From Patescibacteria group bacterium (GTDB taxonomy: Bacteria; Patescibacteriota; JABMPQ01): 58,975 nt of DNA. The position numbers and the translations under genes were made by a program. Shown in pieces: positions 1 to 58,975 of the stretch. Location of the stretch: NCBI GenBank assembly GCA_018818965.1, contig JAHJQX010000043.1, forward strand, positions 1 through 58,975, in the 5' to 3' direction. How positions within the stretch are numbered: the stretch's first letter is position 1; the number at the start of each line of letters is the position of its first letter. The notes beneath the pieces are model-generated. The model was not told the origin of the DNA. It made no database searches and was given only the letters and a program-made list of their open reading frames with translations.

Positions 1-600
1 ACCCTCGCCTTCTATTTTTAGTTTGCTAGTATCAATTATATTTTCTGGAGTAGCGGTAGTGGTCGTTTCACTTGTTGTCTCGGCGGCGGCTTCCCCTCCG
101 GCGGCTTCATTATTTCCTTCCTCGGTGTTGGGCGGGATTATTTCCTCAATGGTAGTATTAGCTTCTTCTCCCGAGGTGGGGTCTTCTATTTGTTCCCGAA
201 AATCTAATGATGGAGTCTCACCAATAGCAGCAATCGCCTGGCTGATATCAGTCACGCCAGCCAGCTCAACTACCAAACGGCGCTGACCACCTGCCTGGAC
301 AGTTTGGACGACCGGTTCAGAGACTCCGAGAGCATTTACCCGCCGCTCGATTACATCACGCACGCCTTCCATCGAACTGTCGTAATCTTCTGGTTGTACA
401 TTGGACAAATCAGCTTGATAAACCAAATGCGCTCCGCCTTGCAAATCTAAACCAAGGTGAACTTTTAGTTCCTTTTCATAAGGGATCTTGACGGAATTTA
501 GATTTATATTAGGACCTTTGGGCCAGTCAACCAGGCCGGCCAGGCCAGCTAACACTAATATTCCTAAAAAAGTTAACCAAATTTTGGCGCGAGTAGACAT
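1..600 (-). CDS. secD: Protein translocase subunit SecD, N-terminal part (cut by window edge)
   Basis: The reading frame is open from an ATG at 600 to the first base, so only the first 200 codons are present. After a short cytoplasmic start comes one membrane helix (about residues 5-22), then the motif LGLDLQGGAHLVYQ, which is typical of SecD, and the first periplasmic domain with VRDVIERRVNALGV. SecD works with SecF in the membrane, helping SecYEG release exported proteins with proton-motive force. A low-complexity Glu/Ala/Thr stretch (about residues 150-190) sits where many SecD proteins of this group have a variable insert. The gene follows the L,D-transpeptidase gene by 18 bases in the same direction. 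The identification is firm; the C-terminal membrane half lies outside the window. Confidence 0.92.
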   Translation of the reverse strand, partial: MSTRAKIWLTFLGILVLAGLAGLVDWPKGPNINLNSVKIPYEKELKVHLGLDLQGGAHLVYQADLSNVQPEDYDSSMEGVRDVIERRVNALGVSEPVVQTVQAGGQRRLVVELAGVTDISQAIAAIGETPSLDFREQIEDPTSGEEANTTIEEIIPPNTEEGNNEAAGGEAAAETTSETTTTATPENIIDTSKLKIEGEG

Positions 601-618
601 GGGTAAATTGAGTTCTAA

Positions 619-2052
619 TTATTGTCTAACGTATACCTGATCACCCACGTCTGCCCAATTATACAACCAAGCGGCGTTGGGTAAAGAAATATTAACACAA
701 CCGTGACTCATTGGATGACCAAAATTGTTATGCCAAAACGCTCCGTGTAAAGCATAGCCACCGTTAAAATACATTACGTGAGGGACACCCTTAATGTCAT
801 AGTTATCTGGATGATCAGGACCGTATTCCCACTCCATATCATCGCTGACCAATTTGGTATGGATATTAAAATCACCAACTGGCGTAGGGTATTTAGCTAT
901 TCCAGTTGAAACTGAAAACTCATTTTTCTTTCGCCCACCCTTATAGACCTCTAATTTCTGTTCCGAAATATCTACTTCAATGTATTTATAGATTCCTTTG
1001 CGGCCTTCCCAAACCCGCCGACCCGGTATGGCCACAATCTCAGTCGCACTACTGCTATCAATATTACCAATTGCTATCTTTACACCCCCCCGAAAATCTT
1101 GCTCATAGGGCACAATTTCTAAAGTTTTAGGATAACCGTGAGCCTCAAAAGTTCTAATATGAGGACCATTACCATTGGAACCAACAATTACCTCGTCCTC
1201 GCCATCGCGATCAATGTCACCAGCGATTACATTTGCCCCTTCTTTGTGTCCTGCGGGGAAAGCGAGGAAATCTCCCAACACTCTCTTTGAAGCATCGGAC
1301 TTATATACTTTAACTTGACCAGTGCCAAAAGTATTCTTAGCCACTATAATCTCAGCTTCATCACCACCATCAACATTGCCCACCGCCACGTCGACTCCGC
1401 CCCGGAAATCGTTTTCGAAAGGAAATATACTTAAGCCAGTAAATCCCCCAACAGCGTTAAATGATCTAACATGAGAAGTAGAATCAAGCCCGGAGCCAGT
1501 GATAATGTCATCCCAATCATCACCGTTGATATCACCAGCGGCGACATGAACCCCGCCTTTGTAACCAGGATCATAAGCTAAAAATTCGCCAACGATCGTC
1601 TTAGCGGCGTCCGCCTTGTATACTTTTACCCAAGCTTGACCATCACTGGCTTGAGAAACAATTACTTCGTCCTTGCCATCACCGTTAACATCACCAGCAG
1701 CGACATCTACCCCTCCCCGAAAGTCGGGATGAAAAGGGAAAAAGCTAAAACCAGTAGGTTGTCCCTGAGCGTTAAAAATCCGCACTTGCGGACCACCACC
1801 ACGACCAGCCCCAACGATAATTTCTTCGGTGCCGTCACCATCAACATCACCGATCGCTACATTACCGCCACCGCGGAAACCGCTGTCAAAGGCCATGAAG
1901 GTATTATTGAGATGTTTGTTGTCAGTGTCGTAGATTTTGACCTCAGGGGCGCGGCCTTCGGAAGCGAAGGCATCCTGAGAGCTTACTAAAATACCTAGTG
2001 TTGCTACTAGGCCAGTTAATGTTAGTGACGTAAAAAGTTTGTATTTTAACAT
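619..2052 (-). CDS. Secreted FG-GAP/VCBS repeat protein fused to an L,D-transpeptidase domain
   Basis: The protein has 477 residues. An N-terminal signal peptide (about 1-30, ending DAFASEG) is followed by repeated units of the form G-D-(V/I)-(N/D)-G-D-(G/D)-x-(D/E)-E-I-(I/V)-V (about 60-345). These are calcium-binding FG-GAP/integrin-alpha-like repeats that build a beta-propeller. The C-terminal 125 residues are a YkuD (L,D-transpeptidase) domain: EVDISEQKLEVY, TPVGDF, the HG of ALHGAFWHN, and the catalytic SHGCVN with Cys near residue 452. L,D-transpeptidases make 3-3 cross-links in peptidoglycan or anchor proteins to it. The propeller may place the enzyme on a ligand outside the membrane; that role is inferred. 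Domain assignments are confident. It lies just upstream of secD in the same direction. Confidence 0.88.
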   Translation of the reverse strand: MLKYKLFTSLTLTGLVATLGILVSSQDAFASEGRAPEVKIYDTDNKHLNNTFMAFDSGFRGGGNVAIGDVDGDGTEEIIVGAGRGGGPQVRIFNAQGQPTGFSFFPFHPDFRGGVDVAAGDVNGDGKDEVIVSQASDGQAWVKVYKADAAKTIVGEFLAYDPGYKGGVHVAAGDINGDDWDDIITGSGLDSTSHVRSFNAVGGFTGLSIFPFENDFRGGVDVAVGNVDGGDEAEIIVAKNTFGTGQVKVYKSDASKRVLGDFLAFPAGHKEGANVIAGDIDRDGEDEVIVGSNGNGPHIRTFEAHGYPKTLEIVPYEQDFRGGVKIAIGNIDSSSATEIVAIPGRRVWEGRKGIYKYIEVDISEQKLEVYKGGRKKNEFSVSTGIAKYPTPVGDFNIHTKLVSDDMEWEYGPDHPDNYDIKGVPHVMYFNGGYALHGAFWHNNFGHPMSHGCVNISLPNAAWLYNWADVGDQVYVRQ

Positions 2053-2154
2053 CTTTCTGCGTTTATAATAAAAAATAACTTGCTTCTAATATAGCAAATA
2101 TACGAGAAAGCTCAATATATTGTGAGAAGTTTTTTGATATGCCAGGATATTAAA

Positions 2155-2183
2155 TTGACATAAATAGTAATTAGTGCTACACA
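2155..2183 (+). promoter_or_regulatory. Sigma70-type promoter of isolated gene at 2281
   Basis: A perfect -35 box TTGACA (2155-2160) is followed after 17 bases by TACACA (2178-2183), preceded by TG as in an extended -10. Transcription would start near 2190, giving a leader of about 90 bases before the ATG at 2281. It points away from the flanking minus-strand genes. Confidence 0.6.
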
Positions 2184-2209
2184 GGGAAGAATGCTCTTCA
2201 AAACGGCAC

Positions 2210-2263
2210 GAATCAATACAGTCTCTAGTTGCTATAAATAGCGATTGAGGGCTGTATTGATTC
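2210..2263 (+). promoter_or_regulatory. Long leader hairpin before the ribosome-binding site
   Basis: A perfect 12-base inverted repeat, GAATCAATACAG (2210-2221) and CTGTATTGATTC (2252-2263), encloses a second palindrome GCTATAAATAGC. The hairpin ends 7 bases before the Shine-Dalgarno sequence GGAGAGG (2271-2277), so folding could affect translation of the gene at 2281 or protect the mRNA 5' end. A regulatory role is inferred. Confidence 0.55.
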
Positions 2264-2280
2264 TAGCTGAGGAGAGGATA

Positions 2281-2748
2281 ATGCTACAAGTGATCGATCT
2301 GGGAAATCCGGAGTGGCTGAGTGAACTCGCTGACCTGGAGTTCCCTAAGGCCAAGGCAGCTCTGGTGGCGTTCGTGGAGGTTCACGCCGGCGACGATGCG
2401 CTCATCGCCCAGCTGGGTGATGAGCTCTTCTTCAACGACATCGGCTGGGAGATCTTCCTCGAGGCCGAGCTGGGGATTGAGCTGGAGGGACGATTAGTCG
2501 GAGCTTTCGTCAGGATCAACCGAGACAACGTTGTTCGTCTGAAGGAGTTCATCAACCAACTCCTGGTGGCCTGCGGCAGCACCTACGAGACCCACAGCTA
2601 CTGGGGTGGCACCGCCCTGGCAGCCATGCTCGAGCATGAGGACTTGTCCGAGGCAGACCTCCAGTTTGTCATCGACTCACGCACGAACCCCGATGACCTG
2701 GAGCTGTCCGAGGAGGCCGAAGTACGGTTGGAGGCGATGAGGGAGTAG
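2281..2748 (+). CDS. Unknown acidic cytoplasmic protein, isolated GC-rich gene
   Basis: The product has 155 residues and I do not recognise it. The start is placed at the ATG at 2281 because GGAGAGG lies 4-10 bases upstream; an upstream in-frame TTG at 2245 would fall inside the leader hairpin. The protein is acidic and appears mostly helical, with a C-terminal segment rich in Glu, Asp and Leu (DLSEADLQFVIDS, then LELSEEAEVRLEAM). There is no signal peptide, membrane helix or cysteine pattern. Codon use favours G and C at third positions, unlike the AT-rich neighbours, and the gene lies alone on the plus strand between its own promoter and terminator. It shares this style with the genes at 19398, 30658 and 46247, suggesting transfer. 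Confidence 0.75.
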   Translation: MLQVIDLGNPEWLSELADLEFPKAKAALVAFVEVHAGDDALIAQLGDELFFNDIGWEIFLEAELGIELEGRLVGAFVRINRDNVVRLKEFINQLLVACGSTYETHSYWGGTALAAMLEHEDLSEADLQFVIDSRTNPDDLELSEEAEVRLEAMRE

Positions 2749-2777
2749 TTTTCTCTCCTCAGTCAACCAGCACATTT

Positions 2778-2814
2778 CCCTTCGCTATACGATAAATTAA
2801 GCGAAGGGTTTTTT
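2778..2814 (+). terminator. Rho-independent terminator after gene at 2281
   Basis: The stem CCCTTCGCT (2778-2786) pairs with AGCGAAGGG (2800-2808) and is followed by six T. It overlaps the last codons of the convergent lgt gene (stop at 2797-2799). Confidence 0.8.
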
Positions 2815-3549
2815 ATTTCTATACAATCTTTGAGCTAAAAGATAAATACCAAACAATAATATTACCACTGACAGATATTGTGACCCAGTCAGTCCATAAA
2901 CACGCCAATCAAAATCTCGCAGCTGATCAATAAAAAAACGGGTGAAGCTGTACCAAATTAGAAATAGAGAAATGATTACCCCCGACGTCTTTATTTTCTT
3001 CCGCAGTGGCCAGATGACGAGAAAAAATATTAGACCAACTAAACTAGAATACATGGCGGTATTGTGTCGGATCTCGCCATAATAAGTTACACCAGTAACA
3101 AAATCTGTCACTTTTCCCATATGGTCGCCTATCAGATAGCAGCCAATGCGGCCAACAAAGATGCCGGCAGCAATGGCCAGTGCTGAGATATCCGCCATTC
3201 GCCAAGTTGGCAGTTTGTGTTTACGGAAATAGAAAACAATCGCGGCAGCAGCTAGAAAGAAGCCACCGTAAAATATCGCTCCTCCTTCCCAAAGCTTGAA
3301 AATACCTATTAGATTCTGGCTATAATGGCTCCAGTGGATAATGACATACAAAAGCCGGCCACCCAACATGCCGAAAATAATACCCAGCAGCATGATATTA
3401 TACATGTGATCAGATTTGATCTGGTGACGTTTGGTCTCGGCAATACCTACCAGTAATGCTGCCAAAAACCCGAGAGCAACCATTAGACCCCAGGTTTTAA
3501 TACTGACTGGCCCAAGCGGTATTTCAGTTATGGGGTGATATGGGATCAT
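2797..3549 (-). CDS. lgt: Prolipoprotein diacylglyceryl transferase
   Basis: The protein has 250 residues and about seven membrane helices. Lgt attaches diacylglycerol from phosphatidylglycerol to the lipobox cysteine of prelipoproteins, the first step of lipoprotein maturation; this window encodes two or more predicted lipoproteins. Matching features are the start MIPYHPITEIPLGPVSIKTWG, GGRLLYVIIHW, and the family signature region GRIGCYLIGDHMGK (about 133-146), which carries the conserved Gly-Arg. The usual His-Gly-Gly of the second conserved loop is replaced by Tyr-Gly-Gly (AIFYGGFF), so the sequence is divergent. Its start codon overlaps the last base of the hypA-like gene, so it seems to be the end of the hydrogenase transcript. 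Confidence 0.87.
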   Translation of the reverse strand: MIPYHPITEIPLGPVSIKTWGLMVALGFLAALLVGIAETKRHQIKSDHMYNIMLLGIIFGMLGGRLLYVIIHWSHYSQNLIGIFKLWEGGAIFYGGFFLAAAAIVFYFRKHKLPTWRMADISALAIAAGIFVGRIGCYLIGDHMGKVTDFVTGVTYYGEIRHNTAMYSSLVGLIFFLVIWPLRKKIKTSGVIISLFLIWYSFTRFFIDQLRDFDWRVYGLTGSQYLSVVILLFGIYLLAQRLYRNKKPFA

Positions 3550-3803
3550 TATTCTCCTTTAATTTTATCTAGCCTTATATATTTGTCGCCCGTTTTCTTC
3601 AGATGCACTTTGACTCCCTCGGCAATTGTTCCCTGGCTGAGTTGATCGAGGTTAAACTTAAAATTATCAGGCGATATTTCCTCGCCGTGTTCAATAACAA
3701 CCCCCAGATCAACGTAGATGTCTGTTATTTTAGTCAATTTTTTGCTGGCGGCGAATTCTAAGACTTTTTTGAGAATTCGGTCAGCAGCGTGAAGGTCATG
3801 CAT
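3549..3803 (-). CDS. hypA: HypA-like nickel insertion protein lacking the zinc finger
   Basis: This 84-residue protein begins MHDLHAADRILKKVLEFA and continues with a beta strand (ITDIYVDLGVV) and SPDNFKFNLDQLSQGT, the layout of HypA, which delivers nickel to NiFe hydrogenase with HypB. HypA proteins usually have 110-120 residues with two CxxC pairs forming a structural zinc site in the C-terminal half. Here the protein stops before that part and has no cysteine. His2, the usual nickel ligand, is kept. It starts 4 bases after the hydrogenase alpha gene, which supports the role. It could be a reduced HypA or a nickel chaperone that works without zinc. Confidence 0.75.
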   Translation of the reverse strand: MHDLHAADRILKKVLEFAASKKLTKITDIYVDLGVVIEHGEEISPDNFKFNLDQLSQGTIAEGVKVHLKKTGDKYIRLDKIKGE

Positions 3804-3807
3804 ATAA

Positions 3808-5067
3808 TTAATGAACGGTACAAGTAATACACGGATCGTAAGCGCGGATCAGCATTTTAATCTTGCGCTCCTTTTCCGCTTTATCCATTTTGGCCGTGGC
3901 CGGGAAATAGGCTTTAACGTCTTCTTCAAGATTAGTAATAAACTGGGCGGTAGGAGTAATAATATTCGATGCTTCGACTACGCCCTTGTCGCTCAGTTGA
4001 TACCAGTGATACAATGTTCCACGTGGAGCCTCGATACAAGCGGCGCCTTTGCCCGCTTTGAATTTGAATTTAACGCGGTCAGAACCATATTCGGCGTCTA
4101 AGACCTCGCCAAGTAATTTATTTGATTCCTCCAGACAATGAACTATCTCGACCACTTGAGCCATGACGTTGTAGAAAGAATTGTAGCAAGGTGTTTTGAT
4201 ACCAGCTGCATCCCATAATTTTTTAGCCGCCGGACTAAGCTGATCATGGTTAAGATTAATGCGCGACAAGGCACCAGCAAAAATCGGCTTTTGATTGCGC
4301 ATTACCCGCTTGACTACCTCATAGGGCCGGTGAATCTCTTTTATCTCCGCCTCATAGCCATCAGGTTCGACATTAAGACCCTTATCGCTTGTAATATTAC
4401 CCTGATATAGTCCGTATTCGTCCTCGTCATGCAGCGCCACATACTCGCTCTCACGCTCAAATTCTCGATAGTCCAACTCACCGAATAACTCACCTAGCTT
4501 TGCACAAGCCTGCAAAGTGCTCGAATATTTATCCTGTAGCTTTTGTAATTCAGCTCGGTTAGGTAGCTTCAAGAACCCACCCACCAGAGACGACACCGGA
4601 TGAACTGTCCGCCCACCTATAATTCTAATCAACTCATTACCAAAGTCACGTACCTCCAGTGCCATTTCGGTAAAACGCGGGAATTTTTTAATCAGCTCAA
4701 CGTCGTGTTTAATGTTAAAGAAATCCGACAAACATAAAAAGTAGACATGTAAGCTATGACTTTGAATAAACTGTCCATACATCATGAGCTTGCGCAGCTT
4801 AATGGTTTGTTCGGAGGGAGTGACATCGAGGGCATTTTCCAGTGCCTTGATAGCCGTGAGATGGTGTACTACCGGACAAACACCACAGACGCGAGCGACG
4901 ATTACCGGGATGTCTTTGTAGGGACGATTCAGCACCATCCGCTCAAAGAGACGCACGCCCATCTGCAGCTCCAGCTTGGCCTCGTCCATCTGGCCGTCGA
5001 TGATCTTGCCAATGAAACCAGCGTGACCTTCAATCTTGTCGATGTGATTTATTTTGAATTCTGGCAT
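3808..5067 (-). CDS. NiFe hydrogenase large (alpha) subunit, group 3b type
   Basis: This is the catalytic subunit holding the NiFe(CN)2CO centre of a cytoplasmic NAD(P)-linked hydrogenase (sulfhydrogenase type). The protein has 419 residues. The proximal motif RVCGVC supplies Cys61 and Cys64, and the C-terminal motif DPCITC supplies Cys413 and Cys416, so all four nickel ligands are present. The start MPEFKINHIDKIEGHAG is the typical family opening with the Glu-Gly-His of the active-site region. The reading frame ends exactly at DPCITCTVH followed by TAA, so there is no C-terminal tail to be cut off by a maturation protease. The beta, gamma and delta partners lie at 13.6-19.2 kb, separated from this gene by unrelated genes. 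Identification is firm; subgroup 3b is inferred from the partner subunits. Confidence 0.95.
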   Translation of the reverse strand: MPEFKINHIDKIEGHAGFIGKIIDGQMDEAKLELQMGVRLFERMVLNRPYKDIPVIVARVCGVCPVVHHLTAIKALENALDVTPSEQTIKLRKLMMYGQFIQSHSLHVYFLCLSDFFNIKHDVELIKKFPRFTEMALEVRDFGNELIRIIGGRTVHPVSSLVGGFLKLPNRAELQKLQDKYSSTLQACAKLGELFGELDYREFERESEYVALHDEDEYGLYQGNITSDKGLNVEPDGYEAEIKEIHRPYEVVKRVMRNQKPIFAGALSRINLNHDQLSPAAKKLWDAAGIKTPCYNSFYNVMAQVVEIVHCLEESNKLLGEVLDAEYGSDRVKFKFKAGKGAACIEAPRGTLYHWYQLSDKGVVEASNIITPTAQFITNLEEDVKAYFPATAKMDKAEKERKIKMLIRAYDPCITCTVH

Positions 5068-5095
5068 GAATATATTTTATTTTAATAAGTATGAT

Positions 5096-5881
5096 TTACT
5101 TAAACTTGACCGAATAAATAAATTCAGTAAACTCTGTCTCATCTAAATCTGGCCGGCGGGCAAAAACATAAAAAATAGTTGGATTATCATCGGTTGAGCG
5201 AATGTCGGTGACAAAATGTTGATCACTGCGCCAAGCCGGCTGATTAGGAAAATCGTCTATTCCTCTTTTTTTCATAATGTTATAGCGAACGGCGGGACGG
5301 TCATTTATTGTCAACTCCTCTTCAGAAAAAATATATACCGTATTGAGTGTCTGGAAGGAAGAAGCGCTAAAATATTTTACGAAAACCTGTGACTTTTCCA
5401 AATTGTTTTCACCCGTTGCTTGGGGGTCATAGAAATTAATAGCCTGAGAGTCAGCCACATACTCTGCCTGCCAATTTTCTGGGATGTCAACCTGAAAAGA
5501 GAAATTTGGGTCAACGCCGGCTAAGTCAGCCGCACTAAAAGATTTGGTTGGATTTTCTTCCACTACTTCACATTGATTGTTTTCACAAGTGCAGTCAGGC
5601 AAAGAATAGAAACTAATACTAATATCGCTTGCATTCTCTTCATTGACATTAATACAAGCTTTGGGAGTAAGTGGCTTGCATTCTTCATTTTTAGTACAAC
5701 TTTTATCACAATTTTCTGGGGCATCGTAGGCGCACTTATCTCCTAAGGGTTCTTCTGTTTTTGGCTCCTCACTTACTTTTTCATCTGATTTAGTTTCTTC
5801 TTGTTGGTCATTAGAGTTAACTGAACATCCAACTAAAAAAAGTAGGCTTAAAATAGTTATCGCTAGGTATATTTTTTTCAT
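5096..5881 (-). CDS. Cys-rich secreted lipoprotein, function unknown
   Basis: The 261-residue protein starts with a lipoprotein signal peptide (MKKIYLAITILSLLFLVGC, lipobox cysteine at 19). A charged Glu/Lys linker follows, then a cysteine-rich segment (about 49-106: CAYDAPENCDKSCTKNEEC, later CTCENNQC) that probably forms disulfides. A C-terminal domain (about 115-261) contains FSFQVDIPENWQAEYV, a pattern seen in PsbP-like or other small beta-rich domains on the outer side of the membrane. It starts 28 bases upstream of the hydrogenase alpha gene but shows no link to it. The export signal is convincing; the function is not known. Confidence 0.72.
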   Translation of the reverse strand: MKKIYLAITILSLLFLVGCSVNSNDQQEETKSDEKVSEEPKTEEPLGDKCAYDAPENCDKSCTKNEECKPLTPKACINVNEENASDISISFYSLPDCTCENNQCEVVEENPTKSFSAADLAGVDPNFSFQVDIPENWQAEYVADSQAINFYDPQATGENNLEKSQVFVKYFSASSFQTLNTVYIFSEEELTINDRPAVRYNIMKKRGIDDFPNQPAWRSDQHFVTDIRSTDDNPTIFYVFARRPDLDETEFTEFIYSVKFK

Positions 5882-5905
5882 ATTTATTCTTCCTATCTAG
5901 TTAAT

Positions 5906-6466
5906 TTATTTAGAGGAAAAATTTCTAATGCCCTGACAATAAAAATAAATCGATGCTAGCTCTAAAATGCCCAACAACAATGCTCGATCGTCATTAATAA
6001 AAATTACCAAGATACCGGCCATCAAACTCATCAATATACATGAATACCAACCGTAAATTATTCTCCGTGCTAATAAAATGGTGCTAAGTATTTCTGCCGA
6101 AACAATTATGGCTTCGAATATTGGACTTAAATTATACACACCCGAAAGGGCAAATCTTAATATCATGAACATTGCCACTAAAATCGCTAATATTTCGAAA
6201 AACGTGTCTATTTTAGTATGTTGACGATATCTATCTTTTTTCCACTTATAGAAACCATACATCATTGCGACCACTACCACCACTGTTACAGCGCCAAAAA
6301 TATTGTTTCCGTTTTGAAGCAGAAATATAATCCAAGCTATCCCGCCGATAATCTTCACAACCCAACCAGCTATTTTCTTTTTCGACAGAAGCCAGTGCCC
6401 CCCCAAATAGCCAAAGCCAGCGATAAGTTCTAGAGGGCTAGTGTTTACAATTTCCTGTAAAAACAT
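5906..6466 (-). CDS. Membrane protein, function unknown
   Basis: A 186-residue hydrophobic protein with about six membrane helices, short loops and few charged residues apart from a KWKKDRYRQ segment in a loop near residue 75. No family motif is recognised. It starts 5 bases before the stop of the next membrane gene in the same direction, so the two are probably translated together. Its codon use is AT-rich like the host. Confidence 0.6.
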   Translation of the reverse strand: MFLQEIVNTSPLELIAGFGYLGGHWLLSKKKIAGWVVKIIGGIAWIIFLLQNGNNIFGAVTVVVVVAMMYGFYKWKKDRYRQHTKIDTFFEILAILVAMFMILRFALSGVYNLSPIFEAIIVSAEILSTILLARRIIYGWYSCILMSLMAGILVIFINDDRALLLGILELASIYFYCQGIRNFSSK

Positions 6467-6471
6467 GCTAA

Positions 6472-6801
6472 CTATTTATTAGGCAGCTTTTTAAAACGTC
6501 CAATAAAATACCCTAACAAACTTCCCAAGATCAACGTCATAATAGAAATTGGGATTAGGCTTATTGGCTCTTGAGCTGCAATTATTATACCAGCTGGAAT
6601 CAAGCAAAGAAACGAGAATAAAATACCTTTAACGATATTGTTTAACTTAAGGGAGGTGGTGGCAAGAAAGAAACCAATAATCATCCACATGGAAAAAGCG
6701 GATAGATTAGCGTCCCAGCTTAGACCCTGAAAGATCATTGGGATTACGTCTAGAATTCCGGCCAAGGCACCGAAGAGGAGGCCGATTTTGATATTTTTCA
6801 T
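6472..6801 (-). CDS. Small membrane protein, function unknown
   Basis: A 109-residue protein with four predicted membrane helices and a basic C-terminus (GRFKKLPNK). The start MKNIKIGLLFGALAGILDVIPM has a Gly-rich first helix. No catalytic motif is seen. It is directly followed (5 bases) by the gene at 5906-6466 and preceded by a zinc-ribbon protein gene, so it belongs to a small block of accessory genes. Confidence 0.6.
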   Translation of the reverse strand: MKNIKIGLLFGALAGILDVIPMIFQGLSWDANLSAFSMWMIIGFFLATTSLKLNNIVKGILFSFLCLIPAGIIIAAQEPISLIPISIMTLILGSLLGYFIGRFKKLPNK

Positions 6802-6811
6802 TATTTTTTGC

Positions 6812-7123
6812 TTATAGCTTAGCTAAGGCTTCTTGAAATTCTTCGTCTGTAGCTTGATCACCCTTCAGGCACTCTTCTTCTTTTCCTTGCCAGTAGGGTT
6901 GGATTGACATATTTTTACGTGTTATTCTCTCGGCCAGTTCCTTATCTGTGCCAGGAATAGCGTCCATAAAAAACTTTACTCCACCGGTAAATATTTCAGC
7001 ACAGGCCTTAACGCTACCATCTTCATTGATGCAGTATTTACACAGCGGTCCCATTTCAGTCTCGATGCCAAAATCTTCTTTGTTGTTTAGTGGCATTCCA
7101 CATGAGATACAAGTCTTTCCCAT
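6812..7123 (-). CDS. Putative zinc-ribbon protein
   Basis: This 103-residue protein begins MGKTCISCGMPL, followed by CKYC near residue 28, making a four-cysteine zinc site. The pattern matches the 'putative zinc ribbon' family (Zn_ribbon_2), small cytoplasmic proteins of unknown role often found beside AraC-type or acetyltransferase genes. The C-terminal part is acidic and helical (TDEEFQEALAKL). It lies in the accessory block inserted between the hydrogenase genes. The domain call is good; the function is unknown. Confidence 0.72.
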   Translation of the reverse strand: MGKTCISCGMPLNNKEDFGIETEMGPLCKYCINEDGSVKACAEIFTGGVKFFMDAIPGTDKELAERITRKNMSIQPYWQGKEEECLKGDQATDEEFQEALAKL

Positions 7124-7161
7124 ATATTTTTAGTTATATTGATATTATTGAAGTATAACAT

Positions 7162-7413
7162 TTAATCTTTCCAGTTCCACCATTTTAATTTTTCCGGATC
7201 ATGCTTTTTATGCTCGGCAAAATACACCGAGGAGCGACAAACATAAAGAACGCAACGATCTATTTGGCATCCTTGATGAGCGCAAATTTTACGATATAAC
7301 TTCTCGGGATCTTTCCCGCGCAAATCCGCAACTTTATTAATTCCAATGTTTGCAAAATCTTGGGCAATGCTTTTGCCAACGCCGGGGATTGTTTGTAAGT
7401 CTTTGATGTGCAT
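7162..7413 (-). CDS. Helix-hairpin-helix protein, Cdd1-like
   Basis: The 83-residue protein opens with a helix-hairpin-helix (DLQTIPGVGKSIAQDFANIG, residues 5-24), a non-specific DNA-binding element. A cysteine-containing part follows (KICAHQGCQIDRCVLYVCR) and an aromatic C-terminus (PEKLKWWNW). This arrangement fits the 'pathogenicity locus' Cdd1 family, whose biochemical function is not known. It is 17 bases upstream of nothing recognisable and 17 bases downstream of the DUF1653 gene, in the same direction. Confidence 0.78.
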   Translation of the reverse strand: MHIKDLQTIPGVGKSIAQDFANIGINKVADLRGKDPEKLYRKICAHQGCQIDRCVLYVCRSSVYFAEHKKHDPEKLKWWNWKD

Positions 7414-7430
7414 AGGTTAGGTGAAGTTTT

Positions 7431-7658
7431 TTATCCAATAAATTCAAAGCGAGGTACCTTTTCCCCATCAATATCGACAGTTTCTAGAAACATGGCTCTA
7501 GGTCTTACCCACAGGGCATTATTCCCAAATTCGCTTGAGTTATAAAGTGCTTTGTAAACTACTAATTCTTCTAATGTCTCACTATGTCTAGCCAGACCGA
7601 TAACTTCGTATAGCTTGCCCTTGTAATGCTTATATTTTCCTGGTTTTAATTCTGCCAT
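7431..7658 (-). CDS. DUF1653 family protein
   Basis: This 75-residue protein reads KPGKYKHYKGKLYEVIGLARHSETLEELVVY and ends with a WVRPRAMFLETV block, the hallmark of DUF1653: small beta-barrel proteins thought to bind nucleic acid or to act as accessory modules. It is complete and of normal length. It lies in the accessory block with other short conserved genes and is followed directly by the Cdd1-like gene. Confidence 0.8.
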   Translation of the reverse strand: MAELKPGKYKHYKGKLYEVIGLARHSETLEELVVYKALYNSSEFGNNALWVRPRAMFLETVDIDGEKVPRFEFIG

Positions 7659-7725
7659 AATATTGTTGGATAAACATCTTTACTCCTACGGCTTGTCCAG
7701 TGATAAATGGAGTAAGTATTTCCTG

Positions 7726-8604
7726 CTAGTTTAATAGATTCTTACTTCTAAACTTTTTCTTTTTCGTCCTATTCTCTAAAAAATTACCGCCACTCACAAC
7801 CTTTTTATTTGTCTTTTCCTCTAGCTCAACTCTAGCTTTTCGGGAAATTCCACCACCTTTTTTGCCGGCTATTTTATTTTTCTCCATTCCTTTCGCCTTC
7901 ATGCTCTCAGCAATTTCTCTAGTCGACATTTCGGCCAAAGCGGTAAAAATCAACTCTGCCTCATTCATATGATCACGTAAATTCTCTCGCTTCAATGCCT
8001 TAATCTTTTTATGGTCTTTAACTGACAATCCACTCCATTCTTCATGAATAATATTTGTCAAAATCGCAAATTCTTCACCTTTCTTGATATCATTATTACT
8101 CCAATAGTCCGTTAATTTATTTCTAGTCTCTTGCCCCATCATCCTTTGCTGTATCCACTTTTGACTACGACCGTGTTTTTGCCAGTTATCTCTAGCCCTA
8201 TTAACTGATTTCTCCGGATCAATTGTTTCCTGCATCCGCTCATAGCCAACTTTTGCTAACCAAAGCTTTATGGGTTCCGCTTTTTTACTCGGCACAGATT
8301 GAACCAATCTTAAAATAGTTTTTACATCAGCTACGTCTGTTAGTCTCATTTTTCCATCCTGGGCAAGCATTTTCAACCGGTCACAATTTGTGACCACTTC
8401 ACTCCCTTCTTTTTTGAGACGGTTTTTCAGTGTTGTCCAGTAGCTTTTTGCTTTCTTGTAGTCCTTTTGGGAGGTGAGAGCGGCTACAATGTCAATTACG
8501 GAGAAATACCATGCTTCTTTCTCCTTATTAAAGTATTTTCGGATTTTGAAATCCTCGAATATTTCTATTTTATTTGATTTTGCAAGACTTTTAGGTGAGG
8601 TCAT
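7726..8604 (-). CDS. Bro-N / phage antirepressor-like protein
   Basis: The 292-residue protein has an N-terminal Bro-N-like domain (about 13-115): KIRKYFNKEKEAWYFSVIDIVAALT, then YWTTLKNRLKKEG and LRLVQSVPSKKAEPIKLWLAKVG. These domains bind DNA in phage antirepressors and in DinD-type proteins. The C-terminal half has the layout seen in chromosomal DinD-like proteins (MQETIDPE, then a long Lys/Arg-rich tail). It is directly downstream of a KilA-N gene; both domain types are typical of phage or mobile DNA. A role in regulation or DNA-damage response is inferred. Codon use is AT-rich. Confidence 0.75.
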   Translation of the reverse strand: MTSPKSLAKSNKIEIFEDFKIRKYFNKEKEAWYFSVIDIVAALTSQKDYKKAKSYWTTLKNRLKKEGSEVVTNCDRLKMLAQDGKMRLTDVADVKTILRLVQSVPSKKAEPIKLWLAKVGYERMQETIDPEKSVNRARDNWQKHGRSQKWIQQRMMGQETRNKLTDYWSNNDIKKGEEFAILTNIIHEEWSGLSVKDHKKIKALKRENLRDHMNEAELIFTALAEMSTREIAESMKAKGMEKNKIAGKKGGGISRKARVELEEKTNKKVVSGGNFLENRTKKKKFRSKNLLN

Positions 8605-8616
8605 AATAAAAATAAA

Positions 8617-9453
8617 TTATTGTAGTTTACTAACTGCTTTATTCTCAACCAGCGACTTCATCTGAACAATAGCAATTTGGTTAAGCTGACACAACCTCTC
8701 TGACTGAGAAAGCTTTTGTCGAATGAATTCTGCATTCAAGCTTTCTAAATTAGCTAAGCAAACTAGCTGCCTAACATCGGCATAATCTCGAACGTTACCT
8801 TTTTGTTGTGGGTTTTTCTGACGCCACTGTTTGGCAGTCAGTCCAAACAAAGCTGTGTTCAAGATATCGGCTTCGCTGGCATAAACAACATTTAGCTGCT
8901 TCTTGGTGACTAAGGTGGGAATGATATGAGCTTTAATGGCGTCGGTGTGAATTCGGTAATTTATTTTCGTTAACATTCTCTTGGCATTCCAATCGAGTGC
9001 CAAGCGTTTATTTTCTTCCTCTTTAAGCCTTTGAAACTCCTTAATTAGGTAGAGTTTAAATTCTGCCGAGATCCAAGAAGCGAATTCAAAAGCGATATCT
9101 TTGTGGGCATAGGTGCCGCCATATCTTCCGGTTTTGGAAATTACACCAGTAGCATCAGTTTCTTTTGCCCAACGCTTTGGAGTTAAAGAAAAGCTATTAA
9201 GACCAGCTTGAGATTTAATTCCATCGAATTTGATGGAATTAAAATCTGGATTGTTAATTTTCTCCCAAAGCCCCAAAAATTCAATAGTGCTTCTATTTCT
9301 CATCCAGTTTTGCACGATATAATCGCTTCTGACAGAATCTTTATAGCGTGCAATATCCGTCAGTGAGATATAATCGTCCTTTTTGTGATGGAACAAACTC
9401 ACATTCACACTTCTAACAATAATCTTCTTTGATCGCGAAGATTTTCCCTCCAT
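8617..9453 (-). CDS. KilA-N domain DNA-binding protein
   Basis: The 278-residue protein starts after a strong ribosome-binding site (GGAGG, read on the minus strand upstream of 9453). The KilA-N domain spans about 20-150: YISLTDIARYKD, IVQNWMRNRSTIEFLGLWE, and GGTYAHKDIAFEFASWIS, which is the family's most conserved block. KilA-N domains bind DNA and occur in phages, large DNA viruses and mobile islands. The C-terminal part is helical, with a segment (VYASEADILNTALFGLTAKQW) common to chromosomal members. It forms a pair with the Bro-N gene 12 bases downstream. Confidence 0.85.
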   Translation of the reverse strand: MEGKSSRSKKIIVRSVNVSLFHHKKDDYISLTDIARYKDSVRSDYIVQNWMRNRSTIEFLGLWEKINNPDFNSIKFDGIKSQAGLNSFSLTPKRWAKETDATGVISKTGRYGGTYAHKDIAFEFASWISAEFKLYLIKEFQRLKEEENKRLALDWNAKRMLTKINYRIHTDAIKAHIIPTLVTKKQLNVVYASEADILNTALFGLTAKQWRQKNPQQKGNVRDYADVRQLVCLANLESLNAEFIRQKLSQSERLCQLNQIAIVQMKSLVENKAVSKLQ

Positions 9454-9486
9454 TTTGTTTCCTCCTATTTTTTTAATTTATAATTA

Positions 9487-9930
9487 CTAATTAACTTTCT
9501 TTATAAAATGCACGATTGTATTCGCTTTTGAAAAACCAAGCTTTTGATGAAATTTATGGCTATCAAGGTTGTCGATCAAGGCATCTGATCCTAGTTCTTG
9601 ACAATCGTTTTTTTTCGCCCATTTTTCAGCTATTTTGATGAATTCTTTGGCAATACCCTGGTGACGATATTTGTCTTTTACATAAATACCCTCAAGATAA
9701 GCAACTGGCTTGGAAAATGCACCCTCGACATAGTCATGGCGCAAGGATAAATTCATAAAAGCTATGGGTTCACCATTATCATCTTCGCAAAGTACTACTT
9801 TTTCATTTTTATTTTCTAATATCTCCTGAAATTCTTTTTTCAAGCTTTCCACGCTATGTTTTGGCCACAAAGCTAATCCCATCGCTAGCCACTGGTCAAA
9901 ATTTTCTTTGTTAGCTGATGTAAAATTCAT
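9487..9930 (-). CDS. GNAT family N-acetyltransferase, aminoglycoside 6'-type
   Basis: The 147-residue protein covers a whole GNAT fold. The start NFDQWLAMGLALWPKHSVESL and the central VAYLEGIYVKDKYRHQGIAKEFIKIAEKWA (about 75-105, with the acetyl-CoA pyrophosphate loop RHQGIA) and ELGSDALIDNLDSHKFHQKLGF closely follow the AAC(6')-I aminoglycoside acetyltransferase pattern. Such enzymes move an acetyl group from acetyl-CoA to an amine. Whether it acts on aminoglycosides or on another amine cannot be told. A remnant of a second acetyltransferase lies upstream. Confidence 0.83.
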   Translation of the reverse strand: MNFTSANKENFDQWLAMGLALWPKHSVESLKKEFQEILENKNEKVVLCEDDNGEPIAFMNLSLRHDYVEGAFSKPVAYLEGIYVKDKYRHQGIAKEFIKIAEKWAKKNDCQELGSDALIDNLDSHKFHQKLGFSKANTIVHFIKKVN

Positions 9931-9958
9931 ATTGTCAATAAGTTAAAACTTAAAATCA

Positions 9959-10048
9959 TCACGTGAAAGTATGGCTCAAACCAGCACATTCTTCCCAGTT
10001 GCTTTTGTCGATTGGGGTTAGTTTTATTGCTTGATTATTGTTATTCAT
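9959..10048 (-). pseudogene. Remnant of a second GNAT acetyltransferase (5' end only)
   Basis: A 29-codon frame starts at an ATG at 10048 and reads IKLTPIDKSNWEECAGL before a TGA. This resembles the first strand and helix of spermidine-type acetyltransferases (pattern: x-L-x-x-V-x-x-x-N-W-x-E-C-x-x-L). The rest of that gene is missing; the complete GNAT gene at 9487 starts afresh downstream. It could also be a small independent peptide. Confidence 0.4.
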
Positions 10049-10054
10049 AATATT

Positions 10055-11305
10055 TTACTGCGCAAAAGCAAACATCTGCTGCTGAGTGTAAGCTGGTTCT
10101 TCAATTTCTTCTGTGACCTCGCCATTTAACATTTTAATAACGGTATCACCAATATGATAACCTAAATTCACCGGCACCGCATTGCCAATTTGCTTGTACT
10201 GCTGTGAAATAGATCCGGCAAACTTCCAGCTATCAGGAAATGATTGGATTCGTGCGTATTCCCGCACTGTCAGTGGCCTAGTTTCTTTGGGATGACAACG
10301 CTCAGTTTGCTTTTGCGCGGGACTGCAAGTTAAAGTCAATGATGGCTCATCCCATGATAAACGTCTGGCCATTCCTGTTTTTCCTCCACCCATATAAAAA
10401 CTAGCTCCCATATATTCTTTTTGTAGTTTTTCTGGTAATTCTCGCCAATATCCGCCAGGTGGTATCATTTCGAGAATTTTACGCTTTTTTTCGGGATATT
10501 TCTGGCCTTCGGACTTGGGACATTTGTACAAAGCCTCGCGCAAGGTGACTATATAGTCTTTTTCCTGAGGAAATACGATCGGGATATCTAAGTCCTTCCT
10601 GACGCCGATGATTATCAAGCGCTCCCTTTTTTGTGATACATCGAGATATTGTGATCTAAGAACCTTGTATTTTACTTTGTAGCCAAGTTTTTCTAAGACG
10701 GAGACCATTGTCTTGAGTGTCCGGCCGCCATCATGATTTAGTAGGCCTTTTACATTTTCGCCAATGGCAATTTTAGGTTTAACTTCCTTGATACACCGAG
10801 CAAATTCAAAAAATAATGTTCCACGGATATCTTCAAAGCCCATTTTTTTACCAGCGTAGGAAAAAGTTTGGCAAGGAAACCCTCCTTGAACAATATCAGC
10901 CTGTCCTTTTTTAAATTTTAAGTTTTTGACATCATCCTCAATTACATTCCAGTCTGGCCTGTTTGTTCGCAGCGTCTGGCAGGCATGTTTATCAAATTCA
11001 TTTAACAAAACATGTTCAATTCCAGCATTTTCCATGCCAAGGGCAGTTCCACCAGCGCCAGCGAATAATTCAATCGCCGTATATGGGGATTTTTCCCTAT
11101 TTTTTAATATTTTAAATTTTTTGCTCTTGCCTTTGGTTTTATTTTGTATCCTTTTTATTTCCTCCAAGCCAAATATCCGAGCATTTTTTTCATCGCGGAA
11201 TGATTTTATCAAACCTTTTTTATCCCACCTTCTAATCGTATCAATTGAAATACTTAGTAAAGCTGCAGTTTCACCAGCAGTTAAATATTTTTGGGTATTT
11301 TTCAT
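10055..11305 (-). CDS. C5-cytosine DNA methyltransferase with N-terminal MerR-like helix-turn-helix
   Basis: The 416-residue protein has two parts. Residues 5-55 (YLTAGETAALLSISIDTIRR) form a MerR/excisionase-type helix-turn-helix. Residues 75-395 are a DNA C5-methyltransferase: motif I ELFAGAGGTALGMENAG, motif IV GGFPCQTFS with the catalytic Cys, motif VI IGENVKGL, motif VIII QKRERLIIIG and motifs IX-X near RLSWDEPSLTLT and QIGNAVP. It transfers a methyl group from S-adenosylmethionine to cytosine and protects DNA from the partner endonuclease at 11369. From the Eco47II-like partner, the site is probably GGNCC; that is inferred. Two palindromes at its promoter suggest self-regulation by the extra helix-turn-helix. 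Confidence 0.92.
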   Translation of the reverse strand: MKNTQKYLTAGETAALLSISIDTIRRWDKKGLIKSFRDEKNARIFGLEEIKRIQNKTKGKSKKFKILKNREKSPYTAIELFAGAGGTALGMENAGIEHVLLNEFDKHACQTLRTNRPDWNVIEDDVKNLKFKKGQADIVQGGFPCQTFSYAGKKMGFEDIRGTLFFEFARCIKEVKPKIAIGENVKGLLNHDGGRTLKTMVSVLEKLGYKVKYKVLRSQYLDVSQKRERLIIIGVRKDLDIPIVFPQEKDYIVTLREALYKCPKSEGQKYPEKKRKILEMIPPGGYWRELPEKLQKEYMGASFYMGGGKTGMARRLSWDEPSLTLTCSPAQKQTERCHPKETRPLTVREYARIQSFPDSWKFAGSISQQYKQIGNAVPVNLGYHIGDTVIKMLNGEVTEEIEEPAYTQQQMFAFAQ

Positions 11306-11312
11306 CTAAAAA

Positions 11313-11335
11313 ACGCTAAGTAATTAACCTAGCGT
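11313..11335. promoter_or_regulatory. Palindrome between promoter and start of the methyltransferase gene
   Basis: The arms ACGCTA (11313-11318) and TAGCGT (11330-11335) are perfect and surround AT-rich DNA at the expected transcription start. The position, 8 bases before the ATG at 11305, suits an operator for the helix-turn-helix fused to the methyltransferase. The function is inferred. Confidence 0.5.
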
Positions 11336-11336
11336 C

Positions 11337-11365
11337 ATTATATCAAATAACCTTTGCCTAGGCAA
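11337..11365 (-). promoter_or_regulatory. Promoter of the methyltransferase gene
   Basis: Read on the minus strand, TTGCCT (11365-11360) and a perfect TATAAT (11342-11337) are separated by 17 bases. This allows the methyltransferase to be made independently of the endonuclease gene upstream. Confidence 0.65.
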
Positions 11366-11374
11366 TGGTTATTT
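11345..11374. promoter_or_regulatory. 30-base palindrome overlapping the -35 box
   Basis: The left arm AAATAACCTTTGCC and the right arm GGCAATGGTTATTT are complementary except at one position. The palindrome covers the -35 box of the methyltransferase promoter and the stop codon of the endonuclease gene (11369-11371). It may be an operator, a terminator for the endonuclease transcript, or both. Confidence 0.55.
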
Positions 11375-12106
11375 TGTGGAGAAAGCCAGCTCAAATAGTT
11401 TAAAATACTCTTTGGCCTCTTGCGAATTTAATTTATATTTATGTTTATCAACAATAACTTGTGGCAATACTTCAAACAGCTCTTGTAGGGCATTCTTTCT
11501 TCCAGTCGCCAATTTATAAAAACTTACTCCGTCAATCATTCTTATTCTATTTCTAGTTGGGCGGCACTTTCCTGTTTTGCTGTCCGACGGGGTAAATGGC
11601 TTATCGTACTTTTTCTTCCCTCGAGGTATAACCTCCACATAATAGCCGACATAATCATTATATTCCGGTAATTTTATTTTTTCCTTAATAGCATCATAAA
11701 TCTCAACCTTATGGTTACCTTTGGTGGTGTTATATTTGTTTTTTATCTCAGCAATGATTTTCTTTTTTTTATTGATGACATCTAAGCCGCCGCTAAAACC
11801 CAAATTCTTCCAGCCAACTATGTTGCCCAATATTTCTTGATGAAAATCACCAATCGCGTTTTGCATCGTTTTTTGAATCTGTCTAGTCTTTTCTTGCCTG
11901 ACCCAGGCTTTATATGAAATTGAATGCGTCACTCCGTGAAATAGAGCCGAAAAGGGGTCTAGGACATTACTATATAGCTTAGTTTCGGCATCATGTTCGG
12001 CTATTTCGATTATTTCTACTACTCTGGCAACAGCGGAGCAGAGATTTTTATCGGAGATGTATTTTAGGTAGGGCATGGGGGTGGTTTGTCTTAATTTAAT
12101 ACTCAA
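11369..12106 (-). CDS. Type II restriction endonuclease, Eco47II family
   Basis: The 245-residue protein matches the Eco47II/Sau96I-type enzymes, which cut GGNCC. Features include an N-terminal helical part (NVLDPFSALFHGVTHS), LGNIVGWKNL, and a PD-(D/E)xK-like core GGLDVINKKKKIIAEIKNKYN, where Asp, Glu and Lys would bind the metal, followed by TTKGNH. A conserved C-terminal block reads GVSFYKLATGRKNALQELFEVLP. The partner methyltransferase lies immediately downstream in the same direction, as in a type II restriction-modification system. Its start overlaps the end of the HNH gene by 11 bases. Family recognition is from memory of conserved blocks, not a search. Confidence 0.82.
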   Translation of the reverse strand: MSIKLRQTTPMPYLKYISDKNLCSAVARVVEIIEIAEHDAETKLYSNVLDPFSALFHGVTHSISYKAWVRQEKTRQIQKTMQNAIGDFHQEILGNIVGWKNLGFSGGLDVINKKKKIIAEIKNKYNTTKGNHKVEIYDAIKEKIKLPEYNDYVGYYVEVIPRGKKKYDKPFTPSDSKTGKCRPTRNRIRMIDGVSFYKLATGRKNALQELFEVLPQVIVDKHKYKLNSQEAKEYFKLFELAFSTK

Positions 12107-12596
12107 ATTTATCGCTTTTACTGTTAATCCAATTATCTATAAACTGTTTGCCTTTCTCGGTTAATATAATAACAAATTCTGTGTCTTCTCTTATTCCATC
12201 GCTGTAGGTAAAATAAGTAATTGTATTTACGTTTTGAACCAACCCATCGTCAATAAGATTCTGTACCAGTAGATACCCACGCACAATAACTTTTTCTTTG
12301 TCTCTTAAATAATTAAGGGTATTTAATTCAAATTTTGTATATCTGTCAGACAAGAAAATCAACTTTTGTTTATATATTAACATAGACTTCTTGTCTATTT
12401 CTCCATTATCATAGCGTGTATGACAGTTTGGACATACAGCGATTAGATTTTCATATTTGTGTTCTTTTGTTTTTGTCCACGATTCAATATGTGCGATTTC
12501 CGTTGTTGGAAATCTACAGCTTGGAATGGCGCATCTATGCCCAGCTTCGACTATTATCTTTCTTTTTAAATTTCTAGGAATTTGCGACCGAGTCAT
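12096..12596 (-). CDS. HNH endonuclease
   Basis: The 166-residue protein has an N-terminal HNH nuclease domain (about 5-70). CAIPSC is the first zinc pair, IAHIESW carries the first catalytic His, HKYENLIAVCPNCHTRYD carries the Asn, the second zinc pair and the last His. The C-terminal half (about 95-160) may be a winged-helix-like module (VRGYLLVQNLIDDGLVQ, TEKGKQFIDNWI). It overlaps the restriction endonuclease gene by 11 bases and probably shares its transcript. It may be a second nuclease of the restriction system or a mobile nuclease with its own target. Confidence 0.85.
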   Translation of the reverse strand: MTRSQIPRNLKRKIIVEAGHRCAIPSCRFPTTEIAHIESWTKTKEHKYENLIAVCPNCHTRYDNGEIDKKSMLIYKQKLIFLSDRYTKFELNTLNYLRDKEKVIVRGYLLVQNLIDDGLVQNVNTITYFTYSDGIREDTEFVIILTEKGKQFIDNWINSKSDKFEY

Positions 12597-12657
12597 TAAA
12601 TTTCTTTTAAATAATTTTTATCAAAACTCCTACGAAAGCACCCCCTAATAAATGACT

Positions 12658-13575
12658 TTACTCGGACTCAATTTCTGCTAACTTCTTTTCTAGAGAGCGT
12701 ATCCCACTGCGAAATATTGTAGCATACGTCATACGATAAACTGTTTGGACATATCGAGCTTTGGCAGCAAACCCGATGTGCTGGAAATATTTTTTAACAC
12801 TTCGTTCCTTTATGGCCCATCCTATACCAGCAACTGCGTTCCAGACGGTAATTTTAACTGGTCCTTGCTCAGTTTGTAATTCTGAAGGTACAAGACCAGT
12901 ATCAATAAGGTAGGGTTGGTCACCTTGGATTCTAATATTGGCTGAATCAAGTGCATTGGCGGGACGCTTCCAATCTCTAGCCTTGCCGTAGAAATCTATT
13001 ATTTCTTTTTCCGCTTCTTGAAAAGAAAGTACGCCATTCATAAGCTCTATGAGATTGCGAAGTAATTTTGGATTATTCAAGTCCTCTTCGGTAATTTCAT
13101 GGAGTGCTTTTCCTTCTATCTTTGTTTGTCGCATAGCTGGCCTACCTTTTAATTCATCGGGTATGTCGTCTCCTGATAAAGCCTCAATAAATTCTGTTTC
13201 GGGGAGAAACTTGCCAATATGCTCCTTTAGTCTCTCGAATAATTCAGCATTTCTGCGAAGAAATTCTACCGGGTAGCCAGGCTTTCCCACTTTCAATACT
13301 GTACCATCTTGAGCATCATATACTAAACTTTCTCCGCCCTCTCCTATAAGATCCATTGAATGCCGTGCCTTATCGTCAGCTCCGATTTCTTGAACTCGAT
13401 TCCGAAGAGCCTCTATTTCTGCATCCCTGCGCTGCTCTTTATTATCTGTTTGTCGAGTCTCGACATCAATTTCTTCTCTTAGTTCCGTACTTTCCGCAGG
13501 TGGCGTTTCTTCGTTCCCGGCCGTTCTGTCTTTTCCTTCCATTCTAATTTTATCGATATGTTTTTCCTTTGACAT
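12658..13575 (-). CDS. Kinase-fold protein of unknown substrate
   Basis: The 305-residue protein starts with a charged, probably disordered region (1-75). A kinase-like core follows: GEGGESLVYD (glycine-rich loop) and VLKVGKP (Lys for ATP phosphate) near 77-97, and later DSANIRIQGDQPYLIDTG (about 215-232), which resembles the catalytic-loop Asn and the metal-binding Asp of small-molecule or Ser/Thr kinases. The His-Arg-Asp of true protein kinases is replaced. It lies directly upstream (14 bases) of nothing of known function and directly downstream of the hydrogenase delta gene. Its substrate is unknown. Confidence 0.65.
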   Translation of the reverse strand: MSKEKHIDKIRMEGKDRTAGNEETPPAESTELREEIDVETRQTDNKEQRRDAEIEALRNRVQEIGADDKARHSMDLIGEGGESLVYDAQDGTVLKVGKPGYPVEFLRRNAELFERLKEHIGKFLPETEFIEALSGDDIPDELKGRPAMRQTKIEGKALHEITEEDLNNPKLLRNLIELMNGVLSFQEAEKEIIDFYGKARDWKRPANALDSANIRIQGDQPYLIDTGLVPSELQTEQGPVKITVWNAVAGIGWAIKERSVKKYFQHIGFAAKARYVQTVYRMTYATIFRSGIRSLEKKLAEIESE

Positions 13576-13589
13576 TGTTTATATTTTTT

Positions 13590-14345
13590 CTACAAAAGTA
13601 CCCCTTCCAACTTCTCCTTCACCCCATATATTTCGAGTAGCTCCTCAATGCGCTGACGAGTTGCCACATTTTCCAGCACCTTCTTAAATTCTGGATCGGG
13701 ATTATCTAGTGGTCCGCGGCACCCTTGGCAAATCATCCCTCCGCCTGGACATACGGCCTCGCATCCTCCTAATATAACTGGTCCCAGACACGGCTCACCT
13801 TGCTGCAAGAGACACGGAAACCCATGAATCTGACACTCATAGCACACCGGCCGCTGTGGGATCTTAGGAATCCGACCAGCCAAGAGCTCGTAGGTAAATC
13901 GAATAAATTCATCAGCGTTGATCGGACACCCTGGAATAGTAAAGTCCACCTTCACAAAGTCCGAGATCGGCTGCACTAGTTCGTCATGAATGCCCTTAGC
14001 ATCGGGATAGACAAACTCCGCCTTACAAACATCGCGACGATAGTTCTTTATCTTAAACATCCCGCCCTCAGCCGCGCAATTTCCCAGCGCCACGACCAGC
14101 TTTGACTTCTCGCGTAGCTTCTTTAGATCTGTAAAATTATCCTTGGTAATCGGCGGTCCTTCGATAAAAGTAATATCATAGCTGTCTTCGGCCGGCAGCT
14201 CCTCGATCAAATGAAAATCCACCACCTCTACTCGCTCGGTCAATTCAAAAAAACGCTTTCCCTTATCGAGAATGGCAAATTCACATCCTTCACAGTCGGA
14301 GAGAGCAATCAGGGCTACTTTTGGTTTGGCAATTTTATTTTTCAT
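13590..14345 (-). CDS. NiFe hydrogenase small (delta) subunit
   Basis: The 251-residue protein carries the Fe-S clusters that pass electrons between the NiFe site and the diaphorase part. SDCEGCEF (Cys18, Cys21), ALGNCAAEGG and FTIPGCP supply the four ligands of the proximal [4Fe-4S] cluster. The C-terminal half has further cysteine groups (CYECQIHGFPCLL, CLGPVILGGCEAVCPGGG, CQGC) for two more clusters, as in group 3 small subunits. There is no Tat signal, so it is cytoplasmic. It overlaps the methyltransferase gene by 4 bases. In related operons the alpha gene follows directly; here it is displaced by about 8.5 kb. Confidence 0.93.
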   Translation of the reverse strand: MKNKIAKPKVALIALSDCEGCEFAILDKGKRFFELTERVEVVDFHLIEELPAEDSYDITFIEGPPITKDNFTDLKKLREKSKLVVALGNCAAEGGMFKIKNYRRDVCKAEFVYPDAKGIHDELVQPISDFVKVDFTIPGCPINADEFIRFTYELLAGRIPKIPQRPVCYECQIHGFPCLLQQGEPCLGPVILGGCEAVCPGGGMICQGCRGPLDNPDPEFKKVLENVATRQRIEELLEIYGVKEKLEGVLL

Positions 14346-15097
14346 GTCTTTTTATATCCTAAAATTATATATTCGGAGATATCTGCTGGCATGCCGGGAT
14401 ACACTTTGCTAATAAATTCCTCTGGAAACAACGGATATTCTTCAAGCAGTCTAGCAAAGCCCAATCCTTCTAAAATATTGTCATATTCCTTTTTGCTGCG
14501 ATGAAATATCTCAACCCGCCTATTTTCCCTAAAATTCAGGATTAATTTACTTATTCCTTGACTGTCTTCCGGCTGTTCGTAGTCGATATTATTCTCTAGT
14601 GCCCGGCGCACCCATTCTTCGTTAAACACAGCAAAGCATAGCAGCCCGCCCTCATTTAAGCTCTGCTGCAGATCTCGCATGACGCTCTCTATCTCTTCAA
14701 TAAACGGAAACACTAATACTGATACAATAACATTAAATTTGCCATCTTTGGCCGCTATTTCAAGCACTTTCTTGCTATCGCCCAGATGTAAATCAACTGT
14801 GTCGCCAACATTTTTCCTCGCTGCGTCAATCATACCCTCTGAATAGTCCACGCCAGTTGTCGCCAGGCCCATAGCAGCTAATTTTTCACAAACCTCACCC
14901 GCCCCACAGCCAAAATCCAGCGCTCGCTGACCGTCCATATCCTTCACATTCTCCTTAATAAACTTTTCCATCACTGGCCAAGCAAAATATAAATTCTCGG
15001 CTGCCTCTGGTTCGATCTCATCACTACCGGCAAAATTGTTAAAGTACTGCTTACTCAATTTATCCCAGACAGCCTGATTATTTTTATCTTTATTCAT
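14342..15097 (-). CDS. SAM-dependent methyltransferase (class I)
   Basis: The start is placed at the ATG at 15097 (MNKDKNNQAVWDKLSKQYF); a longer frame would begin inside a palindromic repeat. The 251-residue protein has the SAM-binding motif ALDFGCGAGEVCEKLAAMG (about 60-78), the acidic GVDYSEGMI and a post-motif NVIVSVLVFPFIEEI. The substrate is not known. Methyltransferases of this type sometimes accompany hydrogenase genes in these bacteria, but the overlap with the delta gene may only reflect operon packing. Confidence 0.85.
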   Translation of the reverse strand: MNKDKNNQAVWDKLSKQYFNNFAGSDEIEPEAAENLYFAWPVMEKFIKENVKDMDGQRALDFGCGAGEVCEKLAAMGLATTGVDYSEGMIDAARKNVGDTVDLHLGDSKKVLEIAAKDGKFNVIVSVLVFPFIEEIESVMRDLQQSLNEGGLLCFAVFNEEWVRRALENNIDYEQPEDSQGISKLILNFRENRRVEIFHRSKKEYDNILEGLGFARLLEEYPLFPEEFISKVYPGMPADISEYIILGYKKT

Positions 15098-15109
15098 AAT
15101 ATTGTATGG

Positions 15110-15141
15110 TGAGCTTGTCGAACCATCCTTCGACAAGCTCA
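15110..15141. repeat. Palindromic repeat (TTCGACAAGCTC type)
   Basis: A perfect 13-base inverted repeat, TGAGCTTGTCGAA and TTCGACAAGCTCA, has a 6-base loop. This sequence is a well-known intergenic palindrome in many unrelated bacterial genomes. It fills the spacer between the genes ending at 15146 and starting at 15097. Confidence 0.8.
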
Positions 15142-15145
15142 GGAA

Positions 15146-15934
15146 TTATATCACAAATGAATTAGCCAAATTAATACTCAACTCTGTATAGTAGCGCAAA
15201 TTATGTCGCTGCGCCTCGCTGATCTTATCGCAGACCCAGTCCCAGTGAATCGTCACCCAGTCATTTATTTTAATGCCGGCCACAAAACTCGACTCATTCT
15301 TCTGCCACTGGCACCATTTGTCTTGAGCCTCACCCAGCGCCAACCGCCCGTTCTCATGCACTAGCGGATAATACTTGACCAACACCTTACCGTCATTTAC
15401 CTGCTTTACCTGCCCCCAGCTAATCTTGCAGGCATCCATCGTTTCCACCGTATGCTCGACTGGATAATGGCCGGTGCGCTTAGGGATACTGATGACGTGA
15501 AAATTGTGATGCGGTAGGGCTCCTTCGGGAATCGTGCCCACTACTTTCTTAAACAATGCCGGTTTGAGCTTTTTTTTCAGCTCTTGCGCCTCTACTAGGT
15601 GCTCGTACAGCTGGCTCTTTTGCACTCCTAACAGTAAACTATTTCCCAGCCAGTAAGCTTCAGCCACCCGGCGGTCAAAAATATCTTTAAGATGATTCGC
15701 TCCGGCAATTAGCTTTAAATAAGGATACAGCGTCGCAAACTCCTCCAGTATTTGAACTAATCCCTCAATCTTTTCCCCGCTAACATTTCCATTATTTCGA
15801 ACACTTTCAACGCCCTGTGTCGCATACTCAAACAACGTCAAATTATCATCGCCGCCACAATATTGCAGCTTATTGGGCATATAGGCGTAGCGGCTACAGA
15901 GAACCGCGCCGTTATTAGGTGAGGCTGGCAACAT
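15146..15934 (-). CDS. Hydrogenase-locus protein of unknown function (DUF6390-like)
   Basis: The 262-residue protein has an N-terminal block GAVLCSRYAYMPNKLQYCGG and a central segment AGANHLKDIFDRRVAEAYWLGN, then HHNFHVISIP and a C-terminal LVHENGRLALG. I recall this pattern from a family of unknown function (DUF6390) that often neighbours NiFe hydrogenase genes; this is from memory and unverified. No membrane helix or metal motif is obvious, although Cys, Tyr and His are frequent in conserved stretches. Its start overlaps the transporter gene by 20 bases, indicating coupled translation in the hydrogenase operon. It may help assembly or maturation. Confidence 0.7.
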   Translation of the reverse strand: MLPASPNNGAVLCSRYAYMPNKLQYCGGDDNLTLFEYATQGVESVRNNGNVSGEKIEGLVQILEEFATLYPYLKLIAGANHLKDIFDRRVAEAYWLGNSLLLGVQKSQLYEHLVEAQELKKKLKPALFKKVVGTIPEGALPHHNFHVISIPKRTGHYPVEHTVETMDACKISWGQVKQVNDGKVLVKYYPLVHENGRLALGEAQDKWCQWQKNESSFVAGIKINDWVTIHWDWVCDKISEAQRHNLRYYTELSINLANSFVI

Positions 15935-16826
15935 GGGGTTTCGGTGATTTCTTTTCTAATCGATACGTGTAGGCCACAAATACAGCCACGGCCACCAAGC
16001 TCAGTCCTATTCCTAGCCATTTGTCCGGTGTTGGCAATACTCCTTTATAAATTGCATCCAAAATAGTTGTAATCGGAAAGGCTAACACTAAGATGCTCGC
16101 CACCACTGACGCCTTCTCATAAACCAGGGCATGATACCAAGCCAGCACGTAGCCACTAAGTAGCAGCACACTAAGTCCGATCCAGAGCCACTGGCCGCCA
16201 TTTAACGTAGATATGCCAGCAAATCCCGAGGTAAAAGACAAATATATTAGCAAAATAACGGAACCAAAAAACATTCGCGCCCAGGCCACAATCTTCGGAT
16301 CAACTGTGCTGAGAGTCTTTTTGGCAATCACGTTTTCTACCGACCACAGCAGAGTCGCGCCTAGGATCATTATTTCTGCCCAACCAAAGGTAAAAGCTTT
16401 AAGGCCAACCACTAGTCCGATACCAACCAGCATCACTCCCAGAGCCAACCACTGCACCTTACTGATCTTTTCTTTCAAAAACGCGATTGCCATTATACTT
16501 ACCCAAATAAACAGTGTCTTATGAACAAACCCGCCCATCGCCGCTGAAGTCATACTCAGCCCTTTAAAAAACAACAAAAATGGCAAACTACCGCCAATCA
16601 CGCCAATTGCCAATAATTTGTACCAATCGGCTCGTTTAATCTCGCGCAACTTCCGCCAAGTTAGCGGCAATAACACAATTGAGCTAAGCACGACCGCCAC
16701 CAACACATTCTTTAGCGTCGTAAATTGATACGGGTCAATATTTCCGGTGACCGCAAACTTGTTGAAGAATACAGCGAATCCACTAATTACAGCTGTGGCG
16801 AAGGCTAATTTGATACCTTTGGACAT
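15915..16826 (-). CDS. EamA/DMT family transporter
   Basis: The 303-residue protein has ten predicted membrane helices in two repeats, the EamA (drug/metabolite transporter) fold. The conserved end of the first repeat (FKGLSMTSAAMGGFVHKTLFIW) and of the second (YHALVYEKASVVASILVLAFPITT) are clear. Substrates of this family vary (amino acids, nucleosides, sugars). The position in the hydrogenase operon gives no direct clue. The gene starts 95 bases after hypC, across an inverted repeat. Confidence 0.87.
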   Translation of the reverse strand: MSKGIKLAFATAVISGFAVFFNKFAVTGNIDPYQFTTLKNVLVAVVLSSIVLLPLTWRKLREIKRADWYKLLAIGVIGGSLPFLLFFKGLSMTSAAMGGFVHKTLFIWVSIMAIAFLKEKISKVQWLALGVMLVGIGLVVGLKAFTFGWAEIMILGATLLWSVENVIAKKTLSTVDPKIVAWARMFFGSVILLIYLSFTSGFAGISTLNGGQWLWIGLSVLLLSGYVLAWYHALVYEKASVVASILVLAFPITTILDAIYKGVLPTPDKWLGIGLSLVAVAVFVAYTYRLEKKSPKPHVASLT

Positions 16827-16840
16827 ATTATTATTTTTAA

Positions 16841-16918
16841 TTGGTTTCCGCTATTGCTGCCGAGCGAACATTGGGAGCTGAAGGCTCACAGTGAGCGGGC
16901 AGTAATAGTGGGAGCCAA
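16841..16918. repeat. Long inverted repeat in hypC-transporter spacer
   Basis: The arms 16841-16862 and 16897-16918 pair over about 21 bases. All four differences are T/C or G/A transitions that give G-U pairs in plus-strand RNA and A-C mismatches in minus-strand RNA. A small inner hairpin (GAGC/GCTC) lies in the loop. It fills nearly the whole spacer. Confidence 0.75.
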
Positions 16919-16920
16919 TA

Positions 16921-17133
16921 TTATTTAGCTTTATTAAAATAATCTAATACTTCTTTGGCTTCAGCCTCCGATATCTTCTCAGTCGCCAGATTAGCTTGGG
17001 TAAGTAGCCAGTCGCCCTGCTTGGCCTTGGGCACTAGCTTGAGGCTCACCACTAGCGTCTTATCTCCTTGCTCGACCTCTGCCTGCTCGTCGGGTAGGAG
17101 CTTTTTAATTTGTACCGGTATTGCGAAACACAT
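16921..17133 (-). CDS. hypC: Hydrogenase assembly chaperone HypC
   Basis: The 70-residue protein begins MCFAIPVQI; the N-terminal Met-Cys is the hallmark of HypC/HybG chaperones, where Cys2 carries the Fe(CN)2CO unit with HypD and hands it to the large subunit. The small beta-barrel pattern continues with VSLKLVPKAKQGDWLLTQANLATEKI. Length is normal. No hypB, hypD, hypE or hypF is in the window, so those must lie elsewhere. Confidence 0.92.
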   Translation of the reverse strand: MCFAIPVQIKKLLPDEQAEVEQGDKTLVVSLKLVPKAKQGDWLLTQANLATEKISEAEAKEVLDYFNKAK

Positions 17134-17150
17134 ATCGTTTTAACCTATTA

Positions 17151-17269
17151 AAGGGTTAATATTGTTCTTTTTCGCAGTTGCAGGTGCCCGAGCCCCGACT
17201 TTGTCGGAGCGAGCCCCGCCTCGGCGGGATTAAAATTCTGCAACCAGAAAAAGGATAATGTTGACCCTT
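17151..17269. repeat. Long inverted repeat with inner hairpins in gamma-hypC spacer
   Basis: The arms 17151-17183 and 17238-17269 pair over about 32 bases with one small internal loop. Between them are two GC-rich hairpins, CCGAC/GTCGG and CCCGCC/GGCGGG. The left arm is clearly homologous to that of the repeat at 18131. The four arm differences before the internal loop all keep pairing in plus-strand RNA only. Confidence 0.8.
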
Positions 17270-17275
17270 ATCCAA

Positions 17276-18121
17276 CTATATAGCTCCTTTGATACCCTTA
17301 ATCTTATCCCAACTAAATATAGGACCATCCTTGCAGACAAAGTAAGGCCCCACTGCGCAGTGCTCACATTGTCCCACACCACACTCCATCCGTCGTTCGA
17401 GGGACAAATAAATATCCTCATCAGCGAAATCATGCTTCTTCAGTTCATTGACGACAAATTTACACATTACGGGTGGGCCACAGACAATCGCGATCGCATC
17501 TTTGATGACTTCTGTTTTCTCAAATAACTTAGTGATCAGACCAATATCACAATACACGCCCTCTATTTTCTCGCCTTCCTTGCCTTCGTCTAGCGTCAGA
17601 TGCATGTCTATCTTCTGACACCACTTATCATAATCTTTCTCAAACAACAATCCCTCTTTATTTTTACTGCCATAAAATACTTGAATGTCTTTGGGATATT
17701 CGTCCGGATTATCGCAGGCAGTCTCTAAAAGTGAGCGAAAAGGTATCATACCAATACCACCGGCCACAATAAGCATATTCCGTTTCTTTATCACATCCGT
17801 CGTAAAACCATTGCCATAGGGACCACGCACGCCGATAGTGTCGCCTACCTTGAGCTCATGCAAACGCTTCGTTAACAACCCGATCTCCCGTACACAGATT
17901 TCAAAATATTTACGCTGACTCTGTGATGAACAATAGGCCACCGGCGCTTCACCGTAGCCGGGCAGCGATATTTCCATGATCTGGCCGGGATAAAACTCAG
18001 GCGCGCCAACAGAGCCACCTACCATCTCCAATCGAAAAAGCTTCACGTCAGCACTATCCCGAGTGATTTTGATTATCTTCGCCTCTTGTGTTTGATATTG
18101 ATTTTTCATAACTAGTGTCAA
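17276..18121 (-). CDS. Hydrogenase gamma subunit, FAD/NAD(P)-binding reductase
   Basis: The 281-residue protein is a ferredoxin-NADP reductase-type module that exchanges electrons with NAD(P). An FAD domain (about 10-105, FYPGQIMEISLPG, then GVRGPYGNGF) is followed by a nucleotide domain (MLIVAGGIGMIPFRSLLE, AIVCGPPVMCKF). The C-terminus has MECGVGQCEHC and a later Cys, binding a [2Fe-2S] cluster as in HydG of Pyrococcus sulfhydrogenase and PyrK. Spacers on both sides contain homologous inverted repeats. Confidence 0.93.
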   Translation of the reverse strand: MTLVMKNQYQTQEAKIIKITRDSADVKLFRLEMVGGSVGAPEFYPGQIMEISLPGYGEAPVAYCSSQSQRKYFEICVREIGLLTKRLHELKVGDTIGVRGPYGNGFTTDVIKKRNMLIVAGGIGMIPFRSLLETACDNPDEYPKDIQVFYGSKNKEGLLFEKDYDKWCQKIDMHLTLDEGKEGEKIEGVYCDIGLITKLFEKTEVIKDAIAIVCGPPVMCKFVVNELKKHDFADEDIYLSLERRMECGVGQCEHCAVGPYFVCKDGPIFSWDKIKGIKGAI

Positions 18122-18130
18122 TTACTCTAA

Positions 18131-18226
18131 AGGGATTAGTGTTGTTCTTTTTCACAGCTGCGGGTGTCTGAGCTCCGCCTCAGCGGAGCGAGTTCCGCAG
18201 CAAGAAAAAGAATAATACTGATCCCT
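18131..18226. repeat. Long inverted repeat in beta-gamma spacer
   Basis: The arms 18131-18163 and 18195-18226 pair over about 32 bases and surround one hairpin (CTCCGC/GCGGAG). The first 45 bases align with those of the element at 17151, including TTGTTCTTTTTC and GGTG. Three arm differences are again of the type that only plus-strand RNA tolerates as G-U pairs, and a small internal loop follows at the same place. Confidence 0.8.
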
Positions 18227-18242
18227 CACCAGCCTTCACCAG

Positions 18243-19238
18243 CTATAAAGCTCCCACTGGATCACTATTTACTATCTTCGCCAATGTCTCATTAATATCT
18301 ATCCCCACCGGACAAGCGCGCGTACAACGCCCGCAACCAACACAACCTGGCAGGCCATACTGCTCCGGAATCCGGACAAATTTATGATAATACCAGTAGT
18401 GAATCCGTTGAGCGGTGTCAGTTAAAAATTGATGTCCGCCCGCTACCTGCGAAAACTCGCGGTAAAAGCAGGAATCCCAACAACGCGTCCGCTTACCTTC
18501 TCCTTCTGTCAGCACCGCCTCATCATCAAGGCGAAAACAATAGCAAGTTGGGCAAGCTACGGTACATTTGCCACACTCAATACATTTCTTACCTAGCTTT
18601 TCCCAGATCTTCGGATCGTGGTGATTTTTCAGTTGATCCTTGATCGCTAGCGTGCGCGCACTGAGGCCTTCCTCCTTAGTCGGCCCGGCAAATTGGATAT
18701 GTTCGTAATCATCATAGCCAAAATCAGCCAACACTCGCTGTCCTTCTTCTGAACCGGTCATCACCCGAAAGCTATCACCCCGCTGCTCAAAGAAGATATC
18801 AAATTCTAAGTGCTCGAGAATGTCTTCTTCTAGTTTTTCCGTAAATACTTTAAAAGTTCGCGCGTCTTGCTCAGGCGCTACACTTTGCCCGATGAGTAAT
18901 GTTTTACATTTGCGCCGCTGATAATAAGGATCTTTCTCGTAGACGTGGTTGAATAGATTTAAGGCCTTGAGATCGAAAGTGGTGAGGCCAAAGGCTACTT
19001 GCTGCGGATAGTCATTAATCGCCTCACTCAAACTAGAACCTTTATAATCAAATAATTTCTCACATGCCGGCAAAAACACCTTTTTCCAAGAATGATGAGT
19101 TAGCTGACCATTTAGAGCTAGTTCTGTCGGCTGGGCGATTTTCTCAACCTCAAGAACGGAACCTTTCTGCACTGGCCCGTAGATTTCATTACTTGCGAGG
19201 AGATATTTAATGAATTGGCTGAGTTGATCTTTGATCAT
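18243..19238 (-). CDS. Hydrogenase beta subunit, 4Fe-4S protein
   Basis: The 331-residue protein (from the ATG at 19238, MIKDQLSQFIKYLLASNEIYGP, the usual family start) belongs to the HydB/anaerobic sulfite reductase A type. Two ferredoxin-like cluster motifs lie near the C-terminus: CIECGKCTVACPTCYC and CVGCGRCTRACPVGIDI. They link the gamma diaphorase to the delta subunit. It is the first gene of the hydrogenase operon. A minus-strand TACAAT preceded by TG lies only 10 bases before the ATG and no Shine-Dalgarno is seen, so the mRNA may be nearly leaderless. Confidence 0.92.
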   Translation of the reverse strand: MIKDQLSQFIKYLLASNEIYGPVQKGSVLEVEKIAQPTELALNGQLTHHSWKKVFLPACEKLFDYKGSSLSEAINDYPQQVAFGLTTFDLKALNLFNHVYEKDPYYQRRKCKTLLIGQSVAPEQDARTFKVFTEKLEEDILEHLEFDIFFEQRGDSFRVMTGSEEGQRVLADFGYDDYEHIQFAGPTKEEGLSARTLAIKDQLKNHHDPKIWEKLGKKCIECGKCTVACPTCYCFRLDDEAVLTEGEGKRTRCWDSCFYREFSQVAGGHQFLTDTAQRIHYWYYHKFVRIPEQYGLPGCVGCGRCTRACPVGIDINETLAKIVNSDPVGAL

Positions 19239-19397
19239 AATTGGCACAATTGTAGCACAAATATTAAGACAATAAAATGTATTGGCCAATATTTATTAAT
19301 TTATATTGCAAAATATTACCGTTTTGCTAAACATATATCATCCAGTGATACTTGCCCTTTCAGCAACAGTAATAGTACTTTCAAGGAGACAGCACAG

Positions 19398-19652
19398 ATG
19401 TCCAAGCCGTTGTTGCTTTCACCCATAAATGAAACTGGCGATGATTCTCGGCCACTCCTGGAAAAACACGGCTTCGAAGTGGAGCCTGAAAAAGTTTGGG
19501 GTCGCTACGAGGTAACACTGCCCTCGGGGTGGGATACTTCAAAAACTAATGGTAGGGTCTATCTCCACGATGACCAGGGGCGGAGAGTCCTAGTTGATCA
19601 CCCCTCAAGCGGCTGGCTGATGGAGGTCGCTGACCAGTTTAGCGATCTCTAA
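19398..19652 (+). CDS. Small unknown protein, isolated plus-strand gene
   Basis: An 84-residue product starts at the ATG at 19398, preceded by AAGGAG 10 bases upstream. It reads MSKPLLLSPINETGDDSRPL, then EVTLPSGWDTSKTNGRVYLHDDQGRRVLVD and SSGWLMEVADQF. A Gly/Asp-rich beta-strand character is visible; there are no cysteines, signal peptide or membrane segment. I do not recognise a family. It is richer in GC than its surroundings, alone on the plus strand, divergent from the hydrogenase operon, and followed by its own terminator, like the genes at 2281, 30658 and 46247. A promoter must lie in 19260-19370, but I cannot define it with confidence. Confidence 0.68.
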   Translation: MSKPLLLSPINETGDDSRPLLEKHGFEVEPEKVWGRYEVTLPSGWDTSKTNGRVYLHDDQGRRVLVDHPSSGWLMEVADQFSDL

Positions 19653-19671
19653 CATCTGTGCAACAAAACAA

Positions 19672-19713
19672 AAACCGATCCAACTAGGAGCCTTGGACCG
19701 GTTTATTTTTTTT
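19672..19713 (+). terminator. Terminator after gene at 19398
   Basis: The stem AAACCGATCCAA (19672-19683) pairs with TTGGACCGGTTT (19693-19704) with one mismatch, followed by a T-rich run. Confidence 0.75.
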
Positions 19714-19725
19714 ATTATATATTCA

Positions 19726-20445
19726 CTATTTAGCCAATTCCTCTTCAATAATCTTCTCGAAAGCCTCGTAAGGATAAGCTCCCCCGATCTTACGACCATT
19801 AATGAAGGTGGCCGGTGTACCAGTCACCTCTATCTCTACACCATCCTGAACATCTTTTTTAATTTCCTCCGCTTGTTGACCAGAGTCAAGGCACTTATCA
19901 AAGACTGAAGTTTTGAGCTTTATTTCTTTGGCATATTTTTTCAAACTGGCTACGTCTAGGCTTTCCTGGTTGGCAAATAGCTGATCATGATATTCCCAGT
20001 ACATGTTTTGTTCACCCGCACACTCGGCTGCTTCCGCTGCTTTCTGAGCATTAGCGTGAAAATCCAAAGGAAAATCGCGAAATACAATAGCCACCTGATC
20101 ACCATATTTCTCCGCTATTTTCTTGATAGTTTCGCTATTTTTCTGGCAATACGGGCACTCATAATCACTAAACTCAACTATTTGAACCTTAGCATCTTTA
20201 CTTCCTTTGACGGCATCATCATCCACACTCACCTCGAACTCTTCTGTACCTGGCTCGGGCGGTGACGGAGGTTCTGGTAAGGCTTCTTCGGCTGAACCAG
20301 TTAATTCAGGACTGCTGCTATTATCAATATTACCACTATAAACAACAGCTCCAGCGACAATAGCGCCCGCTAAAACAATAGCTACTGGCACCCAGAAAGA
20401 ATTTGTTTTCGGCACCTCTCTCTTAGTCTCTTTATTATCACTCAT
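19726..20445 (-). CDS. DsbA-family thiol-disulfide oxidoreductase, membrane-anchored
   Basis: The 239-residue protein has a cytoplasmic basic start, one membrane helix (about 17-40) and a thioredoxin-fold domain outside. The active site CPYC lies in FSDYECPYCQKN, and the cis-Pro segment TGTPATFINGRKIGG is near the end. The inserted helical part carries two more Cys (AAECAGEQ, FDKCLDSG). Such proteins form or shuffle disulfides in exported proteins; the Cys-rich lipoprotein at 5096 is a possible substrate. Length and motifs are normal for the DsbA/BdbD-like group. Confidence 0.9.
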   Translation of the reverse strand: MSDNKETKREVPKTNSFWVPVAIVLAGAIVAGAVVYSGNIDNSSSPELTGSAEEALPEPPSPPEPGTEEFEVSVDDDAVKGSKDAKVQIVEFSDYECPYCQKNSETIKKIAEKYGDQVAIVFRDFPLDFHANAQKAAEAAECAGEQNMYWEYHDQLFANQESLDVASLKKYAKEIKLKTSVFDKCLDSGQQAEEIKKDVQDGVEIEVTGTPATFINGRKIGGAYPYEAFEKIIEEELAK

Positions 20446-20494
20446 ATTTTTTATTATTAATTACTAATTAAGCCATTATAGCGACTTATAAAAA

Positions 20495-21664
20495 TCAGTC
20501 TAGGTTATTTTGGTACAGGCTTTTAAAAATTCGGAGACTTTCGATAAATTCATCATTGTCCATTACTCCCTGACGATGAAAAGTGAAATATTTAAGAATC
20601 TTCTTGGGCGGCAACTCATGGGTAATATAACCATACTGGCGAATGGCTGTATTGTTGATTAGATTCTCGATTGTCTTCTTGTAGAAAAGAAGGTGATCAC
20701 TGGTAATTCTGGTATAGGGCAAATGTTCATCGGGAGTATTTTTATAGCCCTCACGAAAGAACTTTACCAAATCGGTCCAATAAAATAAATAGAGCAATAT
20801 CTTTTTGTAATCTCTTTTGTGTTCACTGCTATCGGCGGGAATTTTCAAAAAGTGACTGCGGTTGTAATGAGTATGACAATGAACAATGTTATCTTTCATC
20901 TTATCAATAAACTCGTTGATGTGCTCGAAGCGGAGAGCGTCGTCAGCAGTAAAGCCATGTTTTTTCATAAACTGCCTGTTTCTTATCTGTGTATTAAGAT
21001 GTCCCCAATCAAAAGTGATTTTAAGATTATTATGCTGTAACCGGCGAAAAACATATTGAAAATCATAATGATCCAACATTGTACATTGTCGTTTGGCACG
21101 TAGGGCATAGGGCATATTTTCTAAGGTCAAAATAACTCCCCTGCGCTCAGCGTAACTTAAAGCAGAACTTAGATTATACATAATATTATCAAGCGCTCGC
21201 TCCTTACTAATATGACGATTGGCCGTACCGGGATGAAAAACAACGATCGGATTATCACCACAGGCCAACCCGGCGGCGATATCAATATGTGACTTAAGAG
21301 CTTTAGTGGTGTAGCGATTATCAAGAGAAAGATTTAAATAATAACCCTTGAGTGAACGGGGACAAGTTTCAAAGCAACCATGAAAGGTGTACATCGGTAT
21401 TTTATTTTTTTTGATGGCCTTGACTCGTTTCCAATTAGCATTCCAATGACGATCAAAAAAGCCCCACAGAGTTAATTCTACTCCATCATAGCTTTGCTTG
21501 CCCTCAATAATTTCTTTGTTAGGTTTGGCAATTTTCTCGTCCCAACTTTTGATTACCCGCAAGAAGGGTATCTCAGCGCGCAACAAGTCTACCGCGATAT
21601 GGGCAATCGTGGGCATAATAGCAATATCTTCGATGAGATGTTTTAGTTCGGGCTTATTTTTCAT
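20495..21664 (-). CDS. TIM-barrel protein of the xylose isomerase/AP endonuclease 2 superfamily
   Basis: The start at 21664 is chosen because GGAG lies 6 bases upstream; longer frames lack this. The 389-residue protein has a TIM-barrel pattern: VELTLWGFFD near the start, YTFHGCFE, VVFHPGTANRHIS, GVILTLENMPY and ITFDWGHLN, with His, Glu and Asp at barrel-strand ends as in metal-dependent isomerases and endonuclease IV relatives. A C-terminal helical region (about 310-389) is additional. The substrate is unknown: it may be a sugar or sugar phosphate, or a DNA lesion. Confidence 0.72.
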   Translation of the reverse strand: MKNKPELKHLIEDIAIMPTIAHIAVDLLRAEIPFLRVIKSWDEKIAKPNKEIIEGKQSYDGVELTLWGFFDRHWNANWKRVKAIKKNKIPMYTFHGCFETCPRSLKGYYLNLSLDNRYTTKALKSHIDIAAGLACGDNPIVVFHPGTANRHISKERALDNIMYNLSSALSYAERRGVILTLENMPYALRAKRQCTMLDHYDFQYVFRRLQHNNLKITFDWGHLNTQIRNRQFMKKHGFTADDALRFEHINEFIDKMKDNIVHCHTHYNRSHFLKIPADSSEHKRDYKKILLYLFYWTDLVKFFREGYKNTPDEHLPYTRITSDHLLFYKKTIENLINNTAIRQYGYITHELPPKKILKYFTFHRQGVMDNDEFIESLRIFKSLYQNNLD

Positions 21665-21759
21665 ATTATTCTCCATGTAGTCATTACAACAAAATAGCCC
21701 AGCAAGCAAATTAATAAATCTGGATAGATTGTGGACGCTTAGTTTACTAGGGAGATGTA

Positions 21760-22296
21760 TTAATCTTCTTTCAGCACCTCTTCGTCTAGCTTTAACTGCG
21801 TTTCAATGAGAGTATTATTAGCCAAATAGACAGCCGCTTGAGTTGAGGTCTTAACATAGATACCAGACTCCTGGGGATTTTTGTCACCCAGTAGAATTTC
21901 ATATTGAGTGTCGTTTTTCATCAAGAGTGTCACTTTCACAACTGGTTTATCTAATTTAAACTCTGTCAGATCAGTTGAATCTATTTTTTGGTTGCCTTCC
22001 AACTTATTGATGGTATCGAGTGTCTCGTCAATCTTACTCGCTCGAGCTTGGTAGGTAATCGGTTCGATAATTTTCCACCCCTCTCCTTCTTTGATCACGC
22101 GCGTCTTCTTGTCTGGTTGTTCAAATATTATTTCCTTTACTTGCGTTTTATCAATGTCAATCACATTATACGTTTCTTCCGCAACCTCTTTCTCATCCTT
22201 TACCTCGCGATCTTTTTCCACAAAGTAAACAAAAACTAACAGGGCAGCAAAAACTACTACTAAAACTAAAGTGGATTGAAATTTCTTTAAAGCCAT
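21760..22296 (-). CDS. DUF4340 protein of a Gld-like ABC exporter
   Basis: The 178-residue protein has one N-terminal membrane helix (about 8-28) and an outside domain with EIIFEQPDKKTRVIKEGEGWKI, YQARASKIDETLDTI and YEILLGDKNPQESGIYVK, characteristic of DUF4340. Genes of this family regularly follow GldG-type genes, and this one is 13 bases downstream of such a gene. It is probably a periplasmic-side partner of the ABC transporter encoded upstream. It is shorter than many DUF4340 proteins, with a single copy of the repeat. Confidence 0.82.
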   Translation of the reverse strand: MALKKFQSTLVLVVVFAALLVFVYFVEKDREVKDEKEVAEETYNVIDIDKTQVKEIIFEQPDKKTRVIKEGEGWKIIEPITYQARASKIDETLDTINKLEGNQKIDSTDLTEFKLDKPVVKVTLLMKNDTQYEILLGDKNPQESGIYVKTSTQAAVYLANNTLIETQLKLDEEVLKED

Positions 22297-22309
22297 GGCC
22301 GGAAGATAA

Positions 22310-23770
22310 TTAAGATTGTTTTTTTCTTTTACGACGGTCTAGCCAAACACCAATGCCAATGATAATCACCAGTAAGGGCATGCCAGCCACGGTTGAATAA
22401 AATATCAGCTTAGCTTGACCACCCGTCAAAGTAATTGTTCTTTGTTCTTCTTCTTTGGGACGAATAGAAATCAATTCCTCTTCTTCAGCCAACCAGTTGA
22501 CGGTATTGATAAAGAAATCGAAATTACCTAAAGCATCACTAAACATATTGCTGGCGAAATCAGAATCGCCAATTACTACTATCCTGGCTTTAGATTCTTT
22601 TTTACCCTCCGTCGTATCCCCTTCCTCTTCGCTCTTTGAACTGGTCACTCCATTAACAACGGTAGCAATTGGAACGGGACCCTTCTGGTCTACTCCTTCG
22701 TTTAATTCTGCCTCCTGGGCTGACAAATTCTTTTCTAGCCAAGAGCTTTCTGAGGTAGACACCAGCGGAGTTACTTCGGTGTATTCTGGGTGAGTTTCTG
22801 CTTGGCCGACATATCTTACCCCTGGGAAAAAAGCGGCTGGCAATTCATTGGTAATTTGATGACTATTCCATTCTTGAACAACCGGGGTGCTAATATCAGT
22901 CCAGAAATACTTTTTGGGATCCACCACGACTCCTTCTTTAGTCTCTACCCCCCATGCCTGTAATAATTTATCTAAGTCAGCCCCGTTTTCTCCCGGTAAT
23001 TTTGGATCCAGTAGGACAAACAATTTACCGTCATTATTAAGATACTGACTAATAATTTCTTGTTCCTCGGCTAATATCTTATCACGGGGACCGGCGATGA
23101 CCAATACAGCGGTTTCCTCGGGAATTTCTCTGGTGGAAACAATTGATAAGTTTTCAATTGAATAGCCTTCTTTTTCTAGCTTATTTCTCATCACACTGTA
23201 ATCAGTCTCTTGCAGACCATCAATATTTTTCTCCCGGTGGCCAGTTAAGAAATAGACCTTCTTTTTAGTATCACGAGTTAATTTGAGAATGCTAGAAGTA
23301 ATATCACTTTCGGTAGTAGTCAAAGACTGTTCTTGTTTGTCGCCTTTAACAAACACTAGAGTGCCGTAACGTTCAATCGCATATTCGCGGGCAACCGTGG
23401 GCTTGGTATCAGGGTCAATGAATTCTATTTTGATATTGCTATTCTGATTACGGTACTGCTCGAGTAAGTCGGCCACTTCCTCTTGGGAGGGATTGCCCGC
23501 CTTGTAAAATCCTAATATTTTTATCTCTTCTTCTACTCCCTGTAATACCTTCATGGTTTGGTCAGAAAGGGTATGTTTTTTATTCTTGGTTAAATCCCAA
23601 TCGACTGATTCTTTGCGGGCAATATAATTAACCAATATCAAAATACCCAATAAGGCCACTACGGCCAGCAAGGCGTTGCTGCCATATTTGGTCTGGCGCA
23701 TACCTAAAATCTTTGTAAGCCAGCGGAAACGGAAAAATTCTTTTATTTTTTTCGCTGTTTCTTCTTTCAT
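22310..23770 (-). CDS. GldG-like ABC transporter auxiliary protein
   Basis: The 486-residue protein has an N-terminal membrane helix (about 32-50), a long extracytoplasmic domain and a second helix near the C-terminus (about 455-478). KNKKHTLSDQTMKVLQGVEEEIKI and the later VLVIAGPRDKI and LFVLLDPKLPG are typical of the GldG/ABC_transp_aux family. These proteins join an ABC-2 permease and ATPase; in Bacteroidetes the homologue supports gliding, but in other phyla the role is probably export or cell-surface work. It is one base from the permease gene. Confidence 0.88.
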   Translation of the reverse strand: MKEETAKKIKEFFRFRWLTKILGMRQTKYGSNALLAVVALLGILILVNYIARKESVDWDLTKNKKHTLSDQTMKVLQGVEEEIKILGFYKAGNPSQEEVADLLEQYRNQNSNIKIEFIDPDTKPTVAREYAIERYGTLVFVKGDKQEQSLTTTESDITSSILKLTRDTKKKVYFLTGHREKNIDGLQETDYSVMRNKLEKEGYSIENLSIVSTREIPEETAVLVIAGPRDKILAEEQEIISQYLNNDGKLFVLLDPKLPGENGADLDKLLQAWGVETKEGVVVDPKKYFWTDISTPVVQEWNSHQITNELPAAFFPGVRYVGQAETHPEYTEVTPLVSTSESSWLEKNLSAQEAELNEGVDQKGPVPIATVVNGVTSSKSEEEGDTTEGKKESKARIVVIGDSDFASNMFSDALGNFDFFINTVNWLAEEEELISIRPKEEEQRTITLTGGQAKLIFYSTVAGMPLLVIIIGIGVWLDRRKRKKQS

Positions 23771-23771
23771 A

Positions 23772-24482
23772 CTATTTCCACTTTCTTATTTCAATTGATT
23801 TCACTGCTACAAACAACCAAAAAGAGATAAAACTCAGATAATAAATGACATCCTTAAGACTGACTACTCCCTTAACAAAACCTTCTAGATGAGTAGAGAG
23901 CGCTAAGTAGGAAAGCAACTCACTGTCAACTCCGTTTAAATTACCCGATATCCAATTTAACACCCACAGCATTAAAACCAGGGCAAAGCCAATCACAGCC
24001 GCAATTATTTGATTCTCCGTTAAAGTCGAGGCAAAAATCCCCAGGGCAATAAATGACATGCCACATAAGAGAATCCCCAGGTACGCTGACCAGATAGGCC
24101 CCATATCAGGATTGCCATACTTACTGAGGATAAAGATATAGGCTAGAGTTGAAGCCAGCATGGTAACAAATAATAAAGTTGCGGCTAAAAATTTCCCGAG
24201 AGTTACTTCAATATCCCGGACTGGTTTCGTCATCAGCATTTCCAGCGTGCCTAGCTTCTTCTCTTCGGAAAAAGCCTTCATTGTGATCAGCGGCATCAAA
24301 AACAATAAGGTGATAATTATATTAGAGGCTGCCCCGCGGAAAGACGCTTCCTTAGAAATTAAGAGAATCACGGAAAAGAAGTAGCCCGACAACACCAAAA
24401 ACATTGCGAACACCACGTAGGCGATCGGGGAAATAAAATAGGAGCGCAGTTCTTTTAATGTAATAGTGAAAATTGTTCTCAT
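23772..24482 (-). CDS. ABC-2 type permease (GldF-like)
   Basis: The 236-residue protein has six predicted membrane helices and the ABC-2 permease pattern: TLKELRSYFISPIAYVV at the start, MKAFSEEKKLGTLEMLMTKPV (coupling helix region) and GLSMTE-like FIALGIFASTLTENQIIA. It would form the membrane channel with the ATPase encoded one base upstream. The four genes 21760-25418 make a complete Gld-like exporter set. Confidence 0.9.
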   Translation of the reverse strand: MRTIFTITLKELRSYFISPIAYVVFAMFLVLSGYFFSVILLISKEASFRGAASNIIITLLFLMPLITMKAFSEEKKLGTLEMLMTKPVRDIEVTLGKFLAATLLFVTMLASTLAYIFILSKYGNPDMGPIWSAYLGILLCGMSFIALGIFASTLTENQIIAAVIGFALVLMLWVLNWISGNLNGVDSELLSYLALSTHLEGFVKGVVSLKDVIYYLSFISFWLFVAVKSIEIRKWK

Positions 24483-25418
24483 TTATTCTTTGGTAGTTAA
24501 CTTCAAGAATATTTCTTCCAATCCTAATACTTCTCGTCGCATTTCCAATAAATCCCAATCGTTACGCACAATTGTTTGGGCTAATTCCTTTCTAACGTCA
24601 GCTTCTTTTTGTGAAGCTACTTCCAAATCAATTAAACCGCCTGGGTGGGTTTTTTTAATATTTACTTCGGTCACGTCGGTTATGTCTTGCAAAGATAACT
24701 TTATTTTCTCCGGCTGACCTTTCACCGTGAGTAGAACCTTAGCGACGCCCGATAATCTGTTCTCCAAATTGTTAGGGGTATCTTCCGCAACAATTTTGCC
24801 TTCCGAAATAATGATAACACGCGTACAAGTAATTGATACCTCTGGTAAAATATGAGTGCTGAGAATAATAGTTTTGTCTTCCGCTAACGATTTAATTAAT
24901 TCTCTAATTTCAATTATTTGTTTGGGGTCAAGACCGATAGTTGGCTCATCAAGTATCAAATATTCTGGATTACCGACCAAAGCTTGGGCGATGCCCACTC
25001 GCTGGCGATAACCTTTAGATAAAGTTTTAATAGTTGATTGACTAACATTACTGATACCACAGATTTTCATGATCTTTCTAATATGCGTCTGGCGTTTATC
25101 AGCGGTAACTTTTTTTAAAGCCGCAATATATTTTAGAAACACCTCGACGTCCATGTCTAAATAAAGAGGTGTATTTTCGGGTAGATAACCCAATTTCTGA
25201 CGCACGACTAAAGAATCAGCAAAGACATCCAACCCCCCTATTTTTACTTCGCCACTAGTGGGAGGAATATAGCCCGTAAGAATTCTCATCGTAGTAGTTT
25301 TGCCCGCTCCGTTAGGACCGAGAAAACCAACTACCTCTCCCTGGGCAATATTAAACGAGACATCTTGAATGGCTGCTTTGTCACCGTATTTTTTTGTGAG
25401 TTTGGAAACTTCGATCAT
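24483..25418 (-). CDS. ABC transporter ATP-binding protein (GldA-like)
   Basis: The 311-residue protein has Walker A GPNGAGKTT, the Q-loop in LGYLPENTPLY, signature LSKGYRQRVGIAQAL, Walker B EYLILDEPTIGLDP and the switch His in ILSTHIL. The C-terminal 90 residues form the extension found in ATPases that partner ABC-2 permeases (GldA/NatA-type). It powers the exporter formed with the next genes. Confidence 0.93.
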   Translation of the reverse strand: MIEVSKLTKKYGDKAAIQDVSFNIAQGEVVGFLGPNGAGKTTTMRILTGYIPPTSGEVKIGGLDVFADSLVVRQKLGYLPENTPLYLDMDVEVFLKYIAALKKVTADKRQTHIRKIMKICGISNVSQSTIKTLSKGYRQRVGIAQALVGNPEYLILDEPTIGLDPKQIIEIRELIKSLAEDKTIILSTHILPEVSITCTRVIIISEGKIVAEDTPNNLENRLSGVAKVLLTVKGQPEKIKLSLQDITDVTEVNIKKTHPGGLIDLEVASQKEADVRKELAQTIVRNDWDLLEMRREVLGLEEIFLKLTTKE

Positions 25419-25478
25419 ATGTATTAAAGTACTCTACTTTCCCAATAAAAGTCAAACTATTATTTGTGGACTTCTTGT

Positions 25479-26267
25479 TTAGTAAGCACGAATTTTATGC
25501 GCTAAGTTGCAGCAGGAGCAACCAGTACCGCCATGTTGGCCAAAGGATAAGATGATTGACACTGGTTTGTCGGCCGAGGAATCTTGGAGAGCATTTTGGG
25601 CAGCAGCATCAATATACGAAACACCCTCTTCATAATCCCTACCGGATACCTTGCCATCTTGGTAGCAACCCAGATTGAATAGGTAGGTGCCGTCGTTTTT
25701 TTTGTTGTTCACACTATTGCCTTCTGTTATTCCTTTCTCAATACTTTGCTTAAAACCATCATGGTAAAATTTCTTGATGGCAAAATAGGCGTTGGTTTGT
25801 TTTACATCCCAAACTTCTTCTTCTTTGGTTTCTAAATATCCACAAACAACCGTATCAAAAATGTCAGTGCCAAAAATATCGTAGGTGGTTGCTTCTTTTA
25901 GACTAACTGTTTTGGAAAATTCACACTGGCTGGCAACGTCAGTGCTTTCCCCGCTAGTCGTTTTTTCAGTTTCACTTTTTACCTTGGCATCTTCAACTTC
26001 TTTCTTTTTTCTGGCTTCCTCAGCCTTTTCTAAATCACTAGTGCGATCTTGTAACTTATTAATTTCTGTCTTGAGATTATTAAAGGATGATTCTAAATTA
26101 CCGCGTGCATCCTTGGCACTCTCTAATTGTTGCCAGCCATACCAACCGGCCACTACCAATACAGCTGAGAAAAATAATCCCATCCCAATGATCAAAATAA
26201 TTAGACAAGCTTTGCCTCCTTTTTTTTGCGGCTGAGAAGATGATGGATTTATTTGGGTTTCAGTCAT
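25479..26267 (-). CDS. Membrane-anchored coiled-coil protein, function unknown
   Basis: The 262-residue protein has a Ser/Gln-rich start, one membrane helix (about 21-45), a coiled coil (about 50-98, SSFNNLKTEINKLQDRTSDL, then a Glu/Lys-rich run), a linker, and a C-terminal domain with ATTYDIFGTDIFDTVVCGYL and a final Cys-rich HGGTGCSCCN. The C-terminal domain is not recognised. It is 60 bases upstream of the ABC ATPase gene and in the same direction, but the link is uncertain. Confidence 0.68.
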   Translation of the reverse strand: MTETQINPSSSQPQKKGGKACLIILIIGMGLFFSAVLVVAGWYGWQQLESAKDARGNLESSFNNLKTEINKLQDRTSDLEKAEEARKKKEVEDAKVKSETEKTTSGESTDVASQCEFSKTVSLKEATTYDIFGTDIFDTVVCGYLETKEEEVWDVKQTNAYFAIKKFYHDGFKQSIEKGITEGNSVNNKKNDGTYLFNLGCYQDGKVSGRDYEEGVSYIDAAAQNALQDSSADKPVSIILSFGQHGGTGCSCCNLAHKIRAY

Positions 26268-26315
26268 ATTTTTATTTTAATTTAAAGACGAAATGATTAT
26301 ACAATATTTTTTGTC

Positions 26316-27182
26316 TTATAAAAACATGTTTGTTAAGTGAGCCACTAAAAAACCTAGCATGGCACCGCCGCCGATTGGTGGTAGTGCCGCCACTGGCTTG
26401 TTGTATTTAAGTTTAAGCTGCAACCAATGCATCACAATCAAGCCAACTAGAGCCCCGATTACCACCGCTAAGGAATATTGCCAACCCATTTTCAAGGCCG
26501 CTACTGCCAACATTAAAGGTAGGGCGATATCTCCTGTTCCCAAAAAGGAATATGAGCCATCTAGCTTTACCTTAGACAACCGACTAAGTATGTTTTTGAG
26601 ACGGCTGGGAACAATAATTGAAAAGGTAGCTCCTTTGTTAGTTAATTTGGTGAACATTTTGACCATGTGCTTGGTGCGAAAGACAGCGATAATATCATAA
26701 ACTGACAAGATAGCGATGATTATCAATATCTGCCAAGCAGAGAAACCAGTGCCAATATAAGCACCGATACCAGCTAGAGCCAGTACGATGGCAATATTGT
26801 GCACTAATACTATTGGCAAGTATTGTCTAAGTAGAGCTATCGCTAAAGCCACTAGAACTGTGGCCAGTGTCGGCAACCAAACGTCAAAAAATAAAAGCGC
26901 TCCCAAAAAAATAGAAGCCTGCAGAGCTAATCGAAAAACGGTGTCTCTTTTGACAAATTTTATCAGCAGTAAAATTACTATTGTCCCGATGGCGAAAGAG
27001 ATCAAAAATTGAACGACGGAAATTGACTGGGCTTCAATCGCTGCTCTAATTTCTTCGATTTGCAACAGACGCCAGGCTAACAGCAGGCCGAGAAATTGAG
27101 CCAGCAGAAAAATAATACTTTCCAAAACCAAAAAAGCGGGGGAAATTTTATGTCCCGCTGATTTATTATCCTCTGTTGTCAT
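26316..27182 (-). CDS. Presenilin-like A22 intramembrane aspartyl protease
   Basis: The 288-residue protein has about nine membrane helices and all three signatures of the presenilin/signal peptide peptidase superfamily: YD in SVYDIIAVF (first catalytic Asp), G-x-G-D in FLGTGDIALPL (second Asp) and the PAL-like AALPPIGGG. Such proteases cut single membrane helices within the bilayer. Homologues are best known from archaea and eukaryotes and appear sparsely in bacteria. Substrates are unknown; nearby single-helix proteins (25479, 19726) would be possible targets by topology only. Confidence 0.9.
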   Translation of the reverse strand: MTTEDNKSAGHKISPAFLVLESIIFLLAQFLGLLLAWRLLQIEEIRAAIEAQSISVVQFLISFAIGTIVILLLIKFVKRDTVFRLALQASIFLGALLFFDVWLPTLATVLVALAIALLRQYLPIVLVHNIAIVLALAGIGAYIGTGFSAWQILIIIAILSVYDIIAVFRTKHMVKMFTKLTNKGATFSIIVPSRLKNILSRLSKVKLDGSYSFLGTGDIALPLMLAVAALKMGWQYSLAVVIGALVGLIVMHWLQLKLKYNKPVAALPPIGGGAMLGFLVAHLTNMFL

Positions 27183-27211
27183 TTTGTTTTAGTGGAGATA
27201 GATTGTTTGGA

Positions 27212-27649
27212 TTATTCACCGGTCGTGAAATAGAAATCGCCAGCTGATAATTCATTGCCATCTTTATCGGTGATCCCTTCGCGAATCGTTATCAATATTT
27301 TTTGCTGTGACTGGAAATTTTCTGGTGGAGTGATAGTTAGAAGATAACTATTTTCGTCATACTCATACTTACTATTTAGTAAGGGATTGAAATTGTACCC
27401 TAAATCTTCGGCATATTCCACGCCAATATTGCGCGTGTTTAATGTTGCCTGATCCATTTCCCGATCAAAGGTGATCTTAATCGGGGCATCAAGGGCAACT
27501 CCTTTGGTTCGATGATCTGGTTCAAAACTAACAATGCGGGGATTGTTTGTAATCGTGCTAGTGATTTGACCAGTCAAGCTGGTACTTTGACAGCCAGTCA
27601 GTGTTAAGGCTGCACCGAGGATGATGAGAACGATTAGATATCTAGGCAT
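27212..27649 (-). CDS. Lipoprotein with bacterial Ig-like (Big_5) domain
   Basis: The 145-residue protein has a lipoprotein signal (ILGAALTLTGC, lipobox Cys at 19) and a single Big_5-type Ig-like domain (about 38-143): TKGVALDAPIKITFDREMD, then ITDKDGNELSAGDFYFTT. Such domains act as spacers or binding modules at the cell surface. It is 29 bases downstream of the presenilin-like gene. Confidence 0.85.
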   Translation of the reverse strand: MPRYLIVLIILGAALTLTGCQSTSLTGQITSTITNNPRIVSFEPDHRTKGVALDAPIKITFDREMDQATLNTRNIGVEYAEDLGYNFNPLLNSKYEYDENSYLLTITPPENFQSQQKILITIREGITDKDGNELSAGDFYFTTGE

Positions 27650-27681
27650 TTTTTATGACTTAAATTTATATAAATACTTAT

Positions 27682-27789
27682 TTAGATCCACACTATCCTG
27701 CCTTCCACTATAGCAATCCCCTCTTTTTTCAGCAAGCTGCTTTTGCCAGTGAATTTAGAAAAATTATCTTGGTGGAAGGTAATGTTTTT
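27682..27789 (-). other. Open 35-codon extension after the nnrD stop codon
   Basis: In the same frame as nnrD and directly after its TGA (27790-27792), 35 codons remain open to TAA at 27682. The translation, including ITFHQDNFSKFTGKSSLL and GIAIVEGRIVWI, looks protein-like. No ATG or GTG start lies in the frame; an ATT at 27781 would be the nearest unusual start. It may be a small gene, read-through or a remnant. Confidence 0.35.
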
Positions 27790-28677
27790 TCACTTTTTCA
27801 TCACCGCTGGTAACCATTTAATCACATCCGAGGCAATCACTGATCGCTCTCCTAGCTTGGCTGCTGCCTTGTCTCCGGCTAACCCGTGTAAATAGACAGC
27901 GGTACAAGCTGACCGGAAAGGTTTCTTTATATTCTGAGCCCAGAAAGCAGAAATAATTCCCGTTAAAACATCGCCCGTGCCAGCAGTCGCCAGGGCTGGA
28001 CCGCCTGATCCATTTATTATTACCTCCCCGCCGGGTTCAGCAATAACTGTCCCCGCTCCCTTAAGTATTATATTAACTAACCATTTCTGCGCATATTCCC
28101 GCGCCGTCTTCACTTTATCGTTTTTAATAATTCTAGCACTTTTAAGATCCTTATTGACCAACCCGGCCATTTCTCCCTCGTGGGGAGTAATGATAGTCTC
28201 TGCCCGACGTTGGGTCAGTAGCTTAGCAGCTTGTCCGACTAGAGCGTTTAGACCATCAGCATCTATAATTAACGGTTTTTCCAGTTTCTTTACTAATGCT
28301 CGTGTCAATTTTTGCGTCTCTTTGTTTTTTGACAATCCCGGACCAATCACCACCACAGCAAAGTTGGTTGATTTTTCTAATAATATTGGCACCGCTTCAT
28401 AGCTTAAAGTGCTCTCACTGGTTGCTGAGCAAGGAATAGTCATCACTTCCGGGAGTAAGTCTTTGTATATTTTTGCCAGCGTCTCGGGAAAAGCGAGTGT
28501 AACAACGCCCGCCCCCGCTCGCATGGCGGCTCGACAAGTTAAAACAGCTGCTCCCGTCATCCCCTTCGAACCAGCGATCACCAAAACTTGTCCGCACTGT
28601 TTTTTGTGAATGGTTTGGGGTCGCGGAGCTAATATCTCTGGGAAAATAATTTCGTTTTGAGTTATTGCTCTGTTCAT
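27790..28677 (-). CDS. nnrD: ADP-dependent NAD(P)H-hydrate dehydratase
   Basis: The 295-residue protein is a complete ribokinase-fold dehydratase (YjeF C-terminal type), which repairs hydrated NADH/NADPH using ADP. Seen are GQVLVIAGSKGMTGAAVLTC, GPGLSKN, IDADGLNAL, TPHEGEMA and the nucleotide-binding LATAGTGDVLTGIISAF with the catalytic Asp, then AVYLHGLAGD. No epimerase domain is attached. Damaged NAD(P)H repair fits an organism with an NAD(P)-linked hydrogenase, although this enzyme is general. Confidence 0.93.
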   Translation of the reverse strand: MNRAITQNEIIFPEILAPRPQTIHKKQCGQVLVIAGSKGMTGAAVLTCRAAMRAGAGVVTLAFPETLAKIYKDLLPEVMTIPCSATSESTLSYEAVPILLEKSTNFAVVVIGPGLSKNKETQKLTRALVKKLEKPLIIDADGLNALVGQAAKLLTQRRAETIITPHEGEMAGLVNKDLKSARIIKNDKVKTAREYAQKWLVNIILKGAGTVIAEPGGEVIINGSGGPALATAGTGDVLTGIISAFWAQNIKKPFRSACTAVYLHGLAGDKAAAKLGERSVIASDVIKWLPAVMKK

Positions 28678-28769
28678 AGTATTTTACATCCTAAACTGGT
28701 CAAAGAAATAAAACTTCTTTTTTGCTTTAATTTTCCGCCAACTTTCGACCCACTGGATTAGCTCAGGGT

Positions 28770-29774
28770 CTAATTAGATCTTACCTGTTCTACCTCCCAA
28801 TCATTTCCCTTTACCTCTACCCGCAAATACGAATTATAATTCTGCGCGCCAGTTCCGTATCGCGACTTGAACTGATATATTCCCCCACTGCCAACTCGTC
28901 CCGTTCCAATTTGTCGAATGTCGTCCGCTTCAAAATCGTAATATAAATTATGATGGGCGCCAAAGAAAGCAGTGATTTTACCCGCTAATATTTCTTTGAG
29001 ACGACTGCCTGGTGTTAGCTGATCGTTAGGATGATAAGTACTCACGGCCGTCAACGGGATATGTGAGATGACAAAAATATTATCGTACTGACCTTGAGCA
29101 TTATCAATATTCTGCTCTAACCATTTTAATTGTTCTTCGTCTAAATAAGTCTTTGGCGAATAAAGAACAATAAAATGCGAGCCTTGATAGTCAAATGAAT
29201 AGTAGGAGGAATAGGAACCATCTATTTTAATGTCCTGGGTGTTTTTGTTTTTATCCCAAAATGTTCTATAGGCCTGGGGCAATAGTTTATTAAAGCTAGC
29301 ATCATGATTGCCAGCGGAAGGAAAGAAAGCAATGTTGTTTTTTTCTAGAGGCTCGATTGCCGCGCCAAAACTTTCCCACATTTTATCAGCTAGACTAAGC
29401 GAAGTGGAACCGGAACCAGCAATCATATCGCCAGCGTGGATAAGAAAATCTGGCTTGTCATCCGATTCGGAAATTTCTTTAACAATATTAGTGAATGTGG
29501 CTGATTGTGATACATTACCCGCTCCGCTATTGCTATCAGAGAGAATTACAAAAGAAAACGGCTGGTTTTCTTCCGGTTGGCTTGTGGTGTTTTTCCGGCC
29601 GTTTTTGGCTGGTTCTACTAGCTGTTTGGGCTCGTCTTTGGTAACTTGGAGACCTGGTTTTTCAAAGAAGGGAAGAACGACATAAATTACCACTAAAACT
29701 AAAGCTGTCAGAGCTAATAAGCCAATTATATAATTTATTACTTTTTTTACCTGGGAAATTTTCTTTTCCGACAT
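28770..29774 (-). CDS. Membrane-anchored calcineurin-like phosphoesterase
   Basis: The 334-residue protein has one membrane helix (about 14-35), a linker, and a metallophosphoesterase domain outside the cell: FVILSDSN (first motif, Asp with Asn in place of the usual His), LIHAGDMI, SAGNHD, VISHIPL and FFGAHHNLYY (in place of GHxH). All metal-binding positions have plausible ligands. It would cleave phosphoesters at the cell surface. The substrate is unknown. Confidence 0.87.
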   Translation of the reverse strand: MSEKKISQVKKVINYIIGLLALTALVLVVIYVVLPFFEKPGLQVTKDEPKQLVEPAKNGRKNTTSQPEENQPFSFVILSDSNSGAGNVSQSATFTNIVKEISESDDKPDFLIHAGDMIAGSGSTSLSLADKMWESFGAAIEPLEKNNIAFFPSAGNHDASFNKLLPQAYRTFWDKNKNTQDIKIDGSYSSYYSFDYQGSHFIVLYSPKTYLDEEQLKWLEQNIDNAQGQYDNIFVISHIPLTAVSTYHPNDQLTPGSRLKEILAGKITAFFGAHHNLYYDFEADDIRQIGTGRVGSGGIYQFKSRYGTGAQNYNSYLRVEVKGNDWEVEQVRSN

Positions 29775-29787
29775 TTTTAACTAAATA

Positions 29788-30108
29788 TCATTCAGCCAGT
29801 AGAAATGACAGACAATAATCCTCACAATTTTGCCAGGATATATTATATTGTCCAGCACCAACAAGTGCATCAGCCAATATCGTTCGCAGACGAGTTAATT
29901 CTTTTAGGTAGGAAAGGCGAGACTCATCAGCTATCGTCAAGCTCAATAATTCGTGGGCGCGTTCAGCTGATTTTTTTTCTTGTTCATTATCTCCCTTTGC
30001 TAACCAATGTTTGGCACGAGCAATTTCACTGGCAATATTACCCATCTGCTGACCAAAAGACATTTTTTGCCAGCGGCCTTGAGCTAATTCTTGGTGAATG
30101 GCTGACAT
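29788..30108 (-). CDS. Small helical protein paired with DUF5674 gene
   Basis: The 106-residue protein has an all-helical pattern (MSFGQQMGNIASEIARAKHWL, then RAHELLSLTI and LTRLRTILADALVG). I recall similar short proteins in other CPR genomes but no named family. It starts 3 bases after the DUF5674 gene, so the two are probably co-translated. Confidence 0.72.
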   Translation of the reverse strand: MSAIHQELAQGRWQKMSFGQQMGNIASEIARAKHWLAKGDNEQEKKSAERAHELLSLTIADESRLSYLKELTRLRTILADALVGAGQYNISWQNCEDYCLSFLLAE

Positions 30109-30111
30109 AAT

Positions 30112-30453
30112 TTAAGGTATTAATTTATTTATAACTACTGCTATTTTCTTTTTTATCTCTTTGTCTTGTACCTCCATCGATCTGTTGCCAGCTCGTGGTC
30201 TAATATTGATCAGAGATGTATATTCAATGTGATCATCTCCCGATTTTTCGGGATAAATATTAGCTCCCCATAAATTTTCTTGCTGAGAACCATTTTCTAG
30301 TAAAATAGCCTCACCGTCAGCGTGCATCTCGCCGCCGATAGACATAATTTCTTGATCAATATCAACCACCACTTTAACCATATCGCCAAAAATATCGGTA
30401 TGATCTTGTAACTTTTTTGGTAAGATTTTTTCTTTGATTATTTCTGGTTGCAT
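30112..30453 (-). CDS. DUF5674 family protein
   Basis: The 113-residue protein contains FGDMVKVVVDIDQEIMSIGG, then EMHADGEAILLENGSQQ and LWGANIYP, which is the DUF5674 pattern common in CPR bacteria. The function is unknown. It is complete and leads a two-gene unit with the gene at 29788. Confidence 0.82.
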   Translation of the reverse strand: MQPEIIKEKILPKKLQDHTDIFGDMVKVVVDIDQEIMSIGGEMHADGEAILLENGSQQENLWGANIYPEKSGDDHIEYTSLINIRPRAGNRSMEVQDKEIKKKIAVVINKLIP

Positions 30454-30520
30454 GTTATTTTATAATTATTTTGATTATCTAATATTGTCATTTACGCCAT
30501 TTTAACGCAAATAGATATTA

Positions 30521-30549
30521 TTGACAATTTGACTTTATTATGATTATAT
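30521..30549 (+). promoter_or_regulatory. Promoter of the isolated amidohydrolase gene
   Basis: TTGACA (30521-30526), 17 bases, then TTATAT (30544-30549). Transcription would start near 30556, leaving a leader of about 100 bases before the ATG at 30658. Confidence 0.75.
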
Positions 30550-30657
30550 GAGCTGATCACGTTTTTGTGATTTTTGTACCTGCACAATTCAATAGGTTTG
30601 TTTTGGCAATGCTAACAACAGAGATAACCCCGTTATGGGAGACACTCAGGAGAAAGC

Positions 30658-32142
30658 ATGGAACGCACAGAAAACCTGCCCGCCGTCACCCGGTTAGTGG
30701 CAAAATACATTAGTGATAACTACCACCAGCTCCACCGGATACCGGAGCTGCGGTGGGAGGAGAATGAGACGTTAGCAATTATTGAAAGGAGAGTGGAAGA
30801 ACTCTCGGAAGTGGCCAGAGTGCGTGGAATAAAGGTGATAACTCGCAGTGATTTCACCGGCGGTCTGGTCGTCGATGTGATCCCGTCTGGGTACAGCCGC
30901 GAGCAGTGCTTCCTGCTGCTGCGCGCTGACGTCGATGGTCTGCCGATCACCGAGGCTACCGGATTGTCCTTCGCCTCGCAGCACCCCGGTCGGATGCATG
31001 CCTGCGGACACGATGCCCATGCCGCTATGCTGCTAGGATCTCTCAGGGCGGTGGCAGAAGGGCTGGTTGGGATCAAGCATCCCCTGCGCCTGGTCTGGCA
31101 GCGAGCCGAGGAGAACCCGATCACCGAATCGGGTGGGGCGCGGCTGGTCAAGGAAGGAGTGTTGGATGGCGTGAGCGAGGCCTATGCCCTACACGTGCAC
31201 TCGGACTTCCCGGTAGGTACGGTCATTTCCTACCCCGGTGCCCTTCTGGGTAACTCCGACCGGCTGAAGATCACCCTGGAGGCGCCGAGCAAGCAAATCC
31301 AGCCCGACCTACTCATCCAAATCTCCATCAGCTGTTCCGGCGGACACGTGGCCATGCCGCATAAGGGCAGCAACGCTCTGCGGGTGGCCAAGCGCATCTT
31401 CTCCGTCCTCAGCGACTGGCACTTCGGCGCTCGCATCGTCTCCCTCCTGGGTGGCACGGCCAGCAACATTATGCCGGCAGAGGCCACGCTGGAGGTGACA
31501 GTGCACGGCAACGTCCATATCGATGAGCTGTGTGAGGCTTGCAGCAACGTGGCTCGTCTCTACAACGCCACGGCTGATGTCAACGGCGTTCGCCGACCCC
31601 AGCGTCAGACCAGTCCCTACCATGAGGTGGTGCAGATCATGGAGTTTCTTTCCGATCTGCCCACCGTCGCCCTTGGTCCCTGGCAGCCGGCTACCCTGGA
31701 GCCAGCCGTGATCAAAGAGCTGGAGTCGGGCAAGCTGGAGATGTGGTATGGTGTCCGGACGATGCTTGCGACCGACGATCGCGATGCCTACTTCAAGCGC
31801 CTCCGCTGGATGATCGAGAGTGGAGTGCGAGATAGCAGTGACGTGAACATTCACTGCGATTCCGTCTACGGTCACCCGGCTCTCCACAACACCCCCGAGT
31901 GCGTGGCCAAGGTCAAGGGTGCAGTGCAGGCTGCTGGTCTAAGCTGGATCGAAGGCGGCCGTGAGCTGGGGGGCGAGGACTTCGCCCACTACCTCAACAC
32001 ACCTGGTGTCGATGGCGCCTTACTCTTCGTCGGCGCCCAGCAGGAAGGATCAGGGAGTTTCCATACTCCCACCTTCGCCCCTCACCCGGACGCGCTGGGG
32101 CAGGGTGTTCTCACCTGGCTCGCCCTCGCCACCGCTGAGTGA
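30658..32142 (+). CDS. M20 family amidohydrolase (zinc peptidase), isolated GC-rich gene
   Basis: The 494-residue protein starts after AGGAG (6 bases before the ATG). M20D-type motifs are present: LRADVDGLPI, MHACGHDAHAAMLLGS (metal His and Asp), RAEENP with the catalytic Glu region, LHVHSDFPVGT, a lid domain with GGHVAMPHKG and LLGGTASNIMP, and a final REL-GGEDFAHY. These enzymes remove acyl groups from N-acyl amino acids or related amides. The sequence is longer than usual (about 390-430), with an insert in the lid region. It is strongly GC-rich, alone on the plus strand with its own promoter and terminator, so lateral acquisition is likely. Confidence 0.9.
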   Translation: MERTENLPAVTRLVAKYISDNYHQLHRIPELRWEENETLAIIERRVEELSEVARVRGIKVITRSDFTGGLVVDVIPSGYSREQCFLLLRADVDGLPITEATGLSFASQHPGRMHACGHDAHAAMLLGSLRAVAEGLVGIKHPLRLVWQRAEENPITESGGARLVKEGVLDGVSEAYALHVHSDFPVGTVISYPGALLGNSDRLKITLEAPSKQIQPDLLIQISISCSGGHVAMPHKGSNALRVAKRIFSVLSDWHFGARIVSLLGGTASNIMPAEATLEVTVHGNVHIDELCEACSNVARLYNATADVNGVRRPQRQTSPYHEVVQIMEFLSDLPTVALGPWQPATLEPAVIKELESGKLEMWYGVRTMLATDDRDAYFKRLRWMIESGVRDSSDVNIHCDSVYGHPALHNTPECVAKVKGAVQAAGLSWIEGGRELGGEDFAHYLNTPGVDGALLFVGAQQEGSGSFHTPTFAPHPDALGQGVLTWLALATAE

Positions 32143-32172
32143 TCTGCTTCGCACAGCCTATTGAAAAAAACC

Positions 32173-32209
32173 AAGCCCCGCGACTCTCACGAGACGCCGG
32201 GCTTTTTTT
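32173..32209 (+). terminator. Terminator after the amidohydrolase gene
   Basis: The stem AAGCCCCGCG (32173-32182) pairs with CGCCGGGCTT (32195-32204) with one mismatch, followed by a run of seven T. Confidence 0.85.
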
Positions 32210-32288
32210 ATTTGTGAAACGAATGAGAGAAAAGCAAAATCTTTTTGCTTTTCCAAATGAGCAAGCAAACAAGGGGCGAAGCCCCTTA
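32208..32288. repeat. Hairpin repeat, copy 1 (also at 47615)
   Basis: This 80-base unit directly follows the terminator of an isolated gene. It has the hairpins AAAAGCAAAA/TTTTTGCTTTT and AAGGGGC-GAA-GCCCCTT. It aligns over its length with 47615-47697, where the second stem has become AAGAAGC/GCTTCTT, a paired change that keeps the helix. A further partial copy follows at 32287-32339 (TTTACGCAGTGAGTGAGTAC and GGCGAAGC). Confidence 0.7.
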
Positions 32289-32351
32289 TTTACGCAGTGA
32301 GTGAGTACTAAGCAAAATAAATGGCGAAGCTCTTTATTTCTCAAAAATAGT

Positions 32352-33284
32352 CTACACCTCCACCCCCATCAAATAACTCATCGCTGCCAGCATTGACTCG
32401 ACAAACAATTCCTTTTTCGAATAAATCGCTCGCGGGTCAGGATCAACATCACGCTCGATCTCAAATATCAATGGAGTGAGCATATCAAGAAAAGCATCAG
32501 GCCGAAGCTTTTTCATGTGTTCGGTGGTGATTGGTTTATACTTTTTCATAATCATTTCTTCCTTCTCCTTAGGAAACATATCATCAGGAATAATCCCTTT
32601 TTGTAGTCCACGAGTAACTAGAAGATAATCTACTTCGCCAATAAAGTCATCTAATTTACCATATTCAAGTTTCTTCAAGCCATTTTTCTTAGCTTGTTCT
32701 TCGACTTCTTTCGGTATTGGAAACTCACCAAAATCATCTACATAAACCTCAACACCAAAATGCCCCATAATCGGTACTATTGCTTTTATGCATCGGTTTA
32801 TTTCTGGCGTCCCATAAATACCAACTTTCAAACCCTCTAATCTTTTCAAATAATGAAATATATTTACCATCATCATGGCTGCCCCAACGGCATGCTCTTT
32901 GGATCCACTACCACCATTGATCACTGGTACACGGGAAACCTTAGCCGCTCGCTCAGCTGAATCCTCATCAGTGTGACGAATTACAATTATATCTGACATA
33001 CCAGAAAACGTCCGCACTGTGTCCTCTAGGCTCTCACCCTTTTCCATTGATAGCCCTTGTTCACCAGTAACACTGACAAACCCACCACCGGATCGCAACA
33101 TGGCCACCTGGGCTGAAGTCATAGTGCGTGTCGAAGGTTGGAAGAAAAGCGTAGCGGCTACTTTTCTTTTCATTAGATCAGCCGGAATCCCCTCAGTAAG
33201 AAATTTGTCAGCTCGCATGACGATTTCCTCGTAGCCAGCCTTATCAATATCCTTGGAAAACACGAGATGTTTTGGTTTGGTCAT
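32352..33284 (-). CDS. Divergent aspartate/ornithine carbamoyltransferase family protein
   Basis: The 310-residue protein has the carbamoyl-phosphate binding signature FFQPSTRTMTSAQVAMLR (Ser-Thr-Arg-Thr, about 49-66), the 80s-loop pattern LSMEKGESLEDT and IVIRH, so it belongs to the ATCase/OTCase fold. The usual HPTQ motif is HAVG here (SGSKEHAVGAAM), and the late HPLPR block is replaced by DMLTPLIFEIERD. It therefore may not be a standard aspartate carbamoyltransferase. The spacing of 16 bases from the last swivel-domain gene suggests it belongs to that operon. No other pyrimidine gene is nearby. Confidence 0.78.
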   Translation of the reverse strand: MTKPKHLVFSKDIDKAGYEEIVMRADKFLTEGIPADLMKRKVAATLFFQPSTRTMTSAQVAMLRSGGGFVSVTGEQGLSMEKGESLEDTVRTFSGMSDIIVIRHTDEDSAERAAKVSRVPVINGGSGSKEHAVGAAMMMVNIFHYLKRLEGLKVGIYGTPEINRCIKAIVPIMGHFGVEVYVDDFGEFPIPKEVEEQAKKNGLKKLEYGKLDDFIGEVDYLLVTRGLQKGIIPDDMFPKEKEEMIMKKYKPITTEHMKKLRPDAFLDMLTPLIFEIERDVDPDPRAIYSKKELFVESMLAAMSYLMGVEV

Positions 33285-33300
33285 AGGTTTTAGTTAATTA

Positions 33301-34761
33301 CTAGGTTAATTTTCGCACAATACCTTGGTCGGCGTCAACCTCTACCTCTTGTCCATCACGAAACGCCCGGGTGGCTTCTTTAGTTCCAACCAGACAAGGA
33401 ATGTTAATTTCCCGACTAACAATGGCAGCGTGAGAAGTAATACCACCTTCATCAGTAACAATTGCTACCGCCCGCCGCATCGCCGGCACAAAATCAGGAT
33501 GAGTGGTAATTGCCACCATTACGTCCCCTGGCTTTACCTTGCGTAAATCGTGTTTGCTAATAACTATTTGTACCGAACCACTAGCGCGTCCTTGATTGCC
33601 GATGATCCCTTTTAATTCGCTTGCTTTTTTATCAGCCTGTGAACTTAATTCTTGTTCAACTATTTTATGCGCCCGGCGACCACTAAATATTTTTATTTCG
33701 TGATCATTCTGACGCCACAGTACATAGCCATCCTGCCGCTGACGTATTTCCCTCATATCCGGCAGCTGACCAATCACTAGGAATTCCTCTATTTCATCAT
33801 TCAATAAGTTTACCACTTCTTTTAAATCTAGCCCCGCTCGACGGCCGATTTCTTGGTATAAGGATTGTAAATAGAAACTGCCCAGACGACGAAAATCATC
33901 CCGCTGATCCTTAATAAAACAGAGAGCGTGAGCCATTCTCAACAAATTATTCTGGCGACGAGTTAGTTTAGTTAATAATAAAAATTTATCAAATTCGCTG
34001 CGCCGCTGAAAAAAATTATCCCTAAGTTTCTTTAACTCCTCAGTTGGTGCCGTTGAAGAATCGATAATTTTATTTAGTTCCTGCCGGAAATAATCAATTT
34101 CCCAGGGTTCATCACCAGGATCATAACAAGGAATCCAGCGGAAATTCTGGCAGTGCTTCTGTAATAATTTTTCTTTAGCTCCTCCTTTTTGCACTAAATC
34201 AGCCACTTTCAGCAAACTTTCCCGCTCTCTAGTAATAGCATTTTTCTCCTCGGGCGAAAAAACAAAATTGAAAATTTTCTTAAATTTTTCTTCGTCTCCC
34301 GAAGCTAGCTTTTTTATTTCCTCCTCGGCTGCTACGGCTAAAAACGGCTCAATCACAAAAGGAATCCAGATTGAGCGCTGAAAAAACTTATGGTTGAGCT
34401 TAACTGCCAATTGGTGAAGGCTCAGTAATGATTTATTGCTGGCCTGGTCGGAAACTTGCCGGAAGATCTTTCTCGTTCCCATAAAGAATTCATTCTGCGC
34501 CCATTGGATTAAACGTTGGTATTTTTGAAAAGAGCGCCAATTCTGACAGACAACCTGATATATTTTCTGCTGGGCAGCTGGCCATTCTGCTTGGTCAAAA
34601 TAAATAGCGTGATTCTTGCCTGCTGGTACTACGAGGATATTTTTTAGCTTGACTTGAAAATGTTTTTGATAGAAAGAGGAAAAAGAAATACTCATCACCA
34701 CCTCGTAGCGGTGGGCGGAAAATTTACGAGCAAAATAGTATTGCCAATTGGTTTTACTCAT
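33301..34761 (-). CDS. PEP-utilizing mobile-domain protein, paralogue 1 (last in array)
   Basis: The 486-residue protein ends with a swivelling phosphohistidine domain (about 395-486): GDVMVAITTHPDFVPAMRRA, EGGITSHAAIV with the phosphorylatable His, and VGTKEATRAFRDG. The N-terminal 380 residues are helical; a motif at about 300-325 (CFIKDQRDDFRRLG) matches the W-x-D-x-R-K motif of the paralogues in a weakened form, and the aromatic FRWI motif is near 220. PEP synthase, pyruvate phosphate dikinase and rifampicin phosphotransferase use such a domain to carry phosphate between an ATP-grasp domain and an acceptor domain. Neither of those is encoded here. The start overlaps the next gene upstream by 4 bases. 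Confidence 0.85.
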   Translation of the reverse strand: MSKTNWQYYFARKFSAHRYEVVMSISFSSFYQKHFQVKLKNILVVPAGKNHAIYFDQAEWPAAQQKIYQVVCQNWRSFQKYQRLIQWAQNEFFMGTRKIFRQVSDQASNKSLLSLHQLAVKLNHKFFQRSIWIPFVIEPFLAVAAEEEIKKLASGDEEKFKKIFNFVFSPEEKNAITRERESLLKVADLVQKGGAKEKLLQKHCQNFRWIPCYDPGDEPWEIDYFRQELNKIIDSSTAPTEELKKLRDNFFQRRSEFDKFLLLTKLTRRQNNLLRMAHALCFIKDQRDDFRRLGSFYLQSLYQEIGRRAGLDLKEVVNLLNDEIEEFLVIGQLPDMREIRQRQDGYVLWRQNDHEIKIFSGRRAHKIVEQELSSQADKKASELKGIIGNQGRASGSVQIVISKHDLRKVKPGDVMVAITTHPDFVPAMRRAVAIVTDEGGITSHAAIVSREINIPCLVGTKEATRAFRDGQEVEVDADQGIVRKLT

Positions 34762-36053
34762 AGCTTTTTTACTATTCCCCGATCGGCATCTACTTCTATC
34801 TGGTCACCATCCTTAAAGGCTTGGGTAGCGATCTTAGTGCCAATCACGCAGGGTTTTTTCATCTCGCGGGCGATAATAGCGGCGTGACAAGTAATGCCAC
34901 CCTCGTCCGTTACAAAAGCGACTGCTCTATTCATCGCTACAATATAGGCTGGGATGGTCATCGGAGTGACCAGAATATCTCCCTTGTTTACTTTGTCTAC
35001 TTGCTGGGGATTATTTACTACCTTGGCTGTCCCAGTAGCTTTACCTGGCCAGGCGACAGCACCTTTTATTTTTCCTGTCTCCCTTCCTGCCGACGTAATC
35101 ACCGGGCAATCTGACACCACTATGTCATCACAGTACTTTAGGATAGCGGATTGAGACACGTTGCGCTGCTGCCCGATTTTCCCATTTTTGATATCCCCAG
35201 GAAGGCAGTCTCTAATCGACTCTACTCCTAGAACTTCAGCCGCCCGCGCAAAAATCGGCTGCGCCAAGTGATATAATTCATACAAAGCATCAGTACGAAA
35301 AGTTCGCAAAAACACTAATTCTTGCAGCTCAGCTGATAGATCCCGTAACGACTTGGGGACATCCGGCTGCTCTATTTTTTCTGCCGTCTTAGCCAACACT
35401 TCTCGTCGGATTTTCTTCATCTCTTCCAGGCTAAAACCAGGAGCAAAACCTCCCTCAATTCGAGCCTTCATCCAGGCATATTCTTGGTGTAACTTCTCAA
35501 GACTCATTCCTTGTCGGATATCGTCCTCCATTAAATTATGCGCGGTTTTCTTCGTCGGCTTACTAATATCGCCAACAAATTTTTCCACTTCTGGTTCGGG
35601 AACAAATTCTTTAGCTTTCTCGGTAATAATGGGAATGTAATACTCCTCACAACCATGTGCCACCCAAATATAGACGTTGAAAGGTAAAATTAGATCAACG
35701 ACTCTTTGGTACAACTCCAGGGCGTCAGCTCGATCAGCTTGGATCAATTGCTTTGTTTCTTGCTTTATTTGTTGATATAAATTTTCACATTGCGTAACCA
35801 GAGTAAAAATATCTTTCTGCTGGAGATATTTGCCAGCTTCGGCGGCCGCCATTTTAATCATTTCCGGACAGCGATACCAGGTATAAGAATCATAAGCCAC
35901 GATGGGATATTCACCCTTTATACCTTGCTCAGCAAAAGCCCGCCTAGTAGCCCCAACAAACATCAAATAAGTAACCAAAAAGGCGTAGGGCCGGTGCAGC
36001 CAGACTTCCCACCTCATCGCTTTTATCTTACTTTTTACCTGTTGATCATTCAT
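34758..36053 (-). CDS. PEP-utilizing mobile-domain protein, paralogue 2
   Basis: The 431-residue protein has the C-terminal swivel domain (about 340-431) with GDILVTPMTIPAYIVAMNRA, GGITCHAAIIARE (His retained) and VIGTKIATQAFKDGDQ. The N-terminal region is helical and contains EYAWMKARIEGGFAPGFS, a variant of the K-Y-x-W motif, and LRTFRTDALYELY instead of W-x-D-x-R-K. The N-terminal part is shorter than in most paralogues. It overlaps its neighbour downstream by 4 bases and its neighbour upstream by 8 bases, so translation is coupled. The function is unknown; phosphoryl carrier is inferred from the domain. Confidence 0.84.
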   Translation of the reverse strand: MNDQQVKSKIKAMRWEVWLHRPYAFLVTYLMFVGATRRAFAEQGIKGEYPIVAYDSYTWYRCPEMIKMAAAEAGKYLQQKDIFTLVTQCENLYQQIKQETKQLIQADRADALELYQRVVDLILPFNVYIWVAHGCEEYYIPIITEKAKEFVPEPEVEKFVGDISKPTKKTAHNLMEDDIRQGMSLEKLHQEYAWMKARIEGGFAPGFSLEEMKKIRREVLAKTAEKIEQPDVPKSLRDLSAELQELVFLRTFRTDALYELYHLAQPIFARAAEVLGVESIRDCLPGDIKNGKIGQQRNVSQSAILKYCDDIVVSDCPVITSAGRETGKIKGAVAWPGKATGTAKVVNNPQQVDKVNKGDILVTPMTIPAYIVAMNRAVAFVTDEGGITCHAAIIAREMKKPCVIGTKIATQAFKDGDQIEVDADRGIVKKL

Positions 36054-37380
36054 GCTCTAATTTTCTAGCAATCCCCCTATTAGCATCCACTTGTACCTCC
36101 TCGCCATTGCACAAAACCTGAGTAGCAATCTTGGTGTTGATTATACAGGGTTTTTGCAGTTCACGCGAAATAATAGCGGCGTGGCAAGTGATACCACCTT
36201 CATCCGTAATAATAGCAGCTGCTTGGTGCATTATCATCACCATGTTGGGAGTAGTCATGCTAGTAACCAAGATTTCACCTTTTTTAAATTCCGCCAAATC
36301 CTTTTTAGTAAATACGACCTTTACTCTACCTGTCGCCCAGCCTGGTGAAGCTACTACGCCTTTTATCTTTTTAATGTTCCCCAAATCTTGAGCAAATATT
36401 TTCCTGACTTCTTTACTTTGTTGACCGTGAACACAGACAAGTTTCCCGTTTTCGACATAAATATCGTAGCCCTTGACGCGTTCAGACAATATATTTTTGG
36501 CAGGAATATCGTCTCTTAAAACTTCGTCAGCCAGACAATACAAAAGCTGCTCGGATGTCAGTCCTTGCTCTCGCGCATATTTATTCAACAACGGATAAGC
36601 CTCGTAAGAAGATCGATTGAGAATGTCAGTGCGTCGGGTGCGATAGTAAACAACGAATTGCATTAAATCTACTAGATAATCTGCTGACGAACCCAAAACT
36701 TTTTTTGCCTCAGTAATAGTCTGTTTGATTTTCTCTTTTTCAGTCTCCCTTCTTTCTAGGTATGAATTCTTTTCCAGTATTCCCAATCTCATTTCTGCCT
36801 CGGACAACTGATACGGCTGGTGCTGACCGTAACGAGAATTTAGCCAGACATATTTTTTGACATGTCTCACTAGATCAGCACTAGTTACCAAATCATATTC
36901 CTCTCGCTTGTAATAATTATCTCGTAGAGGAATATTTAGCTTATCTAGTATAGTTCTGGTTTTTGGAGTGCCAACTTTTTCCAACAATAATTTGCTTATT
37001 TCCCTTTCTATCGGCTCTTCGACCTGTTGAACTGGAAGAATAGCCACCGCATACCTAGCATACGCTCGTAAATATCTCTTAACATCGGAGCCACGTGTCG
37101 CCACCAACAATTTTTTTGCTCTGGTCTCTAAAATATAATTTACGTTTTTGATTTTTTGCGCGCTGTTCCAATCTCGCAGAGTAGCTTCACCCACTTCATC
37201 CCGCTCTTGCCGAATATAATAGAAATTGTAATCACTCTGAATAGCTTGAGTTAGTTCAGCTGGTCGAGAAATAAATCCAAGGTAATTTTCCTTATTAAGA
37301 ATGCCGGCAAATATTGAAGAAGCATAAAGTGGTGGATAAGGACGACGTACTATTTTTACATAGTCTGCTTTCTCCAACAT
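36046..37380 (-). CDS. PEP-utilizing mobile-domain protein, paralogue 3
   Basis: The 444-residue protein ends in GEILVTSMTTPNMVMIMHQA, GGITCHAAIISRE and CIINTKIATQVLCNG. The His is present, but the usual IGT after the motif is INT. The N-terminal part has KKYVWLNSRYG (the aromatic motif) and VVYYRTRRTDILNRS in place of W-x-D-x-R-K, as in paralogue 2; these two may form a subgroup. It overlaps paralogue 2 by 8 bases. The extra Glu-His-Glu at the C-terminus is unique in the set. Confidence 0.84.
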   Translation of the reverse strand: MLEKADYVKIVRRPYPPLYASSIFAGILNKENYLGFISRPAELTQAIQSDYNFYYIRQERDEVGEATLRDWNSAQKIKNVNYILETRAKKLLVATRGSDVKRYLRAYARYAVAILPVQQVEEPIEREISKLLLEKVGTPKTRTILDKLNIPLRDNYYKREEYDLVTSADLVRHVKKYVWLNSRYGQHQPYQLSEAEMRLGILEKNSYLERRETEKEKIKQTITEAKKVLGSSADYLVDLMQFVVYYRTRRTDILNRSSYEAYPLLNKYAREQGLTSEQLLYCLADEVLRDDIPAKNILSERVKGYDIYVENGKLVCVHGQQSKEVRKIFAQDLGNIKKIKGVVASPGWATGRVKVVFTKKDLAEFKKGEILVTSMTTPNMVMIMHQAAAIITDEGGITCHAAIISRELQKPCIINTKIATQVLCNGEEVQVDANRGIARKLEHE

Positions 37381-37388
37381 ATTTTTAG

Positions 37389-38921
37389 CTAAATTTTCTT
37401 AGCCAGACCCTTATTGGCATCTACAAATACCTTATCACCAGTTTTGAAAGCTTGAGTGGCGATTTTAGTACCTATCACGCACGGTTTTTTAAGTTCTCGT
37501 GACACCACGGCGGCGTGACTGGTAATCCCACCTTGCTCAGTCACAATGGCAGCTGCTTTCTTCATAATGGGAACAAAGTCAGGAGTGGTTTGATTGGTAA
37601 CCAATATTTCGCCTTCCTGAAACTGCTTCATATCTTCCGTCATCCGTACTACTCGCACCACGCCTGTGGCCTTGCCCGGCGCAGCGCCTACCCCTTTTAA
37701 TTTTTTAACGTCCTTAGACTGCTGCTGTAAATACGCAAAATACTTATTCGCTTCTTGGCCAGCGGCAATATAATAGCCGGCTGGTGTTACGGCAAAGAAC
37801 ACCTGTTTCCTGCGAGCGGTGATTTTATCTTTTAGCTCTTGTTCGCCCGATAACGCGGCACACACTTCCGCAAACACCAAAAAAGTCATATCTTTGGTCG
37901 AAATCCCTACTCTACGTCCAATTTCACCCAGAAACCGTTCAAAATGAGACATCCCCACATAAACCCCGCTTTTACGCACATCTTTCCATTCAGTGAATAA
38001 GTCAGAAATCTGTAAAACATTGCGGTGAAAATCGTCTAGTGTTAAATTAGCCAAGATTTTTTGTCGTTTTTTCTGGTACTCTTTGATTGCTTGCTGTTTC
38101 TTCTGATATAATTCGGCTATATTTTTACTACCACTGGCGGTAATAAGTTGCTTCAATCTGTCATAAAAATCAGCCAGATTAATAATTACCGCCTGATAAT
38201 AATTATTATTCATCCAGTAATACTTCTGTCTGTGCTTTTGTAGTAACTGATATAATTCGGGTGTCTCTTTTTTAATAATTTCCAGTGCCGGCAATCCGTT
38301 ACTATAATGTTCAGCAAACTTCACTGCTAAGCCCAGTAAATCATTTTCTTCTTCGATCGTGAAAGATAAAAACCCGGGCGAGAGCAAAATTCGCAAAATC
38401 TCATCGCAATCGCCAGATATTTTCATCTTAGCCAACATTTCTCGAAACATTTCCTCCAACCAATCCGTCTCACCAGTTGACATGAAAGAATCAGCTAAGT
38501 AAGCAGCGGCACCCGCGCCTAAATATAACTCATAGAATTTCTTAAAATCTTGGAGTAGTTCTTTGTCAGTTAGTTCGCTTAGGTCTTTATCCACTAACTT
38601 ACCTGAACAACTTATGTACTCAGACCAGTCAGCCTGCCACTTACGATATCTTTTCATTACGTGCTCGGTACCCTGCCCAGCTTCTGTTACCACCCAGTCC
38701 TTAACTTTTACCAAGTTTTTTTGATCCAGAAACCATTGAGCATGATCTTCTTTGATAAAGCAGAAGCAAAACTGGTAAGGGATTGGAATTACCTGGGCGA
38801 GCCTAAAAACCTCCGTTTCCGAAGAAGCAAACAAAGTAAAGACTTTACTTTCAAAGGATTTATTGTACTGCTCTCCAACTTCTTTGACGATGGCTGTAGG
38901 AAAGTTCGATAGTTTTTTCAT
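37389..38921 (-). CDS. PEP-utilizing mobile-domain protein, paralogue 4
   Basis: The 510-residue protein is the longest of the set. C-terminal swivel domain: GEILVTNQTTPDFVPIMKKA, QGGITSHAAVVSRE with His, VIGTKIATQAFKTGD. The central part has QKYYWMNNNYYQAV, FTEWKDVRKSGVYVG (the W-x-D-x-R-K motif) and FLGEIGRRVGI, shared with paralogues 5, 6 and 8. A C-terminal linker of about 45 residues before the swivel includes YIAAGQEANKYFAYLQQQS. The gene starts 4 bases inside the upstream gene. Confidence 0.85.
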   Translation of the reverse strand: MKKLSNFPTAIVKEVGEQYNKSFESKVFTLFASSETEVFRLAQVIPIPYQFCFCFIKEDHAQWFLDQKNLVKVKDWVVTEAGQGTEHVMKRYRKWQADWSEYISCSGKLVDKDLSELTDKELLQDFKKFYELYLGAGAAAYLADSFMSTGETDWLEEMFREMLAKMKISGDCDEILRILLSPGFLSFTIEEENDLLGLAVKFAEHYSNGLPALEIIKKETPELYQLLQKHRQKYYWMNNNYYQAVIINLADFYDRLKQLITASGSKNIAELYQKKQQAIKEYQKKRQKILANLTLDDFHRNVLQISDLFTEWKDVRKSGVYVGMSHFERFLGEIGRRVGISTKDMTFLVFAEVCAALSGEQELKDKITARRKQVFFAVTPAGYYIAAGQEANKYFAYLQQQSKDVKKLKGVGAAPGKATGVVRVVRMTEDMKQFQEGEILVTNQTTPDFVPIMKKAAAIVTEQGGITSHAAVVSRELKKPCVIGTKIATQAFKTGDKVFVDANKGLAKKI

Positions 38922-40354
38922 AATTTTTCTATTACCTCTCCCTCCGCATCTAGTTTTATCCTATCGCCGTCTTCCAACACCGAGGTAGCTGCTTGCACTC
39001 CCACTACGCAAGGAATTTTCAGTTCGCGGGCAACGATAGCGGCGTGACAAGTTAGTCCCCCTTCCTCCGTAACAATCCCACCAGCGATCTTCATAATCGG
39101 TAGATAATCTGGTCTGGTCATGGGGGCAACGATAATATCACCCGGCTGCACTTTAGAAAAATCTTTATTGGTTTTCACGACTTTCACTATCCCCTCTATT
39201 GTCCCTCTACTGGCACACATTCCTTTAAGTTCCGCTTGGATAATAGATTTATCTAGTAAATTATAGAGTGCTTGTGCTTCCTCGCCATAAAAACAAGACC
39301 ATTCTGTCTTTTTAGAACCATAGAGATAGACAATGCCAGCCTGTCTTTTCTTTAGCTCATCTTCGATGCCAGGTGGCAGTTTCCACCCTCTAATGTCCCA
39401 CAAATTGAGGAAATGAAGTAGTTCTATCCCAATATCATTAACCCGATTAAATTGCTTCAGAATCTGATAAAAATAGTGATTGGCAATGCAAATACTTTTT
39501 TTTCTAACATCGCGCCACTCGGCCATCTGGGAAAATAGATAAAAGATATTTTGCAGCTGGGGGCTAATTTTCTTATCAGCTACAATCGTTTTTTTCTCCT
39601 TTCGGCTATTATTTAAAGTCTTGGTGATTTTTTCTGACTCTTTAATTCGCTTATTTAGAGAGTGCTTATCATCCTCAATCAAATCCCGAAAATATTTTTC
39701 CGGTAATTCCCTGACATTATACCAATTATTTTTAATCCAGAAGTATTTTTGCTGGTGTTCTGCTAGCTGACCGCTAATATCCTTCCCAGCGGCAGATTCT
39801 TGAGCTATTCGGATTCGCTCGACAAATTCTTGCTGCTGCTCCGTCAAATTATCAGGACTAGTTAAAATGGCTATCTCTTCACTAGATAAACTTGCTCCGT
39901 CCTGCTTAATCAGCTCGGCCAATATCTTATCGCCCTCAGGATCAAATACTTCGATTATAAGAGAAACAACCCAGCAATCTAAAAATAGTTTAGTAATTTC
40001 TTCCAGATTATCGACTAGTTCTTGATCGTTCCACCTTGACAGCGGTCGCCGATACCTAGATTGAAGCAATTTTGTCATTTGGTCATTAAGGTGGTGCCAT
40101 TTTTTGATCCTCTTATTAATATATTCTCTTCCTGGGGTGGCTTTTTTTATTATCTCCTCAGCCTTTTTAGTTTCCTCGTCTTTATTGAAATAGGCAATAT
40201 TAACCCGACCTTTTTGGGTATTAACGCAATTGTTATACCCCAATAATATGTATATTGATTTATACGGCCGGAAAGTATAGAAAAAACTGAGTTCGCCACC
40301 CTGACGATACCAATTTTTCGTTTTAATATTTTTTACTAGTTTGGCGTACTTCAT
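38918..40354 (-). CDS. PEP-utilizing mobile-domain protein, paralogue 5
   Basis: The 478-residue protein ends in GDIIVAPMTRPDYLPIMKIA, EGGLTCHAAIVARE with the His, and VVGVQAATSVLEDGD. Shared motifs in the helical N-terminal part are QQKYFWIKNNWYNVRELPEK and MAEWRDVRKKSICIA. The last residues (LDAEGEVIEKL) differ from the usual VDAxxGIVxKL. Its ends overlap both neighbours by 4 bases, the most regular coupling in the array. Confidence 0.85.
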   Translation of the reverse strand: MKYAKLVKNIKTKNWYRQGGELSFFYTFRPYKSIYILLGYNNCVNTQKGRVNIAYFNKDEETKKAEEIIKKATPGREYINKRIKKWHHLNDQMTKLLQSRYRRPLSRWNDQELVDNLEEITKLFLDCWVVSLIIEVFDPEGDKILAELIKQDGASLSSEEIAILTSPDNLTEQQQEFVERIRIAQESAAGKDISGQLAEHQQKYFWIKNNWYNVRELPEKYFRDLIEDDKHSLNKRIKESEKITKTLNNSRKEKKTIVADKKISPQLQNIFYLFSQMAEWRDVRKKSICIANHYFYQILKQFNRVNDIGIELLHFLNLWDIRGWKLPPGIEDELKKRQAGIVYLYGSKKTEWSCFYGEEAQALYNLLDKSIIQAELKGMCASRGTIEGIVKVVKTNKDFSKVQPGDIIVAPMTRPDYLPIMKIAGGIVTEEGGLTCHAAIVARELKIPCVVGVQAATSVLEDGDRIKLDAEGEVIEKL

Positions 40355-41805
40355 TTTAATTCTCTAACTATCCCGTGATTAGCTCGTACTTCTATTTTCA
40401 TCCCGTCCCGGAATATTTTAGTTGCCTTTTTAGTACCAATTACTGTCGGAATATTTAGTTCACGTGCCACGATCGCCGCGTGACAAGTAATTCCGCCCTC
40501 ATCAGTCACAATCCCCGCTGCTTTTCTCAGAGCCGGCATAAATTCCGGCCTCGTCATCGAAGCAACAATAATGTCACCTGGTCTTACTTTAGCCAGCGAG
40601 GACAGTCCTCGGCAAATTACGGCTCGTCCAATCGCCGTGCCAGTCATGGCCACCGAGCCGTGAAGCTCTCGCTCGATCACCGACATCTCTTTCTCTAATT
40701 CCGTTCTGTATTTTGATATTTTTAAGTACTCCTGCCCGGTCAAAACATGTTCTTTCTCTGTCTGCATTAAGAAAAACACGCCCGGTGATCTTTTTCTTAA
40801 CTCAGTTTGCCAAGCTTTCAGATCCGAAAATGAATTGAGATTAATTATATCCCTAACCCCCAGATAATATAAATACTTCTTGGCGATCTTGGTGCGGCGG
40901 CTGATTTCATCCACAATCCGCTTGAGATAACCAATTGCTTGCAAAATATTGGCTTTACGCTCATCTTGCCAACTAGTAGTAAAATCAATTAGCTCAATAT
41001 TAGCGACAGCAGCTGAATCTAGTTGAAGTTGGTCAATCAGAACCGCCTTTTTCTTTTTTGTCGCCACCTCAGATATCTGTTTTTTATTTGTGATAGACCG
41101 GAGACGACGAGTAAAGTATTTAGCTGATAATTCTCTTACTTTGGCATAGCTATTTGATAGCCAGAAATATTTGGCGGCGTGTTCGGCTAATTTTTTTGCC
41201 TGCTCCGATGAACTCCGCTTGGCTATTTTTATCAACTCAGCTTCTTCTCGAGCTAAGAAAGATGGCTCAGAGGGCGCCGTAAGAACGGTAAAATATTCAT
41301 TAAAATCTTTCGGGGAATCGGCGGCTGATTGTAATTGCTTTTTAAAATCCTTCTCTAGCCCCATTCCAACTGATTCGATAACATGAGCGCTACCAGCAGA
41401 TTTTATGGTTATTTCGGCACATTCCTTAAATATTTTAACTAATTCGTCGTCCGTTAATTCCTTTAGCTGATTACTTTTAATTTGCTGGAATAATTGATTG
41501 TAGTTAGCAAATTTATGAGAGTATTGTTTTTTGACCTGATTCAGATAATTAGGATCATCAACCAGCTTTCTCTTCACTATCTGCCAAATACACTCCAGGT
41601 CTTTTTCCAAATAACCAACTTCACAATACCCCTGGTGGTAATCTAAAAAATATTTATTGTATTGGTAACCTAAATCTTTTCCCATCACTAAGCCACTGTA
41701 AGCTGCGGAATTAAGAAAAATCGGCAGGCCATTAAAACCTTGGATATACCACTTTTCCCGAAGTGCCTGTTGGCAAATTTTGTAGGCTGAGAAATTCTGA
41801 CTCAT
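40351..41805 (-). CDS. PEP-utilizing mobile-domain protein, paralogue 6
   Basis: The 484-residue protein has a canonical swivel domain: GDIIVASMTRPEFMPALRKA, GGITCHAAIVARELNIP with His, VIGTKKATKIFRDG. The central motifs are LTAPSEPSFLAREEAELIK, AAKYFWLSNSYAKVRELSAK and DFTTSWQDERKANILQA, which define the fullest version of the family core. YEEISRR-like VDEISRRTKIAKKYLYYLG follows. It overlaps both neighbours by 4 bases. Similarity to paralogues 5 and 8 is visible along the whole length. Confidence 0.86.
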   Translation of the reverse strand: MSQNFSAYKICQQALREKWYIQGFNGLPIFLNSAAYSGLVMGKDLGYQYNKYFLDYHQGYCEVGYLEKDLECIWQIVKRKLVDDPNYLNQVKKQYSHKFANYNQLFQQIKSNQLKELTDDELVKIFKECAEITIKSAGSAHVIESVGMGLEKDFKKQLQSAADSPKDFNEYFTVLTAPSEPSFLAREEAELIKIAKRSSSEQAKKLAEHAAKYFWLSNSYAKVRELSAKYFTRRLRSITNKKQISEVATKKKKAVLIDQLQLDSAAVANIELIDFTTSWQDERKANILQAIGYLKRIVDEISRRTKIAKKYLYYLGVRDIINLNSFSDLKAWQTELRKRSPGVFFLMQTEKEHVLTGQEYLKISKYRTELEKEMSVIERELHGSVAMTGTAIGRAVICRGLSSLAKVRPGDIIVASMTRPEFMPALRKAAGIVTDEGGITCHAAIVARELNIPTVIGTKKATKIFRDGMKIEVRANHGIVRELK

Positions 41806-43214
41806 AATTTTTTTATCACTCCTTTAGCCGCATCCACTTCCACCTGATCACCACTTTCAAAAACTTGGGTAGCAATTTTTGTTCCGACCACACAGGGAAT
41901 CCCAAGTTCTCGGCTGACAATTGCCGCATGACAGGTTAATCCACCTTCATTGGTCACGATCGCGGCTGCTTTTTGAATTGCCGGCATGAAATCGGGGGTA
42001 GTATTGCTGACCAGTAATATTTCTCCCTGTTTTATTTTACTATTATCGCGGGCGCTTTTCAGATAGCAGATAACACCCTTAATTTTCCCGCTGGAAGTCG
42101 GGGTACCTTTGACTACTTTAACATTTTCCCCCACTTCTTGATCCTGATCGATATCTTCTCTGATGCGCTTAGCTTCACGATTCGACAAATATTCATTTTT
42201 TCCGTTATACATTTTAATAACCGAATTTTCTTTGCGCTTAGCGACAACACTAGCATCAATCTTCCCTTTCTCTAGAGCATCTTTCACCTCCCACCAGAAA
42301 AACCAGCCCAAATCCGCGAAGCTAACACCAAGACGACTGGCCATTTCCTCACGCATGGGAATAGCCGCGTAATTATATTTGGTAAATACTTCTTTTTTTC
42401 GATCCATCAGGTAAAAAAGATCTTCAAAAATGCGTAAATAGTAGGTATAGGGGGTAGATAATTTGTATTTTTTACTAATAGCTGTTTTTTGTTTAGCTAG
42501 CTCTCGATCATCAATCAATTCTGGCGGCTCCTTGGTTAATTTATGGGCGCGCTGAACAAAATATTCCCTATCGACAATTACGCTGGCATAGTCATACAAT
42601 AACCACTGATATTTCTGCCAGTGTTGATCTATTTTCTGGTCAAATTCCGGCTGAGATAAATTTTGTTGAGTAATTTGCCGTAATGCCTCTTCTTCCCGAC
42701 TAAGAAATGACTGATAAAGAGGTGTTAATAAAGTCTCATATCTAGTAGTTGGCAACTTAATCTCTTTGAGTAGATATTCTGCCAATACTTCTTCCAGCTT
42801 CTCTTTGAGATAATAGGCTAGGGGCTCTCCATAGGGAACGGCACGATAGTAGAGGTAATTATACTGCTCCCCGATTTTAATAAGCTCGGCCTGACTGTAA
42901 CTTTGCCAGTCCATTACTTTCATCTGCTCGATAAAATTTAAAATAGCCGCAATTCGCTGGTCAAAAATCTTTTTGGCGTCACTGATGTAGTTTTTATCAG
43001 CCGCTATTTTAGTAAAAAGATAATCGGTGATCTTTTGCCGAACACTCTCCAAGCAATAAATGCGTACCCAGGCGTCCTGGTAAATAAAATAGGCTGGCCC
43101 GCCATTGTAACCGACTGTCTCATCGATACAGCTCGTCCAAGCACCAGCCACTCCTTCAATCATCAGTGGCGGATAATCCCCTCGTTCGTGCATGAAATAA
43201 TATTTGTGGGACAT
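41802..43214 (-). CDS. PEP-utilizing mobile-domain protein, paralogue 7
   Basis: The 470-residue protein ends in GEILLVSNTTPDFMPAIQKA, NEGGLTCHAAIVSRE with the His, and VVGTKIATQVFESGD. The central part has LTPLYQSFLSREEEALRQI, WQKYQWLLYDYASV and LFYLMDRKKEVFTKY, the last being a variant of the W-x-D-x-R-K motif. The N-terminal start MSHKYYFMHERGDYPPL includes an aromatic stretch. Its stop overlaps the next gene by 4 bases and its start is 2 bases after paralogue 8. Confidence 0.85.
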   Translation of the reverse strand: MSHKYYFMHERGDYPPLMIEGVAGAWTSCIDETVGYNGGPAYFIYQDAWVRIYCLESVRQKITDYLFTKIAADKNYISDAKKIFDQRIAAILNFIEQMKVMDWQSYSQAELIKIGEQYNYLYYRAVPYGEPLAYYLKEKLEEVLAEYLLKEIKLPTTRYETLLTPLYQSFLSREEEALRQITQQNLSQPEFDQKIDQHWQKYQWLLYDYASVIVDREYFVQRAHKLTKEPPELIDDRELAKQKTAISKKYKLSTPYTYYLRIFEDLFYLMDRKKEVFTKYNYAAIPMREEMASRLGVSFADLGWFFWWEVKDALEKGKIDASVVAKRKENSVIKMYNGKNEYLSNREAKRIREDIDQDQEVGENVKVVKGTPTSSGKIKGVICYLKSARDNSKIKQGEILLVSNTTPDFMPAIQKAAAIVTNEGGLTCHAAIVSRELGIPCVVGTKIATQVFESGDQVEVDAAKGVIKKL

Positions 43215-43216
43215 AG

Positions 43217-44701
43217 TTAAGCTTTTTTTATTATTTTGACCATCCCTCGATCCCCATCCACCTCTACTTCATTGCCATCTTTTAAAATGCTGGTAGCCCC
43301 TTTAGTGCCCACAATGCATGGTATCCCCAACTCCCGCGCCACAATGGCGGCGTGACAGGTAATCCCGCCTTCATCAGTCACAATCGCCCCCGCTTTCCGA
43401 ATCAGCGGCATATAATCCGGACGAGTCATGCCAGCTACTAGGATATCACCCTGGTTCATTTTACTCTCTTGGCGTGAGCTTAGTAGAACTTTTACCTCTC
43501 CTCTAACTTTTCCAGGAGAAGCTGCTAAACCTGATAATTCTTTAATATCCCGATCTAGATCGGCCGGGAACAGTTCAGCAATCACTTTCTTGCTCTCCAG
43601 ACCCGCCAACAATTCATAATTGCCATTCTTTTGGATGTATAAACAACCCTTCCTTCTTTTCTTTATTTTATCTAAGTCGATGCCCTGAGTGAATACTTCT
43701 CTTATTTCAATTGGAAACATCCACTTTAAATGCTTTTTCTTAATATTTAGCCGACGAAAAAACTCATCCAGAAAAATCGAACAAATTTCCACTGAGCGCG
43801 AGCACATTTCTTTGCGTTCATCTTGCCAAAAAGTTAGGTGGGTCATTAGTTTTAACTGATTTTGGATAACGAGCGGAACTTTTAACTCTTTTATTATGCG
43901 CGCCTTTCGGGCTGTTAAATTAGCTACCAGTTTCCGAAAATGATCTCCACTGCCACTTTTGCCTAGATATTTTAGCTCTTTATCTATATACTCCTGATCT
44001 ACTGGCTCATAAAAACCATAGCTAGCTCGAATCCAAGAATATTTCTGCTGAATCTTTTTTATTAATTGAAGCTTTTTCGGCGACTCGGCTGCTTTTTTTA
44101 ATTCAGCAGCAAAACGATTGAGGAAGGTTGGTTCAGCTGGCAAAGTGAGAAGACCATAATATTTGCTAAATAGGTCTGTCTTCCCTTGTAGCGCCAGAAA
44201 CCTCCGAAACCCTTCTTCTGTCACCTTCCTTTTACTAACCACAAAGGCTTCGATAAAAAACGCTGAGCCTAAGTTAGCAATGAAATGTTCAATAAACTGA
44301 TCATAAAGCTCCAGAAGCTTTTCATCAGATAAACTGATTAGGTTGGTGGTTTTTATATCATAGAATAGTTTTTCCGATTCTGCCTTGGCCTTCTTCCATT
44401 CTTGATAGATACCATCAAGGTAATCCAGGTTTTTTTGGGTTTTGACTATTACTTTTTTGACAATAGCTGCCAACTCATAATCCGGATGACAGTAATGCAT
44501 TTGGCCACGTTCAAAATACGCTAACACCAACGTCATTTCGGGGAAATGGCGTCGTAAACTATGGCCGGTCATTGCGGCTGAGGCGGTGAACACATAATTT
44601 GGACAACCATCAAGTATTTCGCGAGACCAGTCCCACTGCTGATATTTTTTCAGCCGGGCAGACGATAATTTTTCTAGTTCTATTATTTCCATAAATGCCA
44701 T
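43217..44701 (-). CDS. PEP-utilizing mobile-domain protein, paralogue 8 (first in array)
   Basis: The start is set at the ATG at 44701, since a longer frame to 44770 would run across a TATAAT promoter box at 44729-44734; the ATG at 44692 is an alternative. The product (494 residues) has the swivel domain GDILVAGMTRPDYMPLIRKA, GGITCHAAIVARELGIP with the His, and IVGTKGATSILKDG. The core motifs are LTLPAEPTFLNRFAAELKK, QKYSWIRASYG and HLTFWQDERKEMCSRS, followed by LDEFFRRLNI. As first gene of an eight-gene run it sets expression of the array. Confidence 0.85.
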   Translation of the reverse strand: MAFMEIIELEKLSSARLKKYQQWDWSREILDGCPNYVFTASAAMTGHSLRRHFPEMTLVLAYFERGQMHYCHPDYELAAIVKKVIVKTQKNLDYLDGIYQEWKKAKAESEKLFYDIKTTNLISLSDEKLLELYDQFIEHFIANLGSAFFIEAFVVSKRKVTEEGFRRFLALQGKTDLFSKYYGLLTLPAEPTFLNRFAAELKKAAESPKKLQLIKKIQQKYSWIRASYGFYEPVDQEYIDKELKYLGKSGSGDHFRKLVANLTARKARIIKELKVPLVIQNQLKLMTHLTFWQDERKEMCSRSVEICSIFLDEFFRRLNIKKKHLKWMFPIEIREVFTQGIDLDKIKKRRKGCLYIQKNGNYELLAGLESKKVIAELFPADLDRDIKELSGLAASPGKVRGEVKVLLSSRQESKMNQGDILVAGMTRPDYMPLIRKAGAIVTDEGGITCHAAIVARELGIPCIVGTKGATSILKDGNEVEVDGDRGMVKIIKKA

Positions 44702-44728
44702 GTTTAAAACACTGCCCTTTTCATAACT

Positions 44729-44734
44729 ATTATA
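44729..44734 (-). promoter_or_regulatory. -10 box of the swivel-domain gene array
   Basis: A perfect TATAAT on the minus strand lies 28 bases before the ATG at 44701. No good -35 box is seen (the best, at 15-17 bases, is poor). The array could also receive transcripts from the baeRF10-like gene 113 bases upstream. Confidence 0.5.
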
Positions 44735-44813
44735 CTTAAATAAACATAACAAGATTGGGGATAATGGCAAATAAAAAAGACAAGGTTGATTTAGCGAAAA
44801 TTAATGTAAAATA

Positions 44814-45893
44814 TTAATACCTTAAAAACGCCCCCACATTGCCCAAATCTTCCAATTCTTTGCTACCTTTTACAAACTCCACTCTCGCTCCCTGGGCGAT
44901 GGCTGCTTGCATCATTTCATCGATCAGGTCAGCCACCTCTTCCAATTCGTCCTGACAACCACATTCGTCCGCTTCTAAGCCCAGCAAACCACAACTAGGA
45001 CAATTGTAGCCGGATTGAGTAAAACCATCTGCTAGCACTAATTTCATTACTTTTTTATCATTGACAGCCTGTAAAGTATCGCGAACACCCGATACTGCTT
45101 TATTACCTACCCCTAGATTATCTCCCAACTCTTTTACTAGTTCAGCCTCTTTCTCCCGCTCGACTTTTTCCGCTACCTTAAGTGATTCTTGCAAAAAGTG
45201 CTCCGTTGGCTGAAACAATTCTGTCGCGAAGTCTCCTGCTAACCGGGATTGTAAATCGGGATGTAAAGCTTTTTTAAAATCTGGCAAGATCTCCTTACTG
45301 CCAGCGATGATTAAACGATCAAAACTATCTTGCTTAAATAAACCATAGGTCTTGGTAGCTATTTCTTTTAAATGCCGCTGAACGTGATCCTCAATATGAC
45401 CTTGAAATCTCTTTTGCGACCAACCGCCTTGGGCATGCTGGCCGGGAAACTCGTTAAAAATGTCAGTGATGTCCTCAATCTCGCTCAAGAAGACCGTGAA
45501 TATTTGGGCTTTCTCCTTATCAAGAACGACCGTGCAATATCTCTCGTACTCATCGAGAAGTTCTTCCAGCTGAGTAAGGTGTAAGTTAGCCTCCTGATAA
45601 ACTCCCTGGCGCACGGGGACACGAAACTGATATTGCCGCCACGGTTCACCGGCCGGATCGATGAAGAAAGCGAGGCCTTTAATTTCCTGGTTAAGCTCTT
45701 GATCCAGATAATCGAGAACTTTTTGCTGTAAATTAGTTGGTAACGTATCGGCTACTTTTTTCAATAAATCCTTGGCGCTAGTTAAAATCTTTTCTTTGTT
45801 TTGTAATTCCTGATCAGTGTTGAGGTAAAGACTAATTAGCGGGTTGGAGCTTTTGATAGCGTTGAGTTCTTTGATGTCGGCGGAAGTGAGCAT
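44814..45893 (-). CDS. baeRF10-like protein (archaeo-eukaryotic release factor family)
   Basis: The 359-residue protein resembles the bacterial archaeo-eukaryotic release factor family 10 and Vms1/VLRF1-type proteins. It has an N-terminal half with SLYLNTD, then the central YCTVVLDKEKAQIFTVFL, the loop HAQGGWSQKRFQGHIEDHV (in eRF1-like domain 2 the GGQ-equivalent region) and DRLIIAGSKEILPDF. The C-terminal part has a zinc ribbon (NCPSCGLLGLEADECGC). Such proteins are thought to act at ribosomes, for example freeing stalled peptides. The link to the downstream array is unproven. Confidence 0.83.
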   Translation of the reverse strand: MLTSADIKELNAIKSSNPLISLYLNTDQELQNKEKILTSAKDLLKKVADTLPTNLQQKVLDYLDQELNQEIKGLAFFIDPAGEPWRQYQFRVPVRQGVYQEANLHLTQLEELLDEYERYCTVVLDKEKAQIFTVFLSEIEDITDIFNEFPGQHAQGGWSQKRFQGHIEDHVQRHLKEIATKTYGLFKQDSFDRLIIAGSKEILPDFKKALHPDLQSRLAGDFATELFQPTEHFLQESLKVAEKVEREKEAELVKELGDNLGVGNKAVSGVRDTLQAVNDKKVMKLVLADGFTQSGYNCPSCGLLGLEADECGCQDELEEVADLIDEMMQAAIAQGARVEFVKGSKELEDLGNVGAFLRY

Positions 45894-45986
45894 GAGTTTG
45901 ATTATTATTTACGAAGTGAGCGAGCTCCCGATCTGATCGGGATGGGCGAGTAAGTAAACAAACAGTGGAGCTATTTATTTTTCTTT

Positions 45987-46015
45987 ATTCTAGCAGGTTT
46001 GCGGTCAAAATTCAA
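45987..46015 (-). promoter_or_regulatory. Promoter of the baeRF10-like gene
   Basis: On the minus strand TTGAAT (46015-46010) and TAGAAT (45992-45987) are 17 bases apart. The leader of about 85 bases includes the hairpin TCCCGAT/ATCGGGA and sequence related to the hairpin repeats at 32208 and 47615. It diverges from the plus-strand promoter at 46026. Confidence 0.6.
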
Positions 46016-46025
46016 TTGTCTCAGT

Positions 46026-46054
46026 TTGACAAATCAAATTAAATGTAGTAAATT
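46026..46054 (+). promoter_or_regulatory. Promoter of the isolated aminotransferase gene
   Basis: TTGACA (46026-46031), 17 bases, TAAATT (46049-46054). It lies back to back with the promoter at 45987-46015. The predicted leader to the ATG at 46247 is about 185 bases. Confidence 0.7.
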
Positions 46055-46081
46055 GGTTTAATATTTTAATATGCTGACCAG

Positions 46082-46200
46082 GATAGATTAATAACTTTAA
46101 TCTATCTAGGCGAGTATATGCGCTCGCACCTTCATAACTTTGCAGTACTTAGACGTGATAGTGGGATAGGCTGTGGAAACCATTCGGATCAAAATGATCC
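46082..46200 (+). promoter_or_regulatory. Structured leader of the aminotransferase gene
   Basis: Three perfect stems follow each other: GATAGATTA/TAATCTATC (46082-46106), GCGAG/CTCGC (46110-46127) and GGATC/GATCC (46186-46200). The third ends 46 bases before the start codon. No known riboswitch is recognised. Confidence 0.45.
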
Positions 46201-46246
46201 CAGACTAGAGGAAATAAAAAAATTGACAAACGAAAGGGAATGTCCG

Positions 46247-47557
46247 ATGACCGATAGCAAAGAACGAAAGATTCTGTATCCGCCGTTTGCGGCGCACGTG
46301 GAGGTCATGCGACCTTCACCTCTGCGTCACTTTCGGCAGATAGCTAACCGCAGGACAATGGAGGGAGGCGATCTTGACATCGCCTTCCACGCAGAAATTG
46401 GCAATAACCGACTCCGCACTAGCCTCAACACGGAGCTTCTCCAGGCTTTCGGCTCTCTCTCTCCAGACGACCTCTGCTACTCCGAGAGTGATGGGCTGCC
46501 AGCGCTGAAAGAGGCCTGGATTCCCAACTTCTGCCCCGGGGCCAGGCCCGAAGAGCTCTTCATCGATGAGGGCATCACCGGGCTGCTCAAGCGGATTGCC
46601 CGCACCTATGCCGGGTGTGGCTGTCTGGCCTTCGGACCGACCTATCCCAACATGATCGGGATCTGTCGGGATATGGGCATGAACCTCTACAACTGGGCTC
46701 GCTTGCCCCAAAACGACTGGGCTTACCCCGAAAAACCCGAGTTGGCGAAGCTCATTGATGGTTACCAGGTCGGCCTCCTTTATCTGCAGCCTCACTCCAA
46801 CCCCGACGGGCTGGTGATGTCGGAGAATGTCTGGGATATGATGATGGAACTGGCTCTGGAGCACAGGCTCATTGTCATTTCTGACGAGCCCTATCCCCAC
46901 ACCAACTATGGGGGGCTACCGACCCGATCCGTCACCTACTACGATGACCCCAGCACCCGCAAGAGGTGGATCCATCTCTCCGGCATGTCGAAGGTGCTCG
47001 AGTGCGGACTCCGCCTAGGAGCAGCTTATGTTCCCAACCGTATTCTTCAAGATAAACTGGCGATGGGACTGCAACGGGATCTTTCCGGCCCCACACCCTG
47101 TGCTGTGGCGGCCGCTTCAGTCTTGGCCAACAGTGAACGTTTCGGGCAACATCTGACGGAGCTGAGAGATAAGGCCAGACATCACCGCGATATTCTACTG
47201 GAATCGCTGGCTGCTCTAGACCCGGAGTGCTTCACTGTTCACACCCCCCAGTCATCGTACTACGTCCCGGTCACGATTGAGGGGAACGGCAACGGGGCAA
47301 GCTTCGCCGAATTCTGCGCCAAGCACGGCAAGTTCCAGGACTCGCGGGGTCGTAAGGCAACGGTGGTGATCTCACCAATCCGCCCTTGCTACGATGGCGT
47401 GGAACACACTCCTTGCCGGATGACTGCTCAAACCGTTCACCAGTCGGTTGGGCACAGTGAGTTCCGCCTCACTTTCTGCTACCTGGATGTGGATGACTTG
47501 AAGGAGATAGGTCCCGGATTACAGGAGATCTACGGACAGTACGTCAAGACCCTCTAA
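46247..47557 (+). CDS. PLP-dependent class I/II aminotransferase, isolated GC-rich gene
   Basis: The start is the ATG at 46247 (MTDSKERKILYPPFAAHVEV), with AAAGGGA upstream; the frame is open to 46118 but that part is the structured leader. The 436-residue protein has a fold-type I aminotransferase pattern: LFIDEGITGLLKRI, FGPTYPNMIGI, NPDG (usually NPTG), ISDEPYPH with the PLP-binding Asp, and SGMSKVLECGLRLG with the PLP Lys. Substrates of this class are amino acids and keto acids; LL-diaminopimelate-type or aromatic enzymes are possible. It is strongly GC-rich and has its own promoter and terminator. tRNA genes follow downstream. Confidence 0.87.
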   Translation: MTDSKERKILYPPFAAHVEVMRPSPLRHFRQIANRRTMEGGDLDIAFHAEIGNNRLRTSLNTELLQAFGSLSPDDLCYSESDGLPALKEAWIPNFCPGARPEELFIDEGITGLLKRIARTYAGCGCLAFGPTYPNMIGICRDMGMNLYNWARLPQNDWAYPEKPELAKLIDGYQVGLLYLQPHSNPDGLVMSENVWDMMMELALEHRLIVISDEPYPHTNYGGLPTRSVTYYDDPSTRKRWIHLSGMSKVLECGLRLGAAYVPNRILQDKLAMGLQRDLSGPTPCAVAAASVLANSERFGQHLTELRDKARHHRDILLESLAALDPECFTVHTPQSSYYVPVTIEGNGNGASFAEFCAKHGKFQDSRGRKATVVISPIRPCYDGVEHTPCRMTAQTVHQSVGHSEFRLTFCYLDVDDLKEIGPGLQEIYGQYVKTL

Positions 47558-47569
47558 ACCAGCACCTTC

Positions 47570-47617
47570 GCCAGATTTCATCCCCCTAGCCGGGCTCTGA
47601 AAAACTGGCTTTTTTTT
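47570..47617 (+). terminator. Terminator after the aminotransferase gene
   Basis: GCCAG (47570-47574) pairs with CTGGC (47605-47609); an inner AGCC/GGCT hairpin lies at 47588-47596; eight T follow. The long loop makes the exact stem uncertain, but the T-run is clear. Confidence 0.65.
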
Positions 47618-47697
47618 ATTTACGCAGCGAATGAATACCAAACAAAAACTTGTTTTTATTTTTCCGAATGGACAAACAAGAAGCGAAGCTTCTTATT
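47615..47697. repeat. Hairpin repeat, copy 2 (also at 32208)
   Basis: This unit directly follows the terminator of an isolated gene, exactly as the copy at 32208 does. Conserved parts are CGAATGA, TTTTTCCGAATG and AAGAAGC-GAA-GCTTCTTA. The stem changes from GGGGC/GCCCC in copy 1 to GAAGC/GCTTC here with the same GCGAAGC centre. Confidence 0.7.
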
Positions 47698-47739
47698 GGA
47701 AAAATACCACGCTTACGCTACAATGACTTGGAATCCGCG

Positions 47740-47810
47740 GGATTAGTACAGTGGTAGTACACCTGTCACCTTACAGGTGATCAGCCGTAGGCTGACTTCC
47801 CTCAATCCTT
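47740..47810 (+). other. tRNA-like hairpin element A
   Basis: The sequence resembles a tRNA: ends GGATT/AATCC, a D-arm-like GTAC-AGTGGTA-GTAC, and CTTACAG that would be a Val(UAC) anticodon loop in a GTCAC/GTGAT stem. The T-arm is not normal: TCAGCC-GTA-GGCTGA replaces it and no TTCGA is present. It is related to element B at 48065. It may be a decayed tRNA or a structured repeat. Confidence 0.4.
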
Positions 47811-47815
47811 TTTTT

Positions 47816-47887
47816 GCGGCAGTAGTTCAGTGGTAGAACGTCTGCTTCCCAAGCAGAAGATCGCCGGTTCGATCCCGGTCTGCCGCT
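47816..47887 (+). tRNA. tRNA-Gly (anticodon CCC)
   Basis: A full 72-base cloverleaf: acceptor GCGGCAG/CTGCCGC, D-arm GTTC-AGTGGTA-GAAC, anticodon arm TCTGC-TTCCCAA-GCAGA, T-arm GCCGG-TTCGATC-CCGGT, discriminator T. CCA is not encoded. Confidence 0.95.
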
Positions 47888-47974
47888 CACGCCACCTTAG
47901 CTCCCCGCCCTGCAAGTTTTCAGGGCAAACAAGTATGCGGGGCAGGCAGTTGACATCCGCCCACCATTGCCTGA

Positions 47975-48047
47975 GCCCATGTAGCTCAACTGGTAGAGCG
48001 ACGCACTCGTAACGCGTAGGTTGCCGGTTCAAGACCGACCATGGGCT
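47975..48047 (+). tRNA. tRNA-Thr (anticodon CGT)
   Basis: A full 73-base cloverleaf: acceptor GCCCATG/CATGGGC, D-arm GCTC-AACTGGTA-GAGC, anticodon loop CTCGTAA in an ACGCA/CGCGT stem with one A-C mismatch next to the loop, variable AGGTT, T-arm GCCGG-TTCAAGA-CCGAC with one mismatch. CCA is not encoded. Confidence 0.92.
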
Positions 48048-48064
48048 GGGGTGATGGCGGGCGG

Positions 48065-48122
48065 GTAAACTGAATATGTAGGTTCTCAACTTACGGCTGA
48101 CCACCCGTAAGGGTGGGATCCC
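48065..48122 (+). other. tRNA-like hairpin element B
   Basis: The sequence GTAGG-TTCTCAA-CTTAC would make a Glu(CUC) anticodon arm, followed by CTGA and the hairpin CCACCC-GTAA-GGGTGG, then GATCCC. Like element A it lacks TTCGA and a matching acceptor stem. The shared pattern is a CTTAC core followed by a hairpin with a GTA(A) loop. Elements A and B flank the tRNA pair. Confidence 0.4.
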
Positions 48123-48143
48123 AAGAGGTGGCTAATAATTATT

Positions 48144-49148
48144 ATGCAATACAACGACCGCATCTACGGCTCAGTCGAAATCAAGGAGTCGGTTATCCTG
48201 GAACTAACCGCCTGCCCCGCTATCCAGCGACTCAAAGAGATCGACTGCTCTGGCTATATGAAACCTCATTTCCCTAATATTGAACGCTCCCGCTTTGAGC
48301 ATTCGCTGGGTGTGTTTTTATTGCTGAGAAAATATAACGCTTCACTCGAAGAGCAAATCGCCGGCCTGATCCACGATGTCTCGCACAGCGCTTTTTCCCA
48401 CTGCGTCGATTATGCTCTAGCCGCTGGCTCGCAAAAAGAACAAAGCCATCAAGATAACGTTTTCGACGCCTTTGTCCGTCAGACGGAAATTCCCAAAATC
48501 CTAGCCAAATACAACATTGACGTCAACTATATCCTCGACGAAAAAAACTTCCCTCTGGAAGAAAATAATATTCCTGACATCTGCGCCGATCGAATCGACT
48601 ATTTTTTGCGCGAAGGAACGATATTCAAAGAACTCAGCCAGTCACAACTGCAAAAATTCCTCACTAATCTGACAGTGAAAAACAACAACTGGATATTCAA
48701 AAACTACGCCGTGGCCTCAGAATACGCGCAGTTATTTTCGCGACTAAATAAAGTTTACTGGTCTGGCTTACCTTCGGCGATAATGTTTATTACGGTTGGT
48801 AATTTTCTTAAGCGGGCTCTGGCGCAAAAATACATTACGGAAAGAGACCTCTACGCTACCGATCAAGCCGTGCTGGCCCAAACAAAAAAGCACCTCGCCC
48901 AAGACGAGATACTTAACACTTGGTGGCAACGAATGAATGCTCCCACTAAATATTTTACTAGCGACCCACAAGACTACGACCAACTAGTACACGTCAAATC
49001 ACGCATTGTCGATCCCCTTTGCCAACACCAAGGAAAAACCAAACGGGTGTCCGATATTGATGAGAAATGGAAAAAAATCGTTGGGCAAGAACTAAAACCA
49101 AAAGAATACTTTATTAAGTTCGGTAAAGTAGAAAACCATAGATTCTGA
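48144..49148 (+). CDS. HD-domain phosphohydrolase
   Basis: The 334-residue protein has the HD superfamily metal motif: RSRFEHSLGVFLLL (first His), GLIHDVSHSAFSH (HD with further His) and ADRIDYFLREG (last Asp). It resembles dGTPase/SAMHD1-like and related phosphohydrolases (YdhJ type), acting on nucleotides or other phosphoesters in the cytoplasm. Unlike the isolated plus-strand genes, its composition is AT-rich like the host. It is convergent with the parvulin gene. Confidence 0.88.
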   Translation: MQYNDRIYGSVEIKESVILELTACPAIQRLKEIDCSGYMKPHFPNIERSRFEHSLGVFLLLRKYNASLEEQIAGLIHDVSHSAFSHCVDYALAAGSQKEQSHQDNVFDAFVRQTEIPKILAKYNIDVNYILDEKNFPLEENNIPDICADRIDYFLREGTIFKELSQSQLQKFLTNLTVKNNNWIFKNYAVASEYAQLFSRLNKVYWSGLPSAIMFITVGNFLKRALAQKYITERDLYATDQAVLAQTKKHLAQDEILNTWWQRMNAPTKYFTSDPQDYDQLVHVKSRIVDPLCQHQGKTKRVSDIDEKWKKIVGQELKPKEYFIKFGKVENHRF

Positions 49149-49175
49149 TTCCTACCCGTCCCTAAAACCTAACGC

Positions 49176-50162
49176 CTATTCCGCTCTCACTTCTCCTTCG
49201 TTCCATGAATAGCCTTTAATGAATATCCGTACCGGAGTGGCCTTTTTCTGCTCTGTAAACCACTCGGCAAAAGAATTAGTCGTGGTAAATAAAATATGGC
49301 GAACTGATACCTGCTCCTGTCCTTCTTCAGTCACTTTCTTATCTTCTAGCTTGATGATATGGTAACCATACTGCGTCTGCACTAGATCGCTTACCCCACC
49401 TTTTTCCAAGGCAAAGGCAGCTGCTTCAAATTCGGGTACCATTTCACCCCTACTGAAATAGCCTAGATCGCCGCCTGATTCAGCTGAATACTTATCATCA
49501 CTATTTTCTTTAGCCAGCTCAGCAAAATCTTTACCATCTTTTACCTGCTGTAAAGTATCACTGGCCTTTTGTTTAATCTCGAGATTAGGCTGCTTGCGTT
49601 CACGATCAACATTATCATCAGCAAAATACTTTTCCTGCACCTTGGCCAACAACAAACTGGGTTGTAATGATTTGGTAATAAAATCCTCAGTACTAATACC
49701 GTAAATAGCCTTTACCCTCTCGGCAAATTGATCTGCCCCTCCAACTTGGTCTGCTATTTTATTATATTCAGCCTGCACTTCTTCCGCCGTCACGATTGCT
49801 CCATACTGCTTAGCCAACTGCTCAACAATCTTATTCTCGACCAGAATATTCAGTGTTTCCTTTTTGATATCCTTCTCGTCATAATTGTACTGTTCTGATT
49901 GACCGATCTGACTTTGATAGAAAAAATCAACTGCTTTGAGATTGTCCTCGTAGGTTTCAATAGTAATGATCTTTTTATCAACTGTAGCCGCTGGATAAGG
50001 AATATAATTAGCTACAGTCGAACTAAATCCATTGCGCCACTCTGTTTTATACAAACCGAGACCATTAGCAGCTATGAAAATAATAGCCAGTCCCACTACA
50101 ACACCTACGCCAATAACAATTTTCTTCTTTGATTTTGGCTTCTCCACTTTTTCTTGATTCAT
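49176..50162 (-). CDS. Peptidyl-prolyl isomerase, PrsA/SurA-like parvulin
   Basis: The 328-residue protein has a basic start, one membrane helix (about 15-34), a SurA-N/PrsA-like chaperone region (about 60-200), and a parvulin domain (about 200-315) with DFAELAKENSDDKYSAESGGDLGYF, MVPEFEAAAFALEKGGVSDLV and YGYHIIKLEDK. A second short parvulin-like piece (SVRHILFTTTNSF) closes the protein. It folds exported proteins on the outer face of the membrane. It lies 25 bases downstream of the FtsB-like gene. Confidence 0.9.
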   Translation of the reverse strand: MNQEKVEKPKSKKKIVIGVGVVVGLAIIFIAANGLGLYKTEWRNGFSSTVANYIPYPAATVDKKIITIETYEDNLKAVDFFYQSQIGQSEQYNYDEKDIKKETLNILVENKIVEQLAKQYGAIVTAEEVQAEYNKIADQVGGADQFAERVKAIYGISTEDFITKSLQPSLLLAKVQEKYFADDNVDRERKQPNLEIKQKASDTLQQVKDGKDFAELAKENSDDKYSAESGGDLGYFSRGEMVPEFEAAAFALEKGGVSDLVQTQYGYHIIKLEDKKVTEEGQEQVSVRHILFTTTNSFAEWFTEQKKATPVRIFIKGYSWNEGEVRAE

Positions 50163-50187
50163 TTAGATTAGTAATTTATTATTCGTA

Positions 50188-50595
50188 TTATTTAGCGGCA
50201 AAAAAATAACGCCACCATCTTTTGGGATTAGAGGGATCTATTGCTGGTGGTGAAGCAAAGGTAGTACTATTATCACGCTGGTAATCTCCGCTGTTGGTTT
50301 CAATAGAAACAGCTACCTCGCCCTCCTTTTGAAAACCCAAATTTTGCCGGGCTTGAATTTCCTTGAAAGAATCGGTTTCTATATATTCAATCATCTGAGC
50401 TAACTCCTTATTTTTCTTTTCTAGAGACTCAATCTCTTTTTTAGTGGTCTCAATCTCCTGATTAATTTCTTTACGACGAACAATTTCCTTGCCTAGGCCA
50501 AAAGAAGTAAAAATTATCAACACTAAACCAGAAGCCATTAAAGCTCTGACAAAAGACTTACTCTGCCAGATTGTCTTCCTTCTCTGGATAACCAT
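50188..50595 (-). CDS. FtsB/DivIC-like septum protein
   Basis: The 135-residue protein has a short cytoplasmic basic start, one membrane helix (about 16-33), and a coiled coil (about 36-75), then EIQARQNLGFQKEGEVAV, which is the conserved part of FtsB/DivIC proteins. These help assemble the division septum with FtsL and FtsQ/DivIB. The C-terminal 35 residues are low-complexity and Pro/Ser-rich. Confidence 0.85.
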   Translation of the reverse strand: MVIQRRKTIWQSKSFVRALMASGLVLIIFTSFGLGKEIVRRKEINQEIETTKKEIESLEKKNKELAQMIEYIETDSFKEIQARQNLGFQKEGEVAVSIETNSGDYQRDNSTTFASPPAIDPSNPKRWWRYFFAAK

Positions 50596-50604
50596 TAAAT
50601 AAAT

Positions 50605-51264
50605 TTATATTTCCTTTATTTTGAACAATTCATCTGTTTCTTGATTATCAGCGTCTTCTTTTTCTGCCGCATCATCTTTTTTATTAGGTTCCTCAGTCTC
50701 TTCCTCTTCTTGACTCTTCTGCTTATTTTCCGCAATCATAGCAATTAATTCTTCGGCACTAAACCCCTTAGCGTCAGCGATCTTAGTTTGTACCATATTG
50801 ATAAGATCCTGCACTTCTTTAGGATTAGGTACTTTTTTGATGGCAATTTCCTTGGTGCTTTCACTCGACTGAACCTTAACATCTCCGTAACCAAAAGCCA
50901 TGGCCAGCATGCCGGAAATCTCATAGGTAACTCCCTGGACACTATCATAACTGTACTCTATCACCTTGCGGTTAAACAAGCCCTTTTGATCTATTCTAAT
51001 AATCCGCTTGTCAGTAAGAATAAATAAGTCCAAATACCATTCAATCCACTGGTTAAGACCATAACCGATACCAACGGCCAACCAAACAAGAAATATTAAC
51101 AGACCAACATAATTAGAGAATAACCAAGAAACGAAAAAGCAGGGTATTAATAAAATTAGAAATGTCTTAAAAGCTGGCCACAGAAAACTTGCCCCGTGTT
51201 TACGAACTATTTTAATGACCTGCTCGCCTTCTTTAAGATCTTGTGAGAAGTAATCTTTAAACAT
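50605..51264 (-). CDS. PH-domain membrane protein (bPH2 type)
   Basis: The 219-residue protein has two membrane helices (about 27-72) and a bacterial PH-like domain (about 75-160): LFILTDKRIIRIDQKGLFNRKVIEYSY, with SVQGVTYEISGMLAMAFGYGDV. A C-terminal acidic tail follows. The same organisation occurs in many bacterial membrane proteins of unknown function. It is 9 bases upstream of the FtsB-like gene. Confidence 0.85.
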   Translation of the reverse strand: MFKDYFSQDLKEGEQVIKIVRKHGASFLWPAFKTFLILLIPCFFVSWLFSNYVGLLIFLVWLAVGIGYGLNQWIEWYLDLFILTDKRIIRIDQKGLFNRKVIEYSYDSVQGVTYEISGMLAMAFGYGDVKVQSSESTKEIAIKKVPNPKEVQDLINMVQTKIADAKGFSAEELIAMIAENKQKSQEEEETEEPNKKDDAAEKEDADNQETDELFKIKEI

Positions 51265-51330
51265 CTACTAGAATATTGAATTTAGAATGCCGTTGTGCTA
51301 GATTGGAATTAATAATAACATTCACTTTCC

Positions 51331-51429
51331 ATGAAACAAAAAACTGCGAAAAAATTTGCGATGGCTGGCCTGGTGGGGATTGGGATACTTTGCATGCTAG
51401 TTTGGCTAATCTTTCCTCTGTTTCAATAA
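51331..51429 (+). CDS. Possible 32-residue membrane peptide
   Basis: An ATG at 51331 opens 32 codons: a basic start (MKQKTAKKFAMAG), then one membrane helix ending WLIFPLFQ. It lies in the spacer between the PH-domain gene and lepA on the opposite strand. The Lys-then-hydrophobic layout is typical of small membrane proteins, but no ribosome-binding site is seen. Confidence 0.35.
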   Translation: MKQKTAKKFAMAGLVGIGILCMLVWLIFPLFQ

Positions 51430-51439
51430 TTATAGCACA

Positions 51440-53236
51440 CTAGTTATTGTTTTTCAGTATTGCTAGGAAAGCTTCCTGGGGAATATAAACTTTACCCATA
51501 TCTTTCATCTTTTTCTTCCCCTTCTTTTGTTTTTCTAGTAACTTTCGTTTACGAGTTACGTCTCCTCCATAAAGCTTTGCCGTTACGTCTTTGCGTAGAG
51601 CTTTTATATTCTCTCGCGCTAATATATTACCTCCAACCGCCGCTTGCAAAGTAATCTGGAAATTCTGGGGAGGAATCACGTCTTTGAGAGTGGTGACGGC
51701 CTTTTTGCCTTCTCGATTAACACTATCTTTAGGAATAATACGGGACAGCGATTCAACTAAATCCCCTGCCACTAAAATATCAAGCTTGACTAGGTCAGAT
51801 ACCCGATAACCGGTCATTTCGTAGCTCATCGAAGCATAACCAGAACTAACACTTTTGAGTTTATCGTAGAAATCCATGATTAAAGAAGCTAGAGGCGCTT
51901 CGTAGTGTAAAATAACCCGCGCTTGCTCGCCTTCGGCAGTGATATATTCAGTTGTTTGGTATTCGCCCCGATAATGCGGCATCAGCTCCATCACATCGCC
52001 AATGTATTCGTTCGGCATAACTAAATCAACTTTCACCCATGGCTCCCTGATTTCTTTAATTTGATTAGCTTCCGGCAACTCGCTGGGCGTGTAGATAGTC
52101 TTTTTCTGGTCGGTTGACGTAATTATTTGGTAAGCCACTGAGGGAGCGGTAATAACTAGAGCTAAGTCATACTCCCGCTTCAATCGCTCCTGGATAATTT
52201 CTAGATGAAGCAGCCCAAGAAAGCCACAACGAAACCCCCGCCCGAGAGCCGAGGAACTTTCTGGTTCATAGGTTAAAGCAGCGTCGTTGAGTTTTAATTT
52301 TTCTAATCCTTCTCGCAGTTTTGGGTAGTCGGTGGCGTCGGTCGGATAAAAACTAGCAAAAACGACTGGCTTCATTTCTTTGTAGCCGGGTAATTGAGTG
52401 GTAACCTTTGGCTCGGCAATTGTGTCACCGACCTGACAATTAGCCACTTCTTTCAAGCCAGTAATAATATAGCCGACTTCGCCGCTTGTTAGCTGTTCGC
52501 CAGATTTCAAGCCGGGAGTGTAAATTCCTAGATCCAACACCTCTGCTTCTTTACCACTGAACACATATTTTACTCGGTCACCCTTTTTCACACTGCCACC
52601 AAAAACGCGAATACAAGCGATTACTCCCCGAAAATCGTCATAGTAAGAATCAAAAATAAGGGACTGAAACTGATCACTTTTCGATTGCGGTGGCGGGATT
52701 CTAGTAATTATTGCTTCAAGAATTTGTTCAACATTGGTGCCCTCTTTAGCACTCACTTTTAATATTTCCTCTGGCTGACAGCCGAGAATATCAACAATCT
52801 CCGCTACTGTTTTGTCAATCTCAGCGTTGGGCATATCGATTTTATTGACTACGGGGATGATTTCCAGGTCATGTTCGATGGCCATATATAGATTGGCTAG
52901 CGTTTGCGCCTGAATGCCCTGAGTAGCGTCGATGAGTAAGAGAGCCCCCTCACAGGCAGCTAGAGAGCGTGAAACTTCATAGGAGAAGTCAACGTGACCA
53001 GGAGTATCAATGAGATTTAAAGTGTATTCTCCATGCTTCATCGTCACTGGCTGTAACTTGATCGTAATCCCCTTTTCCCGTTCGAGATCCATCTGATCGA
53101 GTACTTGCTCTTTCATATCTCGCCTAGAAACAGTTTCGGTTAATTCTAAAAGACGGTCAGCTAAAGTCGACTTACCGTGATCAATGTGAGCCACGATCGA
53201 GAAGTTACGGATGTATTGAAGATTACTTTTACTCAT
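51440..53236 (-). CDS. lepA: Elongation factor 4
   Basis: The 598-residue GTPase has all family features: AHIDHGKSTLADRLLE (G1), DTPGHVDFSYEV (G3), VVNKIDMP (G4), SAKEGTNVEQ (G5), and the LepA-specific C-terminal part ending with LRKDVTAKLYGGDVTRKRKL and KKKMKDMGKV. It acts on ribosomes during translation, allowing back-translocation of stalled complexes. It is of normal length and alone. Confidence 0.97.
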   Translation of the reverse strand: MSKSNLQYIRNFSIVAHIDHGKSTLADRLLELTETVSRRDMKEQVLDQMDLEREKGITIKLQPVTMKHGEYTLNLIDTPGHVDFSYEVSRSLAACEGALLLIDATQGIQAQTLANLYMAIEHDLEIIPVVNKIDMPNAEIDKTVAEIVDILGCQPEEILKVSAKEGTNVEQILEAIITRIPPPQSKSDQFQSLIFDSYYDDFRGVIACIRVFGGSVKKGDRVKYVFSGKEAEVLDLGIYTPGLKSGEQLTSGEVGYIITGLKEVANCQVGDTIAEPKVTTQLPGYKEMKPVVFASFYPTDATDYPKLREGLEKLKLNDAALTYEPESSSALGRGFRCGFLGLLHLEIIQERLKREYDLALVITAPSVAYQIITSTDQKKTIYTPSELPEANQIKEIREPWVKVDLVMPNEYIGDVMELMPHYRGEYQTTEYITAEGEQARVILHYEAPLASLIMDFYDKLKSVSSGYASMSYEMTGYRVSDLVKLDILVAGDLVESLSRIIPKDSVNREGKKAVTTLKDVIPPQNFQITLQAAVGGNILARENIKALRKDVTAKLYGGDVTRKRKLLEKQKKGKKKMKDMGKVYIPQEAFLAILKNNN

Positions 53237-53400
53237 AATGCAGGAATTTTAGCAGAAAAGGAAACAAAAAGCGATAAATTTAAAGTAATTGAGTCGGCAA
53301 ATTTACTTCCGTAAATCTTGGCTGTAACTCCCCGCTCTCCCTCCGCCACCGCCGGCTAAAGTCTTGTAGTTCGGAAGGCCTTTGTTTGTTTATAAAACAA

Positions 53401-53428
53401 AAGACAGGCATTACATCCTGTCTTTTTT
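53401..53428. terminator. Hairpin with T-run
   Basis: AAGACAGG (53401-53408) pairs with CCTGTCTT (53417-53424), and six T follow on the plus strand. On the minus strand the flank is also T-rich, so it could work in both directions. Confidence 0.6.
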
Positions 53429-53592
53429 CTATCTCGATCCAAATACTAATATACAACAAACATAATATCAGCATCTGCTTCTGCTCCATTTTCATCATAT
53501 GGATAAAATCTGACAACATTATCTGTTGCAACCGCGCTTACAACCCTGGTGTCTGCTGGTGTTTTAGATGTCGCTGTAAAATAAAAAGCGAA

Positions 53593-53621
53593 AGCCACTC
53601 CAACTGATAGTCAGAGTGGCT
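53593..53621 (-). terminator. Terminator after surface protein gene at 53648
   Basis: AGCCACTC (53593-53600) pairs with GAGTGGCT (53614-53621). On the minus strand the stem is followed by CGCTTTTTATTTT, fitting a terminator 27 bases after the stop codon. Confidence 0.65.
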
Positions 53622-53647
53622 CTCTCATTTTCGCCCAAACGATCTTA

Positions 53648-54694
53648 CTAATTAATAATGAGATAGCTAAATGGAATATCATTATCCCCCTGGGCAATGC
53701 CATTTAGCGTAGCCACGGTAAAGCTTGCCCCAGCTGACACATCGCTAACTCGAATACCTGAAGCTTGATTTATTACCCCAGCAGCACTATCAGCATGTCC
53801 AATCGTCAAAAGAATAATGCTATTGGCCGTAACAGTGGTATTTGAAATCACTACATTTTGATCACCGGCTGTTATTGTTCCAGTTCCGACAGCTTTATTG
53901 GCCGCAGCATTCATACCCACTTTACCATCAACATAAAGACTAGTGCCCGAAGTGCTACTAGCATAAACGCCATAGCCAGATGTGCTAATTCCACTAACGC
54001 CTGGTCCCGAACTAGTATTCACTCCATAGACAGCGGCCGAGGTTCCAGAGGCACCACCAGCGATACCCACAGCATTACCACTTGACGCTGCAACCAGTCC
54101 AGATCCACTGCCTGTATTAGCAAGGGTTAACACCGATGGAGCAGTACCACTCGTGACACTTCCCGACCAAGTCTCACCAACATGATCATGACCACCAGTA
54201 GCCACTAAAGCATCAACTTCTGTCTTAGTGTAAATGTTGCCGGCACTTACCGTACCAGCACTTACCGTACCAGCAAAATAACCATCTTTGAAATTATAGA
54301 CTGAGGTGCCTAAATCGTAAGTATTGTTAGTCTGTGGTCTAATGGTATCTGCCAGCTTAATAGGATTCTCTCCACCTACTTCTGTGCGGTAGATCTCGCC
54401 ATCTATCCTAACATTATCAGCAAAAGTGACCGGGATGGTGCTCTCACCATCTTCATCAACTGAATTGTTAACAATACTACCATTAAAGAAGGTAACACCA
54501 CCAACACCAGCGACCGTAGAGCCAATGTAGGCTGAGTTGGCTTTAAAAGTGTTGTTTACTATTACTTCTTCGCTGTAGGTAATAGTGTGAGCCGGCTGCA
54601 AAGTGTCGGCTGGGGCCGCGGCAATCACACCGGCGACCGCGAACATACCTAGGGTCACTACTAACACCCCTAAGACTTTAGTGTGTGTTTTCAT
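53648..54694 (-). CDS. Secreted modular surface protein 1
   Basis: The 348-residue protein has a signal peptide (about 1-28, ending in VIAAAPADT). Residues about 40-145 share a block with the next gene: GVTFFNGSIVNNSV, TIPVTFADNVRIDGEIYRTE, NTYDLGTSVYNFKDGYFAGTV. The rest is different: a short GTVSAG duplication, HDHVGETWSGSV, then a Gly/Ser/Thr-rich region (GIAGGASGTSAAVYGVNTSS) and a beta-rich end. Such composition resembles phage tail-fibre or adhesin shafts. It is probably displayed on the cell surface; the ligand is unknown. Confidence 0.78.
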   Translation of the reverse strand: MKTHTKVLGVLVVTLGMFAVAGVIAAAPADTLQPAHTITYSEEVIVNNTFKANSAYIGSTVAGVGGVTFFNGSIVNNSVDEDGESTIPVTFADNVRIDGEIYRTEVGGENPIKLADTIRPQTNNTYDLGTSVYNFKDGYFAGTVSAGTVSAGNIYTKTEVDALVATGGHDHVGETWSGSVTSGTAPSVLTLANTGSGSGLVAASSGNAVGIAGGASGTSAAVYGVNTSSGPGVSGISTSGYGVYASSTSGTSLYVDGKVGMNAAANKAVGTGTITAGDQNVVISNTTVTANSIILLTIGHADSAAGVINQASGIRVSDVSAGASFTVATLNGIAQGDNDIPFSYLIIN

Positions 54695-54749
54695 GGTTTG
54701 TTTTTTATCTATTTTAATTATTTAGGCGGTGAGTAAGAAGCGAAACCCT

Positions 54750-55691
54750 TTACTTTTTTAATTCGATAACGTCCAGAGCATGAGAATACATCGTAGCAGT
54801 GCCCCCACTAGTATTCCAGCGAACCTCAATCGTATGTGAACCAGCTGTAACATTAATCAAAGCAGAAGCCGCTAAAGATCCTTGACCCTCACCAGCATCA
54901 GTCGTCTCCCGACGATAAGTATGGGGAATAACTTGTCCGTCAACATACATAGCCATATTAGTAGTTTGCGAAACAGCATCAGAAGACACCAAGTTGCTAT
55001 ACATACAAAAAAGAGTGCTAGTTTCGGTCGTAATCGTGACCGTGTCAGCTACATCATAACTGGTGCCAGTCTTGATGGTTGACTGCGTAGCGGTAACGTT
55101 ACCACTACTTTCGGCAGTTTGAGTAATAGCGCCGCTGGCGATGTCGGCTGTGGCTACAGCTCCATCAGTAATATTAGCCGAGGACACAATACCGGAACCA
55201 CCTAAAGCACCAACATTCACCGTCCCGGCAAAATAGGCATCCTTAAATTGATAACTAGAAGTGCCGAGATCATAAGTATTATTAGCCGCCGGTGTCATAG
55301 TATCAGCCAACTTAAGAGGATTATCTCCACCAATTTCTGTGCGGTAGATTTCACCATCAATTCTAACATCATCACCAAAAGTGACCGGAATAGTGCTATT
55401 GCCAGATGAGTCTAGGGCAGCGTTGACAATGGTACCATTGAAATAAGTAACGCCACCAACATCAGCTTCCGTTGATCCGATATGCACTCCCTGGCGAAAA
55501 TAACCAGGCTTAGCAACCGTCAAGGTTTCAGAAATCGTTACCGGCTCGGAATAGGCAATAGTCGAAGCGGGCCCGCCTGTCGGCGAGGCAGGCTGGAGAG
55601 TTTCGGTGGAGGCGGCGGAAGCCACGCCCGTGATTGCTAGCATGCTCAAAACTACCACTGGCACTCCCAAGACTTTAACTAATGTTCTCAT
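54750..55691 (-). CDS. Secreted modular surface protein 2
   Basis: The 313-residue protein has a signal peptide (about 1-27, ending in VASAAS) and the same 100-residue block as its downstream neighbour (GVTYFNGTIVNAAL, TIPVTFGDDVRIDGEIYRTE, NTYDLGTSSYQFKDAYFAGTV). The C-terminal part is different and includes ITDGAVATADIASGAITQ and a beta-rich end (SHTIEVRWNTSGGTATMYS). A Pro/Gly-rich stretch near residue 36 is encoded by a GC-rich palindrome at 55571-55593 absent from protein 1. The pair looks like a constant base with interchangeable tips. Confidence 0.78.
   Translation of the reverse strand: MRTLVKVLGVPVVVLSMLAITGVASAASTETLQPASPTGGPASTIAYSEPVTISETLTVAKPGYFRQGVHIGSTEADVGGVTYFNGTIVNAALDSSGNSTIPVTFGDDVRIDGEIYRTEIGGDNPLKLADTMTPAANNTYDLGTSSYQFKDAYFAGTVNVGALGGSGIVSSANITDGAVATADIASGAITQTAESSGNVTATQSTIKTGTSYDVADTVTITTETSTLFCMYSNLVSSDAVSQTTNMAMYVDGQVIPHTYRRETTDAGEGQGSLAASALINVTAGSHTIEVRWNTSGGTATMYSHALDVIELKK
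55571..55593. repeat. GC-rich palindrome inside coding sequence
   Basis: The 23-base palindrome (arms GCCCGCC and GGCAGGC, one mismatch) encodes seven or eight in-frame residues of surface protein 2, between LQPA and TIAYSE. The paralogue reads LQPAHTITYSE without them. Related GC-rich hairpins occur in intergenic elements at 17195-17230 and 18172-18188. Confidence 0.6.
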
Positions 55692-55767
55692 TTTTTCTCT
55701 TTATTTATTTTAATATTTTTTAGAAAAAGACTTTAAAATCAACGGGAACTTTTAAAAAAACTATCGG

Positions 55768-55971
55768 CTACTCTAACACCCATTTTAACAAATCAATCTC
55801 CTCTTGAATAATATCTTTTTTGGCTTCAAACTGAGCCTCAATTTCAGCTCCTTTTTCGGAAAATTCATCGGTATCCTCTTCTTCCAAAGCATCTGCCAAT
55901 TCTTCATCGACTTCTTCTAAAGTCTCCTCGATCTCTTTAATTTTAGCTTGAATTTCTAGTTCCGTTTTCAT
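55768..55971 (-). CDS. Small acidic coiled-coil protein
   Basis: The 67-residue protein is very acidic (LEEVDEELADALEEEDTDEF) and predicted to be one or two long helices. No family is recognised. Its promoter block at 56021-56066 is closely similar to the one before the lamin-tail protein gene at 58125. Confidence 0.62.
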   Translation of the reverse strand: MKTELEIQAKIKEIEETLEEVDEELADALEEEDTDEFSEKGAEIEAQFEAKKDIIQEEIDLLKWVLE

Positions 55972-56020
55972 TTTTTAAAATAGTATCAGTAATAATCTAA
56001 TGAATTTAAACACCTTGGTA

Positions 56021-56066
56021 ATTATAGAACAAAACACGTATTTTGCATATTACTTGTATACATGTC
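56021..56066 (-). promoter_or_regulatory. Promoter block shared with 58156-58201
   Basis: A minus-strand TATAAT (56026-56021) lies 50 bases before the ATG at 55971. The next 40 bases upstream align with the block at 58156 (AACAAAA, ACG, TTTTGC, TATT and GTCA on the plus strand), so the two genes may be controlled alike. Confidence 0.55.
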
Positions 56067-56195
56067 ATATAAATTAGGAAGGAGAATTTTTGATCGAGAC
56101 TGCTCAAACACTAAAAATAGGAATTGTCGTCTGATTTTCGAACTATCATGCTACACTATGATTAGCGATAAAATATTTAGACACATAAAATAACC

Positions 56196-56438
56196 ATGTA
56201 TACGGTATATATCTTACTGTGTGGCGATAATACGTTGTACACAGGGATAACAACAAACATTGAACGGCGTCTTCGGGAACACCAGGAGGGAAAAGGAAGT
56301 AAATATACTCGCGCTCGAAATGTTGTGAAAATGGTTTACGGCGAAAAATGTCGGAATAAAAGAGTAGCCCTGAAACGTGAAGCGGAGATAAAACATCTGA
56401 CGAGAGAGAAAAAAATTAACCTTATCAATCAACAATGA
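56196..56438 (+). CDS. GIY-YIG nuclease domain protein (UPF0213-like)
   Basis: The 80-residue protein is a minimal GIY-YIG domain: MYTVYILLCGDNTLYTGITT (Tyr-Val-Tyr and Tyr-Thr-Gly), RRLREHQEGKGSKYTR and the Glu of KREAEIKHLTREKK. Similar to YhbQ-type proteins, small nucleases linked to DNA repair. It is complete and on the plus strand with native base composition. Confidence 0.9.
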   Translation: MYTVYILLCGDNTLYTGITTNIERRLREHQEGKGSKYTRARNVVKMVYGEKCRNKRVALKREAEIKHLTREKKINLINQQ

Positions 56439-56442
56439 CACC

Positions 56443-56458
56443 TTGAGACTTCGTTGTT
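56443..56458. repeat. 16-base repeat, copy 1
   Basis: TTGAGACTTCGTTGTT occurs here, just after the GIY-YIG gene, and again at 57284-57299. The two copies flank the HAD phosphatase gene in the same orientation. Confidence 0.7.
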
Positions 56459-56519
56459 TAGATCAGGGTGAAGAATAAGCTTTCACTGGTCATAGTAATT
56501 TCGGCTACTAATATATTTT

Positions 56520-57188
56520 TTAGGAAATGTTTTTTATTGTTTCAACAGATATTCTGCTCAATTTATCAACCACTAAATCTGCTCGGGAAAAGTCATGGCT
56601 GATAGTAAACTTATCGGGCACAGCTATACAATACATGCCAGCATTTTTGGCTGATTCAACACCGTTGGCTGCATCTTCTATCGCCACGCAATTATTAGTG
56701 GCTACTTTGAGTCTCCTGGCGGCTTCCACATAGACATCCGGACTAGGCTTACCATGCCTAACTTCTTGACCAGATACTACTACATCAAAATACGATTTAA
56801 GAGAATATTTCCCCAGAGCCGCATTAATAGAATATTTACTTGAGCTAGAAGCTAAAGCTAGTTTAAATTCTCTTTTTAGCTTCCTTACTGTCACTTTACC
56901 ACCACTTTTTGGTTTTATCTCTTCGAGAAATATTTTGCGATAATATTCTCTTTTCTCTTGGTTCAATTTAAAAGGATCGCCGAGAAGATGGTATTTCTGA
57001 AAATAATATTCCATCACTTCTTCACTTTTCTTGCCCAGTTGCTGAGAAAATTCATTGACGTCAATCCCAATATTATATTTGTTTTTTAATACCCTGCTAA
57101 ACGCTTGATAGTATAAGCCGTTTGTATCTATTAGCACTCCATCCATATCAAAAACTACGGCTTTAATTTTATTGGAATGTTTAGCCAT
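56520..57188 (-). CDS. HAD-superfamily phosphatase, beta-phosphoglucomutase-like
   Basis: The 222-residue protein has motif I FDMDGVLID (nucleophile Asp), motif II LASSSSK, motif III with the Lys in HGKPSPDVYV and motif IV AIEDAANGVESAKNAGM. The cap domain lies between about 20 and 90. This is the subfamily of beta-phosphoglucomutase and sugar-phosphate phosphatases in the cytoplasm. It lies between two copies of a 16-base repeat. Confidence 0.9.
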   Translation of the reverse strand: MAKHSNKIKAVVFDMDGVLIDTNGLYYQAFSRVLKNKYNIGIDVNEFSQQLGKKSEEVMEYYFQKYHLLGDPFKLNQEKREYYRKIFLEEIKPKSGGKVTVRKLKREFKLALASSSSKYSINAALGKYSLKSYFDVVVSGQEVRHGKPSPDVYVEAARRLKVATNNCVAIEDAANGVESAKNAGMYCIAVPDKFTISHDFSRADLVVDKLSRISVETIKNIS

Positions 57189-57222
57189 GATCTTACTTAT
57201 CGCACGTTGTTGTAAATTTTTT

Positions 57223-57342
57223 ATGCACCTAAAACCAGACGAGTTAGAAAAAGTTCAAACTTTTTTTGACTTGGATAATTATTTTGAGACTTCGTTGTTG
57301 GGGGTTGGGCAAAATTGTCTTCTACTCAAACTTAACCTCTAA
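57223..57342 (+). CDS. Possible 39-residue plus-strand peptide
   Basis: An ATG at 57223 opens 39 codons (MHLKPDELEKVQTFFDLDNY, then ETSLLGVGQNCLLL) ending at TAA one base before the convergent gene. The second 16-base repeat lies inside it. The hairpin AAAAAGTT/AACTTTTTTT at about 57249 could instead mark a terminator. No ribosome-binding site is seen. Confidence 0.25.
   Translation: MHLKPDELEKVQTFFDLDNYFETSLLGVGQNCLLLKLNL
57284..57299. repeat. 16-base repeat, copy 2
   Basis: Exact second copy of TTGAGACTTCGTTGTT, direct with respect to the copy at 56443. Confidence 0.7.
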
Positions 57343-58125
57343 TTAAAAGCTGTACGCATACATATCAACCAGCGAGCCCGTTGAACCATACAAGAAGCAA
57401 GTATCACCGTCATTATTCCAAATAGCTTGGCTGCTATTAAAGGAAAGATCGCCCGTGTTGGTAAATATCCTGACAAAGCCGCCCGGCTGAATAGTGTATC
57501 CGCCCGGAAATTCGAATTCATGCCCGTCGCCATCTTCTATTGTCCACTGGCCAACATCCTGCACCATCCGGCCATTATTAACCAACTGGACAAATTCATC
57601 AGGCTCGGCTGAGCCAGTGCCATCATAATGAACACCAGAGATCGATACATTGGGGGTAATATTCATCACGTTACTATCAGTTGCCCCCAGGCCAGTATTA
57701 CGCATAACCTGAAAGGCAGTCGCTGGACGATCAAGATAATAGCCCCACAAATCCCCTGGGTATATATACCAAGCTTCGCCGTTACGTTGAACATCAAGTA
57801 ATATTTCCCCGGAATGCATATTGGCAAATAAAAGATCACTATCGTTATGTAGATTGGAGGGAATTCTCTCAATATCAGCGTGAGTAGCTCCCAAACCTAA
57901 TAAGCGCATGATATTGAAGGCATCTGTGGGACGAGCCAGGTAATAACGTAAACTATCAGTCGGATCTATATACCAAGCTTCGCCATGACTCTCTACTTGT
58001 AAGAGTATGTATCCCTTGAGATGTTCGGAAGCTGGACCAGAAGCTTTGGTTTGACTGGGCAAGCCGAAAGCAAAGACGGTTAGGACCACTAATCCGGCTA
58101 GCATCAGGAGAAGTGATTTTTTCAT
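57343..58125 (-). CDS. Secreted protein with two GEAWYI repeats and a lamin-tail domain
   Basis: The start is the ATG at 58125 (MKKSLLLMLAGLVVLTV, signal peptide to about residue 28). The 260-residue mature region has two similar units of about 65 residues (GYILLQVESHGEAWYIDP and GEILLDVQRNGEAWYIYP, each followed by YYL-RP-AF--MR--GLGAT). A C-terminal lamin-tail domain follows (about 160-260: DEFVQLVN, WTIEDGDGHEFEFPGGYT). Similar repeat units are common in CPR surface proteins; the lamin-tail domain probably mediates surface binding. The ligand is unknown. Confidence 0.83.
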   Translation of the reverse strand: MKKSLLLMLAGLVVLTVFAFGLPSQTKASGPASEHLKGYILLQVESHGEAWYIDPTDSLRYYLARPTDAFNIMRLLGLGATHADIERIPSNLHNDSDLLFANMHSGEILLDVQRNGEAWYIYPGDLWGYYLDRPATAFQVMRNTGLGATDSNVMNITPNVSISGVHYDGTGSAEPDEFVQLVNNGRMVQDVGQWTIEDGDGHEFEFPGGYTIQPGGFVRIFTNTGDLSFNSSQAIWNNDGDTCFLYGSTGSLVDMYAYSF

Positions 58126-58155
58126 TTGTTTTGTTATTTGTTTATATTCACCTTC

Positions 58156-58201
58156 ATTATAAAACAAAATACGCGTTTTGCGTATTGTTTATCCACACGT
58201 C
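58156..58201 (-). promoter_or_regulatory. Promoter block of the lamin-tail protein gene
   Basis: A minus-strand TATAAT (58161-58156) lies 30 bases before the ATG at 58125. The perfect palindrome AATACGC/GCGTATT (58168-58186) overlaps the spacer and -35 region and may be an operator. The block is similar to 56021-56066. Confidence 0.55.
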
Positions 58202-58413
58202 AAATTGGCTGGCATCCTCGGTCTAGAACCAGATTATATCTGGCATTGTAGGGCTTCTCTGGGACTTTTGCGATCCTCTATGCCGAGGCACCTCGGTCGG
58301 GGGTTAAATGGCACAAATGGGACAGTATATGGGTATTATTTACTATTTTATCATATCTTGAGATTAATTTTACAAAGCCATCTGTTTTTAGACCTGCATT
58401 TAGGCTTACGTAA
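58202..58413. other. Intergenic region with two palindromes
   Basis: No gene is supported. Two perfect stems stand out: CCAGAT-TAT-ATCTGG (about 58230-58244) and CCGAGGCACCTCGG (about 58281-58294). The 58200-58320 part is richer in GC than the flanks. The open frame in this stretch has no ribosome-binding site and no family features. Confidence 0.5.
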
Positions 58414-58441
58414 TTGACAACTTTAGCCTATTTATTATATT
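58414..58441 (+). promoter_or_regulatory. Promoter of isolated gene at 58489
   Basis: TTGACA (58414-58419), 16 bases, TATATT (58436-58441). The leader of about 40 bases includes GTTGT/CAAC and the strong Shine-Dalgarno AAGGAGGAG, ending 7 bases before the ATG. Confidence 0.7.
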
Positions 58442-58488
58442 GTTGTTATTAAGAAAGTTGTTCTTTACAACCGAAGGAGGAGTAGATC

Positions 58489-58896
58489 ATGGACGGAATC
58501 AGCGCTGTTCAAAGACTGGTTGGTATAATTCATCGTCTGCATGATGGAACGATCAACTTCAACGAAGCCAAGGGGCAAGCCTATAAAGTATTTCGGGACG
58601 TAGAAACCGTTTTGGATGAAAGTATGTTTAATCTGGCTTTCCCTGTCTTGGTCGAATACTTTTTTGACCCGGCGAAAAAAGTCAGAGCGATTCTGCAAAG
58701 AAAGGAAATCTCAAGAGACGACTTGTTGGCCGGACATCGTTTCGTGAGAAAATCAGAACTTACAAAGATGATGTTTTTGAGTAACCGATACCCAAGGTCT
58801 TTGCTTGTTAAGTCCGCCGCGAACCTGCTCGGTTTCATGCAGCAGAATCCGCTACCGTTCAGTTTTGGGTGCTTTTTTGAGGGAGATATTGGATAG
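58489..58896 (+). CDS. Unknown 135-residue protein, isolated plus-strand gene
   Basis: The start at 58489 is supported by AAGGAGGAG just upstream. The protein is mostly helical (SAVQRLVGIIHRLHDGTINF, FNLAFPVLVEYFFDPAKKV) and ends with a hydrophobic stretch (LLGFMQQNPLPFSFGCFFEG). I do not recognise a family; the start resembles small proteins that bind to other proteins rather than enzymes. Its GC content is higher than the neighbours but lower than in the other isolated genes. It has its own promoter. No clear terminator is seen in the last 79 bases. Confidence 0.7.
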   Translation: MDGISAVQRLVGIIHRLHDGTINFNEAKGQAYKVFRDVETVLDESMFNLAFPVLVEYFFDPAKKVRAILQRKEISRDDLLAGHRFVRKSELTKMMFLSNRYPRSLLVKSAANLLGFMQQNPLPFSFGCFFEGDIG

Positions 58897-58975
58897 CTTA
58901 AGGTTTCTTTTTAATGTCTTCTCTAGTGAGGTTTTGCCATTTAAGTGTTTAAATCTCTGGCAGCAATCAGTAAAG

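Follow-up and report, generated by a model that had tools for sequence, protein, structure and literature searches.

To understand how eight neighbouring genes can each retain the phosphohistidine swivel domain of PEP synthase while lacking the domains that normally serve it, we examined positions 33301-44701 of a 58,975-nucleotide stretch of DNA (the window) from a Patescibacteria group bacterium (assembly GCA_018818965.1, contig JAHJQX010000043.1, positions 1 to 58,975), using sequence profile searches, structure prediction and comparison with related genomes. Eight consecutive open reading frames of 431-510 aa were confirmed, all on the minus strand. In transcription order these are gene 8 (43217-44770, with its most likely start at the ATG at 44701, giving 494 aa), gene 7 (41802-43214, 470 aa), gene 6 (40351-41805, 484 aa), gene 5 (38918-40354, 478 aa), gene 4 (37389-38921, 510 aa), gene 3 (36046-37380, 444 aa), gene 2 (34758-36053, 431 aa) and gene 1 (33301-34761, 486 aa). 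Five of the junctions overlap by 4-8 nt, while two have gaps of 8 and 2 nt. Additionally, a carbamoyltransferase-like gene (32352-33284, minus strand; PF02729, E 6e-31) lies 16 nt downstream of the array and is syntenic in the sister genome (85% identity), making it a possible operon member, although its role is unproven.

Pfam profile PF00391 matched the C-terminus of all eight proteins (E 1.5e-24 to 3e-28), the swivel (PEP-utilizer) domain being encoded at 43244-43456 in gene 8, 41820-42035 in gene 7, 40372-40584 in gene 6, 38942-39148 in gene 5, 37407-37622 in gene 4, 36073-36288 in gene 3, 34776-34988 in gene 2 and 33322-33534 in gene 1, all on the minus strand. No PPDK_N (ATP-grasp) or PEP-utilizers_C hit was obtained in any of them. 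The motif GG[IL]T[CS]HAA is present in all eight, the phosphohistidine corresponding to His437 in gene 5 (codon 39044-39046) and His444 in gene 1. The proteins are 22-27% identical to the gene 1 protein. The preliminary description of this locus was thus correct in its main points, but overstated two details: the motif K-Y-x-W is exact in six of the eight proteins, and W-x-D-x-R-K, said to occur in most, is exact in only four (those starting at 37389, 38918, 40351 and 43217).

One explanation, that these frames are fragments of PEP synthase genes or a decaying array, would be in keeping with the swivel being closest in sequence to that of PEP synthase. However, the genome carries a separate, intact PEP synthase of 818 aa, and the predicted fold of the N-terminal region is not the PEP synthase TIM barrel. 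Furthermore, the histidine is not lost in relatives, as it is present in 110 of 110 aligned sequences and 351 of 355 acceptor domains match GGxxxH, while the other four still show a His. This explanation was therefore rejected. The domain order is acceptor-swivel, rather than grasp-swivel-barrel. Although the Thr two residues before the His is shared with PEP synthase, the PEP synthase regulatory kinase-phosphorylase (PF03618) was not found in 13 array genomes.

To assess what the approximately 350-400 residues preceding the swivel may represent, the structure of the gene 5 protein was predicted with AlphaFold2 (pLDDT 95.5, pTM 0.91) and compared with the PDB using Foldseek. The six best hits were the six entries of rifampin phosphotransferase (RPH, PMC4844700), over 459-564 columns, the best match being to the rifampin-binding plus swivel part of that enzyme. 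TM-scores were low (0.28-0.50), probably because the domains are turned differently. At the sequence level the relationship is weak: the acceptor domain alone found no RPH, nor anything else in the PDB, by HMMER, and hhalign gave only E 0.003 with a probability of 10%. Nevertheless, the A2 profile aligns collinearly with RPH 452-866, placing the conserved [QRK]-D-x-R-K on R666-E667-Y-P-K670 of RPH; at these positions the acid (D in 78 of 110) and the Lys (75 of 110) are kept, the first Arg is kept only partly (30 of 110), and a near-invariant Arg occurs three residues on (101 of 110). Only this catalytic part of the acceptor domain is alignable by sequence alone, and the rifampin-binding sequence blocks of clade A were not found. 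A search of a viral structure library gave only short partial matches, consistent with the swivel.

The shared fold, together with the diversified and patchy distribution of the family, raises the possibility that the array is a set of RPH-like resistance enzymes for different drugs. This appears improbable, since the family is also abundant in DPANN archaea, its subfamilies are conserved across domains, there is no sequence similarity to RPH outside the catalytic part, and no PADLOC hit of weight was obtained; the last of these likewise gives no support to a defence system. A phosphoryl relay to a protein carrier or to regulatory targets, as in enzyme I of the PTS, was also considered, as the swivel is shared with enzyme I, one phosphoryl source there feeds several specificities, and the genome encodes a bare swivel protein of 110 aa (L029:7027-7359). 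Enzyme I would be expected to be charged from PEP and to pass its phosphate to HPr; however, no HPr was found in this genome, the array proteins have no PEP-binding domain and carry a different accessory domain, and enzyme I hits to the predicted structure were far weaker than those of RPH and superposed poorly. This reading is accordingly considered unlikely.

As the array proteins lack a kinase domain, the question arises as to whether the missing part is encoded elsewhere. The genome has exactly two PPDK_N domains, one in the complete PEP synthase and one in a stand-alone ATP-grasp gene of 314 aa (L027:14132-15076), which is closest in sequence to PEP synthase. The latter lies on another contig (C16, against C43 for the array), so that its linkage to the array in this genome is unknown. 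Among 29 relatives, a search with PF01326 identified the stand-alone grasp in all six array genomes and in only one of the other 23. Across 381 Patescibacteria genomes, 40 were found to carry both the acceptor family and this grasp type, 15 the family only, 4 the grasp only and 322 neither (Fisher p 5e-37; 24 families hold both), and in 29 of the 40 the two are within 5 kb or fused. The grasp profile used for this wider comparison was built mostly from array-linked copies, which makes the test partly circular, although the independent PF01326 test agrees; the 15 genomes with the family only lack a hit at the grasp cut-off. Of the 44 genomes with this grasp, 43 have a single copy. Grasps are well conserved (41-78% identity to that of the present genome), while acceptor proteins are mostly 20-30% identical apart from close orthologues.

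Interestingly, natural fusions join the two parts in one chain. The grasp is joined to one acceptor module at loci L059, L128 and L144-L147, to two at L079, to five at L136 (2612 aa) and to eight at L122 (3768 aa), while L137 has three modules plus a grasp and L135 has eight modules plus a C-terminal grasp (4201 aa). The predicted structure of the L059 fusion matches full RPH at E 6e-36 and the HpeI kinase structure (9goj) at E 2e-20, albeit again with low TM-scores against RPH (0.34-0.38).

Such giant proteins resemble assembly lines, and it is conceivable that the array proteins are PigC/RedH-type enzymes that use the phosphoryl group to activate a substrate for condensation or ligation, with several acting in sequence on one product. 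In support of this, profiles of the prodigiosin and undecylprodigiosin ligases PigC/RedH, which belong to the same superfamily, score on the array proteins and extend into the acceptor region (aligned at 332-507 in protein 4). Conversely, array content and order vary between genomes, unlike a fixed pathway, and no shared biosynthetic neighbours were seen between arrays, the recurrent neighbours being phosphatase-like, HD, Pta and carbamoyltransferase genes. PigC and RedH also appear to be single-chain enzymes with their own ATP-grasp, each within one biosynthetic cluster, and no such cluster was seen here. While this remains the foremost of the alternatives, it is doubtful. The same neighbours bear on a further possibility, that the system runs backwards as an energy harvester in which each array protein takes phosphate from a different phosphorylated metabolite and the shared grasp makes ATP from AMP. 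HpeH alone moved phosphate from phosphoacetophenone to another phenol, so the second step can reverse (PMC12167813); moreover, carriers are small-genome lineages and some arrays sit beside Pta or carbamoyltransferase-like genes that handle acyl phosphates. However, there is no direct evidence for this, and the phosphatase-like genes inside arrays fit phosphorylated products better, rendering it a remote possibility.

To establish whether the array arose recently, its members were compared with those of other genomes. Orthologues were identified for gene 8 (L050:13396-14835, 54% identity), gene 7 (L050:10960-12354, 78%) and gene 2 (L050:5152-6450, 76%), and a relative of gene 6 in Nealsonbacteria (L065:10280-11710, 45%), whereas no orthologue of gene 3 was seen in the sister genome array. 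Notably, the gene 4 protein is 41% identical over 507 aa to a Woesearchaeota protein (L064:14195-15619), but only 26-33% identical to its array neighbours. In the tree, the nearest neighbour lies in the same locus for 6 of 211 members, against 3.4 expected by shuffling, and outside it for 205 of 211, arguing against recent tandem duplication or an arms-race expansion. Additionally, subfamilies are shared between bacteria and archaea, and pN is far below pS between sister genomes. These results support the view in the preliminary description that the array is old and kept by selection.

Taken together, the results suggest that the eight proteins are the acceptor/phosphocarrier subunits of a split, expanded small-molecule dikinase system (probability approximately 0.77). 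In this reading, the stand-alone ATP-grasp protein binds ATP and phosphorylates the swivel histidine of each array protein, whereupon the swivel turns to the protein's own helical acceptor domain, predicted to have the RPH acceptor fold, and passes the phosphoryl group to a small molecule bound there. The charging of all eight proteins by this kinase, the small-molecule nature of the acceptors and the differences between them are inferred in the absence of biochemical evidence or a known substrate, and the intact PEP synthase could in principle charge the swivels instead. The preliminary description had proposed phosphoryl carriers or transferases with different acceptors charged by one kinase encoded elsewhere, with RPH-like modification as an alternative; this interpretation is supported, and its two options merge into one.

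The closest known systems are the two-component small-molecule dikinases HpeHI, CreHI and PpsAB (PMC12167813), in which the ATP-grasp kinase and an acceptor-plus-swivel protein with an RPH-like fold are likewise separate, and the swivel is C-terminal with the active His. Those are, however, described as 1:1 pairs, while here one grasp accompanies 3 to about 35 diverged acceptor proteins, with fusions of up to nine catalytic units; the present genome has nine family members and one free grasp, and genome G391 has 35 with one fused grasp. The acceptor proteins are also shorter (about 430-520 aa, against about 650 aa for HpeH as estimated from its reported 71.1 kDa), the residue two before the His is Thr (102 of 110) rather than Met, and phenolic substrates are not implied. 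RPH, in contrast, is one chain with its own grasp and a rifampin site, an arrangement of grasp, acceptor domain and swivel seen in this family only in fusions such as L059 and L128. It is likely, although somewhat less certain than the above, that this represents a modular shared-kinase system in which one grasp subunit charges a genome-specific, largely non-redundant set of acceptor enzymes of different specificity, exchanged as modules between Patescibacteria and DPANN archaea and in some lineages welded into giant enzymes with one kinase and up to eight acceptor-swivel modules. To our knowledge no dikinase system with this one-to-many organisation has been described, and no paper describing these arrays was found among the openly licensed literature searched.

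Patescibacteria and DPANN archaea have tiny genomes and few known pathways, yet some spend a sizeable share on this family, with 35 members in one 1.2-Mb Woesearchaeota genome, or by our estimate roughly 4% of its DNA. The natural fusions allow the whole system to be assayed from one gene. If one kinase does power a battery of different phosphotransferases, this would provide a modular kinase chassis with swappable acceptor domains, would make testable the question of which molecules these symbionts take up and trap, and would reveal a large hidden block of metabolism or salvage in organisms otherwise defined by what they lack.

Eight closely packed genes are located on the minus strand of the window between positions 33301 and 44701, each of which encodes a protein with a C-terminal PEP-utilizer swivel domain (PF00391, E 1.5e-24 to 3e-28) and nothing else that is recognised with confidence by Pfam. 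The motif GG[IL]T[CS]HAA is retained in all eight proteins, while five of the gene junctions overlap by 4-8 nt, so the genes look translationally coupled. The preliminary description of this array, as eight consecutive paralogues that carry only the swivel domain, is correct, and the observation is more interesting than was stated. Directly upstream of the array, on the same strand (44814-45893), a gene encoding an eRF1-like protein (baeRF_family10, E 4e-29) was identified; however, only one distant match to it was seen in the other loci, so it is probably not part of the system.

To identify the kinase component that is absent from the array, the 1.2-Mb genome was searched for swivel and ATP-grasp domains. 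Twelve PF00391 domains were found: those of the eight array proteins, a ninth full member (L029:12448-14007; L numbers designate individual loci), a 379-aa protein with a different N-terminal part (L027:3967-5106), a bare 110-aa swivel protein (L029:7027-7359) and the swivel of an 818-aa PEP synthase. The 379-aa protein, together with many swivel proteins of 340-380 aa with a short N-terminal part in related arrays, represents a second acceptor type. The bare swivel protein, which has its His, lies beside a gene (L029:7454-8194) for a 246-aa protein with a histidine-phosphatase-like RHG start but without a Pfam hit, and the two are possibly a carrier and phosphohistidine phosphatase pair. In contrast, the genome contains exactly two PPDK_N ATP-grasp domains, one in the above-mentioned PEP synthase and one encoded by a free gene of 314 aa (L027:14132-15076). 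The combination of array proteins with swivel and acceptor but no kinase, plus one free kinase, is the anatomy of a split dikinase such as HpeHI, CreHI or PpsAB (PMC12167813). In four other genomes (G248, G374, G265 and G153), PPDK_N domains were noted in open frames of about 1000-1220 aa, which are longer than the usual PEP synthases of 750-850 aa.

The co-occurrence of the array family and the free grasp was assessed firstly among 29 relatives, of which six have arrays; all six possess a free grasp, while only one of the other 23 does so (hypergeometric p about 1.5e-5). In genomes G003, G005, G022 and G002 the free grasp lies on the array contig within a few kb. Across 381 genomes of the phylum, 40 have both components, 15 the family only, 4 the grasp only and 322 neither, with 24 families holding both, although it should be noted that the grasp profile was built mostly from array-linked copies, that at most four or five candidates were scored per genome, and that kinship was handled only by counting families. 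In 16 of the 40 genomes the two components are within 200 bp or fused, and in 29 they are within 5 kb or fused, while the grasp count is one per genome in 43 of 44. Additionally, of 42 further genomes reached through related loci, 24 have a free grasp and 4 carry it in a long fused frame, as counted from the open-frame lengths.

Interestingly, the two components are naturally joined in many arrangements. These comprise grasp plus one module (L059, 768 aa; L128, 798 aa; L144-L147, 669-704 aa), grasp plus two modules (L079, 1166 aa, cut by the locus start), grasp plus five (L136, 2612 aa), grasp plus eight (L122, 3768 aa), three modules plus a C-terminal grasp (L137, 1681 aa) and eight modules plus a C-terminal grasp (L135, 4201 aa). 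In L122, all eight swivels keep the His. While these fusions come from metagenome assemblies, several independent ones agree, and they represent one kinase and many acceptors written in a single chain.

Structure prediction of the gene 5 protein with AlphaFold2, based on 110 aligned sequences, yielded a model with pLDDT 95.5 and pTM 0.91. The six best PDB matches to this model are the six entries of rifampin phosphotransferase (RPH), with E 6e-12 to 6e-10 across 459-564 columns, that is, nearly the whole protein. The TM-scores are only 0.28-0.50, which we attribute, without separate superposition of the domains, to a different domain orientation. Similarly, the predicted structure of the natural fusion L059 (pLDDT 91.4, pTM 0.72) matches full-length RPH at E 6e-36, well ahead of pyruvate phosphate dikinase at 7e-13, and matches HpeI at 2e-20. 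At the sequence level, the family profile aligns collinearly with RPH 452-866, and the conserved [QRK]-D-x-R-K falls on RPH R666-E667-Y-P-K670, of which R666 and E667 were shown by mutation to be needed for the second phosphotransfer (PMC4844700), although the first Arg is only partly kept in the family. However, the acceptor domain by itself has no HMMER hit and hhalign gives E 0.003 in the same register, so the homology to RPH rests mainly on the predicted fold. In the swivel domains, the Thr two residues before the His (Thr435 position in gene 5 numbering), which is regulated in PEP synthase, is kept in 102 of 110 array swivels, although the known regulator family PF03618 was not found in 13 array genomes.

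To understand the origin of the arrays, a tree of 211 acceptor proteins from 70 loci was examined, in which the nearest relative is in the same locus for 6 proteins, against 3.4 expected by shuffling. Paralogues in the window are at least 3.1 tree units apart, while gene 4 is 1.3 from a Woesearchaeota protein (41% identity over 507 aa, against 26-33% to its neighbours). At one cut of the tree, fourteen subfamilies span four or more loci and none of them holds two members from one locus. Arrays are therefore mixed, largely non-redundant sets of old subfamilies shared across bacteria and archaea, and not local duplications. In the sister genome six genes are collinear orthologues (54-78% identity), with gains and losses between them, and pN is 0.11-0.28 against pS 0.61-0.77, synonymous sites being near saturation. 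Family counts range from 3 to 17 in the array genomes of this phylum that were counted and reach 35 in the Woesearchaeota genome G391. The kinase is conserved (41-78% identity to that of the present genome) while acceptor proteins are mostly 20-30% identical: a constant kinase and a diversified acceptor set.

The recurrent neighbours inside or beside arrays are histidine-phosphatase-like, HAD-like and HD-domain genes (L130:10493-11281, L084:11215-11829, L066:9355-9993 and similar), which recur in several phyla and perhaps remove the phosphates that the array adds, together with Pta-like genes, mainly in archaeal arrays, and carbamoyltransferase-like genes. The latter include a minus-strand gene at 32352-33284, 16 nt downstream of the window array, in which Pfam detects only the carbamoyl-phosphate domain, and similar genes lie near arrays in five loci (window included). 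Furthermore, the free grasp gene overlaps a PfkB-type sugar kinase gene by 4 nt, next to an adenosylhomocysteinase gene (L027:11918-15076 for the three genes in a row), and the same set is present in genomes G001 (L056) and G005 (L053). This context leans towards small-molecule phosphate metabolism, although it does not name a substrate.

The one-to-many organisation of the system, its giant fusions and its Patescibacteria/DPANN distribution are not described in the papers that could be searched. A mechanism may be inferred from the above findings. By analogy with RPH, HpeHI and PpsAB, the grasp subunit is proposed to bind ATP and to phosphorylate the swivel His of whichever array protein docks, although the PEP synthase might also charge these swivels. 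Based on the predicted fold and the conserved residues, the swivel would then turn to the acceptor pocket and deliver the phosphate. In terms of this inferred mechanism, the system belongs with the small-molecule dikinases.
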